Positions 1 through 64,000 of a stretch of 64,000 bases of DNA are shown here, piece after piece. Made by a program: the position numbers and the translations under genes. Numbering within the stretch: position 1 is the stretch's first letter; every line of letters begins with the position of its first letter. This DNA is from Pseudomonadota bacterium (GTDB lineage Bacteria > Pseudomonadota > Gammaproteobacteria > Steroidobacterales > Woeseiaceae). Where the stretch lies: NCBI GenBank assembly GCA_022563195.1, contig JADFNV010000004.1:1-64000 (forward strand), given 5' to 3'. The notes beneath the pieces are model-generated. The model did not search any database and had not been told where the DNA came from. It was given only the letters and a program-made list of their open reading frames with translations.

Positions 1-653
1 GGAAGTTCGTCGCAGGCCATTTGCAAATTATCGTGATTGACGTCGGCGACAATCAGTGTTGCGCCCGCCTCGTGCAACAGCCGACAGAGATTCAGGCCAA
101 CGCTGCCAACGCCTTGCACAGCGATGCGAAGGTCGCGTAGGGAATCGGTGCCGAGCCTGTATTTGACGGCAGACTGAATGCCCAGAAAAACGCCAAGAGC
201 CGTCATTGGTGAAGGATCGCCACCGGCACCATCGCCGTCTTGCGGTAAGCCGGAGACGAAATTCGTTTCCATGTTCACATAGCGCATGTCGGCAACGCTG
301 CAGCCGACATCTTCGGCCGTAACGTATCTTCCGCCAAGAGAATCGACTGCGCGGCCGAACGCTCTGAACAATCGTGCCGATTTCGACTTTGCGTGGTTGG
401 CGAGGATCACGGACTTGCCACCACCAAAAGGTAAGCCGGCAATAGCGTTTTTGTACGTCATACCACGTGCCAGTCGCAGCACGTCGGTCAGCGCCGCGTC
501 GTCATTGGCGTATTGCCAGTGGCGACAACCGCCTGCGGCGGGCCCGAGTGCGGTCGAGTGAATGGCAATGATTGCGCGCAGGCCGCTTGCTTCGTCATGG
601 AAGTAATGCAGCGATTCATGCTGATCGAATTCGGAGTGATCGAACACGCTCAT
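1..653 (-). CDS. Leucine/valine-type amino acid dehydrogenase (3' end beyond window)
   Basis: NAD-dependent oxidative deamination of branched-chain amino acids (Glu/Leu/Phe/Val dehydrogenase family). The reading frame opens at ATG 653-651 and stays open through position 1, so about 217 codons are present and the C-terminus lies outside. The N-terminal half carries MTYKNAIAG with Lys68 and PFGGGKS with Lys80, which as I recall are the two substrate-binding/catalytic lysines of Bacillus leucine dehydrogenase at the same numbering. A Rossmann motif QGVGSVGL lies near residues 180-187, followed by an acidic strand end (IVADVN), typical of NAD preference. It diverges from the Lrp-like regulator at 788, which probably controls it. 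Exact substrate (Leu, Val or Phe) cannot be told from the part seen. Confidence 0.88.
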   Translation of the reverse strand, partial: MSVFDHSEFDQHESLHYFHDEASGLRAIIAIHSTALGPAAGGCRHWQYANDDAALTDVLRLARGMTYKNAIAGLPFGGGKSVILANHAKSKSARLFRAFGRAVDSLGGRYVTAEDVGCSVADMRYVNMETNFVSGLPQDGDGAGGDPSPMTALGVFLGIQSAVKYRLGTDSLRDLRIAVQGVGSVGLNLCRLLHEAGATLIVADVNHDNLQMACDEL

Positions 654-787
654 GACCCGGCCTCGCACGCCTTGAAGAGGCGTACAATAATATCCGGCTA
701 AACCGGCACAGACATTGCTTTTTGATTTGCTATGTGTGTAATATATGCATGATCTATGCGTAATTATAGTAATTATCGCCAAAATAT
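654..787. promoter_or_regulatory. Divergent control region, amino acid dehydrogenase / Lrp-like regulator
   Basis: This 134-bp AT-rich spacer must hold both promoters. The motif ATATATGCA occurs twice as a direct repeat (741-749 and 784-792), with ATGC again near 755 and a TAATTAT/TAATTAT tandem near 761-776. Lrp-family proteins often bind degenerate AT-rich repeats in their own divergent promoter, so these are candidate sites. No strong -35/-10 pair was picked out. Confidence 0.35.
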
Positions 788-1255
788 ATGCAAATCATTC
801 ATCTCGACCCTATCGACCGCAAAATTCTCGAACTGCTGCAGAAAACGGCTGGTATTAATGCCTCAGGCATTGGCGACAAGATCGGCCTGTCGCAGTCAGC
901 TTGCTGGCGTCGCATACAGCGTCTGCGCGACGAAGGCGTCATCAAAGAGCAGCCCGTCAAACTCGATCGCGAGAAGGTCGGTCTCAACACGATGGTATTC
1001 GCACACGTAAAACTGACCTCACACGGGCGCGGTAATCTTGCGGATTTCTCCGCAGCCGTTAGCCAGTATCCGGAAGTTCTGGACTGTTACGTTTTGCTCG
1101 GCAATGTCGATTTTCTGTTGCGCATCGTGACCGAGGACATCAAGGCCTACGAGCGATTCTTTTTTGAGAAGCTCTCGCAGTTACCAGGCATCCAGGAAGT
1201 GAACTCAAGTATCGTATTATCTGATATCAAGCACACGACAGTCCTGCCAATTTGA
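788..1255 (+). CDS. Lrp/AsnC family transcriptional regulator
   Basis: Feast/famine type regulator of 155 residues, the usual size for the family. Residues 5-60 form the AsnC-type winged helix-turn-helix (LDPIDRKILELLQ, then GLSQSACWRRIQRL as the recognition helix). Residues 70-150 form the RAM ligand-binding domain (PEVLDCYVLLGNVDFLLRI). It diverges from the leucine-dehydrogenase-like gene, an arrangement common for regulators such as BkdR or LdhR that sense the amino acid being degraded. Control of that neighbour plus autoregulation is inferred. The ATG at 788 has no good ribosome binding site but is the only start that gives a complete domain. Confidence 0.9.
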   Translation: MQIIHLDPIDRKILELLQKTAGINASGIGDKIGLSQSACWRRIQRLRDEGVIKEQPVKLDREKVGLNTMVFAHVKLTSHGRGNLADFSAAVSQYPEVLDCYVLLGNVDFLLRIVTEDIKAYERFFFEKLSQLPGIQEVNSSIVLSDIKHTTVLPI

Positions 1256-1346
1256 TCGGGCCGCCACGGCTCTTGTTTAGCCTCAAGCTAGACACTACTC
1301 TCTCGCTTAAATTCCTTGGTGTATCAGACCGGTGACAACCGAACCC

Positions 1347-2222
1347 ATGTCATTCAAAAAAGCGCTGCGCAGCAAAGATTTCGTGCTTATGGCCGAGCTA
1401 CCGCTAACGCCCAATTCCACGAGCGATACACTGCTGGCGGACGCAAGCCTGCTGCGTGATTGTGTTGACGGTTTTTTGCTGACTGACAATCAATACGGCC
1501 AGCCGCACATGGCACCGTCAATGGCTGCCAGTATTCTTTTGCACAATGGCTTCGACCCGATTCTCCAGTTGAGCTGCCGCAATCGCAATCGAATCGCGTT
1601 GCTGGGCGAGCTGTTGGGGGCACGGGCAATCGGAGTTGAAACCCTGATGATCGTACGTGGAAACGTACTTCCTGAAGGATACAGTCCTCGCCCACAAGCC
1701 GTCATGGATATAGATGCGAAAGATCTCATGGCGACGGCTAAACGGATCAATGAAGATGAACTATTGGGTGCGTCCAGGGAATTCCTGATCGCTACCGCAG
1801 CAACGGTGCACAATCCCCGGCCTGACTGGCACCCCGAGGAGTTGCTGGCGAAAGCCGATGCCGGCGTCCATCTGATCATCACGCAACTGTGCCTTGATGT
1901 CGACGTACTGCGGCGCTACATGGAAGCACTCGTGTCGTTGCAACTACTCCGGCGTGTCAGTGTCATCGTCAGTGTTGCGGTGGTTCCTTCGGCCGAGTTG
2001 GCCGTATGGTTACGAGAGAACCGCGAGAGCGCCATTGTTCCGGTTGCAATGATCGAACGTCTGAGAAAGGCCAAGAATCCACAGAGTGAGGGTATTGCGA
2101 TGTGTGTGGATCTTGTTCGGGAAATCGCCGAAATACCGGGCGTTTCAGGTATTAATTATGCCGTTTCTGCAGATTTGGAGACAGTCCGGGAATCCATCGA
2201 GATGTTGGACATTGCGCGTTGA
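1347..2222 (+). CDS. Methylenetetrahydrofolate reductase-like protein
   Basis: Member of the FAD-binding MetF/MTHFR superfamily, which reduces 5,10-methylene-THF to 5-methyl-THF. The about 291-residue length fits the family. AELPL near residue 17 occupies the place of the catalytic-Glu strand. QLSCRNRNRIALLGEL followed by GVETLMIVRGN is the classic folate-binding/beta-alpha barrel core. The late part (ITQLCLDVDVLRRYMEAL) fits the barrel end. It is divergent from housekeeping MetF, so it may serve a dedicated C1 or demethylation route rather than methionine synthesis. ATG 1347 is preferred. A GTG at 1332 would add five residues, and neither has a clear ribosome site. It stands alone between the Lrp gene and the sulfotransferase. 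Confidence 0.7.
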   Translation: MSFKKALRSKDFVLMAELPLTPNSTSDTLLADASLLRDCVDGFLLTDNQYGQPHMAPSMAASILLHNGFDPILQLSCRNRNRIALLGELLGARAIGVETLMIVRGNVLPEGYSPRPQAVMDIDAKDLMATAKRINEDELLGASREFLIATAATVHNPRPDWHPEELLAKADAGVHLIITQLCLDVDVLRRYMEALVSLQLLRRVSVIVSVAVVPSAELAVWLRENRESAIVPVAMIERLRKAKNPQSEGIAMCVDLVREIAEIPGVSGINYAVSADLETVRESIEMLDIAR

Positions 2223-2288
2223 TCTGGGATCTTCGCATACTATAGTAATCCTGACGCAGCCAGATTGAGCGGCACCGGAGTCGACAGA

Positions 2289-4349
2289 TTGGATCCTGAG
2301 AAAAAACTCGAGTTGCAAGAGAGACGGAAACGTGTGCAGGACGAGAAGCAAACTCAGGCGTTCAGGCGCGCTGCAACCTTTCTCCAGGGCGGTGACGCAG
2401 AAATGGCAGAGCGGCTATGTCGCGATGCACTGGAGGAGTTTCCAGACGACACCAATTTTCTCTGTCTTTCTGCACGGGCGCTGATCAAACTCGGCCGGTA
2501 TACCGACGCCGAGGAAAGACTGATCAGCGCGATGGCCCTGCATCCGGAGTTTCCGAGACCGCATAGTATTCGTGGTGAAATGTATCTGGCGCAGCAAAAC
2601 GTCGACCAGGCAGTCGAGGAATTCCGGCGCGCTATCGAACTAGGCGACGACGACTCAAATACACAAGTAAAACTCAGCAAAGCGCTGATGATGCAAGGTG
2701 ACGGCGATGCTGCAAAAGGTGCCCTCGACGAGTCAATGCGCCTGGATCCAGAGCGCAAGCTGCTGGTCAAGGCATTCAAACTCGAAGAAAGCGGCGAAAT
2801 TCGGGAGGCCGAAAAAATCTATCGGGATTTGCTCAAACAGAATCCCGACAATGTAGAGGCGATGCGGCTCCTGGCGCGCGTTGCTACGAAGCAAAATCAG
2901 CACCGGAATGCAGAAACACTGCTCAAACGTGTTTTGGAAGTGGCGCCCGACTTTGGCAAGGCAATGGCGAATCTCGTCGAAAATCAGCTCGAGCAGGAGA
3001 AGATTAAGGAAGCGATTGCCACAGCGAAACGATTGATCCGGATCGGTGTTGATAATCCGGATTCGCATCTCTTTATGGGAAATGCATATTCGGCGGCCTC
3101 ACTTTACGAAGATGCGATCGACGCTTACAGAAAATCACTGCGTCTGAAGCCCGATCACATCGGATCGCTGTCGGGACTCGCACACAACCTCAAAACCATT
3201 GGGCGTCAGGACGAGGCGATCGAATACTATCGACGATGCATCAAAGCCAATCCGTTCTACACAGAATCCTACTGGAGTCTCGCCAATCTAAAGACGTTTC
3301 GTTTTACGGATGAGGAGCTTCAGTCGATGGAAGAACTCGTGGCACATCCGGCAATTCCGGATGAAGAGCGGACTCAATTATGCAATGCGCTGGGACTCGA
3401 ACATGAAGGTCGCAATAACTTCGACAAAGCCTTCGAATATTTCGACCAGTGCAATTCCATTCGACGCGACCAGGAATACTATGATCCCGCGGAAACCGAA
3501 ATGCGGTACGACGAAATTATCGAGGTTTTCGATGCAGAATTTGTGCGGCAACCCAGCGCGGAAGTGACATTCGCCGCCGCACCGATATTTATCGTCGGTT
3601 TGCCGCGCTCAGGTTCTACGTTACTTGAACAGATACTGGCGAGTCATCCGCTGGTGGAGGGCACGCACGAGCTCAGTGATCTGAGCCGTGTCGTGAATCA
3701 AATTCCGAAGTTGCTGAATAAGCGCGCTAGATATCCGAAATCTCTCGATGGCCTCGATGCGGAAGAATACGGCGTATTGGGACAGGCTTACTTGGATCGC
3801 ACCAGCAAGTATCGCTCGGGCTGCGATTTCTTCACGGACAAGAACCCAAACAATTTTGCGCACGTCGGTATCGTGCACCTGATGTTGCCGAATGCGATAT
3901 TCATCAACGCGCGCCGCCATCCGCTGGACAGCTGTCTGGGCAGTTTCAAACAGCTGTTCGCCAAAGGTCAGACGTTTACCTATGAGCTTACAGAACTGGG
4001 CGAGTACTACCTGGAGTATTGCCGCATGATCGATCATTGGCATGAGGTATTGCCGGCCAAGGTGCTCGATGTCCACTACGAGGATGTTGTAGACGACCTT
4101 GAAACACAGGTGCGACGTATTCTTGAGCATTGCGGCCTGCCTTTCGACGATCGATGTCTGCGGTTTCACGAGACGGACAGAGCCGTGAAAACGCCAAGCT
4201 CGGAACAGGTGCGGCAACCGATTTACAGCTCATCGGTCAATTTGTGGCGCAAATATGAAAACCACCTGCAGCCCCTCATCGACATTCTAGAGCCGATTCT
4301 TAAAGATTTGCCGGAGGCGGATCGCCCGCATTCGGTGCGGGCAGACTGA
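2289..4349 (+). CDS. TPR-repeat sulfotransferase family protein (copy 1)
   Basis: Two-part protein. The first about 400 residues are tandem tetratricopeptide repeats (for example around 2380-3290, with the A/G/Y spacing of TPRs). The C-terminal 270 residues are a PAPS-dependent sulfotransferase domain. The 5'-phosphosulfate loop FIVGLPRSGSTLLEQIL is at about residue 433, and the 3'-phosphate site ARRHPLDSCLGSF at about residue 539. It should transfer sulfate from PAPS to an unknown acceptor, perhaps protein tyrosine or polysaccharide. TTG 2289 has a CGGAG site ten bases upstream. An in-frame TTG at 2265 has none. It is followed by a TonB receptor, and a second such pair lies at 28775-33896. 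Confidence 0.85.
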   Translation: MDPEKKLELQERRKRVQDEKQTQAFRRAATFLQGGDAEMAERLCRDALEEFPDDTNFLCLSARALIKLGRYTDAEERLISAMALHPEFPRPHSIRGEMYLAQQNVDQAVEEFRRAIELGDDDSNTQVKLSKALMMQGDGDAAKGALDESMRLDPERKLLVKAFKLEESGEIREAEKIYRDLLKQNPDNVEAMRLLARVATKQNQHRNAETLLKRVLEVAPDFGKAMANLVENQLEQEKIKEAIATAKRLIRIGVDNPDSHLFMGNAYSAASLYEDAIDAYRKSLRLKPDHIGSLSGLAHNLKTIGRQDEAIEYYRRCIKANPFYTESYWSLANLKTFRFTDEELQSMEELVAHPAIPDEERTQLCNALGLEHEGRNNFDKAFEYFDQCNSIRRDQEYYDPAETEMRYDEIIEVFDAEFVRQPSAEVTFAAAPIFIVGLPRSGSTLLEQILASHPLVEGTHELSDLSRVVNQIPKLLNKRARYPKSLDGLDAEEYGVLGQAYLDRTSKYRSGCDFFTDKNPNNFAHVGIVHLMLPNAIFINARRHPLDSCLGSFKQLFAKGQTFTYELTELGEYYLEYCRMIDHWHEVLPAKVLDVHYEDVVDDLETQVRRILEHCGLPFDDRCLRFHETDRAVKTPSSEQVRQPIYSSSVNLWRKYENHLQPLIDILEPILKDLPEADRPHSVRAD

Positions 4350-4457
4350 AACGACGGCTAGCGCTGGGTTTGAGGAACCATTTCGCTGCAGTCTTCGTTT
4401 CTAGCGAAACCGTATTGTTGCAGTTTTACAACATCCGAAACCCAGCAACTACACGGC

Positions 4458-4486
4458 TTGATATTAAGCTGTGTCTAATCTACATT
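4458..4486 (+). promoter_or_regulatory. Candidate sigma70 promoter for TonB receptor 1
   Basis: TTGATA (4458-4463), a 17-base spacer and TACATT (4481-4486) match five and four of six consensus bases. Transcription would start near 4493 and leave a leader of about 118 bases before the receptor ATG at 4611. Just upstream are a 7-bp inverted repeat (TTTCGCT 4381-4387 / AGCGAAA 4403-4409) and a TGTTG/CAACA pair around 4416-4433, either of which could be an operator. The 261-base interval 4350-4610 holds no gene. Confidence 0.42.
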
Positions 4487-4610
4487 GGATATGCATGGAA
4501 ATGTCAGTGCGTGACAGACATGTAAGCAAAGGGGGAAAACGGCAGGCCAGCGTAGCTTGCGCGTCACCGCCAGAATACTTGAATCGCGACGATTTTCAGG
4601 GGGTACGACA

Positions 4611-7133
4611 ATGTCCAGCAAATTGGGAATCACCATCACTCCATTAGCGGCTGCAGTCACTGCAGCACTGGCTCCGGTCGCTACGGTACAGGCGCAGGAC
4701 GAAGGCGCAATGGTGATTGATGAAATCATCGTCACATCGCGCAAACGCGAAGAGAATATGCAGGACATTCCCGCCAGCATTCAGGCAATCCCGCAAATAT
4801 TGCTGGAAAAAATGGGTGCCCACAGCATCGAGGATTACACGCGATTCATTCCGGCGGTCAATGCCGTGACTTACTCGCCAGGCGTCTCAACGATCGTCTT
4901 CCGCGGTATCAATAGTGGCAGCATTGGCACGGGCCAGTCGCCTGCGTCGATGTATTTCGACGAGCTGCCATTAACGACAACCGGCGAACAGCCGGACGTA
5001 CGCATGATCGACATCGCCCGGATCGAAGCATTGGCCGGGCCGCAGGGGTCGCTGTATGGCGGTTCAGCCCAGTCAGGCACGCTGCGAGTCATCACCAATC
5101 AGCCGGATCCCACGCAGTTTGAATCGATCGGTACGCTAACGCTCAAACAAGGCTCGATGTCAGCGGTGAGCCATGAAGTATCCGGCGTCTTGAATCTGCC
5201 AATGGCGGACGGCCGGGCGGCACTGCGGCTGGTTGGCTATACGGCAACCGACGGCGGCTATATCGATAACGTGTTTGGCCACACCCCGGACTGGCATTAT
5301 GGCGGATGGCAAGATACTGGTTCCGGCGTTGCGCTGCCGGCGGAGTTTCACACCGAAGACAATTCCGCCCTTCTCGAAAAGGACTGGAACGGCACTGACT
5401 TTATCGGCGGACGAGTTGGATTTCGTTTTGATGTCAATGACCAATGGTCATACACGCTCGTCTACAACTACGCGAAAACCGAGGGCGATACCGGCGGCGG
5501 TAATCGCTACGACCCGTTTGCGGGTGACAAGGATGACCTCAATATCATCAGTTTCAACAAGGGATCTCGTGGGACGGAATGGAGTGCCATCAATCTGACC
5601 ATCGAAGTCGACCTGGGTTGGGCCCAGCTGATTTCGGCGACGTCATTCCTCGATTCGGAAACCTTTACTCACGAAGATGCGACCGTCTACATCAAGTATT
5701 ACCAGTACTGGGCATGTCTCATTCCCAATTATTTTTCTCGTTATTGCTTCGGCCCCACCGAGGGGGTTGACGTTCTGCAGATGCAACATTTCTTCACGTC
5801 AAAAGACAAATTTGCACAGGAATTCCGGCTGACTGGTGGTAACGACGAGAACATGAACTGGATCGTCGGTCTGTTCTATGAAACGACCAACGACGACTGG
5901 AATTCTCCATGGGGTGACCCAACGAACTACGATTACCAGGATTCGTTCGCGCTGGCCTATTGGGAGGCGCAAACCCAATACGGGTTTTCCCCCGGATTTG
6001 CGCCGAATGCCGAATGGGGCTGGGAATCGATTTCCAGGGTTGAATGGCAGAACTCGGCGGTGTTTGGTGAGGTCACCTGGGATATCAGCGACCAGTGGAC
6101 AGCAACCGTGGGCGGCCGTTACTTCGACCGCACAATGGAAAGCGATTACATCGTCGAAAATCCGAACACGATAATCTCTACACCCGACTTCATCGCCCAG
6201 GGCGGGCCATCGATACAAAAAGGCGGCAGCTCGGACTTCGTGCCGAAGATCAGCCTGGCGTACAACGCAGACGACGATAAGATGTATTACGCGCTCTATA
6301 GCGAAGGCTTCCGGCCGGGCGGTGTCAACCGCGGTCGCGGTAATCCTATTTTGCCCAAGGTTTTTGACGCCGACAAGTTGCAAAACTTTGAGATTGGCGC
6401 CAAGACTCGCTGGGCGGAAGGACGCGTTCAGCTCAACGTGACGTACTTCAACATGCAGTGGAAGGACTATCAGCTGCGGGTGCTCGATCCAAGTTACAGA
6501 GTGACCCCGGATCCGGGCCAGCCACCCAATCCATGGCAGCAGGTTATCTTCAATGCCGGCGACGCCGAGTCGGTAGGTTTCCAGGTTGAGTTGGACTGGG
6601 TCATGACCGACCACGTGAGCTTCGGCATGAACCTGGTCAGTCAGGAGTCGCAGAACCTCTCGGATATCAGCACCGACGGGCGTGATGCCTCAACCGGTTT
6701 CCCGGACGACCCACCCGAGATCACCAAGGGAAACAGGTTGCCGCTCGCTGTGGATTTCAAGGCCTCGGCCTGGCTCGACGTCAACTGGGAGACCAGCTTC
6801 GTCCCGGGCACGATGTTTGCGAGACTGCAATGGTCGCATACGGGCGATTCGGTTAACCAGCTTGCTGAAGACAGCACCTCGGCGAACCCGCAGATTACGA
6901 ACGCGGCTTACGACATCGCCGATTTCCGGGTCGGGCTCATTGCCGACACCGGATGGAAGCTTGATTTCTTCATCAACAACCTGACCGACGAGCGTGCGGA
7001 ATACAACGCGGGGGGCGGTAATTTTGAGTTTGCCTTTGGCAGTGTCGAAGATGGACGCAGCAATTTTCACCGCGTGTGGACCAACCGGCCGCGTGAAGTC
7101 GGCATGCGGTTCTCGAAGCGCTGGGGCGAGTAA
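4611..7133 (+). CDS. TonB-dependent outer membrane receptor (1)
   Basis: Outer-membrane active transporter of 840 residues powered by TonB-ExbBD. The first 28 residues are a signal peptide ending in an Ala-rich stretch and VQA. A TonB-box-like segment (DEIIVTSRKREENMQDIP) leads into the plug domain (about 45-160, with VFRGINSG and the PQGSLYGGSAQSGTLR plug core), then a 22-strand barrel to the C-terminus. ATG 4611 has a CAGGGGG site at the right distance. Upstream codons in frame precede the signal peptide and are excluded. It is of the large iron-complex/small-molecule receptor type common in sediment and sphingomonad-like heterotrophs. The ligand is unknown, but the neighbouring exported hydrolase and catabolic island suggest an organic substrate. 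Confidence 0.92.
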   Translation: MSSKLGITITPLAAAVTAALAPVATVQAQDEGAMVIDEIIVTSRKREENMQDIPASIQAIPQILLEKMGAHSIEDYTRFIPAVNAVTYSPGVSTIVFRGINSGSIGTGQSPASMYFDELPLTTTGEQPDVRMIDIARIEALAGPQGSLYGGSAQSGTLRVITNQPDPTQFESIGTLTLKQGSMSAVSHEVSGVLNLPMADGRAALRLVGYTATDGGYIDNVFGHTPDWHYGGWQDTGSGVALPAEFHTEDNSALLEKDWNGTDFIGGRVGFRFDVNDQWSYTLVYNYAKTEGDTGGGNRYDPFAGDKDDLNIISFNKGSRGTEWSAINLTIEVDLGWAQLISATSFLDSETFTHEDATVYIKYYQYWACLIPNYFSRYCFGPTEGVDVLQMQHFFTSKDKFAQEFRLTGGNDENMNWIVGLFYETTNDDWNSPWGDPTNYDYQDSFALAYWEAQTQYGFSPGFAPNAEWGWESISRVEWQNSAVFGEVTWDISDQWTATVGGRYFDRTMESDYIVENPNTIISTPDFIAQGGPSIQKGGSSDFVPKISLAYNADDDKMYYALYSEGFRPGGVNRGRGNPILPKVFDADKLQNFEIGAKTRWAEGRVQLNVTYFNMQWKDYQLRVLDPSYRVTPDPGQPPNPWQQVIFNAGDAESVGFQVELDWVMTDHVSFGMNLVSQESQNLSDISTDGRDASTGFPDDPPEITKGNRLPLAVDFKASAWLDVNWETSFVPGTMFARLQWSHTGDSVNQLAEDSTSANPQITNAAYDIADFRVGLIADTGWKLDFFINNLTDERAEYNAGGGNFEFAFGSVEDGRSNFHRVWTNRPREVGMRFSKRWGE

Positions 7134-7154
7134 CAATACCTAAGCGATACGGAC

Positions 7155-7189
7155 AAAAAACCCCCGCATTTGCGGGGTTTTTTTTATTG
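7155..7189. terminator. Bidirectional rho-independent terminator
   Basis: An A-run, a CCCCGCA/TGCGGGG hairpin with a two-base loop centred on about 7170, and an eight-T run (7178-7185). The A-run on the left becomes a T-run on the minus strand, so it can stop both TonB receptor 1 and the convergent hydroxylase-like gene, whose stop codon lies inside the T-run. Confidence 0.9.
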
Positions 7190-7762
7190 CGCTGCTGAAT
7201 CGGGTATTTTATCCAGCACAGATGAAGGGACATAGTCGAAAATAAATGTAATTCGATCTTCGGCGCCCTTGTTCACGACACTGTGAATTTTCTGATTGTT
7301 GACTTCGTAAGCCTGACCCACCTGCAACTGGTGCGGACGGCCGTCGATCATGAACCGAACCCGGGGGTTGGTCGTAATCGGGACGTGAATGCGGTGAGCT
7401 GCCGAAAACGATGGGTGCTTGTCGCAGTGCGGCGTAATCTTGCCGCCGGAAACGAGTTTAGCGGCCATTGCCCGAATAATCGTGCCGCCGGACGGGTAAT
7501 GTTTCTCGACGATCGCCTCCATTAAAGGGATGGCGGCTTTTGCCAAACGGTCCCAGCCAGGCTCACGGCGTATTTCAGAATTCGGCCAGTTATCGCCATG
7601 CGTAAATACCATCACGATCGATTGTGTTTCGCTATGAACATCGTATTGCTGCTGGCGAAATGTATCCTCATGCCAGGCCAGCTCTTCCTGGCTCAGAATT
7701 AAATCTTGCAGCGGCTTCGAGTCAACGTCCCCGAGTTCCAGCAAGGCTGTGTCGATGTCCAT
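7184..7762 (-). CDS. Aspartyl/asparaginyl beta-hydroxylase-like 2OG-Fe(II) protein
   Basis: 192-residue cytoplasmic protein of the Asp/Asn/Arg hydroxylase fold (double-stranded beta helix). Residues likely to bind iron and 2-oxoglutarate are visible: KITPHCDKH (residues 109-117, HxD-like), HRIHVPI, and the distal NNQKIHSVVNKG, with RFMIDG between. These features match the PF05118-type family, whose members hydroxylate Asp/Asn or act on lipids and peptides. No signal peptide is seen. It is divergent from the exported serine hydrolase at 7873 and converges on TonB receptor 1. The physiological substrate is unknown. Confidence 0.75.
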   Translation of the reverse strand: MDIDTALLELGDVDSKPLQDLILSQEELAWHEDTFRQQQYDVHSETQSIVMVFTHGDNWPNSEIRREPGWDRLAKAAIPLMEAIVEKHYPSGGTIIRAMAAKLVSGGKITPHCDKHPSFSAAHRIHVPITTNPRVRFMIDGRPHQLQVGQAYEVNNQKIHSVVNKGAEDRITFIFDYVPSSVLDKIPDSAAQ

Positions 7763-7872
7763 AGTGTGTTTAATAAGATCGTAGTGCGTAAACTTGGACT
7801 TTAACCTCGCAGTCCGGGAAAGTCATCGGAATCTTGGCCCGGGCAGGGCCATATAGCATCGAGGAGTGTGGA

Positions 7873-9141
7873 ATGAGAAACGCGTTGTCACTGCTAATCC
7901 TTTTCCTGTCAACTGGCTTGGCGGCAGAGCCGCTGGCAATGATCGCACCTGAGGACGTTGGTTTCTCGGGCGAGCGCCTGCAGCAGGTCAGCGATTTCAC
8001 ACGACGTCATATCGACGAGGGCATGCATATTGGTTTCGTCACCATGATTGCCCGACACGGCAAGATCGTGTACTTCGAGGCTGTTGGCAATATGGGCGTG
8101 GAAAACGATCAGCCCATGCAAAAAGACACGCTGTTTCGCATATTCTCGATGACCAAACCCATCGTGTCTGTTGCGATGATGATGTTGTACGAGGAAGGCA
8201 GGTTTCAGCTGACCGACCGGGTATCGAAATACCTGCCCTCGCTCGGCAATTTCGGTTTGTATAAGGACGGCGAGACCGTCGATGCAGGCCTGGAAATCAC
8301 GATCGAACAGTTGCTCACGAACACGGCCGGTCTGAGTGATAGAGCGGATCGCTCAAATGCGATTTATCAGTTGTATCAGGAATCCGGATTGCTGGACAGT
8401 CATGACCTGGATCAATTCATAGAAACACTGTCCACGTTGCCACTGCGCTATGAACCGGGCACTCGTTACCATTACAGCACCGTTGGATTCGACGTGCTCG
8501 GTGCGTTGGTAGAAGCATTGAGCGGGCAGACTCTGGAGACTTTTTTTGAAGAACGGATTTTCGCTCCGCTGGATATGAGAGACACGTTCTTCTCCGTGCC
8601 CGACGACAAATTACACCGCTTTGCCGACAACCATATCTGGAATCGCGAAGAGCAGCGCATCGATCTGCTAGAGGAACCGGTCAGGAGCGCCATGTGGTCG
8701 TTCCGCGACGTTACCTATTTCTCCGCTGGTGGCGGACTGGTATCAACGGCTATGGACTACATGGTTTTTTGCGAAATGCTGCGCCGCGGTGGCAGCTACA
8801 ACGGCGTCCGGATTCTCGGACCGAAAACAATACAGTTCATGATGTTGAACCATCTGACCGCCGAGGTCCGAAACAATGGCGCGGACGAATTTCCGGCGCT
8901 GCATCTGTATCCCGGGCAATCCTACGGACTCGGATTTGGAGTCATCACGAACCCGGGCATAAGCCGGGTCATCTCGTCGCGAGGCGAGTACCATTGGGGC
9001 GGCGTTGCCGATACCAAGTTCTGGATCGATCCTCAGGAAGACCTCGTCGTCGTGCTGATGACGCAGCTAATCCTGGCACCGACAAATACGCGCTATGAAA
9101 TGAAAGTTGCGACCTACCAGGCGTTAACTGATTTGGAGTAA
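7873..9141 (+). CDS. Exported beta-lactamase-fold serine hydrolase (class C/EstB-like)
   Basis: 422-residue secreted hydrolase. Residues 1-18 are a signal peptide. The Ser-x-x-Lys nucleophile motif is SMTK (residues 92-95), the Tyr general base is in YHYSTVGF near residue 196, and the C-terminal triad element is in the segment around EYHWGGVADTKFW. These mark the penicillin-binding-protein/class C beta-lactamase clan, whose non-antibiotic members are esterases, D-amino acid amidases and transesterases. ATG 7873 has GAGGAG seven bases upstream. It probably acts in the periplasm, possibly on material imported by the adjacent TonB receptor. A role in antibiotic resistance is not supported. Confidence 0.85.
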   Translation: MRNALSLLILFLSTGLAAEPLAMIAPEDVGFSGERLQQVSDFTRRHIDEGMHIGFVTMIARHGKIVYFEAVGNMGVENDQPMQKDTLFRIFSMTKPIVSVAMMMLYEEGRFQLTDRVSKYLPSLGNFGLYKDGETVDAGLEITIEQLLTNTAGLSDRADRSNAIYQLYQESGLLDSHDLDQFIETLSTLPLRYEPGTRYHYSTVGFDVLGALVEALSGQTLETFFEERIFAPLDMRDTFFSVPDDKLHRFADNHIWNREEQRIDLLEEPVRSAMWSFRDVTYFSAGGGLVSTAMDYMVFCEMLRRGGSYNGVRILGPKTIQFMMLNHLTAEVRNNGADEFPALHLYPGQSYGLGFGVITNPGISRVISSRGEYHWGGVADTKFWIDPQEDLVVVLMTQLILAPTNTRYEMKVATYQALTDLE

Positions 9142-9158
9142 CGTAGCGCCTGGTTTCT

Positions 9159-10286
9159 TTACACGGCGGCCAATAGTTCCCGGCGTCTTGCAAATACAAG
9201 GAAGTAAACCGACGCGTACAAGGCTACAACGACCAGCCCAATCCATTCAATTTCCAGTGGCGTGAACTGATACAGCAATACCAGTGCGCATATCGCCAGC
9301 CAGTTGCCGGCGACGTAAGTTAATCGCCCAAAGCGCTCGACCGTAAACTTCAGGTTGTCGGTATACAGCCGGATCAATGAGTCCAGCGAATTGATAACGA
9401 AGATGACGCCAACAATGACCATCGCCAGTTGCAAGATGCTGCCAACTTCAATGCCAGTGCTGAAGTAGTAGTACAGCACGGAAAACCAGATCGCGATGGG
9501 AATGGATGGCACGACCAGCAGCGCCAACATCAGTTGCCAGGTTTTTAGTCCACCGACGAACCGCGATACGAACTGGCCGATCATGATGCTCCAGGCAAAC
9601 CACCAGTACAGGTAGAACTGGTGATAGTCGGTGATCGGCGAGACGAAGCGACCGATGTTCGTGAAATAGCCGCCGATTCCGGTCATTGATTCAAGCAGGC
9701 CGCCGAAGCCCATGCCTGCCGCAAGCCAGGCGCCGACAATCAATACAAAGAACAGTATCGTGGAGGAGACGCTTAAGACCTTCACAAATTTGATGTCGGT
9801 GCTGGACGCCGCCGCCAGCAAGACGACGACGGCAACCAGGCCGAAGCGTGCCACGTCACTAATGCCGTCAACATAGGATGGCAGGTAAACAAGAAACAGG
9901 TACGCCGTAAACGCACAAGTACCGATAATGACGATGTTGTTAGTGATCCGAATCGCTGGAATTTCAAACAGTTTGAGACGTGGCTCGACGATACAAAAAT
10001 AAAACGTCGTCAAGAAATAGAATGCCCATACCAGGAATCCCCAGAAACCGAACTCGATGGCCAGCGGATTTGTGAATGCATACAATTCCTCGGTACGGTA
10101 TACCTCAAAGTCCACCAATGGAAACATGATCAATCCGACATCAAGGCCGGATGTAAACAGTATGGCCATGAACGTGAAGAGTGAAACCGGCATCGGTCCG
10201 GTACAGCGAACATTGCGCCACTTCGTAACCAATACCGCCGAGGTCAGCAGCGTTATGATGATGGCGATGGTCAGAATCAAGGTCAT
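9159..10286 (-). CDS. BCCT-family transporter, short form
   Basis: Polytopic inner-membrane protein of 375 residues with about ten helices. It resembles the betaine/choline/carnitine transporter family: FMAILFTSGLDVGLIMFP matches the family's glycine-rich helix, YLYWWFAWSIMIGQFVSRF matches the FYWAWW...GxFxARIS signature, and FVINSLDSLIRL matches the TSxDS motif. Classical BCCT proteins exceed 500 residues. This one starts beyond the usual first two helices and has a shortened C-terminus. ATG 10286 follows the stop of the PHP gene by five bases with GTGGA upstream, so it is the last gene of the leftward operon. Substrate is unknown, though family members usually carry quaternary amines. Confidence 0.7.
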   Translation of the reverse strand: MTLILTIAIIITLLTSAVLVTKWRNVRCTGPMPVSLFTFMAILFTSGLDVGLIMFPLVDFEVYRTEELYAFTNPLAIEFGFWGFLVWAFYFLTTFYFCIVEPRLKLFEIPAIRITNNIVIIGTCAFTAYLFLVYLPSYVDGISDVARFGLVAVVVLLAAASSTDIKFVKVLSVSSTILFFVLIVGAWLAAGMGFGGLLESMTGIGGYFTNIGRFVSPITDYHQFYLYWWFAWSIMIGQFVSRFVGGLKTWQLMLALLVVPSIPIAIWFSVLYYYFSTGIEVGSILQLAMVIVGVIFVINSLDSLIRLYTDNLKFTVERFGRLTYVAGNWLAICALVLLYQFTPLEIEWIGLVVVALYASVYFLVFARRRELLAAV

Positions 10287-10291
10287 CGTAT

Positions 10292-12577
10292 TTACTTTTC
10301 CACCTGCACCCATATCGGGTTCGAAAAAGCCTGCCGGCCGTCGGCATCTTCTACGATGACGCTATACCAAGTGTCCGTCGCAGGTTGAACCGTAAACGTC
10401 ACCTGCTTGACGGTGGTCTCGTGGTCGAACTCGCGCCGCTTTACCTCGATTCCTCTCTCGATTACACGTACCGAGTGGAGCCCTGCCGCTGCCTGCAGCT
10501 TATAGGCCAAGGTAAGGTCTGTGGCGCGCGGATGCGAAATCTCTTCGCCAAATATAATCTCCGGATACACCAGCGGGCCCTGGCTTGCGAATGCACGGCC
10601 ATGTTTTAACGCTGTCACGAAGCTTGCCACGTTCAGATCGCCTTCAATGTAGGCATAGGTGCGCGACGTGCCGGACTCTTCATTCCAGACGTCGTGAACA
10701 TCGGATCCGCCCGCCAGGTACGCTCTCTTGCCGTTGTTCCACAACTGCCAGGTTCGTTGCAGCGTCAAACTGTTGTCGCCCGATGTAATTTCTATGACGT
10801 CGAAACTCTCATCCAGTCCACCCGGCACCGCTGAATCGATCTTGCCGTCATGTTCGATCTCCAGCTCGAGGCTCCGAAAATACCCATACTCGCTGTAGGG
10901 GTGATTCACATGCACGACATCGGCTCCCATGCGACGTGCCTCTGCAAAAATCTGTTGCACCGTCGACGCGCCTATATCGATCTCGATGATTGCACCGTCG
11001 TCCAGTGGATAGGCATTGAAATGCGCCCAGGACGGCGACAGTTCCGTGCCCGGAATAAACTCGATGCCACGCGAACGGGACAATCGAGCCAGTTCGGCGT
11101 TATTAATGACGGAATCGTGGTCACTGAGGAACGTGATGTCGACACCTGATGCAAGCTCGGACCGCAACACGTAAAGGGGTTCGGAAAAACCGTCCAGAAC
11201 GTCCGAATGGTGGTGTAAATCAGCACTGAACCAGCCATGTTCCTGTGGTCTTGCCGTAACTTCAATTTCGGCTCGCAGGTTTACGGTCAGCCCGGGTTTG
11301 ACCGACACATCGTAAAAAACCGGCATGGACGAAAAACCGCCGCCCGCCGAGATACGTAGCTGGTAATCTCCGGGCGCCATCGTCATTCTGGCATGACCGG
11401 GCGTGTCGAACTCCGTGAAAAAAGTGTTCTTGCCGAAAAATTCGATGATCGCCTCATTGCCTGTTTCGATGCTGATACGTGCGTCCAGGGGCTCGTGCGT
11501 TTGCTTCGTGATGACCTCCAACTCTATCGAACCGGGCGGCTGCAGGCCCGAAAAGTCCTGCCTGACATTCTTGTCGGGCTCGACTGTCAGATTGACGGCG
11601 GCAGAGCGTGAATATCCACTAGCGGTTGCATAAATCTCGTAATCCCCGACAGGCAGTTGCAAGTCGTAGTGTCCATTGTCGCCGATCGTCCAGGCCATCA
11701 CTTTGTCCTGCCGCGACACGATGACCGCCGGTGCAGCAACATCATGACCGTCAGCGTCGGTCACCAGGCCCACTATCTTGCCGGAAGCAAGACCGGTCGC
11801 GCGGATCTCCTCTTTTACGAGCAAAGCAAGGTCGCCACGGTTTTCGATTTGCAATACCGCCGCGAAGGTCTTGCTTTCCCCTGCTGCCAGCGTGTGCGGA
11901 AGATAACGATCGCGGCCACCATAGCTGACGAATTCGGAGAACGGCGCATGCAAGCCGAGCACCCATTGCTCATCATATGCGGCAGACCAGTCACCAAAAG
12001 CTTGCGCCTCGCTGCTGGAAGTGACTCCGGAGAGTCCCGGAACACCGAACAGGTGACCACCGTCGGGCCACACGACGTAGCCAGTCAACAAGTTCGTCAG
12101 CGGCTGTTTGCCGTGATTGACCATAGTCGTGACGATGTTGATCCGTGGGTCGTTGTCACACAGTCGGTAGAAAGTCACCAGCTCGACCTCACCCCAGTCA
12201 CGCTCTGTTCGAATGACCACTTCGTCGGGAGATTGACGGTCGATCGTGACGCGCTGGTAAGTCGTGGGCCAGCTCGACCAGTTGTTCGGCATGAAGTCGG
12301 CCAACGAGGCAATGTCATAGCCGACGACACCGTCTCTTATCAAGGCAATATCCAGGATGCCACCGCGGGCCACGCCCCAGGGCGGTGCCGTCTCGACGGC
12401 AAAGGCAACCGCAAACAGTCCATTATTGATCGTAATGTCATTGTCGCCCTGGGCGTCACCGCGCAGTATCGGTGTCGGGCCACGCTGCACTGTCAGTTCG
12501 GCAAAAACGACTGGCGCCAGCAGCGTCGTTAAGCCGATGAGCAGCAAATTTTTAAATGCACCTGGTCCTGATGACAT
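10292..12577 (-). CDS. Exported CehA/McbA-type PHP-domain metallohydrolase
   Basis: 761-residue secreted protein. Residues 1-26 are a signal peptide (LLLIGLTTLLAPVVFA). A beta-rich N-terminal part to about residue 250 is followed by two carboxypeptidase-regulatory-like beta domains (around 255-335 and 345-435). A PHP metallophosphoesterase-fold domain begins near residue 448 with WFSADLHHHSDVLDGF, FLSDHDSV, PGTELSP and HVNHPYSEYG, and ends with GSDVHDVW. These supply the His/Asp metal ligands. The family includes CehA (carbaryl hydrolase) and many uncharacterised exported hydrolases. ATG 12577 has GGAGGG upstream. It lies in the leftward operon between the MFS and BCCT transporters and probably cuts an ester, amide or phosphoester bond in the periplasm. 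Confidence 0.82.
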   Translation of the reverse strand: MSSGPGAFKNLLLIGLTTLLAPVVFAELTVQRGPTPILRGDAQGDNDITINNGLFAVAFAVETAPPWGVARGGILDIALIRDGVVGYDIASLADFMPNNWSSWPTTYQRVTIDRQSPDEVVIRTERDWGEVELVTFYRLCDNDPRINIVTTMVNHGKQPLTNLLTGYVVWPDGGHLFGVPGLSGVTSSSEAQAFGDWSAAYDEQWVLGLHAPFSEFVSYGGRDRYLPHTLAAGESKTFAAVLQIENRGDLALLVKEEIRATGLASGKIVGLVTDADGHDVAAPAVIVSRQDKVMAWTIGDNGHYDLQLPVGDYEIYATASGYSRSAAVNLTVEPDKNVRQDFSGLQPPGSIELEVITKQTHEPLDARISIETGNEAIIEFFGKNTFFTEFDTPGHARMTMAPGDYQLRISAGGGFSSMPVFYDVSVKPGLTVNLRAEIEVTARPQEHGWFSADLHHHSDVLDGFSEPLYVLRSELASGVDITFLSDHDSVINNAELARLSRSRGIEFIPGTELSPSWAHFNAYPLDDGAIIEIDIGASTVQQIFAEARRMGADVVHVNHPYSEYGYFRSLELEIEHDGKIDSAVPGGLDESFDVIEITSGDNSLTLQRTWQLWNNGKRAYLAGGSDVHDVWNEESGTSRTYAYIEGDLNVASFVTALKHGRAFASQGPLVYPEIIFGEEISHPRATDLTLAYKLQAAAGLHSVRVIERGIEVKRREFDHETTVKQVTFTVQPATDTWYSVIVEDADGRQAFSNPIWVQVEK

Positions 12578-12604
12578 TCGATCCCTCCGTCGTGCTTCGT
12601 GGTC

Positions 12605-13888
12605 TTAGGTGATTTCCCGCCGCGCGATGATGACTTTCAGCCGCCAGGCTGAGAGCGCGCCCAGCACGCCCATTATCGCAATGCCAGTAAAGTAAATTCC
12701 GTAACCAAGCCGGCCAGGATAGCGTTGCAGAAGCGCTCCATTGATCAACGGCAGGTAGATGTCCGGCGAATAACCGAGCAATGAGATCGCCCCGATCGCC
12801 AGACCCTTAATACGATTGTCGATGTTGCAGCTTTCCAGAGTGGCCCAGAATATTCCGCGTACAGCATACGTCAGAATGCCGATCAACAGGACCACGGCCA
12901 GCAAAGTCGGAATGCCGACAGTCGTTGGCAGGACAACGAGGCCGCCAAGCGATATCGACGCGAGCAGCAGTAATATCGCCAGGACTTTTTCCCGGTCGAG
13001 AAAGTCGCCGGCGAAGCCCGCGGTCGCTGCGCCGATTGGGCGCATCCACAGCTTGGCGACGGTAATCGAACCGACAGCAACGGCAGACAGGCCGTAGTGT
13101 TGTTGCATATACGCTGAAAAGGAATAGGTCGCCCAGAACAGCTGGTATCCGCACAAGATACAAAAAGCCGCCAGCCAGATTTCGATTTTGCTTAAGATGA
13201 TGCGAACGTCTTCTAGAAAATTGACGTCTGCCTTGGCCGATTCCTCAGGCAGTATCGCCGGGCGGCTGTCTTTTATGAGGAACAGCACGACCGGAGACAG
13301 CAACAGCATGAATACGATGTAAAACCAGATGACTTTTCGCAGCGCCACGTCTGCGGCCTGGCCAAGACCTTCCAGCCAGTAGGCGAACAGTGCAACAGCG
13401 ATGGTCGCGAGTATGGCTTCTACCAGGCCGCGACCGCCGTCTAAAATGCCGAAGAAGCGGCCCTGCTCCTCCGGTCGCGCCAGTACGGCCACGGCCTTGA
13501 TCAGGGCAGACCAGAATGTCAGGCCGGTCGCAATACCCCAGCCGGCAAAGATTATCTGCAGCTCGAGGAATGAAGGTTCGGAAGCAAACCAGATACCCAA
13601 AAAGCCGGCCGCGGCCAGTGAAAACGACATCAGGATGCGTGGCGCCACATGGTCGGCAAGCCAGCCGCTGGGAATGTAGGTCAGTACGAAAATGACGCCG
13701 AGCATTGCGTAACACTGACCGAGCTGTGCGGCAGTGATCGAATACGACTCGAGTATCGTCACTTCGAAATTCTGTCGCAAATAGATCAGCGGGTATATCG
13801 CGCCCGCGGCAACAACGAGAACAGCCAGCTGGATATACCGCTGCAATAGCGTGTCTGATGAGCCGTCGTTTTTCGCAATGGCTGTCAT
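12605..13888 (-). CDS. Major facilitator superfamily transporter
   Basis: 427-residue inner-membrane transporter with twelve predicted helices in two halves separated by a cytoplasmic loop (around DSRPAILPEESAKADV). The loop after helix 2 holds GWLADHVAPRILM, the MFS motif A region. Its specificity cannot be read from sequence, but it overlaps the oxygenase gene by four bases and the PHP hydrolase gene follows by 27 bases, so it very likely moves the substrate or a product of this catabolic operon. ATG 13888 has GGAGG at ideal spacing. Confidence 0.85.
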   Translation of the reverse strand: MTAIAKNDGSSDTLLQRYIQLAVLVVAAGAIYPLIYLRQNFEVTILESYSITAAQLGQCYAMLGVIFVLTYIPSGWLADHVAPRILMSFSLAAAGFLGIWFASEPSFLELQIIFAGWGIATGLTFWSALIKAVAVLARPEEQGRFFGILDGGRGLVEAILATIAVALFAYWLEGLGQAADVALRKVIWFYIVFMLLLSPVVLFLIKDSRPAILPEESAKADVNFLEDVRIILSKIEIWLAAFCILCGYQLFWATYSFSAYMQQHYGLSAVAVGSITVAKLWMRPIGAATAGFAGDFLDREKVLAILLLLASISLGGLVVLPTTVGIPTLLAVVLLIGILTYAVRGIFWATLESCNIDNRIKGLAIGAISLLGYSPDIYLPLINGALLQRYPGRLGYGIYFTGIAIMGVLGALSAWRLKVIIARREIT

Positions 13889-14850
13889 TGCCGACCTCCA
13901 AACGCGGCAGGATCAAAACGCTCATCGATGGGTGCCGCGTCGGGCCAGTTTGATTGCCACACCGCTCTCGATACATCGCCTACGTGTATCTCCGCTCTCT
14001 CAAAACCCGGTACAGGCGGGCGCAGTGGCGTAACAACGGTATCGTATCGCGGCACGGCGAAGTACGGGAAACTGTATCGCTCAGCACTGCCGGTATTGAC
14101 CACTTTATGCGGCGTTGACACAAAATACCCACCAGACCATAACTCAAGTAAGTCACCAATATTCACTGTCAATGCATCGTTTGGCGGATCAGCTTTTATC
14201 CACTCATCGTCGTCGCGGCACTTGACGAACAAGCCTCCAACCGGATCAGGGGCAAGAATGGTGAGCGCATCAGTATCCTTATGCGGATGAATACCGTATT
14301 CGGATGCGTCCGCAGTCTGTGGCGGGTAATGCAACAACGTCATGTTGGTCAGTGGCGTTGCGAATAACTGCAGAAACGGGTCTCTGGCAGTGCCGAGAAT
14401 CTCGGCCAATGCTCCTAGCAGTACAGTCGCAACCCGGTCGCATTCGTGCCAGTAGTTCAGCAGGTGCCGTTTGAAGTGCCGAGGATTTTCAGGCCACTTG
14501 TTCGGCCCATACAAGTCGCAGGCCGAACAGACCGGGTGATCCGACTGCACCTCGAAGTGCAGCTTGTAGCCTTCGTAATTATCCGCGACTGCACCACCAC
14601 TGTTCGCGCTGAAGAAGTTCGATGGAATGTAACCGCGATAGTTATCCGGGCTTATGCGGTCGCCGAGCTTTATATCCATGGGCAATTCGAAATAATCAAT
14701 CACAGCGGTGCGTACTTGTGTAATGGTTGTCGCTGAAATGCCATGGCCGACAATATTCATGAAGCCGATATCACGGCAAGCCTTCTCAATCTCCTGAACC
14801 CTGCCCGAAGATACCGAGAGATCAATGAGCGGAAGGCTGCGCACCCTCAA
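13885..14850 (-). CDS. 2-oxoglutarate/Fe(II) oxygenase, isopenicillin-N-synthase-like
   Basis: Soluble non-haem iron oxygenase of about 321 residues. The iron ligands are HPHKDTDALT (His-x-Asp, residues 205-214) and TPHKVVN near residue 263. The RYSFPYF segment gives the Arg-x-Ser 2OG-binding pair. The N-terminal part (LPLIDLS...ACRDIGFMNIVGHGI) is the DIOX_N domain. Such enzymes hydroxylate, desaturate or demethylate small molecules. The start is uncertain: TTG 14850 or GTG 14844, both near GAGG. Its stop overlaps the MFS start (ATGA), and the upstream phosphatase-like pseudogene ends 12 bases before, so it belongs to the leftward operon. Confidence 0.85.
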   Translation of the reverse strand: MRVRSLPLIDLSVSSGRVQEIEKACRDIGFMNIVGHGISATTITQVRTAVIDYFELPMDIKLGDRISPDNYRGYIPSNFFSANSGGAVADNYEGYKLHFEVQSDHPVCSACDLYGPNKWPENPRHFKRHLLNYWHECDRVATVLLGALAEILGTARDPFLQLFATPLTNMTLLHYPPQTADASEYGIHPHKDTDALTILAPDPVGGLFVKCRDDDEWIKADPPNDALTVNIGDLLELWSGGYFVSTPHKVVNTGSAERYSFPYFAVPRYDTVVTPLRPPVPGFERAEIHVGDVSRAVWQSNWPDAAPIDERFDPAAFGGRQ

Positions 14851-14862
14851 ATCTTCAATGGG

Positions 14863-15835
14863 TCAGTCGACAAAACTCTGACCATCCAGATGGCCCTGAA
14901 TATCGGCGCGAATTTCCAATCGCAGGTGCCTGGCAATGGACGGAAGGATGTCGACAATGGCGGGCAACTCATAAAAATGTGCATTCAGATTTTTGCTGTT
15001 GGTCACAATCCAGATCAAACGTTCTCTTGCTGTCTGCCCACCGTGATGTTTGCCAGTATCCGCGTCTCGACCGTGATCGGTCGTAATCAATATCATCCAA
15101 TCTTCATTGTGCATTTGCTGCCTGTATTGCACGGCGCTCCAGATTTTGCCGATCTGGGCATCCATGAATTGCACAGCTGCAATCATTTCCGGGCCGTCAC
15201 CATATCTATGCCCGACATCATCGCTATATTCCAGGTATACCCAGGACAAATCAGGAGCTTCGATTTCGACATACCGTGCCGCTTCGCTGGCGACGATCTC
15301 ATCAATGTCCCTGATGTATTGGGCCATAAGGTCATGCGGAAACCGTTCTGTATCGTGTTCAAAGCCGTCAAAATAGTAGTCGAGCTTGTGGCCTCCGGCG
15401 GCTTCCAAGCCATCGCCCAGGAGCTTTGTCCTGTTGTCCAACCAGGTAGAGAAAACTGCGGTCTGCAGCGACGGATCGTGGGTTTTGGCGATTCTAAAAA
15501 TATCCCAATAGTCATAATTTGGATGACTGACAGAGTTGTCCCAGACGTTATGCTTGTTTGACCATGTTCCGGTGAGCAAACTGTTGTAACCAACTGCCGA
15601 AACCGTAGGACTCTCTGACGGCTCTCCCGGCGTACCGCCAACAAATTGCCCGCGTATACCCACGCTCCCCGCTTATTGCATCCAGGTTTGGCGTGGACAC
15701 GCTCTCCACAACATCCGCTGGGACACCATCAATGATTATGAAAATCGCTTTCGGTACGGGTGCCGGCGGTTGCGTTGCTTCGCTGTAGCCTGTCGACAGC
15801 ATGGCTGACAGGAATATGAGAGCCGACTTCTTCAA
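14863..15835 (-). pseudogene. Alkaline-phosphatase-superfamily phosphodiesterase, frameshifted
   Basis: Exported type I phosphodiesterase/nucleotide pyrophosphatase-like enzyme split into two frames. The first frame (15835 to about 15647) gives a signal peptide and the metal site FIIIDGVPADVV, then the conserved lead-in GYTRA. The expected continuation VGGTPGEPSESPTVSA lies in the next frame and runs to the stop at 14863 with DDVGHRYG and TTDHGRD metal ligands. Dropping one base at the AA on the minus strand (15646-15647) joins them as GYTRA-FVGG. The rest of the gene is intact, so this is either a very recent mutation or a sequencing error. TTG 15835 has GGGAG upstream and overlaps the stop of the FAD gene (TTGA). 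Confidence 0.8.
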
Positions 15836-17190
15836 TGCAAGCGAACTCCCTGGCGCAGTAATTCAGCCTGCAACAAATCGATATTGAGTTCCGCAAGACT
15901 AGTGTTATGTTTCACTGAGATCGCCGTTGCTGCACCTGCGCCCTGGCCAGTTACCGTGCAACACATCATGTTGCGAGTAGCGGCGTGGCTGTCTTTGTCA
16001 CCTCCAGTGATGCGGCCTGCTGTAATCAGGTTCTCGACGCCCTGCGGCAGCAAGGTTCGATAAGGCAGATGAAAATAGCGGCCGGTCGTGGGCAGTATCA
16101 GGATGCCATAGCCGTCGATGAATTCGGGGAAGATGCCGATGCTGTCATCGAATCGTGCCTGCTCGCGTACATCATTGGCAGTCATGTTATAGATCGCGTC
16201 AATTTTCCGGGTGTCCCTGATGCCGATCGTCATGCCAAAATTGCGCAGCTTCGCGTTCTCGCAACCGGGATTGAATTTTCGCATAGCTTCAATGGCGAAC
16301 ATGGCCTGACGACGCCCTTCTATTTCGCCACGCGTCAGGTCGTCGGGATCTGTCCCGTCGTAGCCCATTAAATGCACGAGGTTTAGATAGGTCAGGTCAC
16401 CCGAGTCGTATAGCGCACCCCAGGTGCCAGCAATCGTATCCAGATTTTCTGGAATGAGTCCTGCTTCACGCGCTTTTTCGAACGGTTTTCTTAAGAAAGG
16501 CGAAAACATGTCGTCCTCTTTGCCGCTTGTCTCAACCGACCATTCACCATAGGCCCAGTCCGAGTAGGTGTGCGGATCAGCCTTTACGTGCGCGATAAAT
16601 TTCTTTTTATCGACGCCTGACATTGAGAACATCACTGACGCGCCGATCATTTCCTCTTTCGGAGTTTTTTTCGTGATCGCACCGGCACGATAGGCGACAT
16701 CGGCATCGCCGGTGGCGTCAATGACTCGTTTTGCCAGTATAGCCTCGCGACCCGCCTTACTCTCGGTGATGACACCGGTAATCGTCCTGCCATCCATGAT
16801 CGGTGCAACAAACAGGCGGTGTAGCATCGGTGTAATGCCGGCTTCCTCAACGAGGGCGTCGGCCACGCATTTGAATGCCTCACCATCGAGCGCGAAACTG
16901 TCGGACTGCGGTTCAGGCGTGCCCGCACCCATTGATTTGGCGCGCTGTTCGAACTCGATGCCAACGCCTTCGGAGTCGACGGTCTGCTCGTGCCGGTACC
17001 AGGCGAAGCCTTCGACACCGACCGCGGTGATGTTGCCGCCAAAGCAGCCGAAACGCTCAAGAAGTGTTACCGACACTCCCGCTCGGGCGGCACCAATTGC
17101 CGCGGCCAGGCCACCGGGCCCGGAGCCAATGACAAGCACATCGGTTTCGTGAACAACATCAATTTCACGCGAAGGTTCTGTAATTCTCAT
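15832..17190 (-). CDS. FAD-dependent oxidoreductase (FAD_oxidored family)
   Basis: About 452-residue flavoprotein. The dinucleotide-binding motif VLVIGSGPGGLAAAIGAARAG sits at the N-terminus, followed by ERFGCFGGNITAVGVEG, typical of the PF12831-type family. RVIDATGDADVAYRAGA is the second FAD contact, and LITAGRITGGDKDSHAATR closes the fold. Members oxidise organic acids or alcohols with unknown partners. ATG 17190 is preferred. GTG 17199 would add three residues. It is the first gene of the leftward operon and diverges, across only about 70 bases, from the GMC-dehydrogenase/ABC-importer operon, so the two units probably share control. Confidence 0.85.
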   Translation of the reverse strand: MRITEPSREIDVVHETDVLVIGSGPGGLAAAIGAARAGVSVTLLERFGCFGGNITAVGVEGFAWYRHEQTVDSEGVGIEFEQRAKSMGAGTPEPQSDSFALDGEAFKCVADALVEEAGITPMLHRLFVAPIMDGRTITGVITESKAGREAILAKRVIDATGDADVAYRAGAITKKTPKEEMIGASVMFSMSGVDKKKFIAHVKADPHTYSDWAYGEWSVETSGKEDDMFSPFLRKPFEKAREAGLIPENLDTIAGTWGALYDSGDLTYLNLVHLMGYDGTDPDDLTRGEIEGRRQAMFAIEAMRKFNPGCENAKLRNFGMTIGIRDTRKIDAIYNMTANDVREQARFDDSIGIFPEFIDGYGILILPTTGRYFHLPYRTLLPQGVENLITAGRITGGDKDSHAATRNMMCCTVTGQGAGAATAISVKHNTSLAELNIDLLQAELLRQGVRLH

Positions 17191-17262
17191 TGCCTGCACC
17201 GTGTTACCGTAGCCTTGTTGTAAGAAGGTGGCCGGCGCGCCACCCGCAATTCTGGAAACTCG
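17191..17262. promoter_or_regulatory. Divergent promoter region of the two catabolic operons
   Basis: This 72-base spacer separates the start codons of the leftward six-gene operon and the rightward GMC/ABC operon and must carry both promoters. It contains a short G+C-rich palindromic stretch (GGCCGGCGCGCC, about 17231-17242). No regulator gene is adjacent, so control by a remote regulator is inferred. Confidence 0.35.
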
Positions 17263-18927
17263 ATGTCCGAATCCAATATCGACTATATCATCGTGGGTGC
17301 AGGCAGCGCTGGATGTGTGTTGGCGAATCGCCTGAGTGGAGACAGCGGCGTTTCCGTCTTGCTATTGGAGGCCGGTGGCAGCGCTAGACATCTTTTTTTG
17401 CAGATGCCCAGCGCATTCTCTTATCCCATACATATGCAGCGCTACAACTGGGGATTCGAGTCACAGCCGGAACCGTTTCTTGACGACCGACGAATTTCCT
17501 GCCCGCGGGGTCGTGGCCTTGGCGGATCGTCCAGTATTAACGGCATGGTTTACGTGCGTGGACATGCTGCCGATTTTGATACCTGGGAAACTTTAGGCGC
17601 CAGTGGCTGGAACTACCAGAATTGCTTGCCGTATTTTCGCAAAGCGGAATCCTGGGAAGGCGGTGCGGATGATTACCGTGGCGGTACAGGACCGTTGGGC
17701 GTCACCAACGGCAATGGCATGAAGAATCCGCTGTACCAGGCGTTTATCGACGCAGGAGTAGAAGCGGGCTATGCCGCGACCGATGACTACAACGGCTTTC
17801 GCCAGGAAGGCTTCGGCCCGATGCACATGACGATCGCCCGCGGTATCCGCGCGTCTACCGCTAACGCCTATTTGCGCCCGGTGCAGAAGCGGCCCAACCT
17901 GCAGGTGATGACCCACGCGCAGGTACTTAGCCTTGCGATGCATGGCCGCGTCGTCAACGGAGTTAATGTTCTGCGTGATGGCAGCGAGGAAACTCTTCTG
18001 GCGCGGCGCGAAGTAATTTTGTCGGCAGGCGCTGTGGGTTCGCCTACAATTCTCCAACTATCAGGCATTGGCCCCACCGACGTGCTCAGCAAAGCCGGTG
18101 TACCGGTGCGCCACGAATTACCTGGCGTCGGCCTGAACATGCAAGACCATCTCGAAGTGTATTTTCAGCTTCGTTGCAATCAAGCAATTACCTTGAACGG
18201 GCAACTCGGCTTGTTTTCGAAAGGTCTGATCGGTGTGCAGTGGTTACTGTTCCGGACAGGCTTAGGTGCTACCAATCACTTCGAATCCTGTGCCTTCATT
18301 CGTTCGAAAGCGGGGATCCAATGGCCCGACATTCAATACCATTTTCTGCCTGGCGCCATCAGCTATGACGGCAAATTAGCCGTCAAAGGCCATGGCTTTC
18401 AGGTCCACGTCGGACCGAACAAGCCCAAGAGCCGCGGCTCGTTGAGCATTGAGAGCAATGACCCGATGTCCAAACCGAAGCTCGAATTCAACTATATGCA
18501 GCACCCGGACGATCGCGAGGCTTTTCGTGCCTGCATCCGCCTGACTCGCGAAATAATGGGACAGCCGGCGATAAAACAATATGTGGAAAACGAAATTCAG
18601 CCCGGTGAGGACGTGCAGTCTGACGACGAGATCGATGCATGGATTCGCGCCAACGCCGAGACGGCCTTTCACGTTTCCTGTACTGCGAAAATGGGCGCAC
18701 AAGACGACGTCATGGCAGTGGTGGACAAGGAATGTCGGGTACTTGGCGTAGCTGGCGTCAGGGTGGTTGACTCGTCGGTGTTTCCAGAAATTACGAACGG
18801 CAATCTGAACGCGCCGACCATCATGGTCGCGGAACGAGCGGCAGATATGATTCGCGGTCAGCCTCTGCTAGCCAGCGAGGATGTGCCGGTATTCGAGCAT
18901 CCTGACTGGCGGAGCCAGCAACGTTGA
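17263..18927 (+). CDS. GMC-family choline dehydrogenase-like oxidoreductase
   Basis: 554-residue FAD enzyme, the usual length for glucose-methanol-choline oxidoreductases such as BetA and Alk[17 protein letters not shown] (residues 9-24) is the FAD motif. [18 protein letters not shown] is GMC signature 1, and [15 protein letters not shown] is signature 2. The active-site pair is His in [14 protein letters not shown] and Asn in [11 protein letters not shown] near the C-terminus. It oxidises a primary alcohol to an aldehyde. It is first in an operon whose other five genes encode an ABC importer. The livG-like start overlaps its stop, so the enzyme most likely acts on the imported compound or a product of it. 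Confidence 0.92.
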
Positions 18928-19658
18928 ATACCGATACCATACTCAAGACAGTACACATTACGAAGAAATTCGGTGAACTCGCCGCGGTAGATGATCTGAG
19001 TTTTGAGGTACAAAGAGGTCAGGTCTACGGCATCGCAGGGCCAAACGGTGCCGGCAAATCTACTCTGTATGACCTGATCACCGGCAATTACAGTTATGCA
19101 GGCAAGATTGAATTCGACGGCCACGACATCAGCCGCCTGCGCCCCTACCAGATTGCTAAACGGGGCATAGCCCGGACCTTTCAAATTCCTCATACTTTTC
19201 CTAGCCTGACGGTGGAAAAAAGTATCTGTGTGGGGAGTCGGTTCGGCTCTAGTGAGGGACTGGATCTGGATCATGTGGACGAGCTTATCGATTTCCTCGG
19301 ACTGGAATCGGAGCGCGCGAAAGAAACCACGCGCCTGAACCTGCTGGATAAAAAGAAATTACAGATAGGCGCCGCCCTTGCGACCAAACCAAAAATGCTC
19401 ATGCTGGATGAGCCTATGGCTGGCTCCAATGCGATTGAGATCAAAGACCTCATGGATGTGATTCGAAGAATCAATGAAAAGCTAGGTATCACTATAATTA
19501 TCATCGAACATTTTATGAAAGTGCTCACCGAGCTCACAGAGAAATTATTAATCATCGAATCCGGACGTTTGATTTGTTGTGACGCGCCAGAGATCGCGAT
19601 TAGCGATCCAAAGGTTATCGAGTGTTATCTGGGTGAGGCCTTTGTTGCAGGTCAATGA
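18924..19658 (+). CDS. LivG-type ABC transporter ATP-binding protein
   Basis: One of two ATPases of a branched-chain-amino-acid-type (HAAT) importer, 244 residues. Walker A is GPNGAGKST (about 37-45), the LivG-type region [16 protein letters not shown] follows, and Walker B is [11 protein letters not shown]. The ABC signature is degenerate ([15 protein letters not shown] instead of a YGxQRRLE-like or LSGGQ form), and the usual Gly after the D-loop Ala is followed by Ser. The C-terminal [10 protein letters not shown] is the H-loop region. TTG 18924 overlaps the GMC stop with GGAG upstream. It forms one operon with livF/H/M/K-like genes. Confidence 0.88.
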
Positions 19659-20346
19659 ATTAAGCGCTTATTACGGCGAGTCGCAAATTTTAAGAGACAT
19701 CTCCCTGACAGTGGAGCAGGGCCAGATTGTGGTCATGCTGGGTCCGAATGGCCACGGTAAGAGCACACTCCTAAAATCGATCTGCGGACTGGTGCAGAAC
19801 GTGAACGGGAAGATCACGTATAAAGACCAAGAAATCAATGGCTTAACGACTGAAAAGATCGTCAATTTGGGTGTTACCTACATTGCTGAGAACCGCGAAC
19901 TCTTTCCACATATGTCCGTGTTGGACAATCTCAGTTTAGGTGCCTACTCAAAGAACGCCCGGGCGACAGAAACAGACAACCTGCAAAAGGTGTTCGAACT
20001 TTTTCCGCGACTGCAGGATCGGGAAAAGCAGCTTGCCTCCACCATGAGTGGCGGCGAAGCTCGAATGCTGGCCATCGCCAGGGGCCTGATGTCCAATGCC
20101 GATTTCCTGTGCATTGACGAACCGTCAATCGGACTGCAACCCAGCCTCTTGCATGAGCTTTTCAATATCATCAAAGAAATTAATCGGCAAGGTACGACGA
20201 TTTTGTTGGTGGAACAAAATATTCCCGAGATTATCGACTTGGCCGACAAGATCTATGTCATGGAGGAAGGCCATATTTCCTTTGCAGGAAGTAAAGACGA
20301 TGCTTTGAGCGACGAACATTTGAAAGAAATTTTTTTAGGCTTGTAG
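19642..20346 (+). CDS. LivF-type ABC transporter ATP-binding protein
   Basis: Second ATPase of the HAAT importer, about 234 residues. [17 protein letters not shown] is the typical LivF N-terminus. Walker A is GPNGHGKST, the signature is TMSGGEARMLAIARGL, and Walker B is FLCIDEPSIGL. The family start pattern points to TTG 19642 (or TTG 19645), with GGTGAGG just upstream inside the 3' end of the livG-like gene, so the two genes overlap by 17 bases. Longer starts upstream run through the previous gene and are rejected. Confidence 0.88.
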   Translation: MLQVNELSAYYGESQILRDISLTVEQGQIVVMLGPNGHGKSTLLKSICGLVQNVNGKITYKDQEINGLTTEKIVNLGVTYIAENRELFPHMSVLDNLSLGAYSKNARATETDNLQKVFELFPRLQDREKQLASTMSGGEARMLAIARGLMSNADFLCIDEPSIGLQPSLLHELFNIIKEINRQGTTILLVEQNIPEIIDLADKIYVMEEGHISFAGSKDDALSDEHLKEIFLGL

Positions 20347-20352
20347 CTCGCG

Positions 20353-21228
20353 ATGTTTGTAGAAGTCATTGACGTCATTATCAGCGGCCTCCTAACAGCG
20401 TCTGTCTATGCGTTGATGGCGGTTGGTTTAACGCTCGTCTATGGCGTAACCAAGGTCTTTAATTTCGCCTACGGGTCGCTCTATAACCTGGGCGGCTATA
20501 TTGCCTGGGTGTTGTTAACCGTGGTCGGGGTTTTCGGCGGTTACCTTACCGTATTTATTTTAGCCATCCCTATGCTATTAGTTGTCGGCTACCTGTTGGA
20601 AAAGACGCTGGTCGCGCCACTCAGAAAGCGATCGGACTGGGAGGTCAAAGTCATGATGATGACCTTGGGCCTGTCCATACTGATCGATGCGCTTTACGTT
20701 GCTGCATTTGGCGGGCGCATGAAGTCCCTGCCCCCAATCGTGGATGGATATAGCGAAATCTACGGAGTCATACTTTCCAATCAGGATATCGTCGTCTTCG
20801 TCGTGTCGGTAGTCGGTATTCTCTTGCTCGCGTGGTTTCTCAATAACACCCGCATGGGGTTGGCCGTGCAAGCGGTGGCGCAAAATCCGGTCGGTTCTCA
20901 GATCGTGGGCATCCCCAAAGATCGGGTTTTTGCCGCTACCTTTGCAATCTCAACGGTCATGGTAGGTATTGGCGGAATCCTGCTGAGTCAAAAATACTTT
21001 GTTAATCCAGCCGAGGGATCCAACATCATGATCAAAGCCTGGGTTATCACCGCGTTCGGCGGTATGGGTTCTATTCGTGGCAGTCTGTATGCGGCGTTAA
21101 TTGTGGGGATGCTTGAGGCGTTTGTGGGTTGGACCATCGGCTTGAGCTATACGATGATCGTACTGTTTATCGTCTTAATAGCGACTTTGGTCGTACGGCC
21201 TCAAGGCCTGATGGGCAAAGGAGCCTAG
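20353..21228 (+). CDS. LivH-type ABC transporter permease
   Basis: 291-residue inner-membrane permease with eight helices. It has the hallmark N-terminus SGLLTASVYALMAVGLTLVYG and the loop motif NTRMGLAVQAVAQNP, which contacts the ATPase, and ends in the LivH pattern RPQGLMGKGA. It forms the translocation channel with the LivM-like protein. It starts six bases after the livF-like stop and is followed by the livM-like start two bases after its own stop. Confidence 0.92.
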   Translation: MFVEVIDVIISGLLTASVYALMAVGLTLVYGVTKVFNFAYGSLYNLGGYIAWVLLTVVGVFGGYLTVFILAIPMLLVVGYLLEKTLVAPLRKRSDWEVKVMMMTLGLSILIDALYVAAFGGRMKSLPPIVDGYSEIYGVILSNQDIVVFVVSVVGILLLAWFLNNTRMGLAVQAVAQNPVGSQIVGIPKDRVFAATFAISTVMVGIGGILLSQKYFVNPAEGSNIMIKAWVITAFGGMGSIRGSLYAALIVGMLEAFVGWTIGLSYTMIVLFIVLIATLVVRPQGLMGKGA

Positions 21229-21230
21229 TC

Positions 21231-22208
21231 TTGAGTTGGCAGCGCATGGCCGCAATGTTGGCCGTTATTTTTTCTGTGGTAGCGATACTCCCGCTGTTCG
21301 TTGGCGACATACGTTTCGTTATGCACATCCTGATCATGTGTCTGATATGGACTGTAGTCGCGTCCTGCTGGGACGTCATCATGGGATTTGCCGGCATCTT
21401 CTCCTTTGGTCAGGTAGCGTTTTTTGTCATAGGCGCCTACGCGTCGGCGATTCTATCGGTCAGTCTCGATATTCCCCCGGTTTACGCCATGTTCCTGGCA
21501 GCTGCCATAACGGCAGGTATCGGTATTTTGATCGGCTTACCTTGTCTCAGGCTGGCAGGGCCCTACGTGGCGCTATTGACGTTCGGTATTTTTATGACCT
21601 TGCAACCGTTGTTGAGAGGCAGTATTGGGTTGGCCATAGGCTCCGCTGGATCTCGTGGCCTGCTCACGATCCCGCCCATCGAACTGTTTGGTTTTACTTT
21701 CAGTTCCGCCGAGCTGGTACCCATGTTCTATTTCACGTTGTTGCTAACGATTATCTGTTCCGCCGTCATCGTTGTCGTGCTCAAGTCTTACTGGGGTACT
21801 GCCTTTCTGGCATTGAAAGATTCTGAAGAATTTGCCGTCAGCCTGGGAGTGAGCCCTATCAAGTACAAATTAATGGTGTTCGCGCTGACCTCTTTTCTGA
21901 CTGGCCTGATCGGAGGTCTTTATGCGCATTATGTCGGCGTTCTGTCCACGCGCATGGTAAGCCTGGACATCCTGGTCATGTTGATGGTCATGATGGTGAT
22001 CGGCGGTATCGGTCAATACCCGGGTGTCGTCCTCGGCGCGTTTATTACTGTCACCCTCAACGAACTCCTTGCGCCGTTGGGACCCTATCGACTTATCGCA
22101 ATGGGTGGAATGGTAGTAATCTTGGTGCTGTTACTGCCTGACGGCATCATGGGTGTGTTTCGAAAACTTTCCTTTGCACGCCTGAAAACCAAGAAGAGGT
22201 CACAGTGA
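21231..22208 (+). CDS. LivM-type ABC transporter permease
   Basis: 325-residue permease, partner of the LivH-like protein. WDVIMGFAGIFSFGQVAFFVIGAYASA and GLPCLRLAGPYVALLTF are LivM hallmarks, and LKDSEEFAVSLGVSPIKYKL is the ATPase-coupling loop. GGIGQYPGVVLGAF closes the transmembrane part. TTG 21231 has AAAGGAG at good spacing, inside the end of the previous gene. Longer frames upstream overlap the LivH gene and are rejected. Confidence 0.9.
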   Translation: MSWQRMAAMLAVIFSVVAILPLFVGDIRFVMHILIMCLIWTVVASCWDVIMGFAGIFSFGQVAFFVIGAYASAILSVSLDIPPVYAMFLAAAITAGIGILIGLPCLRLAGPYVALLTFGIFMTLQPLLRGSIGLAIGSAGSRGLLTIPPIELFGFTFSSAELVPMFYFTLLLTIICSAVIVVVLKSYWGTAFLALKDSEEFAVSLGVSPIKYKLMVFALTSFLTGLIGGLYAHYVGVLSTRMVSLDILVMLMVMMVIGGIGQYPGVVLGAFITVTLNELLAPLGPYRLIAMGGMVVILVLLLPDGIMGVFRKLSFARLKTKKRSQ

Positions 22209-23422
22209 AGAAGAGACGATTATCAGCGATTGCCACACTCTTGGCATTTCTATCGTCATCATTATTTGCGGCGGACACCATTGGAGTTGGCGTGCCGTTA
22301 CCGCAGACCGGTACCTATGTTGCCGCGGGAGACGACTACTTTAAGGGCATCAAGATGGCCATCGACGAGCTCAATGAGTCGGGTGGTTTGCTCGGTAAGC
22401 AGCTGGAGATCATCCGCTACGACTCCAAGGAATTTTCCGCCGAGGTCGTGATGCAAGGCGCCGACTACCTGGCAAGCAAAAACGTCGCCTCAGTACATGC
22501 TGGCTGGGCAGGATGGGGGCAAGACGTTCGCGCCTACGGCAAATACGACGCTCCTTTTTTCGCTGACGATGGCTCCCAGGCGGCGGTCGATGTCTTCAAT
22601 GAGGACCGCGAAAAATACAACAACATTTATCAGCTCGGGGATGTCGATAGTCGACAAGCCAACAGCATGTTTCGGGCGCTGATGGCCCTGCCTTATGAGT
22701 ATCCCAATAAGAATGTGGTCATCATCAATACCGATGATGCCTGGGGTGTAGAAATCGCTAATGCCCTCGTGGACGATTTTGAAAAGCATGGCTGGAACGT
22801 GGCCATGCACGAAACGGTGCCCTTCGGTACTCGCGAGTGGGGCTCTATCCTCACCCAGATTCGCCGCATCAAGCCGTCACTGATTCATGTGGAAATTCCC
22901 AGCTCCATGGAGGTCATCACTTTTTTTCGTCAGTTTATCAGACGGCCCAGCAACTCCATCGTCAGCTATGGCTGGAGCATTACGCCGCGGGAAGTTGTAG
23001 ACATATTGGGTGTAAGCGCTGATGGCATCATCGGTGAGATGCCCGCTTCTATCCCTATACCCGAGGCACCGAACCCGCAAGCCCAGGCTTGGCTGAATCG
23101 ATACTTCGAACTCTATGGGCATCAAGTGCCCGCGGGCTCCTTTGCTACGTATACCGGGGTGATGGCGTGGGCCGATGCAGTCAGGAACGTGGGTGACGCC
23201 TATGATTTCGAGGCCGTAAACAAGCATCTGATAGAGGTTGGCTACGAAGGATTGCTGGGCCGTATCACATGGGACGATGAGCATGTCCTGCGCATACAAC
23301 CTTCTGCGCCGGTATCTCACTACCAGGTGCAAGGGGGAGAGTTGGTCACCATCTTTACGGATCCGCCCATCACGCCCTATAAAGACTATCGCTTTATAGT
23401 ACCAAGATGGATTCGCCAGTAG
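22205..23422 (+). CDS. ABC transporter periplasmic substrate-binding protein (HAAT family)
   Basis: 405-residue periplasmic binding protein of the LivK/UrtA fold. The first 22 residues are a signal peptide (IATLLAFLSSSLFA). GVGVPLPQTGTYVAAGDDYFKG and AIDELNESGGLLGKQLE are the typical first lobe. The protein is closer in organisation to urea/amide-type binders than to LivJ. It fixes the specificity of the importer but the ligand cannot be read from sequence. Its association with a choline-dehydrogenase-like enzyme argues against plain branched-chain amino acids. GTG 22205 overlaps the livM-like stop (GTGA). It is last in the operon. Confidence 0.88.
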   Translation: MKKRRLSAIATLLAFLSSSLFAADTIGVGVPLPQTGTYVAAGDDYFKGIKMAIDELNESGGLLGKQLEIIRYDSKEFSAEVVMQGADYLASKNVASVHAGWAGWGQDVRAYGKYDAPFFADDGSQAAVDVFNEDREKYNNIYQLGDVDSRQANSMFRALMALPYEYPNKNVVIINTDDAWGVEIANALVDDFEKHGWNVAMHETVPFGTREWGSILTQIRRIKPSLIHVEIPSSMEVITFFRQFIRRPSNSIVSYGWSITPREVVDILGVSADGIIGEMPASIPIPEAPNPQAQAWLNRYFELYGHQVPAGSFATYTGVMAWADAVRNVGDAYDFEAVNKHLIEVGYEGLLGRITWDDEHVLRIQPSAPVSHYQVQGGELVTIFTDPPITPYKDYRFIVPRWIRQ

Positions 23423-23433
23423 GACGAGCTCGA

Positions 23434-24519
23434 TCAGTGATCGAATACGATAACGCTGCGAGCAAATTCACCGCGTTTCATTTCCTCGAAAGCATCATTG
23501 ATTTGCTCTATTGGAATACGTTTCGCGATCATCTGGTCAAGGTGTAAATCTCCGTTTAGATAGAAATCAACGAAGCGGGGCATATCGACCCTGAACGCGT
23601 TGGATCCCATATTCGAACCCTGTAATTTCCGGTCGTCCAACAAATCGACGGCATCAACCTCGATCATCTGTCCTTCGGGCACCATGCCAATGATGGTGGC
23701 AACACCTGAGGGCCGCAGCATGCGAAACGCCTGCTCTGCCGTTGCCTTTAATCCCAAAGCCTCGAAAGAGTATTCAACACCACCCGAAGTAAGCGCCTTG
23801 ATTTGCGCGACAGGATCCCCTTCAGTGGCGTTAATTACATCGGTCGCGCCTAACTGCCTGGCAATCTCGAGTTTGGACTCCTTGATGTCCACGGCAATGA
23901 TGCGTCCGGCACCCGCGATGGCGGCGCCATTAATCGCCGACAGCCCGATTCCCCCACAGCCGATAATGGCAACGGTGCTGCCCACCTCGATTTGTGCCGT
24001 GTGGATCACCGCACCAAAACCCGTAACGACTGCGCAACCGATGAGCGCCGCGCGATCCAGGGGCATGTCTTCACGAATCTTTACCAGTGCATGCTCGTGA
24101 ATGAGCATTTGCTCCGCAAATGCAGAAAGGTTGTAGTACTGGTTGATATTTTTGCCCGACTGCGTAATACGCGAAGGCTCATTTTCTTCACGAGCAGTTT
24201 CCGAGTTCTTACAGATGTAAGGCCTGCCCGTAACACAATAATCGCAGTGGCCGCAGAAAACGGATAGACAGGTGATCACATGGTCTCCGGGTTGCACGTA
24301 GCGCACCTGTTCGCCAACGAGCTCCACGATGCCGGCAGATTCGTGACCCAGAATCACTGGCATTGGATGGCTGTAGTTCCCATCGATGTAGTGCAAGTCG
24401 GAACGGCAAACGCCACAAGCAGCGGTTCTTACGAGTACTTCGTGCCCCTTCGGTTTATCTATTTGCACTTCTTCAATACTGAGTGGCTTGCCGATTTCCC
24501 GGAGTACGGCTGCTTTCAT
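23434..24519 (-). CDS. Zinc-dependent alcohol dehydrogenase (class III-like)
   Basis: About 361-residue medium-chain dehydrogenase. Catalytic zinc ligands are in CGVCRSDLHY (Cys), LGHESAG (His-Glu) and the Cys of LIGCAVVTGFGAV. Structural zinc cysteines are in CGHCDYCVTGRPYIC. GCGGIGLSAINGA is the NAD-binding glycine motif, followed by VDIKESKL whose Asp predicts NAD. This is the arrangement of S-(hydroxymethyl)-thiol/aryl-alcohol type ADHs. ATG 24519 has GGAG seven bases upstream. It converges on the ABC operon and could carry the alcohol or aldehyde made by the GMC enzyme one step further, which is inference. Confidence 0.88.
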   Translation of the reverse strand: MKAAVLREIGKPLSIEEVQIDKPKGHEVLVRTAACGVCRSDLHYIDGNYSHPMPVILGHESAGIVELVGEQVRYVQPGDHVITCLSVFCGHCDYCVTGRPYICKNSETAREENEPSRITQSGKNINQYYNLSAFAEQMLIHEHALVKIREDMPLDRAALIGCAVVTGFGAVIHTAQIEVGSTVAIIGCGGIGLSAINGAAIAGAGRIIAVDIKESKLEIARQLGATDVINATEGDPVAQIKALTSGGVEYSFEALGLKATAEQAFRMLRPSGVATIIGMVPEGQMIEVDAVDLLDDRKLQGSNMGSNAFRVDMPRFVDFYLNGDLHLDQMIAKRIPIEQINDAFEEMKRGEFARSVIVFDH

Positions 24520-24584
24520 CGTTTTCTCCAACGAGTCATAAGTCGAGAGCAGATAAAGAGGGACTGTCTCTCACTGATAGTCGT

Positions 24585-24652
24585 TTATCAATGCGCGTAG
24601 TCTAGTTATCAATGCGTGGTGACGCCAGAATTCCGTGATAGTCAGATATAAT
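24585..24652 (+). promoter_or_regulatory. Promoter with paired direct repeats upstream of TauD-like gene
   Basis: A perfect -10 box TATAAT (24647-24652) has no recognisable -35 box. Upstream, TTATCAATGCG occurs twice (24585-24595 and 24606-24616), spaced exactly 21 bases, two helical turns, about 68 and 47 bases before the expected start near 24659. This is the layout of an activator-dependent promoter. The repeats also sit between the divergent ADH and dioxygenase genes and could control both. Confidence 0.5.
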
Positions 24653-24686
24653 TCGCGGCAATCCTCGACAGACAGCGCTGGTTGCG

Positions 24687-25535
24687 ATGGGAAACACTTT
24701 GAAAATAAATCCGATTACCACCGTTATCGGCGCCGAAATCAGCGGCATCGACTTGTCGCAGACATTGGATTCGGAGATTCAGGATCAGATCTATAACGCC
24801 CTGATGCAACATCTCGTGTTGTTCTTTCGAGGTCAGGACCTGTCACCACAGGCGCAATTCGATTTTGCGACTACGTTCGGAACGCCGGTGGAACCGCATC
24901 CAATTTACCCACACCTGCCTGGGTATGATCGTGTCGTCTTGCTGGAGAACGATGGCGATCGACCACCCGATACGGATGACTGGCACACGGACCTGACTTT
25001 CCAGCCGCAGCCGCCATTTCTATCTGTATTGCACGCCATCGACGTCCCGGAGATCGGCGGCGATACCTTGTGGGCAAACATGTATGCGGCCTATGATTCA
25101 CTGCCTGCAGATCTGCAGGCGCTGGTCACGAAATCGACCGCCGTGCATGACATGGGTGCGTTCCGCGATAACTATCTCGGGGACAATGCCGATGTCGAGG
25201 CCTTGAACGCGGCAATGGCCAGCATTGGGTCGGCGGTACACCCGATGGCGCCCGTACATCCGGTGACCGGCAAGCGCTTGCTGTTTGTGAATCGATCCTT
25301 CACGCAATGTGTGACTGGCGTACTCAAAGTCGAAAGTGACAGGCTACTGCAATACCTGTTCAGCCATATTGATTCGCCGAGTCTGCAGGTTCGATTTCGG
25401 TGGCAAAAGGGATCGGTAGCCATCTGGGATAACCGGACGACACAGCACTTCGCGGTCGCCGATTATCTTCCCGCCTATCGTCGGATGCACCGCGTCATTA
25501 TTCAAACCGACCGTCGCGTTGGCGAAAAGCATTGA
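24687..25535 (+). CDS. TauD/TfdA family 2-oxoglutarate dioxygenase
   Basis: 282-residue soluble iron(II)/2OG dioxygenase, standard length. Iron ligands are DDWHTDLTF (His-x-Asp, about residues 98-106) and TTQHFAVADY (distal His, about 252), and the 2OG-binding Arg is in RRMHRV. The N-terminus GAEISGIDLSQ and VLFFRGQ are family hallmarks. Members release sulfite from taurine, or cleave ethers, alkylsulfates and herbicide side chains, by hydroxylation. Its substrate here is unknown. It is divergent from the zinc ADH and sits at the edge of the catabolic island, so it may initiate degradation of a related compound. Confidence 0.9.
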   Translation: MGNTLKINPITTVIGAEISGIDLSQTLDSEIQDQIYNALMQHLVLFFRGQDLSPQAQFDFATTFGTPVEPHPIYPHLPGYDRVVLLENDGDRPPDTDDWHTDLTFQPQPPFLSVLHAIDVPEIGGDTLWANMYAAYDSLPADLQALVTKSTAVHDMGAFRDNYLGDNADVEALNAAMASIGSAVHPMAPVHPVTGKRLLFVNRSFTQCVTGVLKVESDRLLQYLFSHIDSPSLQVRFRWQKGSVAIWDNRTTQHFAVADYLPAYRRMHRVIIQTDRRVGEKH

Positions 25536-25708
25536 TTTCATTTCGCCCGATAAACACAAGCCTGTAAGTGATTATGGTTCGTCGTTGGCTCTCAGGCCCG
25601 CAAGCAAGCATGACAATCGTAAAGGGCCAGCTCGGGAAACATCCCATCACCTTCGAAGCGACGATTGCAATCTGGCAGGTCACAGCATGGCCCCCTCATG
25701 CATTCTGG

Positions 25709-27055
25709 CTACATGACTCCATAGGCCAGCATTGCATCTGCGACTTTTACAAAGCCGGCGACGTTGGCGCCGTGCACGTAATCGACCTTGTCACCGGTCT
25801 CACCATATTCAACGCAGCGCTCGTGAATATCAGCCATGATTTCGCGCAGGCGCTCATTCAATTCATCACGCGACCACGACAATCGCATGCTGTTCTGTGT
25901 CATCTCCAGCCCCGACACCGCAACGCCGCCCGCATTTGCTGCTTTGCTCGGTGCGAACAGAGTCGATGTCTCCTGAAATACATCGATACCGGCCTGCACG
26001 GTGGGCATGTTGGCGCCCTCGGCCATGGCGATGCAGCCGTTCTTGACGAGTTCCCTGGCATCGTCCTCGCTGACTTCATTCTGGGTCGCACAGGGGAAAG
26101 CCAGGTCGGCGGCGATGCCCCAGGGTCGTTTCCCGGCATGAAAATCGACGCCGTACTCTTTCGCGTACTCGGCAAGCGAACCGCGGCGCACGGTCTTGAG
26201 CTCCTTGACGAAATCGAGTTTCTCAGTGGAAAACCCGTCGGGATCGTGAACACAACCCGAGGAATCGGACATCGTCAGGACCTTCGCGCCGAGTGCGTTG
26301 AGTTTCTCAACCGTATATTGGGCGACATTGCCGGCACCGGAAACGAGCGCAGTCTTGCCATCGATGTCCTCGCCGTGGTGTTTGAGCATGTCCTCCATCA
26401 TGTAGACACAGCCGTAGCCGGTCGCTTCCACTCGAATCTCGCTGCCACCGAACGCCAGCCCTTTGCCGGTAAGAACGCCGGTGAACTGGTTCGAGAGGCG
26501 TTTGTACTGACCGAACAGGTAACTGACTTCACGCGCGCCGACACCGATATCGCCGGCCGGAACGTCGGTGAACGGCCCGATATGGCGATAGAGTTCGCTC
26601 ATGAACGACTGACAGAAACGCATGACTTCGCGATCGGACTTGCCCTTGGGATTGAAGTCGGAACCGCCTTTGCCGCCGCCCATCGGCAGTCCGGTCAGGC
26701 TGTTCTTGAAAGTCTGTTCGAAGCCTAGAAATTTGAAGACGGCCAGCGTGACGTCTTTATGAAATCGAAGCCCGCCCTTGTAAGGACCGATCGCGTTGCA
26801 CCATTGCACCCGGTAGCCGCGGTTGACGCGTATGTTGCCCGCATCATCTTCCCAGCCGACGCGAAAAATAATGACGCGATCTGGTTCCGAGAGGCGCTCA
26901 AGAATCCTAGCCTGCTTGTAATCCGGTCGTGTATTCAGAAACGGAATGATGCTGGTCGCGACTTCGCGCACGGCCTGGTGAAAAACTTCTTCGCCAGGAT
27001 TCCTGCGGATCAGACCCGCCATGAATTCCTCCAGTTCAGTCTGCTCGTTACTCAT
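25709..27055 (-). CDS. gdhA: NADP-specific glutamate dehydrogenase
   Basis: Catalyses reductive amination of 2-oxoglutarate to glutamate. From ATG 27055 the protein has 448 residues, essentially the length of hexameric E. coli GdhA. QWCNAIGPYKGGLRFH and FKNSLTGLPMGGGKGGSDFNPKG hold the substrate lysines. SGAGNVAQYTVEKL is the nucleotide-binding motif, with Ser at the end of the second strand (LTMSDSSG), consistent with NADP. The C-terminus GANVAGFVKVADAML is canonical. The frame continues upstream to 27109 but those codons precede the family start. It lies 54 bases downstream of the CHASE2 remnant. Confidence 0.95.
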   Translation of the reverse strand: MSNEQTELEEFMAGLIRRNPGEEVFHQAVREVATSIIPFLNTRPDYKQARILERLSEPDRVIIFRVGWEDDAGNIRVNRGYRVQWCNAIGPYKGGLRFHKDVTLAVFKFLGFEQTFKNSLTGLPMGGGKGGSDFNPKGKSDREVMRFCQSFMSELYRHIGPFTDVPAGDIGVGAREVSYLFGQYKRLSNQFTGVLTGKGLAFGGSEIRVEATGYGCVYMMEDMLKHHGEDIDGKTALVSGAGNVAQYTVEKLNALGAKVLTMSDSSGCVHDPDGFSTEKLDFVKELKTVRRGSLAEYAKEYGVDFHAGKRPWGIAADLAFPCATQNEVSEDDARELVKNGCIAMAEGANMPTVQAGIDVFQETSTLFAPSKAANAGGVAVSGLEMTQNSMRLSWSRDELNERLREIMADIHERCVEYGETGDKVDYVHGANVAGFVKVADAMLAYGVM

Positions 27056-27109
27056 AATCTCACCTGCGCGTCTACCGGGTCGCCGAAAGCCAACGCACCG
27101 GATATCCAT

Positions 27110-28305
27110 TCAACACCATCGGTATCCGTCAAAGTGTAGCTTAGCCCGACGCCACCGGGCCAGGACGGATCGGGCGTGAGCCTCGACGCCAAAGTAACGT
27201 TCGCCGACCGGAGTCGAACGCAGATCGAGCAAACCGGCTGCAGTCGCACCGAACAGGACGATCTTCCCTTCCAGTATGTCCCGGGGAGCGCTGCCATCGA
27301 GTACCGATCGGGCGGATACGTAATGAAAACTTCCCTGGCGCCCGCGAAAGGGTATGAAGGCGGCCACCTGGCCATCGACGGCAATTTTCCGTTCTCCGAG
27401 CCGAAAAGCCTCCAGGTCGAGACCGCTGCGTTTGTCCTCATCGGCGGTGGCGAATACAAAACCAACGGACGGCGAATCCAGCGCCAGGCGAGCAATCGCG
27501 AGAGACAGCGTCGGATACAAGTCACCGCGATACTGCTGCACCAGCGGGGCGCGGCGAAACACCCCGTCGGCATCGATTAGCGGCGAGTCAAAAAAACCGC
27601 CGGTTTCGGCATTCTCTTGCAATTGCCTCAGGTTGCCGACATAGCCGCGCGCATTGACGAAAGGTATCGTCAATCCGGCGATCGCTTCCCTGCGAAGCAA
27701 TGGCGGCGGCAACATACCTGTCGCCTCCGGCTCATCGGCCGCAAGAAAATCCTTGAATACGAATCCAGGCACAACGTTGCGAGCAATAAACGATTCCGCA
27801 AATTGTGTATCGCTGTCCAGGGTCACCTGCAGCCGCCGATATTCGGCCTGGAATTCAGGCAATTTACCCAAGGGGCTTGCCGCAAGTTCATTCAGCACGC
27901 GTTTTCCCGAAGTCTCTTCCTTCTCCGCGTACAGCACATCGAAGCCAAGAATATCTATGCGGTATTCGTCGAAAAGCTTATCGACGATCCGGGCAAGCGT
28001 ATCTCGTGACCACGGCCATTGCCCGAGAACCGACAGGCTGGCCTCGTCGATTTTGACGATGACGATCCTGTCATCAATGGTATTGGGCATCGTGAGCCGC
28101 AGCCGGGCGTCGTAGAGATAGCTCTCGATACGGTCGATCAGCACATAGTGTTGTGCCCCTGGACGTGCAGGGCAAAAACAAGCAGCAGCACGGCACTGAT
28201 GCCGATACGTATCATGCCGCGAATCCAGCGTTGCCTGACCTGTGATGCCATGCGCCGAATGTACACGAACTTAGACTGGGTCGGATGCTGTGATGATCGA
28301 GACAT
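27110..28305 (-). pseudogene. CHASE2 sensor-domain protein, frameshifted and lacking its effector domain
   Basis: Remnant of a membrane sensor. The N-terminal piece (start near 28305) has a basic stretch and one membrane helix (GISAVLLLVFALHVQG). The periplasmic CHASE2 domain then continues in a different frame from about 28144 (VLIDRIESYLYDARLRL, IVIVKIDEASLSVLGQWPW, ILEGKIVLFGATAAGLLDLR). Adding one base to the GGGG run (minus strand, 28156-28159) would restore a single frame. After GVEAHARSVL the sequence loses family similarity and stops at 27110. The usual three helices and cyclase, kinase or phosphatase domain are absent, and gdhA starts 54 bases on. Two independent lesions argue for real decay. 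Confidence 0.72.
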
Positions 28306-28774
28306 CTGACCGAGTTCAAGCACCCAGGATTGATCGCTAGGCAGCCACGATTGCGATTCAGGCAAGACGGTACTCAAAAAGACTGTTTTATGTCAGAACG
28401 CACGATCTGTGCGTACTTATTAAGTCGCTGTTATAAGCCGACGATTTCGACCGGGCGAGTCATCGATCGACGCAAAGGCCGGATAAATTCTACCTTTTCA
28501 ACTACTTATTTTCGTCATAAGTGATATTTCGGGCCGATACTGCTACTCGACAGGCAATCAGCCGGTGCGAAATTCTCGTCAGGATTTATCTGCTGTTGTT
28601 TTTTTGATACAGAAAGTCCGAATCAACACTGTTTTTCTGTTTCGACAAAAACCCTATAGATGACGGGGTATATGACTTGTGTATTGTCTGCCTCGGCTTT
28701 TGATGGTATAACCCTCCTTATGGGTTGTGATTCAAATACAACGATTTCTACTTATCAGTATAAGGGGAACATTC
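28306..28774 (+). promoter_or_regulatory. Gene-free interval with sigma70 promoter for TonB receptor 2
   Basis: No coding region is supported in these 469 bases. A strong promoter is present: TTGTCT (28684-28689), a 17-base spacer and TATAAC (28707-28712), giving a start near 28719 and a leader of about 56 bases. The part before it is unusually T-rich (around 28590-28645). No operator palindrome or riboswitch-like structure was recognised by eye. Confidence 0.65.
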
Positions 28775-31678
28775 ATGTTATCTAATAGCAGACTGCAGAC
28801 TGCAGTTCGTTTGTGTCTGGGTATAGGCGCTGGCGCACTTGCAGTCGGATATGCACCCGGTGCTGCGGCACAGGATGCAGATGGAGCAGACGAGACGTTA
28901 GAGGAAATTATCACTACGGGTACGCGCATCAAGCGTGCAGACCTGGATAGTGCCAGTCCAATAACGGTTCTCACTCGCCAGGACATCATCGCCGCGGGAA
29001 TTACCGACGTCGGTAGCCTTATCCAGAAAATGCCGTCCATGGCGGGTACGCCGCTCGGCACCACGGTGAACAACGGCAACACCAACACCGGCACGGTCCA
29101 GATTGACCTGCGCGGCATGGGACCCAGCCGTACGGTGACCCTCGTCAACGGCAGGCGTACTGTCGACGGCGGCGACTACACGACGATCCCGTCGACGATG
29201 ATCGAGCGTGTCGAAATCCTGAAAGATGGCGCGTCCGCTATCTACGGTGCCGACGCGGTTTCCGGTGTGGTGAACATCATCACGCGTACGGACTTCGAAG
29301 GCGTGGAGCTCGAAGCTCAGCAGTCTGCGTGGTTCGACACAAACAGTGGCGAGCAGACCACGATCTCGATGATCGCCGGCAAAAACTTCGGCGATGGTCA
29401 CTTCGTGGCCGGTATCGAGTTCGTCGATCAGCAGGAAATTTTTCAGAGAGACACGCCTTGGGGCTACATGCAGAGCTCTTACTACATCTTCGAACCCGGT
29501 TGTGAGGCGTTAGGTGGTACGACGACGGAGTGCGACTTCTTCGGATCCTCGCGTATTCCGGAATCGCGCATCAGTTTCACGACTCCGGGCGGCTTGGAGA
29601 CAACGACGCCGGACGATCCGGACGACGGCTCCCTTACGTCAGCGATATTCATGATTGAGTCGCCAGGGGCCGTAATGACTCCGTACGACAGTCGTACGTA
29701 TAACTATGCGCCGGTGAACTACATGCAGACGCCGTACGATCGCTTGAACGTCTTCGCTGAAGGTAGCTTCGAGGTGTCGGACAACGTCACGTTCCGCGCA
29801 ACGATCCGCACTTCGGATCGCACGTCGGACGCGGAGCTCGCGCCGCTGCCGTACGACACAAACATCTATCCGAGTTACGCGGGTACCTTCAACGGTGCCG
29901 CTTATTTGGGTGTGTCCGAGGACAACTACTACGTACAGCAGGGCATCGACGCCTATAACGCGGCGAATGGCACGGCCTTCGGCTACGAGCCAGTTACCAA
30001 TGTTCGCCGCCGCATGGTCGAGATTCCGCGCCATTACGAGGTGGACATGGCCCAGTGGCAGACTGTCATGAGCTTCGAAGGTATCGTCAACGACATGGAC
30101 TGGGAGGTCTACTACAACCGTGGCAAGCGCACTATCAGTACTTACCAGACCGGTCAGTTCTCGGGCGTACGCCTGACGGGCGCGCTCGGTCCTTCGGCTG
30201 ACCTCGACGGTGACGGCAATCCCGAGTGCTATACCGACATCACCGACGCGAGCACGCTCATTGTCGGCTGCGTACCGATGAACTTCTGGGCCGGCGAAGG
30301 CGCTGTGACTCAGGACATGCTCGACTACGTAGCGGTCACGCGTAATGACACGCGTCAAACCGAGCAGGAAATTGCGGGCGCCAGCATCACGGGTTCGGCC
30401 TTCGAACTGCCGGGCGGCGAGCTCGGTTGGGCGGCCGGCTTCGGCTACTGGGGCCAAAAGTTTGTGTTTACGCCCGACTCGGCCGCCGCGATCGGCGCGA
30501 TCACGGGTGGTACCGGTACCGGTACTGACGGTACGCTGTACTCGAAGGCCGTGTTTGCCGAGGTCTATGCACCGGTCTTCGACAACGGCACGCAGTCGCT
30601 GTCCTTGAAGGCTGGTTTGCGTTACGACGACTACAACACCTTCGGTGGCGACGCGACCTGGCAGTTTGGTGCCGAGTTCGCAGCGACCGAGACGTTCAAG
30701 CTGCGCGCGACGGCCGGTACGGCCTTCCGTGCTCCGTCGATCAGCGAGTTGTTCGGCGGACTGGGCCGCAGCGCCCCGACGTATGCAGATCCTTGCGATC
30801 CGGCGGACTTCCAGGACTCGTGGACCGGCGACGGCACGAGCATCGCGCCGGGATGCGCGCGGTCTGCGTTTAGGACCGACACGCAGGTCACGTCGTTCGT
30901 AGGTGGCAACGAGAATCTCACGCCTGAGACGGCGGACACCGTGACGGCCGGCTTTGTCTTCACGCCGCAGATTGGTGATGGCAGTTTGTCGTTGACGGTC
31001 GACTACTGGAAGATCGAGATGGAAGACGCGATCAACGCGCTGGGTGTTCGCTATATCCTCGACCAGTGCTATGTTCAGCAGAACGCGGTCGAGTGCGCGA
31101 AGATCGAACGTCGTGACGACATTGACTTCACGATCCGCCAGATCCTCGACAGCCAGGTCAACGTTGCCGCGAACACGGGCGAAGGCGTCGACACGGAAAT
31201 CCGCTACAGCTTCGGCACCAACGTCGGTGAGTTCGAGCTGGCGCTGCTCTGGTCGCACATGCTCGAGCGCTCGCGCGTACCGAAGCCGGGTGACCCGGTT
31301 GACGACCAGCTCGGCAAGCACGTCGACTTCACGACCTGCGACACCTGCGGCACGTTCGCGGAAGACAAGATGAACTTCTCTGCCCGCTACAACCGCGGCG
31401 ACTTGACGGTCTCGTACCTGGCCGAGTTTATCGGCTCGATCAATGCAGATGCGCAGTACATCGATTACAACTATAAAATCGACTCGCAGCTGTACCATGA
31501 CATCGTTCTGGACTATTCCTTCGACAACATGGGTACGACGCGCGTCACGCTGGGCGTCACCAACCTGACGAATGAGCCACCGCCGTTCATCGATCAGGGC
31601 TTCAACGCCAGCACCGATCCGATCACCTACCGTGTATTCGGCAGGGGCTGGTTCCTGAGGCTGAGCCAGACGTTCTAA
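28775..31678 (+). CDS. TonB-dependent outer membrane receptor (2)
   Basis: 967-residue outer-membrane receptor. The signal peptide ends at GAAAQ (about residue 33). LEEIITTGTRIKRADLDSASP is a TonB-box-like lead to the plug, which includes DLRGMGPSRTVTLVNGRR and LKDGASAIYGADAVSGVVN. The barrel ends in WFLRLSQTF with the terminal Phe used for barrel assembly. Its long loops and GTRIKR lead are typical of the large oligopeptide/oligosaccharide-type receptors expanded in marine heterotrophs. ATG 28775 has TAAGGGGA upstream. It is bounded by its own promoter and terminator, so it forms a single-gene unit, with a TPR-sulfotransferase 600 bases downstream. Confidence 0.93.
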   Translation: MLSNSRLQTAVRLCLGIGAGALAVGYAPGAAAQDADGADETLEEIITTGTRIKRADLDSASPITVLTRQDIIAAGITDVGSLIQKMPSMAGTPLGTTVNNGNTNTGTVQIDLRGMGPSRTVTLVNGRRTVDGGDYTTIPSTMIERVEILKDGASAIYGADAVSGVVNIITRTDFEGVELEAQQSAWFDTNSGEQTTISMIAGKNFGDGHFVAGIEFVDQQEIFQRDTPWGYMQSSYYIFEPGCEALGGTTTECDFFGSSRIPESRISFTTPGGLETTTPDDPDDGSLTSAIFMIESPGAVMTPYDSRTYNYAPVNYMQTPYDRLNVFAEGSFEVSDNVTFRATIRTSDRTSDAELAPLPYDTNIYPSYAGTFNGAAYLGVSEDNYYVQQGIDAYNAANGTAFGYEPVTNVRRRMVEIPRHYEVDMAQWQTVMSFEGIVNDMDWEVYYNRGKRTISTYQTGQFSGVRLTGALGPSADLDGDGNPECYTDITDASTLIVGCVPMNFWAGEGAVTQDMLDYVAVTRNDTRQTEQEIAGASITGSAFELPGGELGWAAGFGYWGQKFVFTPDSAAAIGAITGGTGTGTDGTLYSKAVFAEVYAPVFDNGTQSLSLKAGLRYDDYNTFGGDATWQFGAEFAATETFKLRATAGTAFRAPSISELFGGLGRSAPTYADPCDPADFQDSWTGDGTSIAPGCARSAFRTDTQVTSFVGGNENLTPETADTVTAGFVFTPQIGDGSLSLTVDYWKIEMEDAINALGVRYILDQCYVQQNAVECAKIERRDDIDFTIRQILDSQVNVAANTGEGVDTEIRYSFGTNVGEFELALLWSHMLERSRVPKPGDPVDDQLGKHVDFTTCDTCGTFAEDKMNFSARYNRGDLTVSYLAEFIGSINADAQYIDYNYKIDSQLYHDIVLDYSFDNMGTTRVTLGVTNLTNEPPPFIDQGFNASTDPITYRVFGRGWFLRLSQTF

Positions 31679-31704
31679 ACGACTGAGCATTGCCATTAAA
31701 GATC

Positions 31705-31735
31705 AGGGCCGCATTCGCGGCCCTTTTCTTTTTGT
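31705..31735 (+). terminator. Rho-independent terminator of TonB receptor 2
   Basis: An eight-base-pair stem AGGGCCGC/GCGGCCCT (31705-31712 with 31716-31723), a tight loop and TTTTCTTTTTG follow the receptor stop by 26 bases. Confidence 0.9.
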
Positions 31736-31745
31736 TCAGGAGTGA

Positions 31746-32201
31746 TCAGGAGTTATCGGTTTGGCGCCAGAGCCTGTCATCTCCGGCCATGTCATACAGT
31801 TCTTCGGCTTTGGCGACCAGCTTCTCGGTCAGCTGATTCCAGTCCAATGTCTCATCCAGGCCATGCGCTTTTCGCGCGGCTGGATCGTTGTAGCGGGTGG
31901 CATCTCTTTGCCACTTTATTGAGAAGTATCTCACGGCCTCTCTCGGAGTTGCTGCGACCGTCGAACTGATATGGTCTGTCGGCAGATCTCCACTGATGAT
32001 CCATCTGAATGTCGATTGGTCATTGGCCACGCGAACCTGGCCGATCATGACCTTGTAGGGCACTGACCATACCGGTCTTGCTTCGACGAGTTTGTCATCG
32101 ATAACGCCGAGGCTTGTTATTTCCTGCACAGCCTTATCGAGGGTTTCGCGGATCCATGCGGTAACCGCCTCGTCCGTGTCGCTATGGTTTGATCCGGCCA
32201 C
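31746..32201 (-). CDS. DUF4826-like small cytoplasmic protein
   Basis: 151-residue soluble protein of unknown function. PVWSVPYKVMIGQVR followed by FRWIISGDLPTDHIS and PREAVRYFSIKWQ matches what I recall of the DUF4826 family, found in marine gammaproteobacteria. The last 40 residues are helical. No signal peptide, metal site or catalytic motif stands out. GTG 32201 is the only reasonable start. It converges on TonB receptor 2 and is divergent from the sulfotransferase at 32313, and no functional link can be claimed. Confidence 0.6.
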   Translation of the reverse strand: MAGSNHSDTDEAVTAWIRETLDKAVQEITSLGVIDDKLVEARPVWSVPYKVMIGQVRVANDQSTFRWIISGDLPTDHISSTVAATPREAVRYFSIKWQRDATRYNDPAARKAHGLDETLDWNQLTEKLVAKAEELYDMAGDDRLWRQTDNS

Positions 32202-32258
32202 GAATTACTCAATCCAGGGGTCACTTCCTTAGAGGGGTCGGACGATTATAACAACCTT

Positions 32259-32278
32259 GTCCATACGACAATACGGAC
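32259..32278. promoter_or_regulatory. Candidate operator palindrome between DUF4826-like gene and sulfotransferase
   Basis: GTCCATA (32259-32265) and TACGGAC (32272-32278) form a 6/7 inverted repeat around a six-base spacer, 35 bases upstream of the sulfotransferase start. A possible -10 box TATAAC lies just before it (about 32247-32252). Confidence 0.35.
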
Positions 32279-32312
32279 GACGGAATGACTGCGACCCGCT
32301 ACAATCAAGAAC

Positions 32313-33896
32313 ATGCAAGTTGCGAACAACCACGTACAACGAGTTAGCCTGGCAGCCAGGCGGGCGGTCGAGGCAAAAGACTGGACGCAAGTCCGGGCTT
32401 GTGCCAGGGAGATTCTGAATCAGCAGAGGAATAGCGCCGAAGGTCGGTTCTTGCTCGGTCTGGCCGAGAAAGTGTCAAACCGGCGCGAGCAGGCCATCAA
32501 AGCCTTTTTAACTGCGATCAGCCTCGACGATACACGCTACGATGCGGCGGTGGAGCTGGCTGACCAATATCTGCATCTGAATCGTTATGGAGACGCGGTC
32601 GAGCTGTTGCAACAGTACGCACCGCTAATGGACAACAGCCCGCTTTACCTCGACAGGGCCGCAACGATTTATACACAAGTCGGCCTGCCAGACAAAGCCT
32701 GGCCACTGTACAAGAAAGCGAACGAACTCCAGCCAGGCATTGATTCGCTGCGGGCTCACATGGCTGCATGTAATGTTCATGTAGGTAAGATCGACGCAGC
32801 AAAGGAGATTTACGCTGACCTCCTCAAGAAGCACCCCGACCATCAGCGCAACCACTATGAGCTCTCGAGGCTCGGGCGAGCTACAGATACGGCACACGTT
32901 GAGCAGATGAAAGAGGTTCTGCAAAGAAAAAAGCTGAAGCCCGAATTGAATATCTTCCTCTACTACGCTATTGGCAAAGAGTTGGAAGATCTCGAACAAT
33001 GGGACGAAGCGTTCGAGTACTACAAGATGGCGGGTGACGCGGCACGATCTGTCGCGGACTACGATGTGGAGGCGGACATTCGCCTGATTGACAAAATTAT
33101 CGAGGTCTGCAACAAGAGCTGGCTGGCAGACGGGACGGTCGAAGGCGGAGCGGACGGAGTTGGCAAGACACCGGTTTTTATTGTCGGACTGCCACGCAGT
33201 GGCACGACTCTGACCGAGAGAATCTTGTCCAGCCACTCAAGGGTAGAGAGTATTGGCGAATCCTTTTCCATGCAGATCGCTCTCAAGCGGGAAAGCGGGG
33301 TAAGGACTACCGACAGCATGAGTCCGGCTATCATCGAGTCGGCAGCAAAGAAAGATATCGGTCGAATTGCTGACGGCTATCTGGAAGCAATCAAATACAA
33401 GCTCGGTAACAAGCCGCTGTTTATCGAAAAGCATCCCGAAAACGTCTTTTACCTGGGATTTATTGCGAAAGCGTATCCGCAAGCGCCAATTATTTTGTTA
33501 AAACGCAATCCGATGGACAACTGCTTTGCCATGTACAAGCAATCGTATTTTCGCTACGCCTACTCATTCGATGACCTCGGACCCTTCTTTGTGGCCTATA
33601 ATCGTCTGTATGAACATTGGCATGAACTACTTGCGGGCCGCTTGATCGAGATCGAATATGAGGCACTGGTTAGCGATCAAGAGGGCGAGACGCGAAAACT
33701 GCTCGAGCAACTAGGCCTGGACTTCGAAGTTGCTTGCCTCAATTTCGAGCAAAACAAAACTGCAAGTAACACTGCGAGTAACGTGCAGATTCGCGAGAAA
33801 GTCCACGCTCGATCAGTCCATCGATGGACGTGCTTCGACAAGCAATTGCAGCCGCTAAGAAGCTATCTGGAGAATGCCGGAATCAAGGTGGCGTAA
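32313..33896 (+). CDS. TPR-repeat sulfotransferase family protein (copy 2)
   Basis: 527 residues: a TPR region (about 1-250, e.g. AEGRFLLGLAEK and LPDKAWPLYKKANELQPG), then a PAPS-dependent sulfotransferase domain. The 5'-phosphosulfate loop FIVGLPRSGTTLTERIL is near residue 288, and the 3'-phosphate site LLKRNPMDNCFAMYKQS near residue 396. It is a clear paralogue of the protein at 2289-4349, but about 160 residues shorter because it has fewer TPRs. It also sits beside a TonB receptor. Acceptor unknown. ATG 32313 has only a weak AAGAA site. Confidence 0.86.
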   Translation: MQVANNHVQRVSLAARRAVEAKDWTQVRACAREILNQQRNSAEGRFLLGLAEKVSNRREQAIKAFLTAISLDDTRYDAAVELADQYLHLNRYGDAVELLQQYAPLMDNSPLYLDRAATIYTQVGLPDKAWPLYKKANELQPGIDSLRAHMAACNVHVGKIDAAKEIYADLLKKHPDHQRNHYELSRLGRATDTAHVEQMKEVLQRKKLKPELNIFLYYAIGKELEDLEQWDEAFEYYKMAGDAARSVADYDVEADIRLIDKIIEVCNKSWLADGTVEGGADGVGKTPVFIVGLPRSGTTLTERILSSHSRVESIGESFSMQIALKRESGVRTTDSMSPAIIESAAKKDIGRIADGYLEAIKYKLGNKPLFIEKHPENVFYLGFIAKAYPQAPIILLKRNPMDNCFAMYKQSYFRYAYSFDDLGPFFVAYNRLYEHWHELLAGRLIEIEYEALVSDQEGETRKLLEQLGLDFEVACLNFEQNKTASNTASNVQIREKVHARSVHRWTCFDKQLQPLRSYLENAGIKVA

Positions 33897-33930
33897 CGAG
33901 TGTCACGGCCGGAACAATAAGGAAGCATTT

Positions 33931-34482
33931 ATGATATTTGTGGTCAATCGTTTTAGGTTTGCACGGCTAGTCGTTATTAGCCTGGCAGCTGCGTTTTTGC
34001 CGGCTGCGATAATTGCGGCCGAACGGGATACGTCGACATCTCATGCCTGCCAGTCAATTGAGGATGATGTGCTCCGTCTGGCCTGTTATGACAACATAAT
34101 TTTACAGCCGCAGCCGCAGCCACCACCGCCGACGCCTCAGTCACCGCCGACGCCGCCACCTTCGGATGATTCGGCGGCCACCGAATCGCCACCGGTGGTG
34201 AGGCAAGTACCACTCAGTGACGACGTCGGCCGGGAGGCACTAGATCGCAGAGACGCCGACATGGATATGGTAGTGCGGGGACGATTGGTAAAGTGTCCGA
34301 AAAACACAAGCGGTAAGATGTTTTTCTATTTTAAGAATGGACAGATCTGGAAAAAAAAAGGCAGCACGCGAGTCAGCTGGAAGAATTGTTCATTTGATGT
34401 CACGATCCGCAAGGATTATTTCGGTTACAAAATGGTTCGGGACGGCGAAAAAAGGTACATACGAATCGCGCGCGTAAAATAG
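33931..34482 (+). CDS. Exported protein with Pro-rich linker, function unknown
   Basis: 183-residue protein not assigned to a named family. Residues 1-30 form a signal peptide (LVVISLAAAFLPAAIIAA). Then comes a short cysteine segment, CQSIEDDVLRLACYDNI, a motif recurring at the N-terminus of several small periplasmic proteins. A low-complexity Gln/Pro tract (about residues 60-85) links to a basic C-terminal domain (about 110-183) with CPKNTSGKMFFYFKNGQIW and CSFDVTIRKDYFGYKM. The C-terminal domain probably forms a small beta barrel. Two further cysteines may form a disulfide. ATG 33931 has AAGGAAG upstream. It lies 34 bases after sulfotransferase 2 and may be co-transcribed. Confidence 0.6.
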   Translation: MIFVVNRFRFARLVVISLAAAFLPAAIIAAERDTSTSHACQSIEDDVLRLACYDNIILQPQPQPPPPTPQSPPTPPPSDDSAATESPPVVRQVPLSDDVGREALDRRDADMDMVVRGRLVKCPKNTSGKMFFYFKNGQIWKKKGSTRVSWKNCSFDVTIRKDYFGYKMVRDGEKRYIRIARVK

Positions 34483-34533
34483 ACTAGAACGTGTTGTCAG
34501 GTAAGCGCTGCTATCGTGGTGAATTAGCTGACT

Positions 34534-35520
34534 CTAGCCCGCGCGAACGGCCTGCAGCGCCCAGGCGACCGGAAGCACTCCGTCAACTGGGAGGAGTGGC
34601 TCTCCCTGAGCAATCGTTAAGCCATGTTTTCGCAGGCGCTCGCCTGCATCGCCGAAAGCCTTTTCGTCAATAGCTGCATCGCACATAGATGCCATACGCT
34701 CTCCATAGTCCGCCAACTCGCGAACCATAGTACGAAGCCATTCGAGAACCTCGTCCGGGTCATGGGTTTGAATACGCGTGTGAATACGCTCAACGTCGAA
34801 ATACAACTTTGCAATTGTCCCGCCTGCGACATGTTCGCCGTGTTCAGACAAAATGGTATCCACCGCCTCGATCGCTGGGTTGAGGTCCGACGCTGCCTGG
34901 TCATATGGCGCCCGGTCAGCGCCCCGAACAGCGGCGAATCCTGACTCGAAAAACCGTAGTGCGCGCTCAACGAATTCGGCCTTTTGTGTGCGCTGGACTG
35001 CGTCAAGCGCTGCGCTGCATTCGTCAAATATCAAGCCCGGGCGAACATGCATTAGCATCGCCAATGTTCCCCCCGGAGCAATCAGTCTCGCTGCTTCGTC
35101 CAGGGCGTCCAGACCCGCATATTCAATACCGAACTGGCTCGTTACAAGGTCGTATCGGAAAGACTCCAGAGGAATTGACCGGGCGTCCGCAACGATCCCG
35201 GTGATCGCTGGAAACCTGCGACGCACGCCGTCTATCGCCGCATCGGAAATGTCCACGCAAGTAATATCCGGTTGAGCGTCAGTAGAGTGATGAAAAAATT
35301 TCTCAATGACCGCACCGCTACCAGTGGCGATGTCCAGGATTCTTGCGTTGGTCGTGGACGCAAGAATCTGGCTCAACGTATCGTCCCAGAATGACGTAAT
35401 TGCGGGATGACTCGCCCCTCCCAAAGCGTATGAGTCCTTATCGCGCGTGCCCTGCCAATAAGTATCCCAGCCGCGTGTCTCCGACGGCTTATTCGGCTCG
35501 TTCATGCAATTTTCGGTCAT
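34534..35520 (-). CDS. SAM-dependent methyltransferase, class I
   Basis: 328-residue cytoplasmic methyltransferase. ARILDIATGSGAVIEKF is motif I (SAM-binding), CVDISDAAIDGV is motif II with the acidic ribose contact, and VADARSIPLESFRYDLVTSQFGIEY covers motifs post-I to IV. APGGTLAMLMH is motif VI. The C-terminal 130 residues are helical and do not resemble a known acceptor domain. The acceptor is unknown. The start is ATG 35520 or ATG 35505. It faces the exported-protein gene across a short spacer. Confidence 0.8.
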   Translation of the reverse strand: MTENCMNEPNKPSETRGWDTYWQGTRDKDSYALGGASHPAITSFWDDTLSQILASTTNARILDIATGSGAVIEKFFHHSTDAQPDITCVDISDAAIDGVRRRFPAITGIVADARSIPLESFRYDLVTSQFGIEYAGLDALDEAARLIAPGGTLAMLMHVRPGLIFDECSAALDAVQRTQKAEFVERALRFFESGFAAVRGADRAPYDQAASDLNPAIEAVDTILSEHGEHVAGGTIAKLYFDVERIHTRIQTHDPDEVLEWLRTMVRELADYGERMASMCDAAIDEKAFGDAGERLRKHGLTIAQGEPLLPVDGVLPVAWALQAVRAG

Positions 35521-35588
35521 CCTGATTCGTGACCGCGCAGTATAGCTGATCGGTTCGCGACCTGATCACCTGCAGCAATATGTACTGC

Positions 35589-37358
35589 CTATTCACCGCT
35601 TTGGGGAATGTCCTCACCGAGCATCAGGGCGCGGACGAATTTTACCGGTGGTGAGCCGTAGGAGAGTGCCTGATCGTGGTAGCGGCGCAGCGTGAATTCG
35701 TCACCCCATTCCTCTTCGATGGCTTTACGCAATTCGACATGCTCCTGGTAGCCGACGAAGTAAGTCGAGAGTTGCGCTGATGTCAGTTGTGCCCGCACCC
35801 ATTTTCCGGCAGCCTCACGCTCTTCCTGGAAACCACCTTCGATCATGAGATTCATCGCTTCATCACGTGTCATACCATCTACATGAATCGCCGAATCGAT
35901 AATGGCGTTCGTCACTGCACGCAAATACGACTTGAGATTGATAAGCCGCATCAGCGGGTCATAGTCGAGGTAGCCCTCGTCGACCATGACGCGCTCTGCG
36001 TAGACCGCCCAGCCTTCGACGAACGGTCCTGACCAGAGTACGCTGCGCAAGGTCGAGGGGTAACGGTTACTGAGCGCCAGCTGCAGGTAATGCCCCGGCA
36101 CGCCCTCGTGAATTGTCAGGTCCTGGATTGAGAGCATGTTGTATTCACGCAGGAAAGAAGTGACCTGTTCGTCGGTCCATTCTTCCGGCAATGGTGCGAC
36201 CGCATAGAACGCTGCTTGCCCCTGGTCGAGCGGTCCCGGCGGATCGAGGTAGGCGATGGACACACCACGCTGGAATTCGGGCATGACGATGATTTCAACG
36301 GGATCATCGGGCATCGTCACTATGTCGTGTTCAATGACGAAGTCGGTTGCCTGCTGCAGATACTCCTTCGCAACCTCGACGATGCCGTCGCGCGGCGGCA
36401 AACGCTGATACGCCTGCTCGAGTGCCGCGCGAATGATGACCTGTTTGTAATCCTCGTTCGGTGTGTCCGGGAACGCCGTATAGGTGTGCGTCTTGGCATA
36501 GATTTCCCTGGCGATTTCATACATCTGATGACGCACGGACTCATACTCGTCTTCGGCGCGAGCCTTGACTTCCCTTCGGCTAAGCGGTGAATTCAGGGCG
36601 AACGCGAGCTTCGCATCGAACAGTTCTGCACCGATGCGAAAGTCGCCGGCCGCCCGCGGTAGCAGTTCTTCTTCGAGCCAGGTCTGGTGTTCGGCAATCG
36701 CGTTCCTGGCAACTTCAATAGCAGCCGTCAGTCTATCTCTCGTGCCCGGCGTCAATTCGTCCATACGCGGCACGATCATGGTGTCAATGATGGAAACAAG
36801 ACCCGGGTTCTGTTGTGCGGCCGTTTCGGCGTGGATCTTGGGTACCCGTTCCGGATCGATGGATTCACGAGCCTGGCCAAGAAATCGCGGCAGCTGTTCG
36901 AGCCGTGAGGATGCGTCACCAAAGCGCTGCTCGAGTGATGCAAAGTCGCGCGCGACCAGGCCGTAAATCGAGCGCCCGGACAGGTCGACGTAGACGAGTG
37001 GATCCCAGGCCCACGATTGGAACGTATCAAGCGCCCACAGGCTGGACTCGACCTCGTTGTGCAGGATTTCAGCATCCACCTGATTGGCTCGTGACAAGGA
37101 TTCACGATCAATGGCCGCGAGTGCCGCACGGTATTCAAGGTAAAGGCGCCGGGTATTGGCGCGTCCCCGCGCATCGACGTTGTCGAGCTCATGATCCGCG
37201 CTGTGATCGCCGATCAGCGTTGCCGAGACCGGCGATATCAGGCTCAGGTCACTGACGTACTGCTCGGCTAGCTTGCCGAACGCCTCATCAGCGGTCGGTG
37301 CGGCGGCCATGCTGCCAGAGAACAATGCAATGGCAAGTATGGAGGCGTATCTTTTCAC
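35589..37358 (-). CDS. Exported DUF885-family metallopeptidase-like protein
   Basis: About 589 residues, matching the DUF885 family length. From GTG 37358 there is a clean signal peptide (KRYASILAIALFSGSMAAA). The zinc-site-like motif IHEGVPGHYLQLAL near residue 400 is the family hallmark, a variant of the HExxH-type motif, with the likely third ligand in WAVYAERVM. The helical N-terminal half and RMDELTPGTRDR region are typical. Members are thought to be periplasmic peptidases. The longer frame to 37493 lacks a signal peptide, so the GTG start is chosen despite a weak ribosome site. It diverges from the L,D-transpeptidase. Confidence 0.85.
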   Translation of the reverse strand: MKRYASILAIALFSGSMAAAPTADEAFGKLAEQYVSDLSLISPVSATLIGDHSADHELDNVDARGRANTRRLYLEYRAALAAIDRESLSRANQVDAEILHNEVESSLWALDTFQSWAWDPLVYVDLSGRSIYGLVARDFASLEQRFGDASSRLEQLPRFLGQARESIDPERVPKIHAETAAQQNPGLVSIIDTMIVPRMDELTPGTRDRLTAAIEVARNAIAEHQTWLEEELLPRAAGDFRIGAELFDAKLAFALNSPLSRREVKARAEDEYESVRHQMYEIAREIYAKTHTYTAFPDTPNEDYKQVIIRAALEQAYQRLPPRDGIVEVAKEYLQQATDFVIEHDIVTMPDDPVEIIVMPEFQRGVSIAYLDPPGPLDQGQAAFYAVAPLPEEWTDEQVTSFLREYNMLSIQDLTIHEGVPGHYLQLALSNRYPSTLRSVLWSGPFVEGWAVYAERVMVDEGYLDYDPLMRLINLKSYLRAVTNAIIDSAIHVDGMTRDEAMNLMIEGGFQEEREAAGKWVRAQLTSAQLSTYFVGYQEHVELRKAIEEEWGDEFTLRRYHDQALSYGSPPVKFVRALMLGEDIPQSGE

Positions 37359-37436
37359 GGCTTTATCCCGGGGTCTCAAACTGATGCCCGTGAACATATC
37401 ATGGTGATGCTTCCCGGGCAGCTGTAATATCCCGGC

Positions 37437-38336
37437 ATGTTCCGTTTGCTTAGCCTCGCCATTGTGCTCGGTTCCGGTATGGCAATAGCCCAAGATGCCG
37501 ACGTCCTGCCTGCCTACGTTCTGCAGCTCCCGGACTCCGTTGACAGTATTCTCATCGCAGAAACCGACACATCGACGCTACACCGGTTCATGCGAGGTCG
37601 CCATGGGTTCGAGCCAGGTGATGAACGATATATGTCGGTCGGTCAGGGCGGAGTGGGTAAGCGACGCGCCTGGGACCGACGCACACCGTTGGGTATTTAC
37701 TTCGTCAACGATCAGCTCGACACCAGTGGTCTGCATGAAAGGTATGGTCCGACTGCGTTTACTCTCGACTATCCGAACGCCTGGGACCGCTTCAACGAGC
37801 GAACCGGTGGCGGCATCTGGATACACGGGGTGACGCCCGGCAGCGGTCCGCGGCCGCCATTGGATACCGACGGCTGTATCGCCCTGCCCAATGCTGATTT
37901 GCTGCTCCTCGAGGAACATCTCGTGCCGCTGGTGACTCCGGTGATTATTGCGCGCAAGATTCGCAGGAAAAGCGCCGAGCAAATTGCTGCAACCCGTGAC
38001 GAACTGATGACTGCGCTCGACTCCTGGGCGAGCAGTTATCGTAGCGGCGATTGGCACCGCTATCTGTCATTGTATGCTGCTGACTTTGAGTATCGAGGCC
38101 TGGACAGGGACGAATGGTCAGCGTACCGGCTGCAGGCGCTGGCTGAACGACCGATTCGGCAATTTGTTCTCGATGATGTGATGCTGCTTGAAGATCCTGA
38201 AGAGGAGGGTCTGTTCTTGAGCCGGTTTCGACAATCGATTGTCGACGACGAGCACACGACCATGACGATCAAGCGCCTGTACTGGCGCCGCGCGAAGAAC
38301 GGCGAGCTGAAAATTGTCACAGAAGATAACGGCTGA
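37437..38336 (+). CDS. L,D-transpeptidase (YkuD) with C-terminal NTF2-like domain
   Basis: 299-residue periplasmic enzyme. Residues 1-18 are a signal peptide. The YkuD domain spans about 35-175. Its catalytic segment is GGIWIHG, followed by DTDGCIALPNADL, giving the His, Gly and nucleophilic Cys. These enzymes form 3-3 peptidoglycan crosslinks or attach proteins to the wall. The C-terminal 110 residues (LDSWASSYRSGDWHRYLSLY...) look like a nuclear-transport-factor-2-like domain, as in the Cds6-type transpeptidases. It converges on the beta-barrel gene with two bases between. Confidence 0.88.
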   Translation: MFRLLSLAIVLGSGMAIAQDADVLPAYVLQLPDSVDSILIAETDTSTLHRFMRGRHGFEPGDERYMSVGQGGVGKRRAWDRRTPLGIYFVNDQLDTSGLHERYGPTAFTLDYPNAWDRFNERTGGGIWIHGVTPGSGPRPPLDTDGCIALPNADLLLLEEHLVPLVTPVIIARKIRRKSAEQIAATRDELMTALDSWASSYRSGDWHRYLSLYAADFEYRGLDRDEWSAYRLQALAERPIRQFVLDDVMLLEDPEEEGLFLSRFRQSIVDDEHTTMTIKRLYWRRAKNGELKIVTEDNG

Positions 38337-38337
38337 T

Positions 38338-39258
38338 TCAGCCGCCAAACAGGTATAGCAACGACAAGCGCATGGCGTACTTGGTCGTAAATTGCAGTGA
38401 ATCGTTGAGATCGCGAGCCACCGGAATTGTCGCGGACGCTTTCAAAGCCAAGGCTTCGGTTACGTGATACTGCACCGCCGGCATCACATCGAGCCATTGC
38501 CCGCCTGTGTTCGGTATGTCCACCGAGTCGCGCTTGTCGCGTTGCGCGTGTCGGTAAAATAGTTCGAGACTGAAACCCCACGGTGTCTGTGTCTGGTAGC
38601 TGGCGCCGATCGAGGCCGTCGTCGAGTGGCCGAACTGGTAGTCCCGATCGTTCTCGCCGTTATAAGTATGGCTGGTGCTGAAATAGACTTGTGCGCCCGC
38701 CGACTCGTTCAGGGCCCTGGCGTAGTAGGCCCAAACAATGCCGCCATACGCACCGATGGATGGCTGCAGGTCTTCGGACAGTGTCAGGCCCTCATTTTTG
38801 ACGTCGTCAGCGCCGATCGGTAGTTGCCGGCCCAGCCCGAAAGACAAGGCATTTTTCGAGTACACCGAAATCGTGGCGGGTGAATACCGGAGCATGACGA
38901 TAGCGTCTCCGAGCCCGGACGCACGGTCTGTCGAACCTCCAACATCACGCTCGTGTGCAACAAGCGATAACAGGGCCGAAAATGACCACTTCGCGGTCAG
39001 GCCACGACTGGCCTCCAAGACCAGCGCCTGTGATGTCCTGTCCCGGCCTGTCTGGTCGGGAATGGTAGAGGAACCGCTGACAAGCTCACTGATGTCACGA
39101 AATTCGTAAGTGCTGGCAATAAACCACTGTTTATCCCGTGGCGACGCCGTCTGCATGGTGCCGAGCATTGGGACGCTGGCACAGCTACACGTCTGTGCGT
39201 ATACCTTCGTGGATATGGCAATCAACGCTACCGCGACAACGATGCTGAGTGATTTCAT
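38338..39258 (-). CDS. Outer-membrane beta-barrel protein (MetA/phenol-pathway-like)
   Basis: 306-residue exported protein. A signal peptide ends at VYA. The mature N-terminus is cysteine-rich (QTCSCASVPMLG), followed by alternating amphipathic strands, e.g. KQWFIASTYEFRD, WSFSALLSLVAHE and AMRLSLLYLF, consistent with a 12-stranded barrel like those annotated as transporter or phenol-degradation MetA proteins. No function can be stated. Its start overlaps the stop of the DUF3179 lipoprotein gene (ATGA), so the two proteins are made together and probably cooperate at the outer membrane. Confidence 0.68.
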   Translation of the reverse strand: MKSLSIVVAVALIAISTKVYAQTCSCASVPMLGTMQTASPRDKQWFIASTYEFRDISELVSGSSTIPDQTGRDRTSQALVLEASRGLTAKWSFSALLSLVAHERDVGGSTDRASGLGDAIVMLRYSPATISVYSKNALSFGLGRQLPIGADDVKNEGLTLSEDLQPSIGAYGGIVWAYYARALNESAGAQVYFSTSHTYNGENDRDYQFGHSTTASIGASYQTQTPWGFSLELFYRHAQRDKRDSVDIPNTGGQWLDVMPAVQYHVTEALALKASATIPVARDLNDSLQFTTKYAMRLSLLYLFGG

Positions 39259-40373
39259 GATCCGACCAAGTTGAAGTGAATTTCGGTATCAGGGAAGTGA
39301 GCTACCCAGGCGAACCAGTAAGCCGTATACGATCTGGTTATCGAGAGTTGCTCCCCGGCCCGGGGCCCGGTTACTGCTGTGCCGAAAGCGTCCCAGACGT
39401 TGCCTTCGTCGTCGCTGAGAATATTAGGCAGATCGTTGTCGATTGCGGTGAATGTCAGAATAGTTCCATCCGCAAGTTCGCGATCGTAGATTACAGCGAA
39501 GTCCAGGGCCGTATTACCGACGACGACAATGGATTGGTCTTGAAACTGATCATTGATCGCCAGTGTCGTAGATCCGAACCCATTCAACTGGTAAGCCTTG
39601 GTAACGGTATCGGCATCGATCCCGGAACCGGAGCGAATACCGATCACCCGCGTTTTCGGATGCAGACGTTGATCAACGCTTGTAACCGGGAATAACAGGC
39701 TGGCATTTTCGCGATAGTCGCCGTAGGGATAATTCTGGTAATTGCGGTTGAAACCTGTGTTCCGGGTCATGACCAGGGCATTGGGGTACATATCGCGCAG
39801 CGTCCCATACCTGCCTTCGAGCAACTGAATTCTTTCCGGTAATTCTCGAATGCGAAATCCCGATATCGAAATCTCGAGCATCTGTGACCAGATGCTATCC
39901 GTTTGGCGGTCGTACAAGAGCAGGTTTGAGTTGTACAGCAGCCCGGACACGCCGAACGAGGAGTCGGCATCAGTCGGCGTCGCCAGCCATGCCATAGCGG
40001 ATCCGGTCAGCGGACAATAGCTCAAAACATAGGGGTCATTAGCCGGACCGTCGTTGACGATTTCGTGCCAGTCCATGATGTCGTGTGGATATATCTTGAC
40101 GGTGGCGCCATGTTTCACGGCAATGGCGAGTTCGTTCGAACCCACGGTAAGTATCGTTGCTGCGGACTCGAAATCAGGGCTCTGTAGTGCCGGAATCCCA
40201 TCTTTGCCGGGTCCGCCATCGAAAACATTGCCTATGGGTATTAACCATTCGACGTTATTCGAGACCGGAGGCGGAGGCGTCCTGCTGCCACCACCACCGC
40301 CACAGGCGGTGGCGAAGATAGCGATCAGGACGAGCAGAAAATCAGCCCTTATTCTCGTGCGGTGCGCATACAT
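39255..40373 (-). CDS. DUF3179-domain lipoprotein
   Basis: 372 residues. The N-terminus LLVLIAIFATAC followed by Gly/Pro-rich spacer is a lipoprotein signal with Cys near residue 24. The rest matches DUF3179: GIPALQSPDFESAATIL, YCPLTGSAMAW (the conserved Cys-Pro-Leu-Thr-Gly), FGVSGLLYNSNLLLYDR and DSIWSQM. DUF3179 proteins are uncharacterised surface proteins, and the conserved Cys may carry a cofactor. It is translationally coupled to the beta-barrel gene downstream. Confidence 0.85.
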   Translation of the reverse strand: MYAHRTRIRADFLLVLIAIFATACGGGGGSRTPPPPVSNNVEWLIPIGNVFDGGPGKDGIPALQSPDFESAATILTVGSNELAIAVKHGATVKIYPHDIMDWHEIVNDGPANDPYVLSYCPLTGSAMAWLATPTDADSSFGVSGLLYNSNLLLYDRQTDSIWSQMLEISISGFRIRELPERIQLLEGRYGTLRDMYPNALVMTRNTGFNRNYQNYPYGDYRENASLLFPVTSVDQRLHPKTRVIGIRSGSGIDADTVTKAYQLNGFGSTTLAINDQFQDQSIVVVGNTALDFAVIYDRELADGTILTFTAIDNDLPNILSDDEGNVWDAFGTAVTGPRAGEQLSITRSYTAYWFAWVAHFPDTEIHFNLVGS

Positions 40374-40499
40374 TGCGACGGCCCCCTCAAACAGCGCCCC
40401 ATATCAATAGGCGACCGGCGAAGGTGCTACTTTATTACGGGGCTATGGAGAAAATCGGTGCAGGGAACCGAGTATGTGTCCCCAATTGGATCGGCAGGC

Positions 40500-41339
40500 C
40501 TAGCGTGCCGATTCGCGAGCAACGAGTTCGTCAATCAACTCGAGCAAGTTTGGATATCCACCGGCCTCGGAACTACCGGTACGATATTTGCCGTTTACAA
40601 CCATCGTTGGAACGTTCGCAACGCCGTAGCGGCGATTGAGATCTTCCGCGAGGCGGAGCTTCTGACTGACTTCGAATGACTTCCAGGTGCGTTCGAACTC
40701 ATCGGCACTGGCACCGAAACGCTCGAACAGCTTGCGAATCGAATCCACGGACGTCAGGCGATTGCCGCGGCGATGGTATTCCTGAAAGACAGCCTCACGA
40801 AACCGGGCGGCGTCTTCAATAATCCCATTACGAACCAGGACTTCTTCGGTGTAGAAAAGTTGCGCGTGCAATTGGAGTATGCGGTTCCACATGGCCGGAA
40901 CCCGGACGAAGCGAACACTCGCTGGTTTATCTGCATCCCAGCCATTAATGAATGGTTCGAAGTCGTAACAATGCGAACAGCCGTACCAGAAAAATTCAGC
41001 GACCTCGATCTTGTCGGCACCGCCGACCGTCGGTTGTGTCGGCACCATACGAGCGTAATGCGTGCCTTCGGAATATTTCCACTGCCTCGTTACGGCTGGG
41101 ACATCGGCCTGCGCGAGCAGGATCGCCTGTTCCTCCGGTTCTGGTTCGGCAGCCGACTCTTCGACGATTTCAAGCGTTTCTTCATCTTCCCCGGTATCGG
41201 CTTCAACCGTTGCCAGGGCCTCGTCTGCAACACTTTCATCCGCGGCAGGTGCTGTTTCCGTGACTACAGGTGGCGGATCGTCACTACTGCAGGCTGCAAG
41301 TAACAGAAACGTCACACCGATCCAAAATACGTTTTTCAT
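40500..41339 (-). CDS. dsbA: DsbA-family thiol:disulfide interchange protein with lipobox
   Basis: 279 residues from ATG 41339. The N-terminus WIGVTFLLLAAC is a good lipobox with Ser-Ser-Asp-Asp after the Cys, then about 60 acidic residues link to a DsbA thioredoxin fold. The active site is FFWYGCSHCYDFEP (CSHC rather than the usual CPHC), and the cis-Pro loop is VANVPTMVVNG. It introduces disulfides into periplasmic proteins, here apparently membrane-tethered. Its start overlaps the cytochrome stop by one base (TAATG), so the two are translationally coupled. Cytochrome c4-dsbA next to engB and polA is a conserved gammaproteobacterial neighbourhood. Confidence 0.88.
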   Translation of the reverse strand: MKNVFWIGVTFLLLAACSSDDPPPVVTETAPAADESVADEALATVEADTGEDEETLEIVEESAAEPEPEEQAILLAQADVPAVTRQWKYSEGTHYARMVPTQPTVGGADKIEVAEFFWYGCSHCYDFEPFINGWDADKPASVRFVRVPAMWNRILQLHAQLFYTEEVLVRNGIIEDAARFREAVFQEYHRRGNRLTSVDSIRKLFERFGASADEFERTWKSFEVSQKLRLAEDLNRRYGVANVPTMVVNGKYRTGSSEAGGYPNLLELIDELVARESAR

Positions 41340-41968
41340 TATTTGAGGCCCTGAACGTAGGATGCCAGTGCGAGGATATCCTCCTCGCTCAGGCGAGATG
41401 CGATATCGCGCATCATGCGTGTCCTGCCGTCGGACTGCCGCGCGTTGGATGCGTAATCGCGTAACGTCTTGGCGGTATAGGTTGCATGCTGGCCTTTGAG
41501 CGCCGGGTAGCTTGCGGCAGGGTTGCCGCGCCCGGTCGGCCCGTGACAGGCCATGCACGCCGCCACATTCGATTTCTCGCTACCGCCACGGTAAAGCGCT
41601 TGAGCGCGGACAATTGTGCCTGGATTGGCCACGGCCATCGCAGGTGCCGGCAGCCCTTCGAAGTAAACCGCGAGATCGCCCAGGTCATCGTCAGAGAGCA
41701 ACATCGCCTGGCCGGTCATCAGCGGATCGCTGCGTGTGCCGTCCTTGAATGCCTTGAGTTGGGCAACGATGTAAGTTGCACTCTGGCCAGCGATATTGGG
41801 CCAGAGCGGATTCACACTATTGCCGTCTTGTCCGTGGCATGCAGAACAGGTGATAGATTTGGCCTTGCCTGCTTCTGCCGATCCTTCAACGAGACTCTCT
41901 GCCTGAATCTGCAGCGGCGTCAGAATTACAGCCGTCAGTATGCAAATTGGAGCAAACTTGATGTTCAT
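41339..41968 (-). CDS. Dihaem cytochrome c4
   Basis: 209-residue periplasmic electron carrier. A signal peptide (ICILTAVILTPLQIQA) is followed by two similar haem domains with binding motifs CSACHG and CMACHG. Axial Met candidates are in the segments DPLMTGQAM and RTRMMRDIA. Two-domain length and spacing match cytochrome c4, donor to cbb3-type oxidases. ATG 41968 starts the signal peptide. The longer frame to 42061 is rejected. It diverges from engB and is coupled to dsbA. Confidence 0.92.
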   Translation of the reverse strand: MNIKFAPICILTAVILTPLQIQAESLVEGSAEAGKAKSITCSACHGQDGNSVNPLWPNIAGQSATYIVAQLKAFKDGTRSDPLMTGQAMLLSDDDLGDLAVYFEGLPAPAMAVANPGTIVRAQALYRGGSEKSNVAACMACHGPTGRGNPAASYPALKGQHATYTAKTLRDYASNARQSDGRTRMMRDIASRLSEEDILALASYVQGLK

Positions 41969-42145
41969 GTGCTTGTAGCCGTTAGTTCCTCGCGATGGGC
42001 GCACCCATCGCCATCGTGAATTCGATTGTCCGGTCATAGATGAGCTGGCAACAGCTTGCAAAGAGTTGGATTGTCTTGCTGCATGACCCTGAAGCCGTCA
42101 GACTGTGGCGCCAAATTATACACGGAATTTCCGGGGCATACCCCC

Positions 42146-42736
42146 ATGTCGACATACCCTGAAGCTTGCTTTATTAAGAGTGCCGACGCTGGCAATCAGT
42201 TCCCTCCGGATACAGGCAGTGAGGTCGCAGTCGCCGGACGGTCGAATGCCGGCAAGTCGAGCGCGATCAACGTTATCGTCAACCGGCGCCAATTTGCGCG
42301 TACGAGCAAGACACCGGGCAGAACCCAACTCGTCAATTTCTTTCATTTACGCGATGAACGACGCCTTGTTGATTTGCCGGGCTATGGTTATGCGCGCGTG
42401 TCCGAGTCGAAGCGGCGGCATTGGGGTGAGCTGCTCTCCGGCTATTTCAGTACGCGGCAGAGCCTTAGAGGTTTGTTGATGATTGTCGACATTCGGCGGC
42501 AGTTGACGGAATACGATCGTCGCATGATGGCCTTCGCCGAAGAGGTCGAAGTACCCGTACACATACTGCTTACCAAGGCCGACAAGTTGAAGCGCGGACA
42601 GGCAGCGACGGCATTGCTGGCCGTAAAAAAAGAACTTGGCGATCGAGCAACTGTGCAGCAATTCTCGGCGCTCAAGAAGCACGGTGAGAGTGAAGCACGA
42701 AAGATGTTGGAATTATTTCTTTGCGCACAAAAATAA
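42146..42736 (+). CDS. engB: Ribosome biogenesis GTPase EngB (YihA/YsxC)
   Basis: 196-residue GTPase for 50S subunit assembly. G1 is GRSNAGKSS, G2 lies in RTSKTPGRTQLVNFF, G3 is DLPGYGYAR and G4 is TKADK, all in the EngB order. ATG 42146 fits the family N-terminus (CFIKSADAGNQFPPD), with CCGGGG upstream as a possible site. The last codons and stop overlap the T-run of the convergent small-RNA terminator. Confidence 0.94.
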   Translation: MSTYPEACFIKSADAGNQFPPDTGSEVAVAGRSNAGKSSAINVIVNRRQFARTSKTPGRTQLVNFFHLRDERRLVDLPGYGYARVSESKRRHWGELLSGYFSTRQSLRGLLMIVDIRRQLTEYDRRMMAFAEEVEVPVHILLTKADKLKRGQAATALLAVKKELGDRATVQQFSALKKHGESEARKMLELFLCAQK

Positions 42737-42766
42737 AAAAACCCCGGATCACAATGTGTACCGGGG
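42732..42766 (-). terminator. Intrinsic terminator of the small RNA, downstream of polA
   Basis: CCCCGG (42761-42766 on the minus strand) pairs with CCGGGG (42742-42747), with a CAC/GUG inner helix, then a U-run across 42741-42732 that overlaps the engB stop codon. No U-run follows on the plus strand, so it serves leftward transcripts only. Confidence 0.85.
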
Positions 42767-42897
42767 TAAGAAGAAGCAGCCGGCTTGGGGAAACCGGGCT
42801 GCACGCCTGCTTAGGGAGGTAAGCAGGCGTAGTGAGTTATGCACTCAAGGGATTGGAGTGTGGATGGGGTTGATAGTTCCCAGCAACATACAAATCA
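42732..42897 (-). ncRNA. Candidate small regulatory RNA in the polA-engB (Spot 42/ErsA) locus
   Basis: The 217 bases between the convergent polA and engB genes have no coding frame but, read leftward, three consecutive hairpins. First is a perfect 11-bp stem (42803-42813 with 42820-42830) whose six-base loop is CCUCCC, the complement of a Shine-Dalgarno sequence. Second is GCAGCC/GGCUGC (42776-42802) with a C-rich UUUCCCCAA loop. Third is CCCCGG/CCGGGG (42742-42766) followed by seven U, A and five U: an intrinsic terminator. A -10-like TATATT (42904-42909) would start it near 42897, but no good -35 is seen, so the 5' end is uncertain. As I recall, E. coli spf (Spot 42) and Pseudomonas ersA occupy this same position and orientation. 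Confidence 0.72.
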
Positions 42898-42953
42898 TTG
42901 AAAAATATAGCGTTTCTATTTCGATTCGCGCATTGTAGGAGCGGGCCGTAATA

Positions 42954-45647
42954 TCAATGCGCTTCGTCCCAGTTTTTGCCGACGCCGACGTCGACCTTGA
43001 GCGGTACCGATAAATCTGCGGCGCTGCACATGATGTCAACGACGTTGCGCTTAAGTTCGTCGACGTCGGAGATTGAAACCTCAAAGACGAGTTCGTCGTG
43101 TACCTGCATAATCATGCGTGCATCGATCGATCTGCTGTTGAGCCAATCGTGAATTTTGATCATCGCTCGCTTAATAATGTCCGCGGCCGTTCCCTGCATC
43201 GGTGCATTGATAGCGCTGCGTTCGGCGTATTGACGCCGCGGCACGTTCCGTGCATTGATTTCGGGAAGATAAAGTCGCCGGCCGAAAACGGTTTCCACAT
43301 ATCCCTGTTTGCGGGCTAATTCACGAATGTCATCCATGTAGGCCTTGACGGAAGGATAACGGTCGAAGTAGAGATCAACATATTCCTGGGCCTGGTGTCT
43401 CGAAATGCCAAGTTGTTTGGCCAGGCCGAACGCCGACATGCCATACATCAATCCAAAATTTATCGCCTTGGCCGAACGCCGTTGATCAGACGTGACGTCA
43501 TCGAGCTCCAAATCGAATACTTCGGCCGCGGTTGCCCGGTGTACATCGAGTTCATCTGCAAATGCCTTTAACAGGCCGTCGTCGGCGGACAGATGCGCCA
43601 TGATACGAAGCTCGATCTGTGAGTAATCAGCGGCGAGCAGAAGCTGGTTAGCGGGAGCGATAAACGCCTGACGAATACGACGTCCTTCGGGCGTTCGTAT
43701 CGGAATGTTCTGCAAATTCGGGTCCGTCGATGACAGTCGTCCGGTTGCCGCTACGGCCTGGTGATAGGACGTATGCACGCGCCCCGTTTCCGCGGCGATT
43801 TGCAGCGGCAATTTGTCGGTGTACGTACTCTTGAGTTTGCTGACACTTCGATAGTTGAGGATGACGCGCGGCAGATCGTAGTCATCGGCTAATTCTGCGA
43901 GCACATCCTCGGCGGTTGAAGGCTGACCCTTGGGTGTCTTGCGAATGATCGGCAACTCGAGTTTCTCGAAAAGAATCTGCTGCAGCTGCTTGGGCGAACC
44001 GAGATTAAACGGACCGCCGGCGAGATCGTGCGCCGTGGCCTCGAGATCGACCATCTTCTCTGTCAGCTCCCGACTTTGCTGCTTTAACATTTCTTCATCG
44101 ATCAAGACACCAGTCTCTTCCATTTGCAACAACACCGGTACGAGTGGTTGTTCGATGTTCACATAAACGTCGCGAAGCGATTCGATCTCATCAAGTTTCG
44201 CCCACAGGGTTGCGTGCAACTGCAGTGTTATGTCGGCGTCTTCAGCCGCATAGGGCGCCGCAGTGTCGAGATCGATCTGATTGAACGTCAGTTGCTTTGC
44301 GCCTTTGCCGGCGATGTCCTCAAAGTGAATGGTTTCGCGTCCGAGATAGAAACGTGCTGCCGAATCCATGTCGTGTCGGATCGCAACGCTGTTCAGGACA
44401 TAGGACTCAAGCATCGAATCGAAGCACATGCCCGATAACTTGATGCCATGGCGTGCGAGTACGTGAGCATCATATTTGAGGTGATGGCCGACCTTCTTGC
44501 GATTCGGATTTTCAAGAAAAGATCTAAGTTTTTCAAGCACTTCCTTTCGTGGTAGTTGATTCGGCGCGCCTGGATAATCGTGGGCAACGGGTATATAGGC
44601 GGCCTCGCCGGCTGTGACACACAGCGACAAGCCGACGACTTCTGCAGCCATGTAATTGAGGCTCGTCGTCTCGGTGTCGACGGCAACGAGGTCAGCCGCG
44701 TTGATTTTCTTTAGCCACTTATCGAACGTCTTCCAGTCGAGAACGGTTTCATAGTCGCCCTCGATCGCATCGCTGATGACTTCAGCGTCGTCAGCTTGGT
44801 CATCCAGTTGACCCAAAAGAGTCCGCAGTTCGAAGCGGCCGTATATTTCTCGCAAGCTTTTGACATCGGCGCTTGTCGGTCTCAGGTCGGTCATCGCCAT
44901 GGGTAATTCAACATTCAGACGAATCGTCGCGAGCTCTTGCGACAGTCGGAGTTGCTCAATGTTGTCGCGCAGGCTTTCGCCGACCTTGCCCTTGATTTCG
45001 TCAGCATGATCGACGATACCATCGGCACTGTCGTATTGATTAAGCCACTTGGCCGCCGTTTTGGCGCCAACGCGCGGAACTCCCGGAATATTGTCCGAGG
45101 TATCGCCGACGAGTGCGAGATAGTCGATGATTTGTTCGGGGTAAACGTCGAACTTTTCCTTAACGCCTTCACGAGCCATGATATTGCCGCTCATTGTATT
45201 GACCAGCGTCACGTTTTCGTTGACGAGCTGCGCCATATCCTTGTCGCCCGTTGAGACAAGCACCTTGAGACCATTGCTCGCAGCTTCCCGGCATAAGGTG
45301 CCGATGACGTCGTCAGCTTCGACGCCTTTGACGCGCAACAACGGCAGGCCCATGGCCTTGATAGCGTCGATCAGCGGTTCGACCTGCGCACGCAACTCGT
45401 CGGGCATGGGGGGTCGGTTGGCCTTGTATTCGGCGTACATGTCGTCGCGAAACGTCTTGCCCGGTGCGTCGAACACGACGGCAACATATTCGGCGGCCTG
45501 GTCGCGGACGAGCTTGTTGATCATGTTCAATACGCCGTGCAGTGCGCCTGTCGGCTCGCCCTTGGAACTGGTCAGCTTTGGCAGGGCGTGAAACGCCCGG
45601 TACAGGTAGGACGATCCATCGATCAGGATCAGGTCAGTGCCTGACAT
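42954..45647 (-). CDS. polA: DNA polymerase I
   Basis: 897 residues, full length for PolA. The 5'-3' exonuclease domain spans 1 to about 290 (LILIDGSSYLYRAFHAL, KGVEADDVIGTL). The 3'-5' exonuclease runs from about 310 to 490 with VAVDTETTSLNYM (the DxE residues), so proofreading looks intact. The polymerase domain holds motif A ADYSQIELRIMAH, the O-helix RRSAKAINFGLMYG and motif C IMQVHDELVFEV. It repairs gaps and removes Okazaki primers. ATG 45647 lies 48 bases after lptM. Confidence 0.97.
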   Translation of the reverse strand: MSGTDLILIDGSSYLYRAFHALPKLTSSKGEPTGALHGVLNMINKLVRDQAAEYVAVVFDAPGKTFRDDMYAEYKANRPPMPDELRAQVEPLIDAIKAMGLPLLRVKGVEADDVIGTLCREAASNGLKVLVSTGDKDMAQLVNENVTLVNTMSGNIMAREGVKEKFDVYPEQIIDYLALVGDTSDNIPGVPRVGAKTAAKWLNQYDSADGIVDHADEIKGKVGESLRDNIEQLRLSQELATIRLNVELPMAMTDLRPTSADVKSLREIYGRFELRTLLGQLDDQADDAEVISDAIEGDYETVLDWKTFDKWLKKINAADLVAVDTETTSLNYMAAEVVGLSLCVTAGEAAYIPVAHDYPGAPNQLPRKEVLEKLRSFLENPNRKKVGHHLKYDAHVLARHGIKLSGMCFDSMLESYVLNSVAIRHDMDSAARFYLGRETIHFEDIAGKGAKQLTFNQIDLDTAAPYAAEDADITLQLHATLWAKLDEIESLRDVYVNIEQPLVPVLLQMEETGVLIDEEMLKQQSRELTEKMVDLEATAHDLAGGPFNLGSPKQLQQILFEKLELPIIRKTPKGQPSTAEDVLAELADDYDLPRVILNYRSVSKLKSTYTDKLPLQIAAETGRVHTSYHQAVAATGRLSSTDPNLQNIPIRTPEGRRIRQAFIAPANQLLLAADYSQIELRIMAHLSADDGLLKAFADELDVHRATAAEVFDLELDDVTSDQRRSAKAINFGLMYGMSAFGLAKQLGISRHQAQEYVDLYFDRYPSVKAYMDDIRELARKQGYVETVFGRRLYLPEINARNVPRRQYAERSAINAPMQGTAADIIKRAMIKIHDWLNSRSIDARMIMQVHDELVFEVSISDVDELKRNVVDIMCSAADLSVPLKVDVGVGKNWDEAH

Positions 45648-45694
45648 GCGAGTACTCCATCAATATCACCCTGACCGAGTATTAGAGCCCTGGC

Positions 45695-45889
45695 CTAGTG
45701 ATTGCCCGATTCGTCAGTCTCGTCGGGCTCGTCAGAGTCTTCCTCATCTTTGGCGTCATCTGCCGGCGCCGCTGACGGCGGCTGGACCGTGCTCGGATTG
45801 CCGGGAATGTACAGTGCACCGCTTTGACCGCAGCCGACGATAAACATCAGGAGGAGCGATGCAGCGAGCGTTCGAAGTTGCCTATTCAT
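45695..45889 (-). CDS. lptM: LptM (YifL)-like small lipoprotein
   Basis: 64-residue lipoprotein: basic start, hydrophobic LAASLLLMFIVG and lipobox Cys20, then GQSGALYIPGN, the LptM/YifL hallmark (CGQxGxLYxP), and an acidic, disordered tail. LptM assists disulfide maturation of LptD in the LPS export complex. It sits between argH and polA rather than beside lysA/dapF, where it is usually found. Confidence 0.85.
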   Translation of the reverse strand: MNRQLRTLAASLLLMFIVGCGQSGALYIPGNPSTVQPPSAAPADDAKDEEDSDEPDETDESGNH

Positions 45890-45936
45890 AATTGTCGACC
45901 GGTTGGGAGGATCGGTCGATTATAAAGACCTGACAC

Positions 45937-47121
45937 TTATTTTGAATAGCGTTCGGCAACTCGTTCATAGGCGGTACGAAATGGAATGCCTTCTTCACGG
46001 ACCAGGCGATAGGCTTCTTCGGTTGCAAAAATGCCGGGATCGAGCGTGATGTTGTCGGCGTTGAAGCGCATGCCATCGAGCAGGTGAGCCATGATATCGA
46101 CGCTGTCGATGGCAATATCGACGGCGCGAAACAACGGTGCCTTAAGGCGTTGCAGGTCGCGCTGGTAGCCTGATTGAAGTTTCGCGGTGATCATCAGCGA
46201 CTCGTCGAGGCAGGCTTGCGCCGTCGCCGACGATGCGCGGATCAACTCGAGTACGTCGGGATTGCGCTTTTGCGGCATGATCGACGACCCTGTCGTGACG
46301 TCGGCTGCGAGCGAGATATAGGCAAATTCCTGCGTATAAAAGAGCAGGAGATCCGTAGCCATGCGGCCGAGATCTAAAAGCAGCAGCGTTATCTCGAAAA
46401 GGAACCCGCTTTCTGCCTTGCCGCGTGACAGTTGTACTGACGTCACCGGTGTCTGTGTGCAGTCGAAGTCCAGTTTTGTCGTCGTCAGCTCACGATCAAT
46501 GGGCAGCCCGGGCGTGCCGTAACCGGCTGCGCTGCCGAGCGGGTTCTTGTTGATACGCCGGAGCGTCGCATCAAGACCCGCGATGGCGTCTGCAAATGCT
46601 TCGTCGAATCCGGCACACCACAGCGACACAGACGACGGCATCGCGTGTTGCATATGCGTATAGCCCGGCAGTTGCACGTCACCCTGTCGTTCGCTGACAC
46701 GGCCGATCGAGGTTCGCAGCTCTGCGACGCGCTCGGCGAGATCGCCGACGGCGTCGCGCAGGTACAGGCGTAATGCCGTGAGTACCTGATCGTTCCGTGA
46801 ACGCCCCAGGTGCAGCCTGGCGCCGGCATCGCCGATGCTTTTCGTGAGCCGGGATTCGAGCGCCGTGTGGACGTCTTCGTCTTCAAGAGCAATGCTCCAT
46901 TTGCCCGCGGCGAAGTCAGCGGCCAAGGATTTGAGGCCGGCACATATCGTCGCGCAGTCCTCTGAACTGATCAGCCCGGTTTCGGCGAGCATTTCGGCAT
47001 GTGCGATCGAGCCCATGACGTCATAGGCTACAAGACGTGCATCGAGCAGGTGATCTTCGCCGGCGGTGTAGCGGAGCACGCGCTCGTCGAGTGGCAGACC
47101 TTTGTCCCAGAGTCGCGTCAT
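45937..47121 (-). CDS. argH: Argininosuccinate lyase, short form
   Basis: Last step of arginine synthesis, argininosuccinate to arginine and fumarate. 394 residues against about 460 in E. coli. HLGRSRNDQVLTALR, PGYTHMQHAMP and the catalytic-Ser loop GSSIMPQKRNPDVLELIR are all present. The missing part is the C-terminal 50-60 residues: the protein ends right after GIPFRTAYERVAERYSK, where longer enzymes continue. Its start overlaps the argB stop (ATGA), and it is the last arg gene of the operon. Confidence 0.92.
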   Translation of the reverse strand: MTRLWDKGLPLDERVLRYTAGEDHLLDARLVAYDVMGSIAHAEMLAETGLISSEDCATICAGLKSLAADFAAGKWSIALEDEDVHTALESRLTKSIGDAGARLHLGRSRNDQVLTALRLYLRDAVGDLAERVAELRTSIGRVSERQGDVQLPGYTHMQHAMPSSVSLWCAGFDEAFADAIAGLDATLRRINKNPLGSAAGYGTPGLPIDRELTTTKLDFDCTQTPVTSVQLSRGKAESGFLFEITLLLLDLGRMATDLLLFYTQEFAYISLAADVTTGSSIMPQKRNPDVLELIRASSATAQACLDESLMITAKLQSGYQRDLQRLKAPLFRAVDIAIDSVDIMAHLLDGMRFNADNITLDPGIFATEEAYRLVREEGIPFRTAYERVAERYSK

Positions 47122-48050
47122 GATAATTCACCGCCTTGCTCGGCCGGGGTCAGCGCCGCAATATCGCTGACGACAAGCGTACCGGTGCCCTCATTGGTAA
47201 ACACCTCGAGTAACAGGCTATCGGCGACCTTGAAAGAAATGACATGCACGCGGCCAACACCGTTGGCAAGCGCCGCATCGATGGCGGCTGCCTTTGGCAG
47301 CATGCCGTCAGTAAGTTTTCCCTCGGCTTTGAGCTTGGCTAGCGCGGCGCGATCGATATAGCTGATCAATGATTGCGGGTCATCGACATCCTCGAGGATG
47401 CCGGGCGCAGCGATGGTGAGTATGAGTTTCTCAGCCTTGAGTTCGATGGCGATTGCCGCAGCCACCGTATCGGCATTGATATTCAAAATAGTCCCGGACT
47501 CGTCACAGGACAGCGGGCTGATGACAGGCATGAGTCCGCTGTCGAGTTGTTTGACCACGATGTCGGCATCGACCGAATCAATATCGCCGACGAAACCGTA
47601 GTCCACGGGTGTACCGTCGTCGCGTAGCACGGGCGGGCGCCGATGTGCGCGAATGAGGCCTGCATCGATGCCGCTGATGCCGATCGCCGGTATTTGCAGG
47701 TCGCGGCAGGCTGCCAGCACGCGCGTGTTGATCTGGCCATTGAGTACCATTGCGGCGACATCGAGTGATGCGCCATCGGTTACGCGGCGCCCGTCAACAA
47801 ATGTCGATTCAATCCCCAGCGCCGTTGCAAGTTCGGTGGACTGCGGACCGCCGCCGTGAACCAGCACAACGCGAATGCCGACCTGGTGCAGAATTCCAAC
47901 CTGCTCCATAAGCGCGGTCGTCTGTTGCTGATCGGCAAAGATCTCTCCGCCAGCCTTGAGCACGAATACCTTGCCCTTGAACAGTCGAATGTATGGCGCT
48001 GCGTGCTTGAGCGCCGACACGACAATGGCCCTGTCCTTGTTCGAAGTCAT
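47118..48050 (-). CDS. argB: Acetylglutamate kinase (N-acylglutamate kinase)
   Basis: 310-residue amino acid kinase phosphorylating N-acyl-glutamate. VFVLKAGGEIF is the first phosphate loop, VLVHGGGPQSTELATALGI the substrate loop, GRRVTDG the hinge, and ILNINADTVAAAIAIEL plus LTIAAPGILEDVDDP the ATP side. The N-terminal helix (ALKHAAPYIRLFKGK) resembles arginine-regulated kinases. The fused acetyltransferase domain seen in Xanthomonas ArgB homologues is absent. Overlaps with both neighbours are four bases. If the argF' product uses succinyl-ornithine, this would act on N-succinylglutamate. Confidence 0.92.
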   Translation of the reverse strand: MTSNKDRAIVVSALKHAAPYIRLFKGKVFVLKAGGEIFADQQQTTALMEQVGILHQVGIRVVLVHGGGPQSTELATALGIESTFVDGRRVTDGASLDVAAMVLNGQINTRVLAACRDLQIPAIGISGIDAGLIRAHRRPPVLRDDGTPVDYGFVGDIDSVDADIVVKQLDSGLMPVISPLSCDESGTILNINADTVAAAIAIELKAEKLILTIAAPGILEDVDDPQSLISYIDRAALAKLKAEGKLTDGMLPKAAAIDAALANGVGRVHVISFKVADSLLLEVFTNEGTGTLVVSDIAALTPAEQGGELS

Positions 48051-49054
48051 GTCTCGCTGCCGAGCATCTGATACAGGACGGCCATCTGAGCCAGCATGCG
48101 GTTACGTGCCTCATGAATGACGACGCTGCGTGGGCCGTCAAGGACGGGTTCGCTGACCACAACGCCACGCCGAACGGGCAGGCAATGCATGAAACGGCAG
48201 TCGTCCCGGGCATTGGCGAACCAGGGTTCGTCAATACACCAATGCTCGAGCCCGGTGCGAAGTTTCTGATCGGCGAGCTTGTCGCCGTAGTGAAGAGTGG
48301 ACGACCAGGACTTGGCGTAAATGACATGCGCGTCCTGCATTGCCTCGGCGCGATCGTCAGTTTCGACCACTGAACCACCGCTGGCCTCGGCGGCCTGCCG
48401 TGCTTTTTGCATCAGTGGCTCGGGGAGTTCGAAGCCTTCGGGTCGCAACACGGTCACATCCATGCCGCGTTTCGCGGCCATGTACAGAGAAGATGCGGGC
48501 ACGGCTAGCGGCAGCGCTTTGGGGTGATAGGCCCAACTCAGCACGAATTTGCCACCGTTGGCCGGAATGTCGAGATCGTCGAGTGTTTTCCAGTCCGCGA
48601 GGTTCTGGCAGGGATGATTCATCGCCGATTCCATATTGATGTACGGTGTATCGATGAGACTGGTCAATGCCGAGAAGTCGTGTTCGGCCATGTCCGCCTC
48701 GAGATTCTTGCGCTCAGCAAAGGCACGAATGCCAATCGCATCGCCATAAGACGCGATCACCGGTACGGCTTCGCGAATGTGTTCGGCGGCCGCCCCGTCC
48801 ATAACGATGCCAGGCCTCGTTTCGATCCCATGAATGGACATGCCAGGTGAGATGACGAATGAGCCACCGCCCAGGCGAGTCATTGCGGCCTGAAACGACG
48901 CCAGCGTTCGAAGCGAAGGGCTAAGAAACAACAGGGCCAGGACCTTGCCGCGCAGTGCCTGTGGTTCGGGGTGTGCGTCAAGCCGGTTCGCGAGTTCGAG
49001 AAGCTCACGTATCTCGTCAGTCGTGAAATCAGCAAGGTCATTAAATATCTTCAT
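48047..49054 (-). CDS. argF': N-acylornithine carbamoyltransferase (acetyl- or succinylornithine type)
   Basis: 335-residue transcarbamylase of the argF' class rather than ordinary OTCase. The carbamoyl-phosphate loop is SPSLRT, IVMDGAAAEHI and NMESAMNHPCQNLAD follow, then FVLSWAYHPKALPLAVP, IYAKSW and MHCLPVRRG. As I recall, X. campestris acetylornithine carbamoyltransferase has Glu92 in DGDTEEHI, and the Bacteroides succinylornithine enzyme has Pro there. This protein has Ala90, a change I recall being reported to shift preference to succinyl-ornithine. TGATG overlap joins it to argD, and an AAGGAA site precedes ATG 49054 (TTG 49057 is less likely). Confidence 0.88.
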   Translation of the reverse strand: MKIFNDLADFTTDEIRELLELANRLDAHPEPQALRGKVLALLFLSPSLRTLASFQAAMTRLGGGSFVISPGMSIHGIETRPGIVMDGAAAEHIREAVPVIASYGDAIGIRAFAERKNLEADMAEHDFSALTSLIDTPYINMESAMNHPCQNLADWKTLDDLDIPANGGKFVLSWAYHPKALPLAVPASSLYMAAKRGMDVTVLRPEGFELPEPLMQKARQAAEASGGSVVETDDRAEAMQDAHVIYAKSWSSTLHYGDKLADQKLRTGLEHWCIDEPWFANARDDCRFMHCLPVRRGVVVSEPVLDGPRSVVIHEARNRMLAQMAVLYQMLGSET

Positions 49055-50262
49055 CAACCATTCCTTTCATGATCTGTCATTACCGGCGCAATCGACGCGA
49101 GCGCCCGTGCGAGTTGATCGACATGGTCTGCTTCGAGGATGAGCGGCGCGAGTACGCGGACCACATTCGGGTCGGCGCTCGTGCCCGTGAGTATGTCGTG
49201 TTCAAGCAATGCGTCACGCACGTCGATTGCGGGCCGGTCGCAGACGAGCCCGAGCAGCAAGCCCATTCCCTGAATCATGCGGACCGGGCCGACGATACAG
49301 TGTTCGCGAATCTGAGCCTCACGCTGACGAACGTTGTGCAACAGGTTCTCGACCTCGATCGACTCGAGAACAGCGATCATCGCGGCTGCGGCGACGGGGC
49401 CACCACCGAATGTTGAGCCGAGGTCGCCGGAGCCGAAGCGTTTCGCGATGTCGTCATTGCACAAAACTGCGCCACAGGGGATGCCGCCACCGAGAGCCTT
49501 GGCACTGGTCAGGATATCGGGCTCGATGTCATAGGCCTGCATGGCGAAATATCGTCCCGTACGCCCGATGCCGGTTTGCACTTCGTCGGCGATCAGCAAT
49601 GCGCCGTGTTTCAAAGTTGCCTCGCGCAATGTATTGAGAAATTCAGCCGACAGGTCATAGGCGCCGGCAACACCCTGCACGGGCTCTACGATGACGGCGG
49701 CAATGTCGTCGCCGACTATGTTTGCAACAGCGTCGCAGTCGTCGCGCGGTATGAAGTCAACGGCAAATGGCCGCTGTGGAAATCCATACCACGGCTCCGA
49801 ATTCCAGGTCACGGCCGCCGCCGCCGCGCTACGGCCGTGAAAGCCATGCGAGATCGCAAGAACCTTCTTGCGTGCTGTTGCGACACAGGCCATACGCAGT
49901 GCGTTCTCGTTTGCTTCGGCACCCGAATTGACAAAGAACACTCGCCGTAAATTCGCTGGTGCAATTGCAAGCAGTTTCTCGGCTGCTCGCGCCCGAACTT
50001 CAAGCGCAACAGCGTTGCTTTGGAAAATCAGTTTGCGGCTCTGCTCGGAAATGGCTTTAAGCAGCCGTGGATGTGCATATCCAAGAGCGGCGACAGCATG
50101 GCCGCCATAAAGATCCAGGATGCGACGGCCGTCACTCGTCACAATGTCGCAGCCTTCGCCATAGTCGGGCACGAACGGCAACTGGCCGTAAACCTGCAAT
50201 GTCGTTGCGGCCTCGCGAACGCGAGGGTCCGATGCTGGTAATTGATTCGCCTGGGCAGCCAT
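49054..50262 (-). CDS. argD: Acetylornithine aminotransferase (class III PLP)
   Basis: 402-residue PLP enzyme converting N-acyl-glutamate semialdehyde to N-acyl-ornithine. FVNSGAEANENALRMA is the PLP phosphate site, HGFHGRS the ring-stacking segment, LLIADEVQTGIGRTGRYFA holds the PLP Asp, and SAKALGGGIPCGAVL holds the Schiff-base Lys. Three bases separate it from argC. Its stop overlaps the argF' start by one base. Confidence 0.93.
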   Translation of the reverse strand: MAAQANQLPASDPRVREAATTLQVYGQLPFVPDYGEGCDIVTSDGRRILDLYGGHAVAALGYAHPRLLKAISEQSRKLIFQSNAVALEVRARAAEKLLAIAPANLRRVFFVNSGAEANENALRMACVATARKKVLAISHGFHGRSAAAAAVTWNSEPWYGFPQRPFAVDFIPRDDCDAVANIVGDDIAAVIVEPVQGVAGAYDLSAEFLNTLREATLKHGALLIADEVQTGIGRTGRYFAMQAYDIEPDILTSAKALGGGIPCGAVLCNDDIAKRFGSGDLGSTFGGGPVAAAAMIAVLESIEVENLLHNVRQREAQIREHCIVGPVRMIQGMGLLLGLVCDRPAIDVRDALLEHDILTGTSADPNVVRVLAPLILEADHVDQLARALASIAPVMTDHERNG

Positions 50263-50265
50263 CGT

Positions 50266-51327
50266 TCAGGTCCAGCCGGGCGCGGCTGCAGTGAGCCCGC
50301 TCGTTTCAGGGAGGTCCCATAAGCGGTTCATCCATTGCACAGCGCCACCGGCCGCTCCCTTGACGAGGTTGTCAATCGTACTCATGACCACGACCGAGCC
50401 TTCGCTCGCGGCGACGCCGATCTGGCACATGTTGCTGGCGACGACATTCTTGAGTCGCGGCGTGCCTGCGACGACCTCGACGAAGGGTGCGTCTGCATAG
50501 GCCTTCTCGAACATCGCGAGCAATTGCTGTTCACTCAGGTCCGCCTTCGTCCTGGCCTGCACAGTCGCGTAGATGCCGCGAGCGAAAGGACCAGAATGCG
50601 GCACGAAGTGCACGCGGGTCTCGCGGCCGCTCGCGGCCTCGGCCAGGCCGGCCATCTCAGGTGTGTGGCGGTGCGCCAGTGGCTTATAGGCGTACAGGTT
50701 GTTATGACGCTCGGGGTGGTGTGTTCCGGCTTGCGGTGTTCTACCCGATCCTGTGCTGCCCGTCGTTGCCGTGACAAAGAGTTCACTCTCGGTCAGTCCG
50801 GACTGTAGCAACGGCACTGCCGCGAGCAACACGGCTGTCGCGAAACAACCCGGATGTCCGACATGCGGCAAGCCTGTCCCGGCAACATGCTCAGGCACGC
50901 CCGACTGAAACAGTGGCAGCAGTTCGGGTGCGCCATGTGTGCCGCCATAGACGGCCTCGTAGTCCGACTGATTCGTGTACCGAAAATCCGCTGACGAGTC
51001 GACGACGTGCACACTCATATTTTTCTGCGCAGCCGCATTGAGCGCCTTTGCAACCAGGGCCGCCGATGCGCCGTGTGGTGCAGCCGAAAACAAGGCGAGC
51101 TGACTACCGGTATCGACATTGTCGAAGCAGTTGTCGTGGCCGATGAAGACCTGACTGCCATAGGCAGCGGCCAGATTTGGAAATGTTGCTGCGATCGTCC
51201 GGCCTTTGCGGCTTGCGGATACCGCGCAGCAGAGTTCGAACTGCGGATGATCCGCTAGCAGGCGCAATAGTTCGCCGCCGACATAACCGGTTGCTCCGAG
51301 CACAACGGCTTTGATGGCCTTGCTCAT
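50266..51327 (-). CDS. argC: N-acetyl-gamma-glutamyl-phosphate reductase
   Basis: 353-residue NADP-dependent dehydrogenase of the arginine route. VVLGATGYVGGELLRLL is the dinucleotide motif, HPGCFATA holds the catalytic Cys, and FVPHSGPFARGIYATV the catalytic His. VVDSSADFRY is typical. The length fits the type found in arg clusters with argF'. Its start overlaps the P-loop protein stop (ATGA). Confidence 0.94.
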   Translation of the reverse strand: MSKAIKAVVLGATGYVGGELLRLLADHPQFELCCAVSASRKGRTIAATFPNLAAAYGSQVFIGHDNCFDNVDTGSQLALFSAAPHGASAALVAKALNAAAQKNMSVHVVDSSADFRYTNQSDYEAVYGGTHGAPELLPLFQSGVPEHVAGTGLPHVGHPGCFATAVLLAAVPLLQSGLTESELFVTATTGSTGSGRTPQAGTHHPERHNNLYAYKPLAHRHTPEMAGLAEAASGRETRVHFVPHSGPFARGIYATVQARTKADLSEQQLLAMFEKAYADAPFVEVVAGTPRLKNVVASNMCQIGVAASEGSVVVMSTIDNLVKGAAGGAVQWMNRLWDLPETSGLTAAAPGWT

Positions 51328-52382
51328 GTAGCCTTGGCTCCGTCCAACACGGCGGCTATGTGGTCACCGAGCGCAACACCATTCGACAGCGCGTTGATCG
51401 CGGTCAAAGACAGACGCTGTTGTATCTGATCGATGCCGACTGCGTTATCCGTCGCAGGACCAGTAACCACCGATGGTTCGATATCAAAGCTGTCGCGCAA
51501 TATTTTCGCGCCGCCCCACGCAGACACAGGGTCGTTCGCACAGAGTATGACGGTCGTAAATGCGTCCCGAATCGATTTATCGGACAGGATCGCCTCGACA
51601 CCGTAGGCTCCGAGCAGGCCGTCGCCGAGCTCCAGCACGATGACGTCGGGCTTGCTCCTGGCCAGGCTGCTGAGCAATGCGCGGGTCAGGGCCGGGCCGT
51701 TTTCGGCGGTGGTCGTGACGATGCCGAGGTCCGAGAAAATCATCGTATCAGAAGCACCGGCATCTTCCATCGACAGGATGTCACGCCGCAGGGACACACC
51801 GGTTGCCTTGCATGCAGCAACGGTCTGGCCGAGATGCCGAAGCCGGCCGACGATGGCGCATGCGGCGGCTGTCTTGCCCGAGTCCATGCAGGTTCCTGCG
51901 AGCGCGACGACAGGGACGCCGTGCGTGGTTAACGGTGCATTTTCGTCGAGTGTCTCGGCGCCCGCGCGCGCGGGTACGCCGATGCGTTCGCCAAGATACG
52001 GAAAGTGCAATACCACACCAAGGACTTCGCAGTCGAACGGCGGTCCGACATCGGGGTTGGCCGAGTCACAGATTCCCAGGACACCGCCGATGTTCAGCAA
52101 CTGAATTGTGTCGCCGGCCGCAAGCTCGGTTGGCAGGTGGCCAGAATAGCCTCGCAGCGCTTTGCGATGGCCCAGGGCACCGACGACCACGTCGCCCTGA
52201 TTGACAGTTGCCATTCGCCCCGAGGTCAGCTCGAGCTGGTTGTAGCGATTCTTGTTATTCAGGACGCGAACGGCGACGAGCACACCTTCCTCGCAGGGAA
52301 TATCTCCCGACAGCCTGAGCTCGTGCCCGAGGTCGCTGTGCTGAGCAACCGATGCAATCTTGTCGACGACGAAGCTCTTCAC
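51324..52382 (-). CDS. P-loop protein of the arginine operon, function unknown
   Basis: 352 residues from GTG 52382, which overlaps the argG stop (GTGA) and has GGAGG upstream. The N-terminal about 140 residues are beta-rich (VAVRVLNNKNRYNQLELTSG, ATVNQGDVVVGALGHRKAL). The C-terminal 210 residues are a P-loop domain: VVALAGTCMDSGKTAAACAI (GT-x4-GK like dethiobiotin synthetase, CobB and DUF1611/DgcN), then ACKATGVSLRRDILSMEDAGASDT and VIVLELGDGLLG as the Walker B-like strand. Not a recognised arginine enzyme. It occupies the slot where Bacteroidetes-type arg clusters, as I recall, carry an N-acyltransferase. DgcN, a relative by motif, N-acetylates D-glutamate, so a first-step acyltransferase role is a hypothesis. 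Confidence 0.8.
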   Translation of the reverse strand: MKSFVVDKIASVAQHSDLGHELRLSGDIPCEEGVLVAVRVLNNKNRYNQLELTSGRMATVNQGDVVVGALGHRKALRGYSGHLPTELAAGDTIQLLNIGGVLGICDSANPDVGPPFDCEVLGVVLHFPYLGERIGVPARAGAETLDENAPLTTHGVPVVALAGTCMDSGKTAAACAIVGRLRHLGQTVAACKATGVSLRRDILSMEDAGASDTMIFSDLGIVTTTAENGPALTRALLSSLARSKPDVIVLELGDGLLGAYGVEAILSDKSIRDAFTTVILCANDPVSAWGGAKILRDSFDIEPSVVTGPATDNAVGIDQIQQRLSLTAINALSNGVALGDHIAAVLDGAKAT

Positions 52383-53593
52383 GACCCGCCTCCGCTCGCC
52401 CGGGCCTGCAACGAACCGGGCAGGGCCATAATGCGTGCGAAGCCAAGCGCATCGGCGGCGGTCCACTCGCCAGCAGATTCGCCGTAGACGCCTTTGGTCG
52501 CTGCGAGCAACGAGTGCGATGACGTCACGCCATCGATGAAGAGATTGCCCGGCTGCAGGGAGAATTTGACGGTTCCAGTAACACGTCGCTGCGATGAACT
52601 GAGGAGTGCTTCGATATCGCGGCAGACGAGATCGAGTTGTTTGCCCTCATGAACAAGGTCACCGTAAATCGACGCTATCGTGTCTTTGACTCGCATCTGC
52701 TGGGCGCTCAATACGAGCTTTTCGAGTTCACGATGTGCCGTAATCAAGGTAATGGCCGCAGGAGCTTCAAATGCAACACGGCCCTTGGTGCCGAGTATCG
52801 TGTCGCCCAGGTGAATGCCACGACCAATGCCATAGCTTCCGGCGAGAGACTCCAGATTTTCAATCAGCGCGACAGGTGGCAGAGCTTTGTCGTCGAGTGC
52901 GACCGGTATGCCGTGGTCGAAATCAATCGTGTGTTGTGAAGGCGGCCTGGGATTGGTGAAGGCGCCGGCCGATAGCACCCAGGCCTTTTCAGGAATTGCG
53001 TTTGCCGACGTCAGTGTCTCACGGCCGCCGATCGTAACTCCCCAGAGTCCGCGGTTGGTGGAATAGTCCGACGCTCGCGCTGGCAATGGCATGCCATGGC
53101 TCTCCAGGTACTGAATCTGCTTGTCTCTGACCCAGTCGTTGTCGCGAACGGGGGCGAGAATCTCGAGCCCGGGATTGAGCGTGCGTAGCGCGACCTCGAA
53201 TCGCACCTGGTCGTTCCCGGCTGCCGTGCAGCCATGTGCGACCGTCGTCGCGCCGCGGTCGCTCGCGAGTTGTGCAAGCCGGGCGGCCTGCAGTCCGCGT
53301 TCGGCGCCAACACACAGCGGATACACCTGTCCACGCAAAACGTTGCCAGCGATCAGGTAACGGATGACCGAATCAAAGAAATCCTGTTTGCAGTCGATCA
53401 ATACGTGCTCATTTGCGCCGAGCGCCAACGCTCGTTCCTCGAGTGCAATAGCCGCTCGTTCGTCAATGCCGCCCGTATCGATCGTCGCCGTGATGACGTC
53501 ACGGCCGTAGGTTTCCTTGAGCCATGGCACGCAAAAGGACGTATCGAGGCCGCCGGAGAAAGCGAGAATAATGGGTGAAAGTTCTTTGCTCAC
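52379..53593 (-). CDS. argG: Argininosuccinate synthase
   Basis: 404-residue ATP-dependent ligase joining citrulline (or its deacylated equivalent) and aspartate. ILAFSGGLDTSFCVPWL is the PP-loop, TVAHGCTAAGNDQVRFE the citrulline/aspartate site, and RASDYSTNRGLWG follows. It is of the shorter class found with argF' clusters. GTG 53593 has GGAG eight bases upstream. It is the second gene of the operon, 24 bases after argR. Confidence 0.94.
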   Translation of the reverse strand: MSKELSPIILAFSGGLDTSFCVPWLKETYGRDVITATIDTGGIDERAAIALEERALALGANEHVLIDCKQDFFDSVIRYLIAGNVLRGQVYPLCVGAERGLQAARLAQLASDRGATTVAHGCTAAGNDQVRFEVALRTLNPGLEILAPVRDNDWVRDKQIQYLESHGMPLPARASDYSTNRGLWGVTIGGRETLTSANAIPEKAWVLSAGAFTNPRPPSQHTIDFDHGIPVALDDKALPPVALIENLESLAGSYGIGRGIHLGDTILGTKGRVAFEAPAAITLITAHRELEKLVLSAQQMRVKDTIASIYGDLVHEGKQLDLVCRDIEALLSSSQRRVTGTVKFSLQPGNLFIDGVTSSHSLLAATKGVYGESAGEWTAADALGFARIMALPGSLQARASGGGS

Positions 53594-53617
53594 TATGGGC
53601 TCCGCAATGACATGGCG

Positions 53618-54067
53618 CTATGCGCGCGCACGCTCGATTCTGGCGATGATCACTTTCTGGCTGGCCGCGGAATCAGTGGCAACAAAAACCGTATCGTCAC
53701 CACCAATATTACCGACCATCTCCGGCCAGTTACTGCGGTCCAGGGCGAGCGCGACACGCTGCGCGGCGCCTATCGCGGTTTTGATCACCGTAAGATTGGG
53801 TCCGGCAGGCTGCACCTCGCGCAAAAAAACAGCGGCCGCTACCAGTTCGTCTTGCGCAGCGGTATCGCTTCCGGGTAGCTCATAGCCCTGCCTGGTTTTG
53901 ATCGCGCCGAGTTCTTTCAGATCCCGGCTCACACTCGACTGAGTGGCAACCAGCCCCTGGGCACGGAGGGCGTCCACGAGCGATTGCTGCGTGGCCGCTG
54001 GTGCGTGTTGCAGCATTTGCCGGATAGCGTCCCGACGTAGTGCCTGTTCAGAAATAGGGTTGGGCAT
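53618..54067 (-). CDS. argR: Arginine repressor
   Basis: 149-residue ArgR. The N-terminal winged helix (AATQQSLVDALRAQGLVATQSSVSRDLKELG) binds DNA. The C-terminal half, including GDDTVFVATDSAAS (the usual GDDT arginine site), forms the hexamerisation/arginine-binding domain. It heads the arginine operon, and two palindromes in its promoter suggest autoregulation of the whole unit. Confidence 0.95.
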   Translation of the reverse strand: MPNPISEQALRRDAIRQMLQHAPAATQQSLVDALRAQGLVATQSSVSRDLKELGAIKTRQGYELPGSDTAAQDELVAAAVFLREVQPAGPNLTVIKTAIGAAQRVALALDRSNWPEMVGNIGGDDTVFVATDSAASQKVIIARIERARA

Positions 54068-54076
54068 GATTCAATC

Positions 54077-54123
54077 CGCATAATTATGCACATAAAACTA
54101 TCAAAATGCGCATAATGAGTCAA
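54077..54123 (-). promoter_or_regulatory. argR-operon promoter with ArgR-operator-like palindromes
   Basis: Read leftward: TTGACT (-35, 54123-54118), a 17-base spacer and TAGTTT (-10, 54100-54095), start near 54088. A 14-base palindrome, CGCATAATTATGCA (54077-54090), resembles the ARG box (TGAAT-N4-ATTCA form) and covers the start. ATGCGCAT (54106-54113) lies between -35 and -10. This position is ideal for repression by ArgR. The esterase at 54194 diverges from the same region. Confidence 0.6.
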
Positions 54124-54193
54124 GCATCGATTTCTCATAATCGGAATTTTTTTCGAGTTACACTGCCGGGCCCTGAGCCTCGCGGAGTACTGC

Positions 54194-54877
54194 ATGACAG
54201 CCCCCGACACGGTTGAGATAGAACCCGGCGGCGACACGCCATTGGGCAGTGTCATCTGGTTGCATGGCCTGGGTGCAGACGGCCATGACTTCGAACCCAT
54301 CGTTGCCCAACTTCGACTGCCCGACGATCTGCCGTTGCGTTTCGTGTTTCCGCATGCGCCGGAAAGACCCGTGACGATCAATGGCGGCATGTCGATGCGT
54401 GCCTGGTACGACATCCTGACCCTCGATCACGAGGGCCCGAACGACGAGGTCGGTGTACGCGAAAGCGGCGCGATCCTGGACGCGCTGATCCGGCGTGAAC
54501 AGGAACGCGGTATCGCTGCTCGTCAAGTAGTTGTTGCAGGGTTTTCGCAAGGCGGCGCGATTGCGTTGCATGCTGCGCTGCGATTTCCCGAGAGGCTGGC
54601 AGGCCTGATGGCGTTGTCGACCTATTTGCCATTACACCAGACGCTGGTTGCCGAGGTCATCGATTCACCCGAAGCTGGCAATGCCGACCTGCCGATCTTC
54701 ATGGCGCATGGCACATTCGATTCGGTGTTACCCATGCAACTGGGCCGGGACTCGGCCGATCTGCTCATCGAATCAAATTTCAACGTGGAGTGGCACGACT
54801 ACCCGATGGCACATGCTGTGTGCGCCGAGGAAATCGATGACATTCGAACCTGGCTGCTATCGATTTACGAACACTGA
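54194..54877 (+). CDS. Carboxylesterase (phospholipase/acyl-protein thioesterase family)
   Basis: 227-residue alpha/beta hydrolase. SVIWLHGLGADGHDF is the oxyanion region, VVVAGFSQGGAIALHA the nucleophile elbow (GFSQG), and MAHGTFDSVLP and PMAHAVCAEEI supply Asp and His. It matches the small bacterial esterase EstB/YpfH-type, acting on short acyl esters in the cytoplasm. It overlaps the convergent NRDE gene by 13 bases. Confidence 0.9.
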   Translation: MTAPDTVEIEPGGDTPLGSVIWLHGLGADGHDFEPIVAQLRLPDDLPLRFVFPHAPERPVTINGGMSMRAWYDILTLDHEGPNDEVGVRESGAILDALIRREQERGIAARQVVVAGFSQGGAIALHAALRFPERLAGLMALSTYLPLHQTLVAEVIDSPEAGNADLPIFMAHGTFDSVLPMQLGRDSADLLIESNFNVEWHDYPMAHAVCAEEIDDIRTWLLSIYEH

Positions 54878-55623
54878 TGCGAGTAACGGGATTCGCCGGT
54901 CCGGATTCCCGCAGCGTCGAAACGTCGCTCGAGAAATGACCAGTTGCCGCTGCGATCGGCGCATATGACCGTCGAACATCGGGTACCGAAATCCGGCAAG
55001 ACGATGAACGGTGCCGTAAGTGCATGCGCGGTCGAAAATGGCAGCCCGTTGCTTTTGACTTCGTCTATGGGGCCTTTGTCGCGATCAGCCAGCAGGCGCA
55101 ACAGCTCCGTTTCATTCACTTTGTCGTCCTCGAGCAAGCTGCCAAGCCGCGCCTTGCTGCGCTCTACCTTTTCCCAGGGGGTGTCGAGTGTCGCGTTGGC
55201 AAGACCGTAGATCCCCTTCGGCAATTGCCGCGCTTCGCCGCCGCGGTTGGATAGAAAGGCAACGCTTCGCAAATCGGCGGCAAACAGGTTGAAACCGGCA
55301 TAGTTCGATCCGTCGATGTTTTTCAGGTAATCGATGGGCGCGAGTTCGCTCTGCAGAAAGTCAGTTACGAGATGACCGCGTGATCGCAGCCCGGTAGTCC
55401 GCGGCTCCGCATCCCGGGTGTTTGTCACCGTTGCGAAACGACCGGAACGATGAATGGCGAGCCAGGTGCCCCCCGCTCGCAGGTCCCGACCACCCAGAAT
55501 ATCAGGCGCGTCGGGCCACCAGCCGGCGTCCTGTGTCGGGCGGGCGTGAAATTCATCACGGTTGCCTGCCACGATCAACGGGTACTCGGCGTCAACGTCG
55601 AAGGCCAGTACGACAAGGCACAT
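54865..55623 (-). CDS. NRDE (TANGO2)-family protein
   Basis: 252 residues from ATG 55623, opening with MCLVVLAF, where Cys2 is the N-terminal nucleophile-like residue of the family. LIVAGNRDEFHARPT gives the name-giving NRDE, and GGTWLAIHRSGRFATVTN follows. Function is unsettled: haem trafficking has been proposed for TANGO2 homologues, and an Ntn-hydrolase fold is likely. It starts one base after the nudC stop (TGACATG), so the two are coupled. The longer frame to 55812 overlaps nudC and is rejected. Confidence 0.88.
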   Translation of the reverse strand: MCLVVLAFDVDAEYPLIVAGNRDEFHARPTQDAGWWPDAPDILGGRDLRAGGTWLAIHRSGRFATVTNTRDAEPRTTGLRSRGHLVTDFLQSELAPIDYLKNIDGSNYAGFNLFAADLRSVAFLSNRGGEARQLPKGIYGLANATLDTPWEKVERSKARLGSLLEDDKVNETELLRLLADRDKGPIDEVKSNGLPFSTAHALTAPFIVLPDFGTRCSTVICADRSGNWSFLERRFDAAGIRTGESRYSHQCS

Positions 55624-55624
55624 G

Positions 55625-56530
55625 TCAGTGACCGTCGCTGCCCACGTCGCCGAGTTCGATCCAGTCATCAACCAGGCGACGTGCGATCGAAATGCCGAAC
55701 GGGAGCTTGGGAAATCCGGAGCGCAATTCTTTGCGCGTAAACCATTGCGCGTCTTCGAGCTCGCCGTCGTTGAGCATGACCTCGGTCGACGTCGCCTCGG
55801 CGATGAAGCCAAGCATCAGGGACGAGGGAAATGGCCAGGGTTGTGAGCTGTGGTAGGAAACAGTGCCAACGCGTACATTGGTTTCCTCGTAAACCTCACG
55901 GCGCACCGCATCCTCCAGGCTTTCGCCAGGCTCGACAAATCCCGCGATCGTCGAATAACGACCCTCGGGCCAGGACTTCTGGCGGCCGAGCAGGCAGCGG
56001 TCGGCACTGGATACCAACACGATAACGGCCGGGTCGACGCGAGGAAAAATTTCGCGGCTACAATCGGCGTTCATACAAATGCGTGAATTCCCGGCTGCCT
56101 CGGGCCGAGCTGATGATCCGCAGATCCCGCAAAATACCTGTGATGCGTGCCAGAGAACGAGCGCGCGCGCATGGGCGACGAGATTGGCTTCGTCGGGCGG
56201 TAGCACCGTACCTAGGTATCGCAAATCATGAAACTCGCCGAGTTCCGGGAATGGCGGGTTGCCGTCGATGCTAATGGCCAGGGCGAAAGCCGGGCGATCG
56301 CGGAACAATCCTAAGAAAATCAGCTCATGATCGTGGACGAAGTTGTCGACCTGATGATGCTTGAGCATTACGGCCTGGAGCGGGTCACCACCGACCAGGC
56401 ATTGCTCGCCCCATACCGGTACGAAGCGACTGTCCTCGCTCACAATCGCGTTGGCGAACCAGTCCGGGTCTTTGCGCCGATCGCCGGATCGGTCGACGAA
56501 CGCACCGGCAAATACATTGTAATTTTCCAT
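55625..56530 (-). CDS. nudC: NADH pyrophosphatase / NAD-capped RNA decapping hydrolase
   Basis: 301 residues. The zinc ribbon CGICGSS...CMNADC lies mid-protein. The Nudix box is GFVEPGESLEDAVRREVYEETNV (residues around 200-222), followed by SQPWPFPSSLMLGF, the SQPWPFPxS array that defines the NudC subfamily. It hydrolyses NAD(H) and removes NAD caps from RNA. ATG 56530 is the natural start. It is co-transcribed with the NRDE gene. Confidence 0.94.
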   Translation of the reverse strand: MENYNVFAGAFVDRSGDRRKDPDWFANAIVSEDSRFVPVWGEQCLVGGDPLQAVMLKHHQVDNFVHDHELIFLGLFRDRPAFALAISIDGNPPFPELGEFHDLRYLGTVLPPDEANLVAHARALVLWHASQVFCGICGSSARPEAAGNSRICMNADCSREIFPRVDPAVIVLVSSADRCLLGRQKSWPEGRYSTIAGFVEPGESLEDAVRREVYEETNVRVGTVSYHSSQPWPFPSSLMLGFIAEATSTEVMLNDGELEDAQWFTRKELRSGFPKLPFGISIARRLVDDWIELGDVGSDGH

Positions 56531-56604
56531 AATATTTCGGGACAGTTTACAGAAATTTATGCGACCGGATTCTTTAGAGGAGACCGTCCCCGATTACGGA
56601 CTAT

Positions 56605-57198
56605 TCAGGGGCCGGCAAAACTATGCGCTCCAGGACGCCGACGCCGCTGCAATTCAATTTCACAGGCTGGACAGGTTTTGTGGTCGAGCGCATAGGCGTC
56701 CTGCACGTAGCGGGCGTGGCAGGCCGAGCAAACCGCAAGATAAAGCTCGTCGTTATAGGAAATGCTCAACAGTAGATTCCAGGCCCATTCGAAGCTCAAT
56801 CCTGCATTGTCGTGCAGGAGCAAATAGGTCTCGAAGGCTCTACAGATGCGGTGTCCATACTCGACATCGGGTCTCGGCCAACACGGCGAGACCTTGTTTT
56901 GCCGATCGATACGAACCAGAAGCCCGGTGCAAAAGAGCGCGACGAGTGTCGTTGCCTGCAGCTGATTTTCCGGATTCTTGACGAAGCGCGATACTTGCCG
57001 CGGTGATTTGCCGCGACGGCGCTGTACATTACTCAGTCCGGCGTCGCGAAAATAGGTGCTGTAGAGTTTGCGAATGCGATCGTCGGACAGACCGGTGCAT
57101 TCGCGTATCGTCCGGGTTCGAGCCTCGTGGCGGATCATTCGCAGCGCCAGCTCGAATTGGCTGCGCTCAGCCGCGTAGCGGTCATCAGTTAATCGCAT
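56605..57198 (-). CDS. Orphan FlhC-family transcriptional regulator
   Basis: 197 residues. RTRTIRECTGLSDDRIRKLY and RRRGKSPRQVSRF match the DNA-binding half of FlhC. Zinc cysteines CSACHARYV and CPACEIEL near the C-terminus match FlhC's zinc site. FlhC normally works with FlhD as the master regulator of flagella, but no flhD or flagellar gene is near, so this is an orphan with an unknown regulon. ATG 57198 has AAGGG upstream. It diverges from the unknown gene at 57328 across an AT-rich 129-base spacer holding CATATAC twice (about 57227-57251). Confidence 0.82.
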   Translation of the reverse strand: MRLTDDRYAAERSQFELALRMIRHEARTRTIRECTGLSDDRIRKLYSTYFRDAGLSNVQRRRGKSPRQVSRFVKNPENQLQATTLVALFCTGLLVRIDRQNKVSPCWPRPDVEYGHRICRAFETYLLLHDNAGLSFEWAWNLLLSISYNDELYLAVCSACHARYVQDAYALDHKTCPACEIELQRRRRPGAHSFAGP

Positions 57199-57327
57199 TT
57201 ACTACCCTTTATGCTAGTTATTGACCATATACAGTGTTCTAAGAGCATATACTATCCATACATGGTCTTTCAATAATAAATATAGTAACTCGGCGTTCCC
57301 GCGAGAAATGTGCCGAAAGGGGGTCGT

Positions 57328-57996
57328 ATGGATTTTTCAGGACCGGAGCGTGCCGATCTGGCAGACGTTCAGTCGCTAAACCACGCGTTTCTTGAATGTG
57401 TGCGCTCAGAACAATCCGGCCGAGGGCTAAGAGAACAGCTGACGCCGTCGTTGCGGCCGGTGATCGTCGCGCTGTCTGATTTACAGATCCGACGCCTGGC
57501 TGCATCACCATTCCTGTTGCTGTCGCTGCGTGAGGGCGACGATGACTACTGGGATCGATTATTTGCACAGGGCCCCAACGGCGATCTTTTCAATTCAATA
57601 CGGATAACGAGCGACGCTAGCCACCGCATCGTAGCGGCCGCGCTTGGATTTCTGTGGCAGCTTGCGCGGCGCGATCCACATGCGGCACGGCTTGTTAGCG
57701 GTGCGTCCGTTAACTGGTGTGAACAGTTGGCGGCGCGCACGCTGCTCGGACTGCTGCAACATGCTGCTGACCGAAGCGACCTGCTCGGTCCGCGTTCTGC
57801 CGGGAGTGAGCAATTCTGGCGACGACTGCTCGGCGCCGGAATAAGTGCAGAGCAAAACATTCGCAATGCCGCGCATCTGGCCGCCTTACAGACGGTGCTC
57901 ATTGACAACCCAGCGAAACAGCACAATCGCTTTCGAGCTGCGGCTTGCAATACTCTGGTGCCAACCTTGAGTGTTGCACACAGACGTATACGTTGA
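57328..57996 (+). CDS. Unknown mainly helical protein divergent from flhC-like gene
   Basis: 222-residue soluble protein not assigned to a family. It is almost all helical: SLNHAFLECVRSEQS, LSDLQIRRLAASPFLLLSL, AAALGFLWQLARRDPHAA and EQLAARTLLGLLQHAAD. No signal peptide, membrane helix or metal motif. Trp residues recur at DYWDRLF and EQFWRRLL. ATG 57328 has AAAGGGGG at ideal spacing. The FlhC-like regulator next door is the only functional hint. A downstream ABC exporter begins 66 bases later. Confidence 0.6.
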   Translation: MDFSGPERADLADVQSLNHAFLECVRSEQSGRGLREQLTPSLRPVIVALSDLQIRRLAASPFLLLSLREGDDDYWDRLFAQGPNGDLFNSIRITSDASHRIVAAALGFLWQLARRDPHAARLVSGASVNWCEQLAARTLLGLLQHAADRSDLLGPRSAGSEQFWRRLLGAGISAEQNIRNAAHLAALQTVLIDNPAKQHNRFRAAACNTLVPTLSVAHRRIR

Positions 57997-58062
57997 TGAG
58001 CGACGCATTACACTACAGATCTGTGACTGTGCATGCAGACCTTGGGTACAATACGCGACTAT

Positions 58063-59004
58063 ATGCTGGCGCTTTCAATAAAAAACCTCACCAAGACTTA
58101 CGCCAACGGCAACCAGGCGCTCAAAGGAATCGACTTTTCGGTCGAGGCCGGTGACTTTTATGCACTACTGGGACCCAACGGTGCCGGGAAGACGACGGCC
58201 ATAGGAATTATGAGTTCGCTCGTCAATAAGACGAGTGGTGAAGTCGAAATATTTGGCCACAATATTGACTCCGAGCTAGAGGCCGCCAAATCCTGCATCG
58301 GGCTGGTGCCACAGGAAATAAACCTGAACCTGTGGGAGAGTGTGCATAACGTTGTGCTGAACCAGTCCGGGTACTACGGTCTTGGTCGGCGGCTGGCGCG
58401 TGAGCGTTCCGAGAAATACCTGCGCGTAATGCGGCTGTGGGATCGTCGTGCCGATCAGGCCCGCAGTCTGTCCGGTGGTATGAAACGCCGGCTGATGATC
58501 GCACGCGCGCTGGTGCATGAGCCGAAACTCTTATTTCTTGACGAGCCTACTGCAGGTGTCGACATCGAAATACGACGTTCGATGTGGGAATTTCTGCGCG
58601 AGATAAATGCGGCTGGCACGACTATCATTTTGACGACACATTATCTGGAAGAGGCGGAATCGCTGTGCCGCCATGTCGCAATAATCGATGATGGTGTGAT
58701 CATCGAAGATGCCAGGATGAGCACGGTGCTCAGAAAATTGCAACGAGAGGTTTTCGTACTCAGCCTCGCAGAGCCATTGAGTACAGCACCAAAAATCGAC
58801 GGATTCGAGACCAGACTGCTTGAGAATTGTGAACTCGAGGTGGCCAAGGGACCCGCACACACTCTCAATGACCTGTTTACTCAATTGGACAAGATCAATA
58901 TTAAAGTCGTCAGTTTGCGAAACAAGGCGAATCGCCTCGAAGAGCTATTCATGCGTCTCGTCGAGACGAGGAAGAATAGCGTTGATGAGATCCCGGGATC
59001 ATGA
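58063..59004 (+). CDS. ABC-2 type exporter ATPase (YadG-like)
   Basis: 313 residues. Walker [10 protein letters not shown], signature SLSGGMKRRLMIARAL, Walker B LLFLDEPTAGVD and H-loop LTTHYLEEAE are all canonical. CIGLVPQEINLNLWESV is the YadG-type Q-loop region. It pairs with the permease that overlaps it by four bases (ATGA) and together they form a YadGH-type exporter of unknown substrate. ATG 58063 gives the family N-terminus ALSIKNLTKTYANG. The frame start at 58033 is ten codons longer and unlikely. Confidence 0.92.
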   Translation: MLALSIKNLTKTYANGNQALKGIDFSVEAGDFYALLGPNGAGKTTAIGIMSSLVNKTSGEVEIFGHNIDSELEAAKSCIGLVPQEINLNLWESVHNVVLNQSGYYGLGRRLARERSEKYLRVMRLWDRRADQARSLSGGMKRRLMIARALVHEPKLLFLDEPTAGVDIEIRRSMWEFLREINAAGTTIILTTHYLEEAESLCRHVAIIDDGVIIEDARMSTVLRKLQREVFVLSLAEPLSTAPKIDGFETRLLENCELEVAKGPAHTLNDLFTQLDKINIKVVSLRNKANRLEELFMRLVETRKNSVDEIPGS

Positions 59005-59774
59005 ATCTCGAATTGAACATCGTCGCTTTACAGACCATCGTGCGCAAGGAAATCGTCCGGGTCTTGCGAATCTGGGTGCAGACGATCGTACCGCCTGCGA
59101 TCACGATGTCCCTGTATTTCATTATTTTCGGCAATCTGATCGGCCGACGCATTGGCACTATGGATGGCTTTGACTACATGCAATACATCGCGCCGGGGCT
59201 GATCATGATGGCAGTCATCACAACCTCCTATGGCAATGTTGTGTCGTCGTTTTTTGGTGCCAAATTCAGCCGCCATATCGAGGAGATGCTCATATCGCCT
59301 ATGTCCAATGCGACGATCATTATTGGACACGTCGCGGGAGGTGTTTTGCGAGGCATGCTCGTCGGACTGCTGGTCACGATAATCGCGTTGTTCTTTACGA
59401 AGCTCGAAGTGAGCCATCCAATTATAACGATCTCGATCGTGCTGTTGTCATCGATCGTGTTCGCGCTCGCAGGGTTTATCAATGCTGTCTTCGCCACGAA
59501 ATTCGACGATATTGCGATTGTCCCGACATTCGTGTTGACGCCGCTGACCTATCTTGGCGGCGTGTTTTATTCAATTTCTCTGTTGCCCGAGTTTTGGCAA
59601 AAAGTGTCGCTCGCGAACCCAATTTTGTACATGGTGAATGCGTTTCGTTACGGCATTCTCGGTAAATCGGATATTGATATTGGCGTGGCATACATGATTC
59701 TGCTCGGTTTCGTCGCTGTCCTGTTCGCGGCGAGTTACCAGCTAATGCGTCGCGGCGTGGGTATTCGGGAATAA
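59001..59774 (+). CDS. ABC-2 type exporter permease (YadH-like)
   Basis: 257-residue membrane protein with six helices, ABC-2 permease fold. GGVFYSISLLPEFWQKVSLANPILYMVNAFRYG is the family signature region (positions around 190-222), and YIAPGLIMMAVI the first conserved helix. It forms the channel for the upstream ATPase. Its stop is two bases before yedK. Confidence 0.92.
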   Translation: MNLELNIVALQTIVRKEIVRVLRIWVQTIVPPAITMSLYFIIFGNLIGRRIGTMDGFDYMQYIAPGLIMMAVITTSYGNVVSSFFGAKFSRHIEEMLISPMSNATIIIGHVAGGVLRGMLVGLLVTIIALFFTKLEVSHPIITISIVLLSSIVFALAGFINAVFATKFDDIAIVPTFVLTPLTYLGGVFYSISLLPEFWQKVSLANPILYMVNAFRYGILGKSDIDIGVAYMILLGFVAVLFAASYQLMRRGVGIRE

Positions 59775-59776
59775 TC

Positions 59777-60442
59777 ATGTGTGGACGCTTCGCTTTTTAC
59801 TCGCCCAGTGAAGCAACAGCTGCTCTTTTTGGCGTAACGACTTCGATAGCGGTGGAACCCCGCTACAATATCGCTCCGACACAATACATCGCTGCAATTC
59901 GCGATGCCGGGGAAGATGCTCGCGAGCTAATCATGCTGCGCTGGGGCCTGGTGCCGTTCTGGGCAAAGGATCCGGCCATTGGTAATCGTATGATCAATGC
60001 GAGAGCCGAAACGGTTGCCGAAAAGCCAGCTTACCGCGCGGCCTTTCGCAAACGACGTTGTCTTGTGCTGACGGACGGCTTCTACGAGTGGAAAAAAGAG
60101 GCCGGAGGAAAGACGCCGTATCTCATTACTTTGGCAAACGGGTCGCCGTTCGCATTGGCCGGGCTGTGGGAAACCTGGAGCAGCAAGGACACCGATGAAT
60201 CCATTCAAAGCGCGACACTGATCACGACGGCGGCAAACGATTTCATGGCGACGATACACCATCGCATGCCCGTGATCCTCGAGCCCGATACAGCGGACCG
60301 ATGGCTTGCCGGTGACGATGATCTCATTGAGTTCACGACGAGCCACGGGCCTGCGCTTCGCGCTTGGCCGGTCGATCGACGCGTCAACAATGCGCGCAAC
60401 GAGGGCGAAGACCTCGTTGTAGCCACCGGGGATATCGTCTAG
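59777..60442 (+). CDS. yedK: SOS-response-associated (SRAP) protein, YedK/HMCES
   Basis: 221 residues starting MCGRF, where processed Cys2 forms a thiazolidine crosslink to abasic sites in single-stranded DNA. RYNIAPTQ, LRWGLVPFWAKD, MINARAET, GFYEWKK (Glu) and HHRMPVIL (His) complete the active site. The protein shields abasic DNA during replication. It overlaps the convergent fatty-acid-kinase-like gene by four bases at the 3' end. Confidence 0.95.
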   Translation: MCGRFAFYSPSEATAALFGVTTSIAVEPRYNIAPTQYIAAIRDAGEDARELIMLRWGLVPFWAKDPAIGNRMINARAETVAEKPAYRAAFRKRRCLVLTDGFYEWKKEAGGKTPYLITLANGSPFALAGLWETWSSKDTDESIQSATLITTAANDFMATIHHRMPVILEPDTADRWLAGDDDLIEFTTSHGPALRAWPVDRRVNNARNEGEDLVVATGDIV

Positions 60443-62271
60443 CCAGCAAAATTCCCCGCTGCCTTGTAGGGTTGCGTCGCGATGACCAGCGCCCCCGGGC
60501 CAGCATGTACACCGAGTGCTGCGCCGATCTCCATCACTGTCAGCCTTTCAATCGCGGGAAGTTCACCGCACAAGTGATTCTCGAGTTCGTGTGCGTCATC
60601 GGGCGCGACTGCATGGCCGATCGAAATATTCAATCGCGCGATCGCGCGCGCGCGTCGGGCGACATGTCGTGCAAATCTTGCGACACGATTGCGTTTGCCG
60701 AGCATGAAGCCGCTCAATGCAATACGACCATCGGCTGTGGTGCGGATTATCGGCGTTACGCGCAGAAGATCTGCGACAGTCTTGACCCATTTTGGTACGC
60801 GACCACCACGCACTGCGTAACTCAGGTCATTCAAGAGACAGTAGCTGCGTGTTTCGGGTATCAGCGCCCTGACGGCGGTAATGCTCTGCTCAGCGCTTAG
60901 CCCCGCATGCGCACACTCAGCGGCGAACACCACGAGCATTCCCTGGCCCAACGAGGCGTTGAGTGAATCAATCACATGCAACCGTCCCGATGCATTAATT
61001 CGATTTGCGGCGGATCGTGCCGCTTCGAACGTACCGCTGGCAGTAGCCGTCAAATTGATCGAGAGCACATCAGCGAAATGGCTGGCGAGATACTGGAACT
61101 GACGACGAAAGTCACCTGGAGCCGGTTGCGATGTTGTCGGGTGATGTGGGTTGGAGGCGAGCTCCGCGAAAAATTCCTCTGTAGTGATGCTGACCTTATC
61201 GATATATGCCCGGTCACCGAATTGAATTCGGCATGGCACCATGTGAATATCGAGGCGTTCCATATCCTCATCAGCAATATCGGCGGCGGAGTCGGCAATG
61301 ACCGCGAATTGCTTTGTGGTGTCATGACTACTGTGCTGTTGAAGCTGCATGTCATCGGTTTTTTCGGCGCTGACAACACCGTATTGACGGCTGACCTCAA
61401 ATACGGTGCCTGGCTCGTTGACATGAATATGTATTTTCGCTTTGCGCTTGGAACCGGCGAGTACGAGTGAGTCGCCAAGCGCGGAAAGCGCTTCCCTGAG
61501 CTTGCGCCGATCGATGTCGGTCGCCGTGACAATGCACTCGGTACAGTAACGGTATTCACAATCCTCGCCCGATTCGATGATTGCGATGTCTTGTGCGTCG
61601 CTGTGTATCGCAGTCAGGTCGGGCTCGTCGACAGCCGTTCCATAGTTAATAAAATCACTCATTCCCTTGAACAGCTCGAAGAAACCCTTGGCGCCGGCGT
61701 CGACGACACCAGCTTTGCGTAATACGTCAAGCTGTTGCGTCGTGTCGGCAAGCGCGCTTTCCAGCCTGGGCATTGCGTCGTGCAAGACGGTCGATAAATC
61801 AGCGTCCTGATCCCGGGCAAGCTGAGACGCTGTCGATTCCGCCAATACTCTGATTACCGAAAGAATCGTTCCGTCCTGCGGGTCTGATAATGCGTCATGC
61901 GCATAGTCACTGCCATGGCTGACCGCTTTGCTGAAGGTAACCGTCGTGAATCGTGTCAAATCGCCGGTCGAGTCGCTCATGCCTTGAAAAAATTGTGCGA
62001 CGATCGCCCCGGAATTTCCCCGCGCACTATCGAGCAAAGTATCAGCGAATGCGGCGAGTAAGGTACCGAGGTGCTGCTCTTGTGGTCGATTCAGGAGCGT
62101 GAGCGCAGCCCCGAGAGTCAGGCTGAGATTTGTACCTGTATCACCATCTGCAACTGGAAAGACATTGATTCTATTGAGAAAATCCTGGTCGTTTATCACC
62201 CGGTAAATGCCGGAAATCAGTGCGCTTGCGAGGCCGTCGCCGTCCAGGTGCTTGGATGCCGTGCTTCCCAA
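60439..62271 (-). CDS. FakA-FakB-like fusion: DAK2 kinase domain plus DegV fatty acid-binding domain
   Basis: 610 residues in three parts. Residues 1-200 are a DhaL/DAK2 kinase domain (RINVFPVADGDTGTNLSLTL binds Mg-ATP, SARGNSGAIVAQFF, and AGVVDAGAKGFFELF). Residues 235-310 match the FakA middle domain (YCTECIVTATD, GDSLVLAG, KIHIHVNEPG). Residues 320-610 are a DegV domain (FAVIADSAADI, HPTTSQPAPGDF, then VRGGRVPKW). In Gram-positive bacteria FakA phosphorylates fatty acids held by separate FakB (DegV) proteins. Here both are one chain. TTG 62271 is the assumed start, with no good ribosome site. gspB ends 23 bases upstream. Confidence 0.85.
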   Translation of the reverse strand: MGSTASKHLDGDGLASALISGIYRVINDQDFLNRINVFPVADGDTGTNLSLTLGAALTLLNRPQEQHLGTLLAAFADTLLDSARGNSGAIVAQFFQGMSDSTGDLTRFTTVTFSKAVSHGSDYAHDALSDPQDGTILSVIRVLAESTASQLARDQDADLSTVLHDAMPRLESALADTTQQLDVLRKAGVVDAGAKGFFELFKGMSDFINYGTAVDEPDLTAIHSDAQDIAIIESGEDCEYRYCTECIVTATDIDRRKLREALSALGDSLVLAGSKRKAKIHIHVNEPGTVFEVSRQYGVVSAEKTDDMQLQQHSSHDTTKQFAVIADSAADIADEDMERLDIHMVPCRIQFGDRAYIDKVSITTEEFFAELASNPHHPTTSQPAPGDFRRQFQYLASHFADVLSINLTATASGTFEAARSAANRINASGRLHVIDSLNASLGQGMLVVFAAECAHAGLSAEQSITAVRALIPETRSYCLLNDLSYAVRGGRVPKWVKTVADLLRVTPIIRTTADGRIALSGFMLGKRNRVARFARHVARRARAIARLNISIGHAVAPDDAHELENHLCGELPAIERLTVMEIGAALGVHAGPGALVIATQPYKAAGNFAG

Positions 62272-62294
62272 GTGGGTCGAATCTCAAAGGCCGG

Positions 62295-62882
62295 CTATTC
62301 GCGCGGCAGCAGAAAAATCAAACCGTGATATTCGAGAATGACGCCGTCTGGTGTGATTTCGGCGACGATTGGTCCTTCGTCAAGCTGCGAATTTTCACGG
62401 TGCTTGACCATGTTGATGAAGACGAATCGCTCGTCCGCCACTTCGCTGTAGACATGAATATCTATGTGCAGCTCGGCTAGCTGCAGTGTTCCATTGAGGC
62501 GCAGTTCATCGATGATCGGGATTCGTGGTGGCGTCGTCGAAGGCATTGGCAAAATGGCCCCCGGTTCCTTTGCTACCGGTCGTCTTTCCCGGGCCTTCGC
62601 AACTTCGTCGACGAAGCTTGGTGTAGTCGCCGTGGGAATCGCATCGTCCGCCGCCGTGTCTGGTGTGAGCTCGATCGGTGCCGGCGCCTCCGGGGGCTCG
62701 TTGAGAATGAAAACCAGGCCGAGCAAAACGGCCAGGTTAAAACCAAGCAATGCAGCGAGCATCCACAGCCATCGAGTTGGCCTTGGACTGTCAGTGCTGG
62801 ACGGTACGCTCGAAAATTCCGCAGATCCCTGCTGCTGGCGTTCGGCTTCGGATTTCTTCAGGGCATCAAGAATGAATGACAT
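62295..62882 (-). CDS. gspB: Type II secretion accessory protein GspB
   Basis: 195 residues: the conserved N-terminus SFILDALKKSEAERQ, one membrane helix (WLWMLAALLGFNLAVLLGLVFIL, about residues 38-60), a Pro-rich periplasmic linker and a C-terminal GspB domain (IDELRLNGTLQLAELHIDIHVYS...). It partners GspA to place the GspD secretin through peptidoglycan. It starts three bases after gspA stops. Confidence 0.9.
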   Translation of the reverse strand: MSFILDALKKSEAERQQQGSAEFSSVPSSTDSPRPTRWLWMLAALLGFNLAVLLGLVFILNEPPEAPAPIELTPDTAADDAIPTATTPSFVDEVAKARERRPVAKEPGAILPMPSTTPPRIPIIDELRLNGTLQLAELHIDIHVYSEVADERFVFINMVKHRENSQLDEGPIVAEITPDGVILEYHGLIFLLPRE

Positions 62883-62885
62883 ACG

Positions 62886-64000
62886 CTACTCCTGCGCTAG
62901 TCGTGGTGTTGTCAGACGTGGTGTGCCGTTCGGCTCGAGGAGTGTATTAATGACGATCTGCGTCTGATGACCCGCCAGGCCATCTACATCGAGCCGATGA
63001 TCACGCTGAAAATTGCGAACCTGCTGTGTAAGACTGTCGTCAAAAAAGTCGGAATCGAAAGGCTCGACGCGATACCGGACATCGATAGCGGCGAGGCTCT
63101 GTCGCAGCCACAGCACATTGGGTCCACGCGAGCCCTGGCGTAATGCAAGCGAGTCGCCATTGGGTGGTCGCCACAACAGTTGGTACTGGCCGAACCACAT
63201 GTCGGAGATGATATCGATCGGATGAACGACCGAAACGCCGCCGATCGACAATCTGGCCACTTCGCCCCCAATCGCTGTCAATACGACATGATGAGTATCT
63301 CCGTAATTGTCGGTGAGCGTCAGCACTGCGGGCCGATCGAGTTGCCTGAGCCCGCTCCAGGAGCCTCTTTGGCGCAGGCAACTGAAACCGGCGGCTTCCG
63401 CCTGGGCACATGCGGAGTGTTCGGCGCCACGATAATCGATGTTCCAGAGATCGAACAATGTGGCGAGCGCTGACGCTGAAGTCGTTATGTCCTGAGCGAG
63501 ATCGAGCTGCTCGACCAGCGACACATCGGGCTCTGCATTGCTCGCATCTGCGACCGGGCCGGATAACGATAGTTTGATCGATGCAGCCTCGACTGGTGCA
63601 ACTAATTCGCCCAACTCCCGACGGTCTTTCAGGTTTGACCAGAGACCGCCAGCAATAACTATCGCGGCCACGATGCCGAACATTGCGGCGAACCAGCGCC
63701 ACTGGGGCCGGAGGTCGGATTCACCCGAAACCTCAGCTGCGGCACGACGGATCAGCCGACGATCGACGCGTCGGCTACCGAGACTGTACGCGCCGAGCAA
63801 CGCCCTGTCGCAAATCACATTGATCAATCTCGGCACGCCCTGGGACAAGCGGAACACCGCGCGTTTGGCACCGGTATCAAAGACTTCGCCGAGTGCGCCG
63901 GCAACCTTCAGGCGATGCTCGATGTATTGATCGGTTTCGTCACGAGACAGCGGCTCGAGATGGTAGCGACCGGTAATGCGTTGTGCGAGCTGTCTCAAAT
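62886..64000 (-). CDS. gspA: Type II secretion accessory ATPase GspA (ExeA), 5' end beyond window
   Basis: The frame is open to position 64000, so the N-terminal ATPase part (Walker motifs) is missing and about 371 residues are seen. The remaining AAA C-terminal lid (LSRDETDQYIEHRL, LSQGVPRLINVICDRAL) is followed by a membrane helix (WFAAMFGIVAAIVIAGG), a C39-peptidase-like domain (LFDLWNIDYR, AQAEAAGFSCL) and a peptidoglycan-binding domain (VLWLRQSLAAI, VRNFQRDHRLDVDGLAG). This is the GspA/ExeA architecture. It works with GspB immediately downstream. Confidence 0.9.
   Translation of the reverse strand, partial: LRQLAQRITGRYHLEPLSRDETDQYIEHRLKVAGALGEVFDTGAKRAVFRLSQGVPRLINVICDRALLGAYSLGSRRVDRRLIRRAAAEVSGESDLRPQWRWFAAMFGIVAAIVIAGGLWSNLKDRRELGELVAPVEAASIKLSLSGPVADASNAEPDVSLVEQLDLAQDITTSASALATLFDLWNIDYRGAEHSACAQAEAAGFSCLRQRGSWSGLRQLDRPAVLTLTDNYGDTHHVVLTAIGGEVARLSIGGVSVVHPIDIISDMWFGQYQLLWRPPNGDSLALRQGSRGPNVLWLRQSLAAIDVRYRVEPFDSDFFDDSLTQQVRNFQRDHRLDVDGLAGHQTQIVINTLLEPNGTPRLTTPRLAQE

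Follow-up and report, generated by a model that had tools for sequence, protein, structure and literature searches.

What does the gap between polA and engB in this gammaproteobacterial genome encode, when would its product be made, and is it related to the small RNAs that lie in the same gap elsewhere? Within the window (the whole stretch of 64,000 nucleotides analysed here), the initial annotation had placed a probable small RNA at 42732..42897 and had noted that Spot 42 and ErsA occupy the polA-engB position, which we confirmed at the E. coli and ErsA loci. A small-RNA gene in this gap is borne out by the predicted fold, by covariation among relatives and by the NCBIfam matches of the flanking genes. 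On all sequence evidence, 42847-42733 on the minus strand is a small-RNA gene, and the features of the locus are as follows.

42954..45647, minus strand, as the RNA: polA (DNA polymerase I), upstream neighbour (NCBIfam NF004397, 1217 bits)
42875..42880, minus strand: -35 box GGAACT of sigma-E (RpoE) type, read directly
42853..42857, minus strand: -10 box TCCAA, read directly; relatives more often have TCTAA
42847-42733, minus strand: small-RNA gene of ~115 nt, its start deduced from the -10 box and the model edge
42833..42847, minus strand: 5' hairpin 1, UGAGU..ACUCA (GAGUG..CACUC in relatives), predicted fold
42803..42830, minus strand: hairpin 2, 11 bp, with the anti-Shine-Dalgarno loop CCUCCC at 42819-42814, predicted fold
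42776..42802, minus strand: hairpin 3, loop UUUCCCCAAG with CCCC exposed, predicted fold
42729..42766, minus strand: intrinsic terminator, CCCCGG..CCGGGG stem and U-run, predicted fold; the hairpin itself spans 42766-42742
42056..42736, plus strand: engB/ysxC/yihA GTPase, convergent neighbour (NCBIfam TIGR03598, 224 bits)

The region 42725-42900 on the minus strand has a folding energy of -63.3 kcal/mol, against a shuffle mean of -39.7 (sd 3.7, z -6.4), and none of 200 dinucleotide shuffles folded as well. In the predicted fold, the CCUCCC loop of hairpin 2 is unpaired with probability 1.0, and one CCUCCC and one CCCC are the only such loops of the window RNA. The perfect 11-bp stem presenting CCUCCC as an anti-Shine-Dalgarno loop, a C-rich second hairpin after it and the terminator were thus correctly described in the initial annotation. 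Its three hairpins are all present, but a weak fourth one at the 5' end (42847-42833; hairpin 1 above), separated from hairpin 2 by 2 nt, had gone unmentioned; similarly, its interval covers the hairpins and the terminator but overstates the RNA, which runs from about 42847 to 42733, the remainder up to 42897 holding the promoter. The engB stop codon overlaps the 3' end of the RNA. The absence of a coding frame also held, as a small protein inside the RNA was rejected when the frames opening at the GUG of the first hairpin, the ones followed across the relatives, proved unconserved and ranged from 2 to 40 codons among 28 aligned copies.

The conservation of the locus was investigated by a DNA search of 60 genomes, in which the region was recovered from 40, comprising its own, 35 of the 36 further genomes in the genus and 4 of the 23 from the order. 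Two copies occur at each of two loci with runs of N between or inside them, so that these pairs may be assembly products. The genus alignment consists of 28 copies including that of the window, 3 of the 31 having been left out for their N. In this alignment 96.7% of cells are paired and two-sided changes occur in 10 pairs, compared with 2.2 in shuffles, which argues that the hairpin structure is not a product of chance. The loop letters of hairpin 2 are invariant in 28/28 aligned copies while the stems vary, and the CCCCAA of the hairpin-3 loop is equally invariant (28/28). At the 30 genus loci, the window's included, engB adjoins the RNA in every case and polA was found in 26, the four others ending early at a contig end. 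In L004, L005, L012, L013, L022, L023 and L026, inspection by eye showed a polA-engB gap that retains the RNA with its box and is enlarged upstream of the promoter, either by long palindromic elements or, in L012, by short direct repeats and, in L004, by a small additional ORF. In the window itself, the first 27-43 query bases, at 42918-42960 just past polA, are a dispersed intergenic repeat that recurs at four further places in genome G032 and one more in G000.

A covariance model built from these genus copies (R1), which scores the window RNA at 124.8 bits, had matches in 66 of the 117 genomes searched in the order and in 57 of the 276 searched in the class, its own genome included. The model-fitted alignment of 65 matches leans toward the structure; 92.2% of its cells are paired, 27 of 28 pairs have two-sided changes, and two-sided cells number 286 against 64.5 in shuffles. 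Class-wide, two-sided changes were found in 4/4 pairs of hairpin 1 and 5/6 pairs of the terminator, and CCUCCC is present somewhere in the RNA in 53 of the 65 wider matches. These observations were further strengthened by an independent MAFFT/RNAalifold analysis of 25 members, in which hairpins 1 and 2 and the terminator were recovered with two-sided changes in 16 of 21 pairs; hairpin 3 was not recovered by RNAalifold on this plain MAFFT alignment. The compensatory stem changes and the covariance matches in related genomes by which the initial annotation had proposed to check its reading are therefore both present, the former in the genus, class-wide and MAFFT/RNAalifold alignments and the latter across order and class.

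The neighbourhood is largely retained at this distance. The class search added 28 loci. In 24 of them polA or engB is no more than about 1.5 kb away, and in 4 the RNA is on the strand of engB rather than that of polA; at the 18 class loci with an identified polA, the RNA is downstream on the polA strand in 14 and runs in the opposite direction in 4. One locus (L264, G298:C33) carries four tandem RNA copies between polA and engB at 1499-2252.

The search was widened to the phylum with a second model, R2, built from A2, which holds one sX13 locus (L262) and several anti-hemB loci and no ErsA. R2 scores the window RNA at 104.9 bits, the next-best match in the window reaching 17.2. It matched 55 of 397 genomes, of which 42 belong to the class and 13 to other classes. 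Matches in these 13 score 29-37 bits, chance matches in whole-genome scans come to about 30-37 bits, and R2 E-values are read as rough. A spread outside the class was rejected: seven of the 13 were read, neither polA nor engB adjoins any of the seven, the family layout is not recognisable by eye in any of them, one resembles the end of a tRNA, and the matches outside the class are counted as chance. Of the 29 class loci read from this search, 19 have polA or engB nearby, and the 10 without include 8 of family f106. Matches to actinobacteria and others, among those listed by a pattern scan of named genomes, were likewise taken as chance.

The region upstream of the RNA was examined for the conditions under which it might be transcribed. 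The box GGAACT-N17-TCCAA at 42880-42853 precedes the RNA, its -10 element differing from TCTAA by one letter. The sigma-E promoter consensus is GGAACTT-N16-TCTRA-like, and GGAACT-N17-TCYAA upstream of the RNA is presumably of this type. The strict pattern GGAACT-N17-TCYAA occurs in 28 of 31 copies within the genus, the remaining three being one cut by a contig end and two with GGAACT and a variant -10 box. A looser pattern was found in 58 of 68 upstream regions outside the genus, which include sister species and are not independent; 200 shuffles gave 2.7 on average and 7 at most. The spacing is 17 in 48 of the 58. The genome of the window encodes RpoE (293 bits, cut-off 236), such a match being present in 25 of 30 genomes examined, and its rpoE is itself preceded by a box, GAACT-N17-TCTA, 73 nt before the model-matched part and with the same spacing of 17; other rpoE loci have such a box at 68-87 nt in 10 of 12 cases (shuffle mean 0.55). 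Thus, with a conserved box resembling those of rpoE and an RpoE that carries a like box before its own gene, the RNA probably belongs to the sigma-E regulon, and the promoter type suggests when the RNA would be made. The putative sigma-E-type promoter and the class-wide family, as read from sequence, are additions beyond the initial annotation.

At three loci of genus g64 (L072, L077 and L078) the RNA stands beside engB without a GAACT box and behind a common upstream stretch, perhaps another promoter, and g64 genomes have 2-4 R1 matches each. An Alcanivorax small RNA is reported to adjoin an engB-type gene (PMC9788540); the g64 loci were not identified with it, as their neighbour resembles msrB by eye.

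Taken together, we consider it likely that the locus encodes an RpoE-promoted envelope-stress small RNA with its own terminator, which silences mRNAs through C-rich loops acting on GGGAGG-type ribosome-binding sites. Under envelope stress, the RNA's own sigma-E (RpoE) type promoter would fire to give a free-standing transcript ending at its own terminator; the stem-held loops CCUCCC and CCCC would stay single-stranded, both could pair with ribosome-binding sites rich in G, chiefly GGGAGG, and the ribosome would then be unable to load, so that the paired mRNAs would be silenced. Transcription, RpoE dependence, mRNA pairing, the targets and any help from Hfq are what we infer within this scheme. 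Calculated pairing energies are -14.0 kcal/mol for the loop with GGGAGG, where the 16S tail gives -11.3, and -9.1 kcal/mol for the loop with plain GGAGG, where the tail gives -11.6. As the loop is calculated to pair more strongly than the 16S tail with GGGAGG and more weakly with GGAGG, a selective blocking of strong G-rich ribosome-binding sites is suggested. By analogy, such selectivity resembles the mode reported for sX13, while the envelope-stress timing suggests a resemblance to ErsA. Within the window, GGGAGG before a start was found for only 2 ORFs of at least 90 aa. In a search of 61 genus genomes, a perfect 10-nt loop complement before a start (TAGGGAGGTA..ATG) occurred 4 times, in 4 genomes; the reversed control also occurred 4 times, in 3 genomes, and this search thus yielded no conserved target. 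The label "Hfq-type" given in the initial annotation is unsupported as stated: 27 of 30 genomes carry hfq, that of the window among them, yet sX13 is reported to act independently of Hfq (PMC3771888) and the activation of anr by ErsA to require it (PMC8575079).

Other explanations were weighed against this reading. The RNA might chiefly constitute the 3' end of the polA message, with a terminator whose extra hairpins protect or end the transcript and a small RNA arising as a processing by-product; the position downstream on the polA strand in 14 of 18 class loci, with a terminator at the end, would fit. A terminator, however, needs neither loops invariant in 28/28 copies nor a promoter box at fixed spacing, and the tandem copies, the opposite direction in 4 of 18 class loci and the loci with no polA nearby all speak against this account, which we regard as very unlikely. 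The box itself could be unused and the RNA a housekeeping product of an ordinary promoter. Consistent with this, sX13 is described as constitutively expressed (PMC3771888), and the box is absent by pattern in 10 of the 68 homologues outside the genus, including the best anti-hemB match (L233). Against it stand the 58 of 68 regions that do have the box, 48 of them at spacing 17 (sister species among them not being independent), and a sigma-70 scan of 42300-43500 that returned a single site, on the plus strand, which is as many as chance would give; housekeeping expression is therefore held to be unlikely.

A further alternative concerns the action of the RNA rather than its origin, namely that the C-rich transcript titrates a protein or another RNA, by binding Hfq or as a sponge for G-rich RNAs, instead of blocking ribosome-binding sites. 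The failure to find a conserved target with a long complement in the 61 genus genomes and the presence of hfq in 27 of 30 genomes are compatible with titration, as is the reported lowering of hfq mRNA and of Hfq::GFP by sX13 in Xanthomonas (PMC3771888). On the other side, the invariant loop complements a strong Shine-Dalgarno sequence, and action on mRNAs via such loops is shown for sX13 (PMC3771888) and predicted for NfeR1 (PMC10746234). Titration is accordingly given a low probability, and a sigma-E-driven RNA acting on ribosome-binding sites is retained as the preferred reading. Its promoter type, present in many genomes of the class, would predict when the RNA is made.

The relationship to named families was then examined by comparison with Rfam. 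The initial annotation had ventured a new family. No Rfam family reaches its gathering score on the window RNA, in keeping with that view, but novelty is qualified by the kinship described here: on the model scores, we place the window RNA, anti-hemB and sX13 in one superfamily, with ErsA more weakly linked. The closest family is anti-hemB (Burkholderia RNA 7, RF02837), listed as a 105-nt transcript of B. cenocepacia (PMC5688073). Its model scores 38.6 bits on the window RNA (E 1.1e-7), short of the gathering score of 49.5, in a full-length match that takes in the CCUCCC hairpin, the middle hairpin and the terminator in order (model positions 1-81). The cut-off was passed in 0 of 20 genomes of the relatives search. 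Of 232 genomes across the class, 60 have an anti-hemB match at E 1e-6, and in 11 the match exceeds the cut-off. In 4 of these 11 (G330, G197, G292, G279) the match lies at places that R1 found genome-wide, and in 6 more R1 finds the place in a single-locus search at 15.7-35.3 bits, this check having covered 10 of the 11 genomes with G319 left out. R2 scores the best anti-hemB match, L233, at 39.7 bits. Unlike the window RNA, L233 and 7 other loci of family f106 have neither a sigma-E box nor polA or engB as neighbours, and the f106 RNA has apparently moved and been re-promoted. A nearly constant hairpin 2 (GCUUUUCCUCCCUGAGCGGG) was observed in the f106 loci L302, L304, L307, L309, L313, L314 and L315.

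The sX13 RNA of Xanthomonadaceae (RF02232, gathering score 50) shares with the window RNA an upstream polA and stem-loops with C-rich loops. Its model found no match in the window at 42600-42990 up to E 10. Across the class it matched 7 of 232 genomes, 2 of them passing the cut-off; of the 5 matches below it, 4 lie at places found by R1. In the reverse direction, R1 scores one sX13 locus (L262) at 21.7 bits (E 1.2e-5) and the second (L263) at only 9.7 bits, and R2 scores L263 at 31.7 bits. Differences are also evident: the sX13 loops are reported as CCCC/CCCC/CCCCC (PMC3771888), as opposed to the CCUCCC and CCCC of the window RNA, in Xanthomonas the hypothetical gene XCV4199 follows the RNA (PMC3771888), and the sX13 loci have at most a weak GAACC box upstream. 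The same paper states that repression requires the C-rich motifs of sX13 and the G-rich motifs of the target mRNAs, likens the place of sX13 to those of Spot 42 and alpha-r7, and notes that sX13 and alpha-r7 have C-rich loops in common and no sequence similarity (PMC3771888). Each of the four tandem copies at L264 has a sub-threshold anti-hemB match; in addition, one copy has matches to sX13 and ar14 and another a match to ErsA.

ErsA of Pseudomonas (RF01719, Pseudomon-1) resembles the window RNA in its polA-engB gap, its orientation and a sigma-E-type box (TGAACTTT..GTCAGA); the window RNA thus has both the gap and the promoter type of ErsA, which depends on sigma-22, the RpoE homologue (PMC7565897). 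Of 6 Pseudomonadaceae regions scanned with the Rfam ErsA model, 5 exceed the cut-off and one, L230, falls just below it. RF01719 (gathering 50) gave no match on the window or on L001, and R1 did not find ErsA (9.7 bits, E 0.13). R2, with no ErsA in its seed, scored 17.3-25.2 bits on 7 Pseudomonadaceae gaps, these being the regions with both polA and engB out of 9, the two without polA or without both having been left out. Chance matches of R2 score up to 16.5 bits when 225 kb of other loci are scanned and up to 17.2 within the window itself, under faster filters than the Pseudomonadaceae scan, which weakens these 17-25 bits, so that the link to ErsA rests also on place and promoter. ErsA differs in that its first two hairpins are separated by an unpaired, U-rich segment of 34 nt (PMC8575079), which the window RNA lacks. 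At one Pseudomonadaceae locus (L220, G291:C5:109000-117500), no polA was found in 8.5 kb and no such RNA in the gap behind engB. In place of polA, a long ORF that by eye resembles glycine dehydrogenase follows engB there, and the place of ErsA is thereby broken up.

Spot 42 (spf) of E. coli lies in the same polA-yihA/engB gap on the strand of polA. Homology with it is not supported by the models, as no Rfam match to it was obtained on the window and R2 gives it 13.2 bits, below the chance levels of 16.5 and 17.2. In E. coli K-12 (L286, 3369-3373), a TGAACT stands at the -35 place, 31 nt ahead of the annotated start of Spot 42, and no sigma-E-like -10 box was found 15-18 nt from this GAACT. The alpha-r14 / NfeR1 "cuckoo" RNAs (RF02344) are reported to have anti-Shine-Dalgarno hairpins (CCUCCUCCC) and to be Hfq-independent, and NfeR1, which has an RpoD promoter, carries the loop CCUCCUCCC three times over (PMC10746234), whereas the window RNA has no three such hairpins. 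The ar14 model gave no match on the window and sub-threshold matches on the family members L080 and L264.

In the accessible literature, sX13, anti-hemB, ErsA, Spot 42 and alpha-r14 are treated apart; we found no paper uniting them, though an earlier unification in print is possible, and none naming both sX13 and anti-hemB. If they form one family, the results obtained with sX13 and ErsA would be transferable to many uncultured lineages, the sigma-E response would gain a conserved small-RNA arm outside Enterobacteria and Pseudomonas, and a joint covariance model would annotate loci now missed by Rfam. It is this wider unification of separately named small RNAs that gives the locus its interest. 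In a proposal whose chances we hold to be evenly balanced, ErsA, sX13, anti-hemB and the window RNA would descend from one sigma-E-driven ancestor with C-rich loops in the polA-engB gap of early Gammaproteobacteria, and RF01719, RF02232, RF02837 and perhaps RF02344 would be branches of a single stress-controlled anti-Shine-Dalgarno mimic that damps translation, individual lineages having later changed promoter, loops, direction and place.
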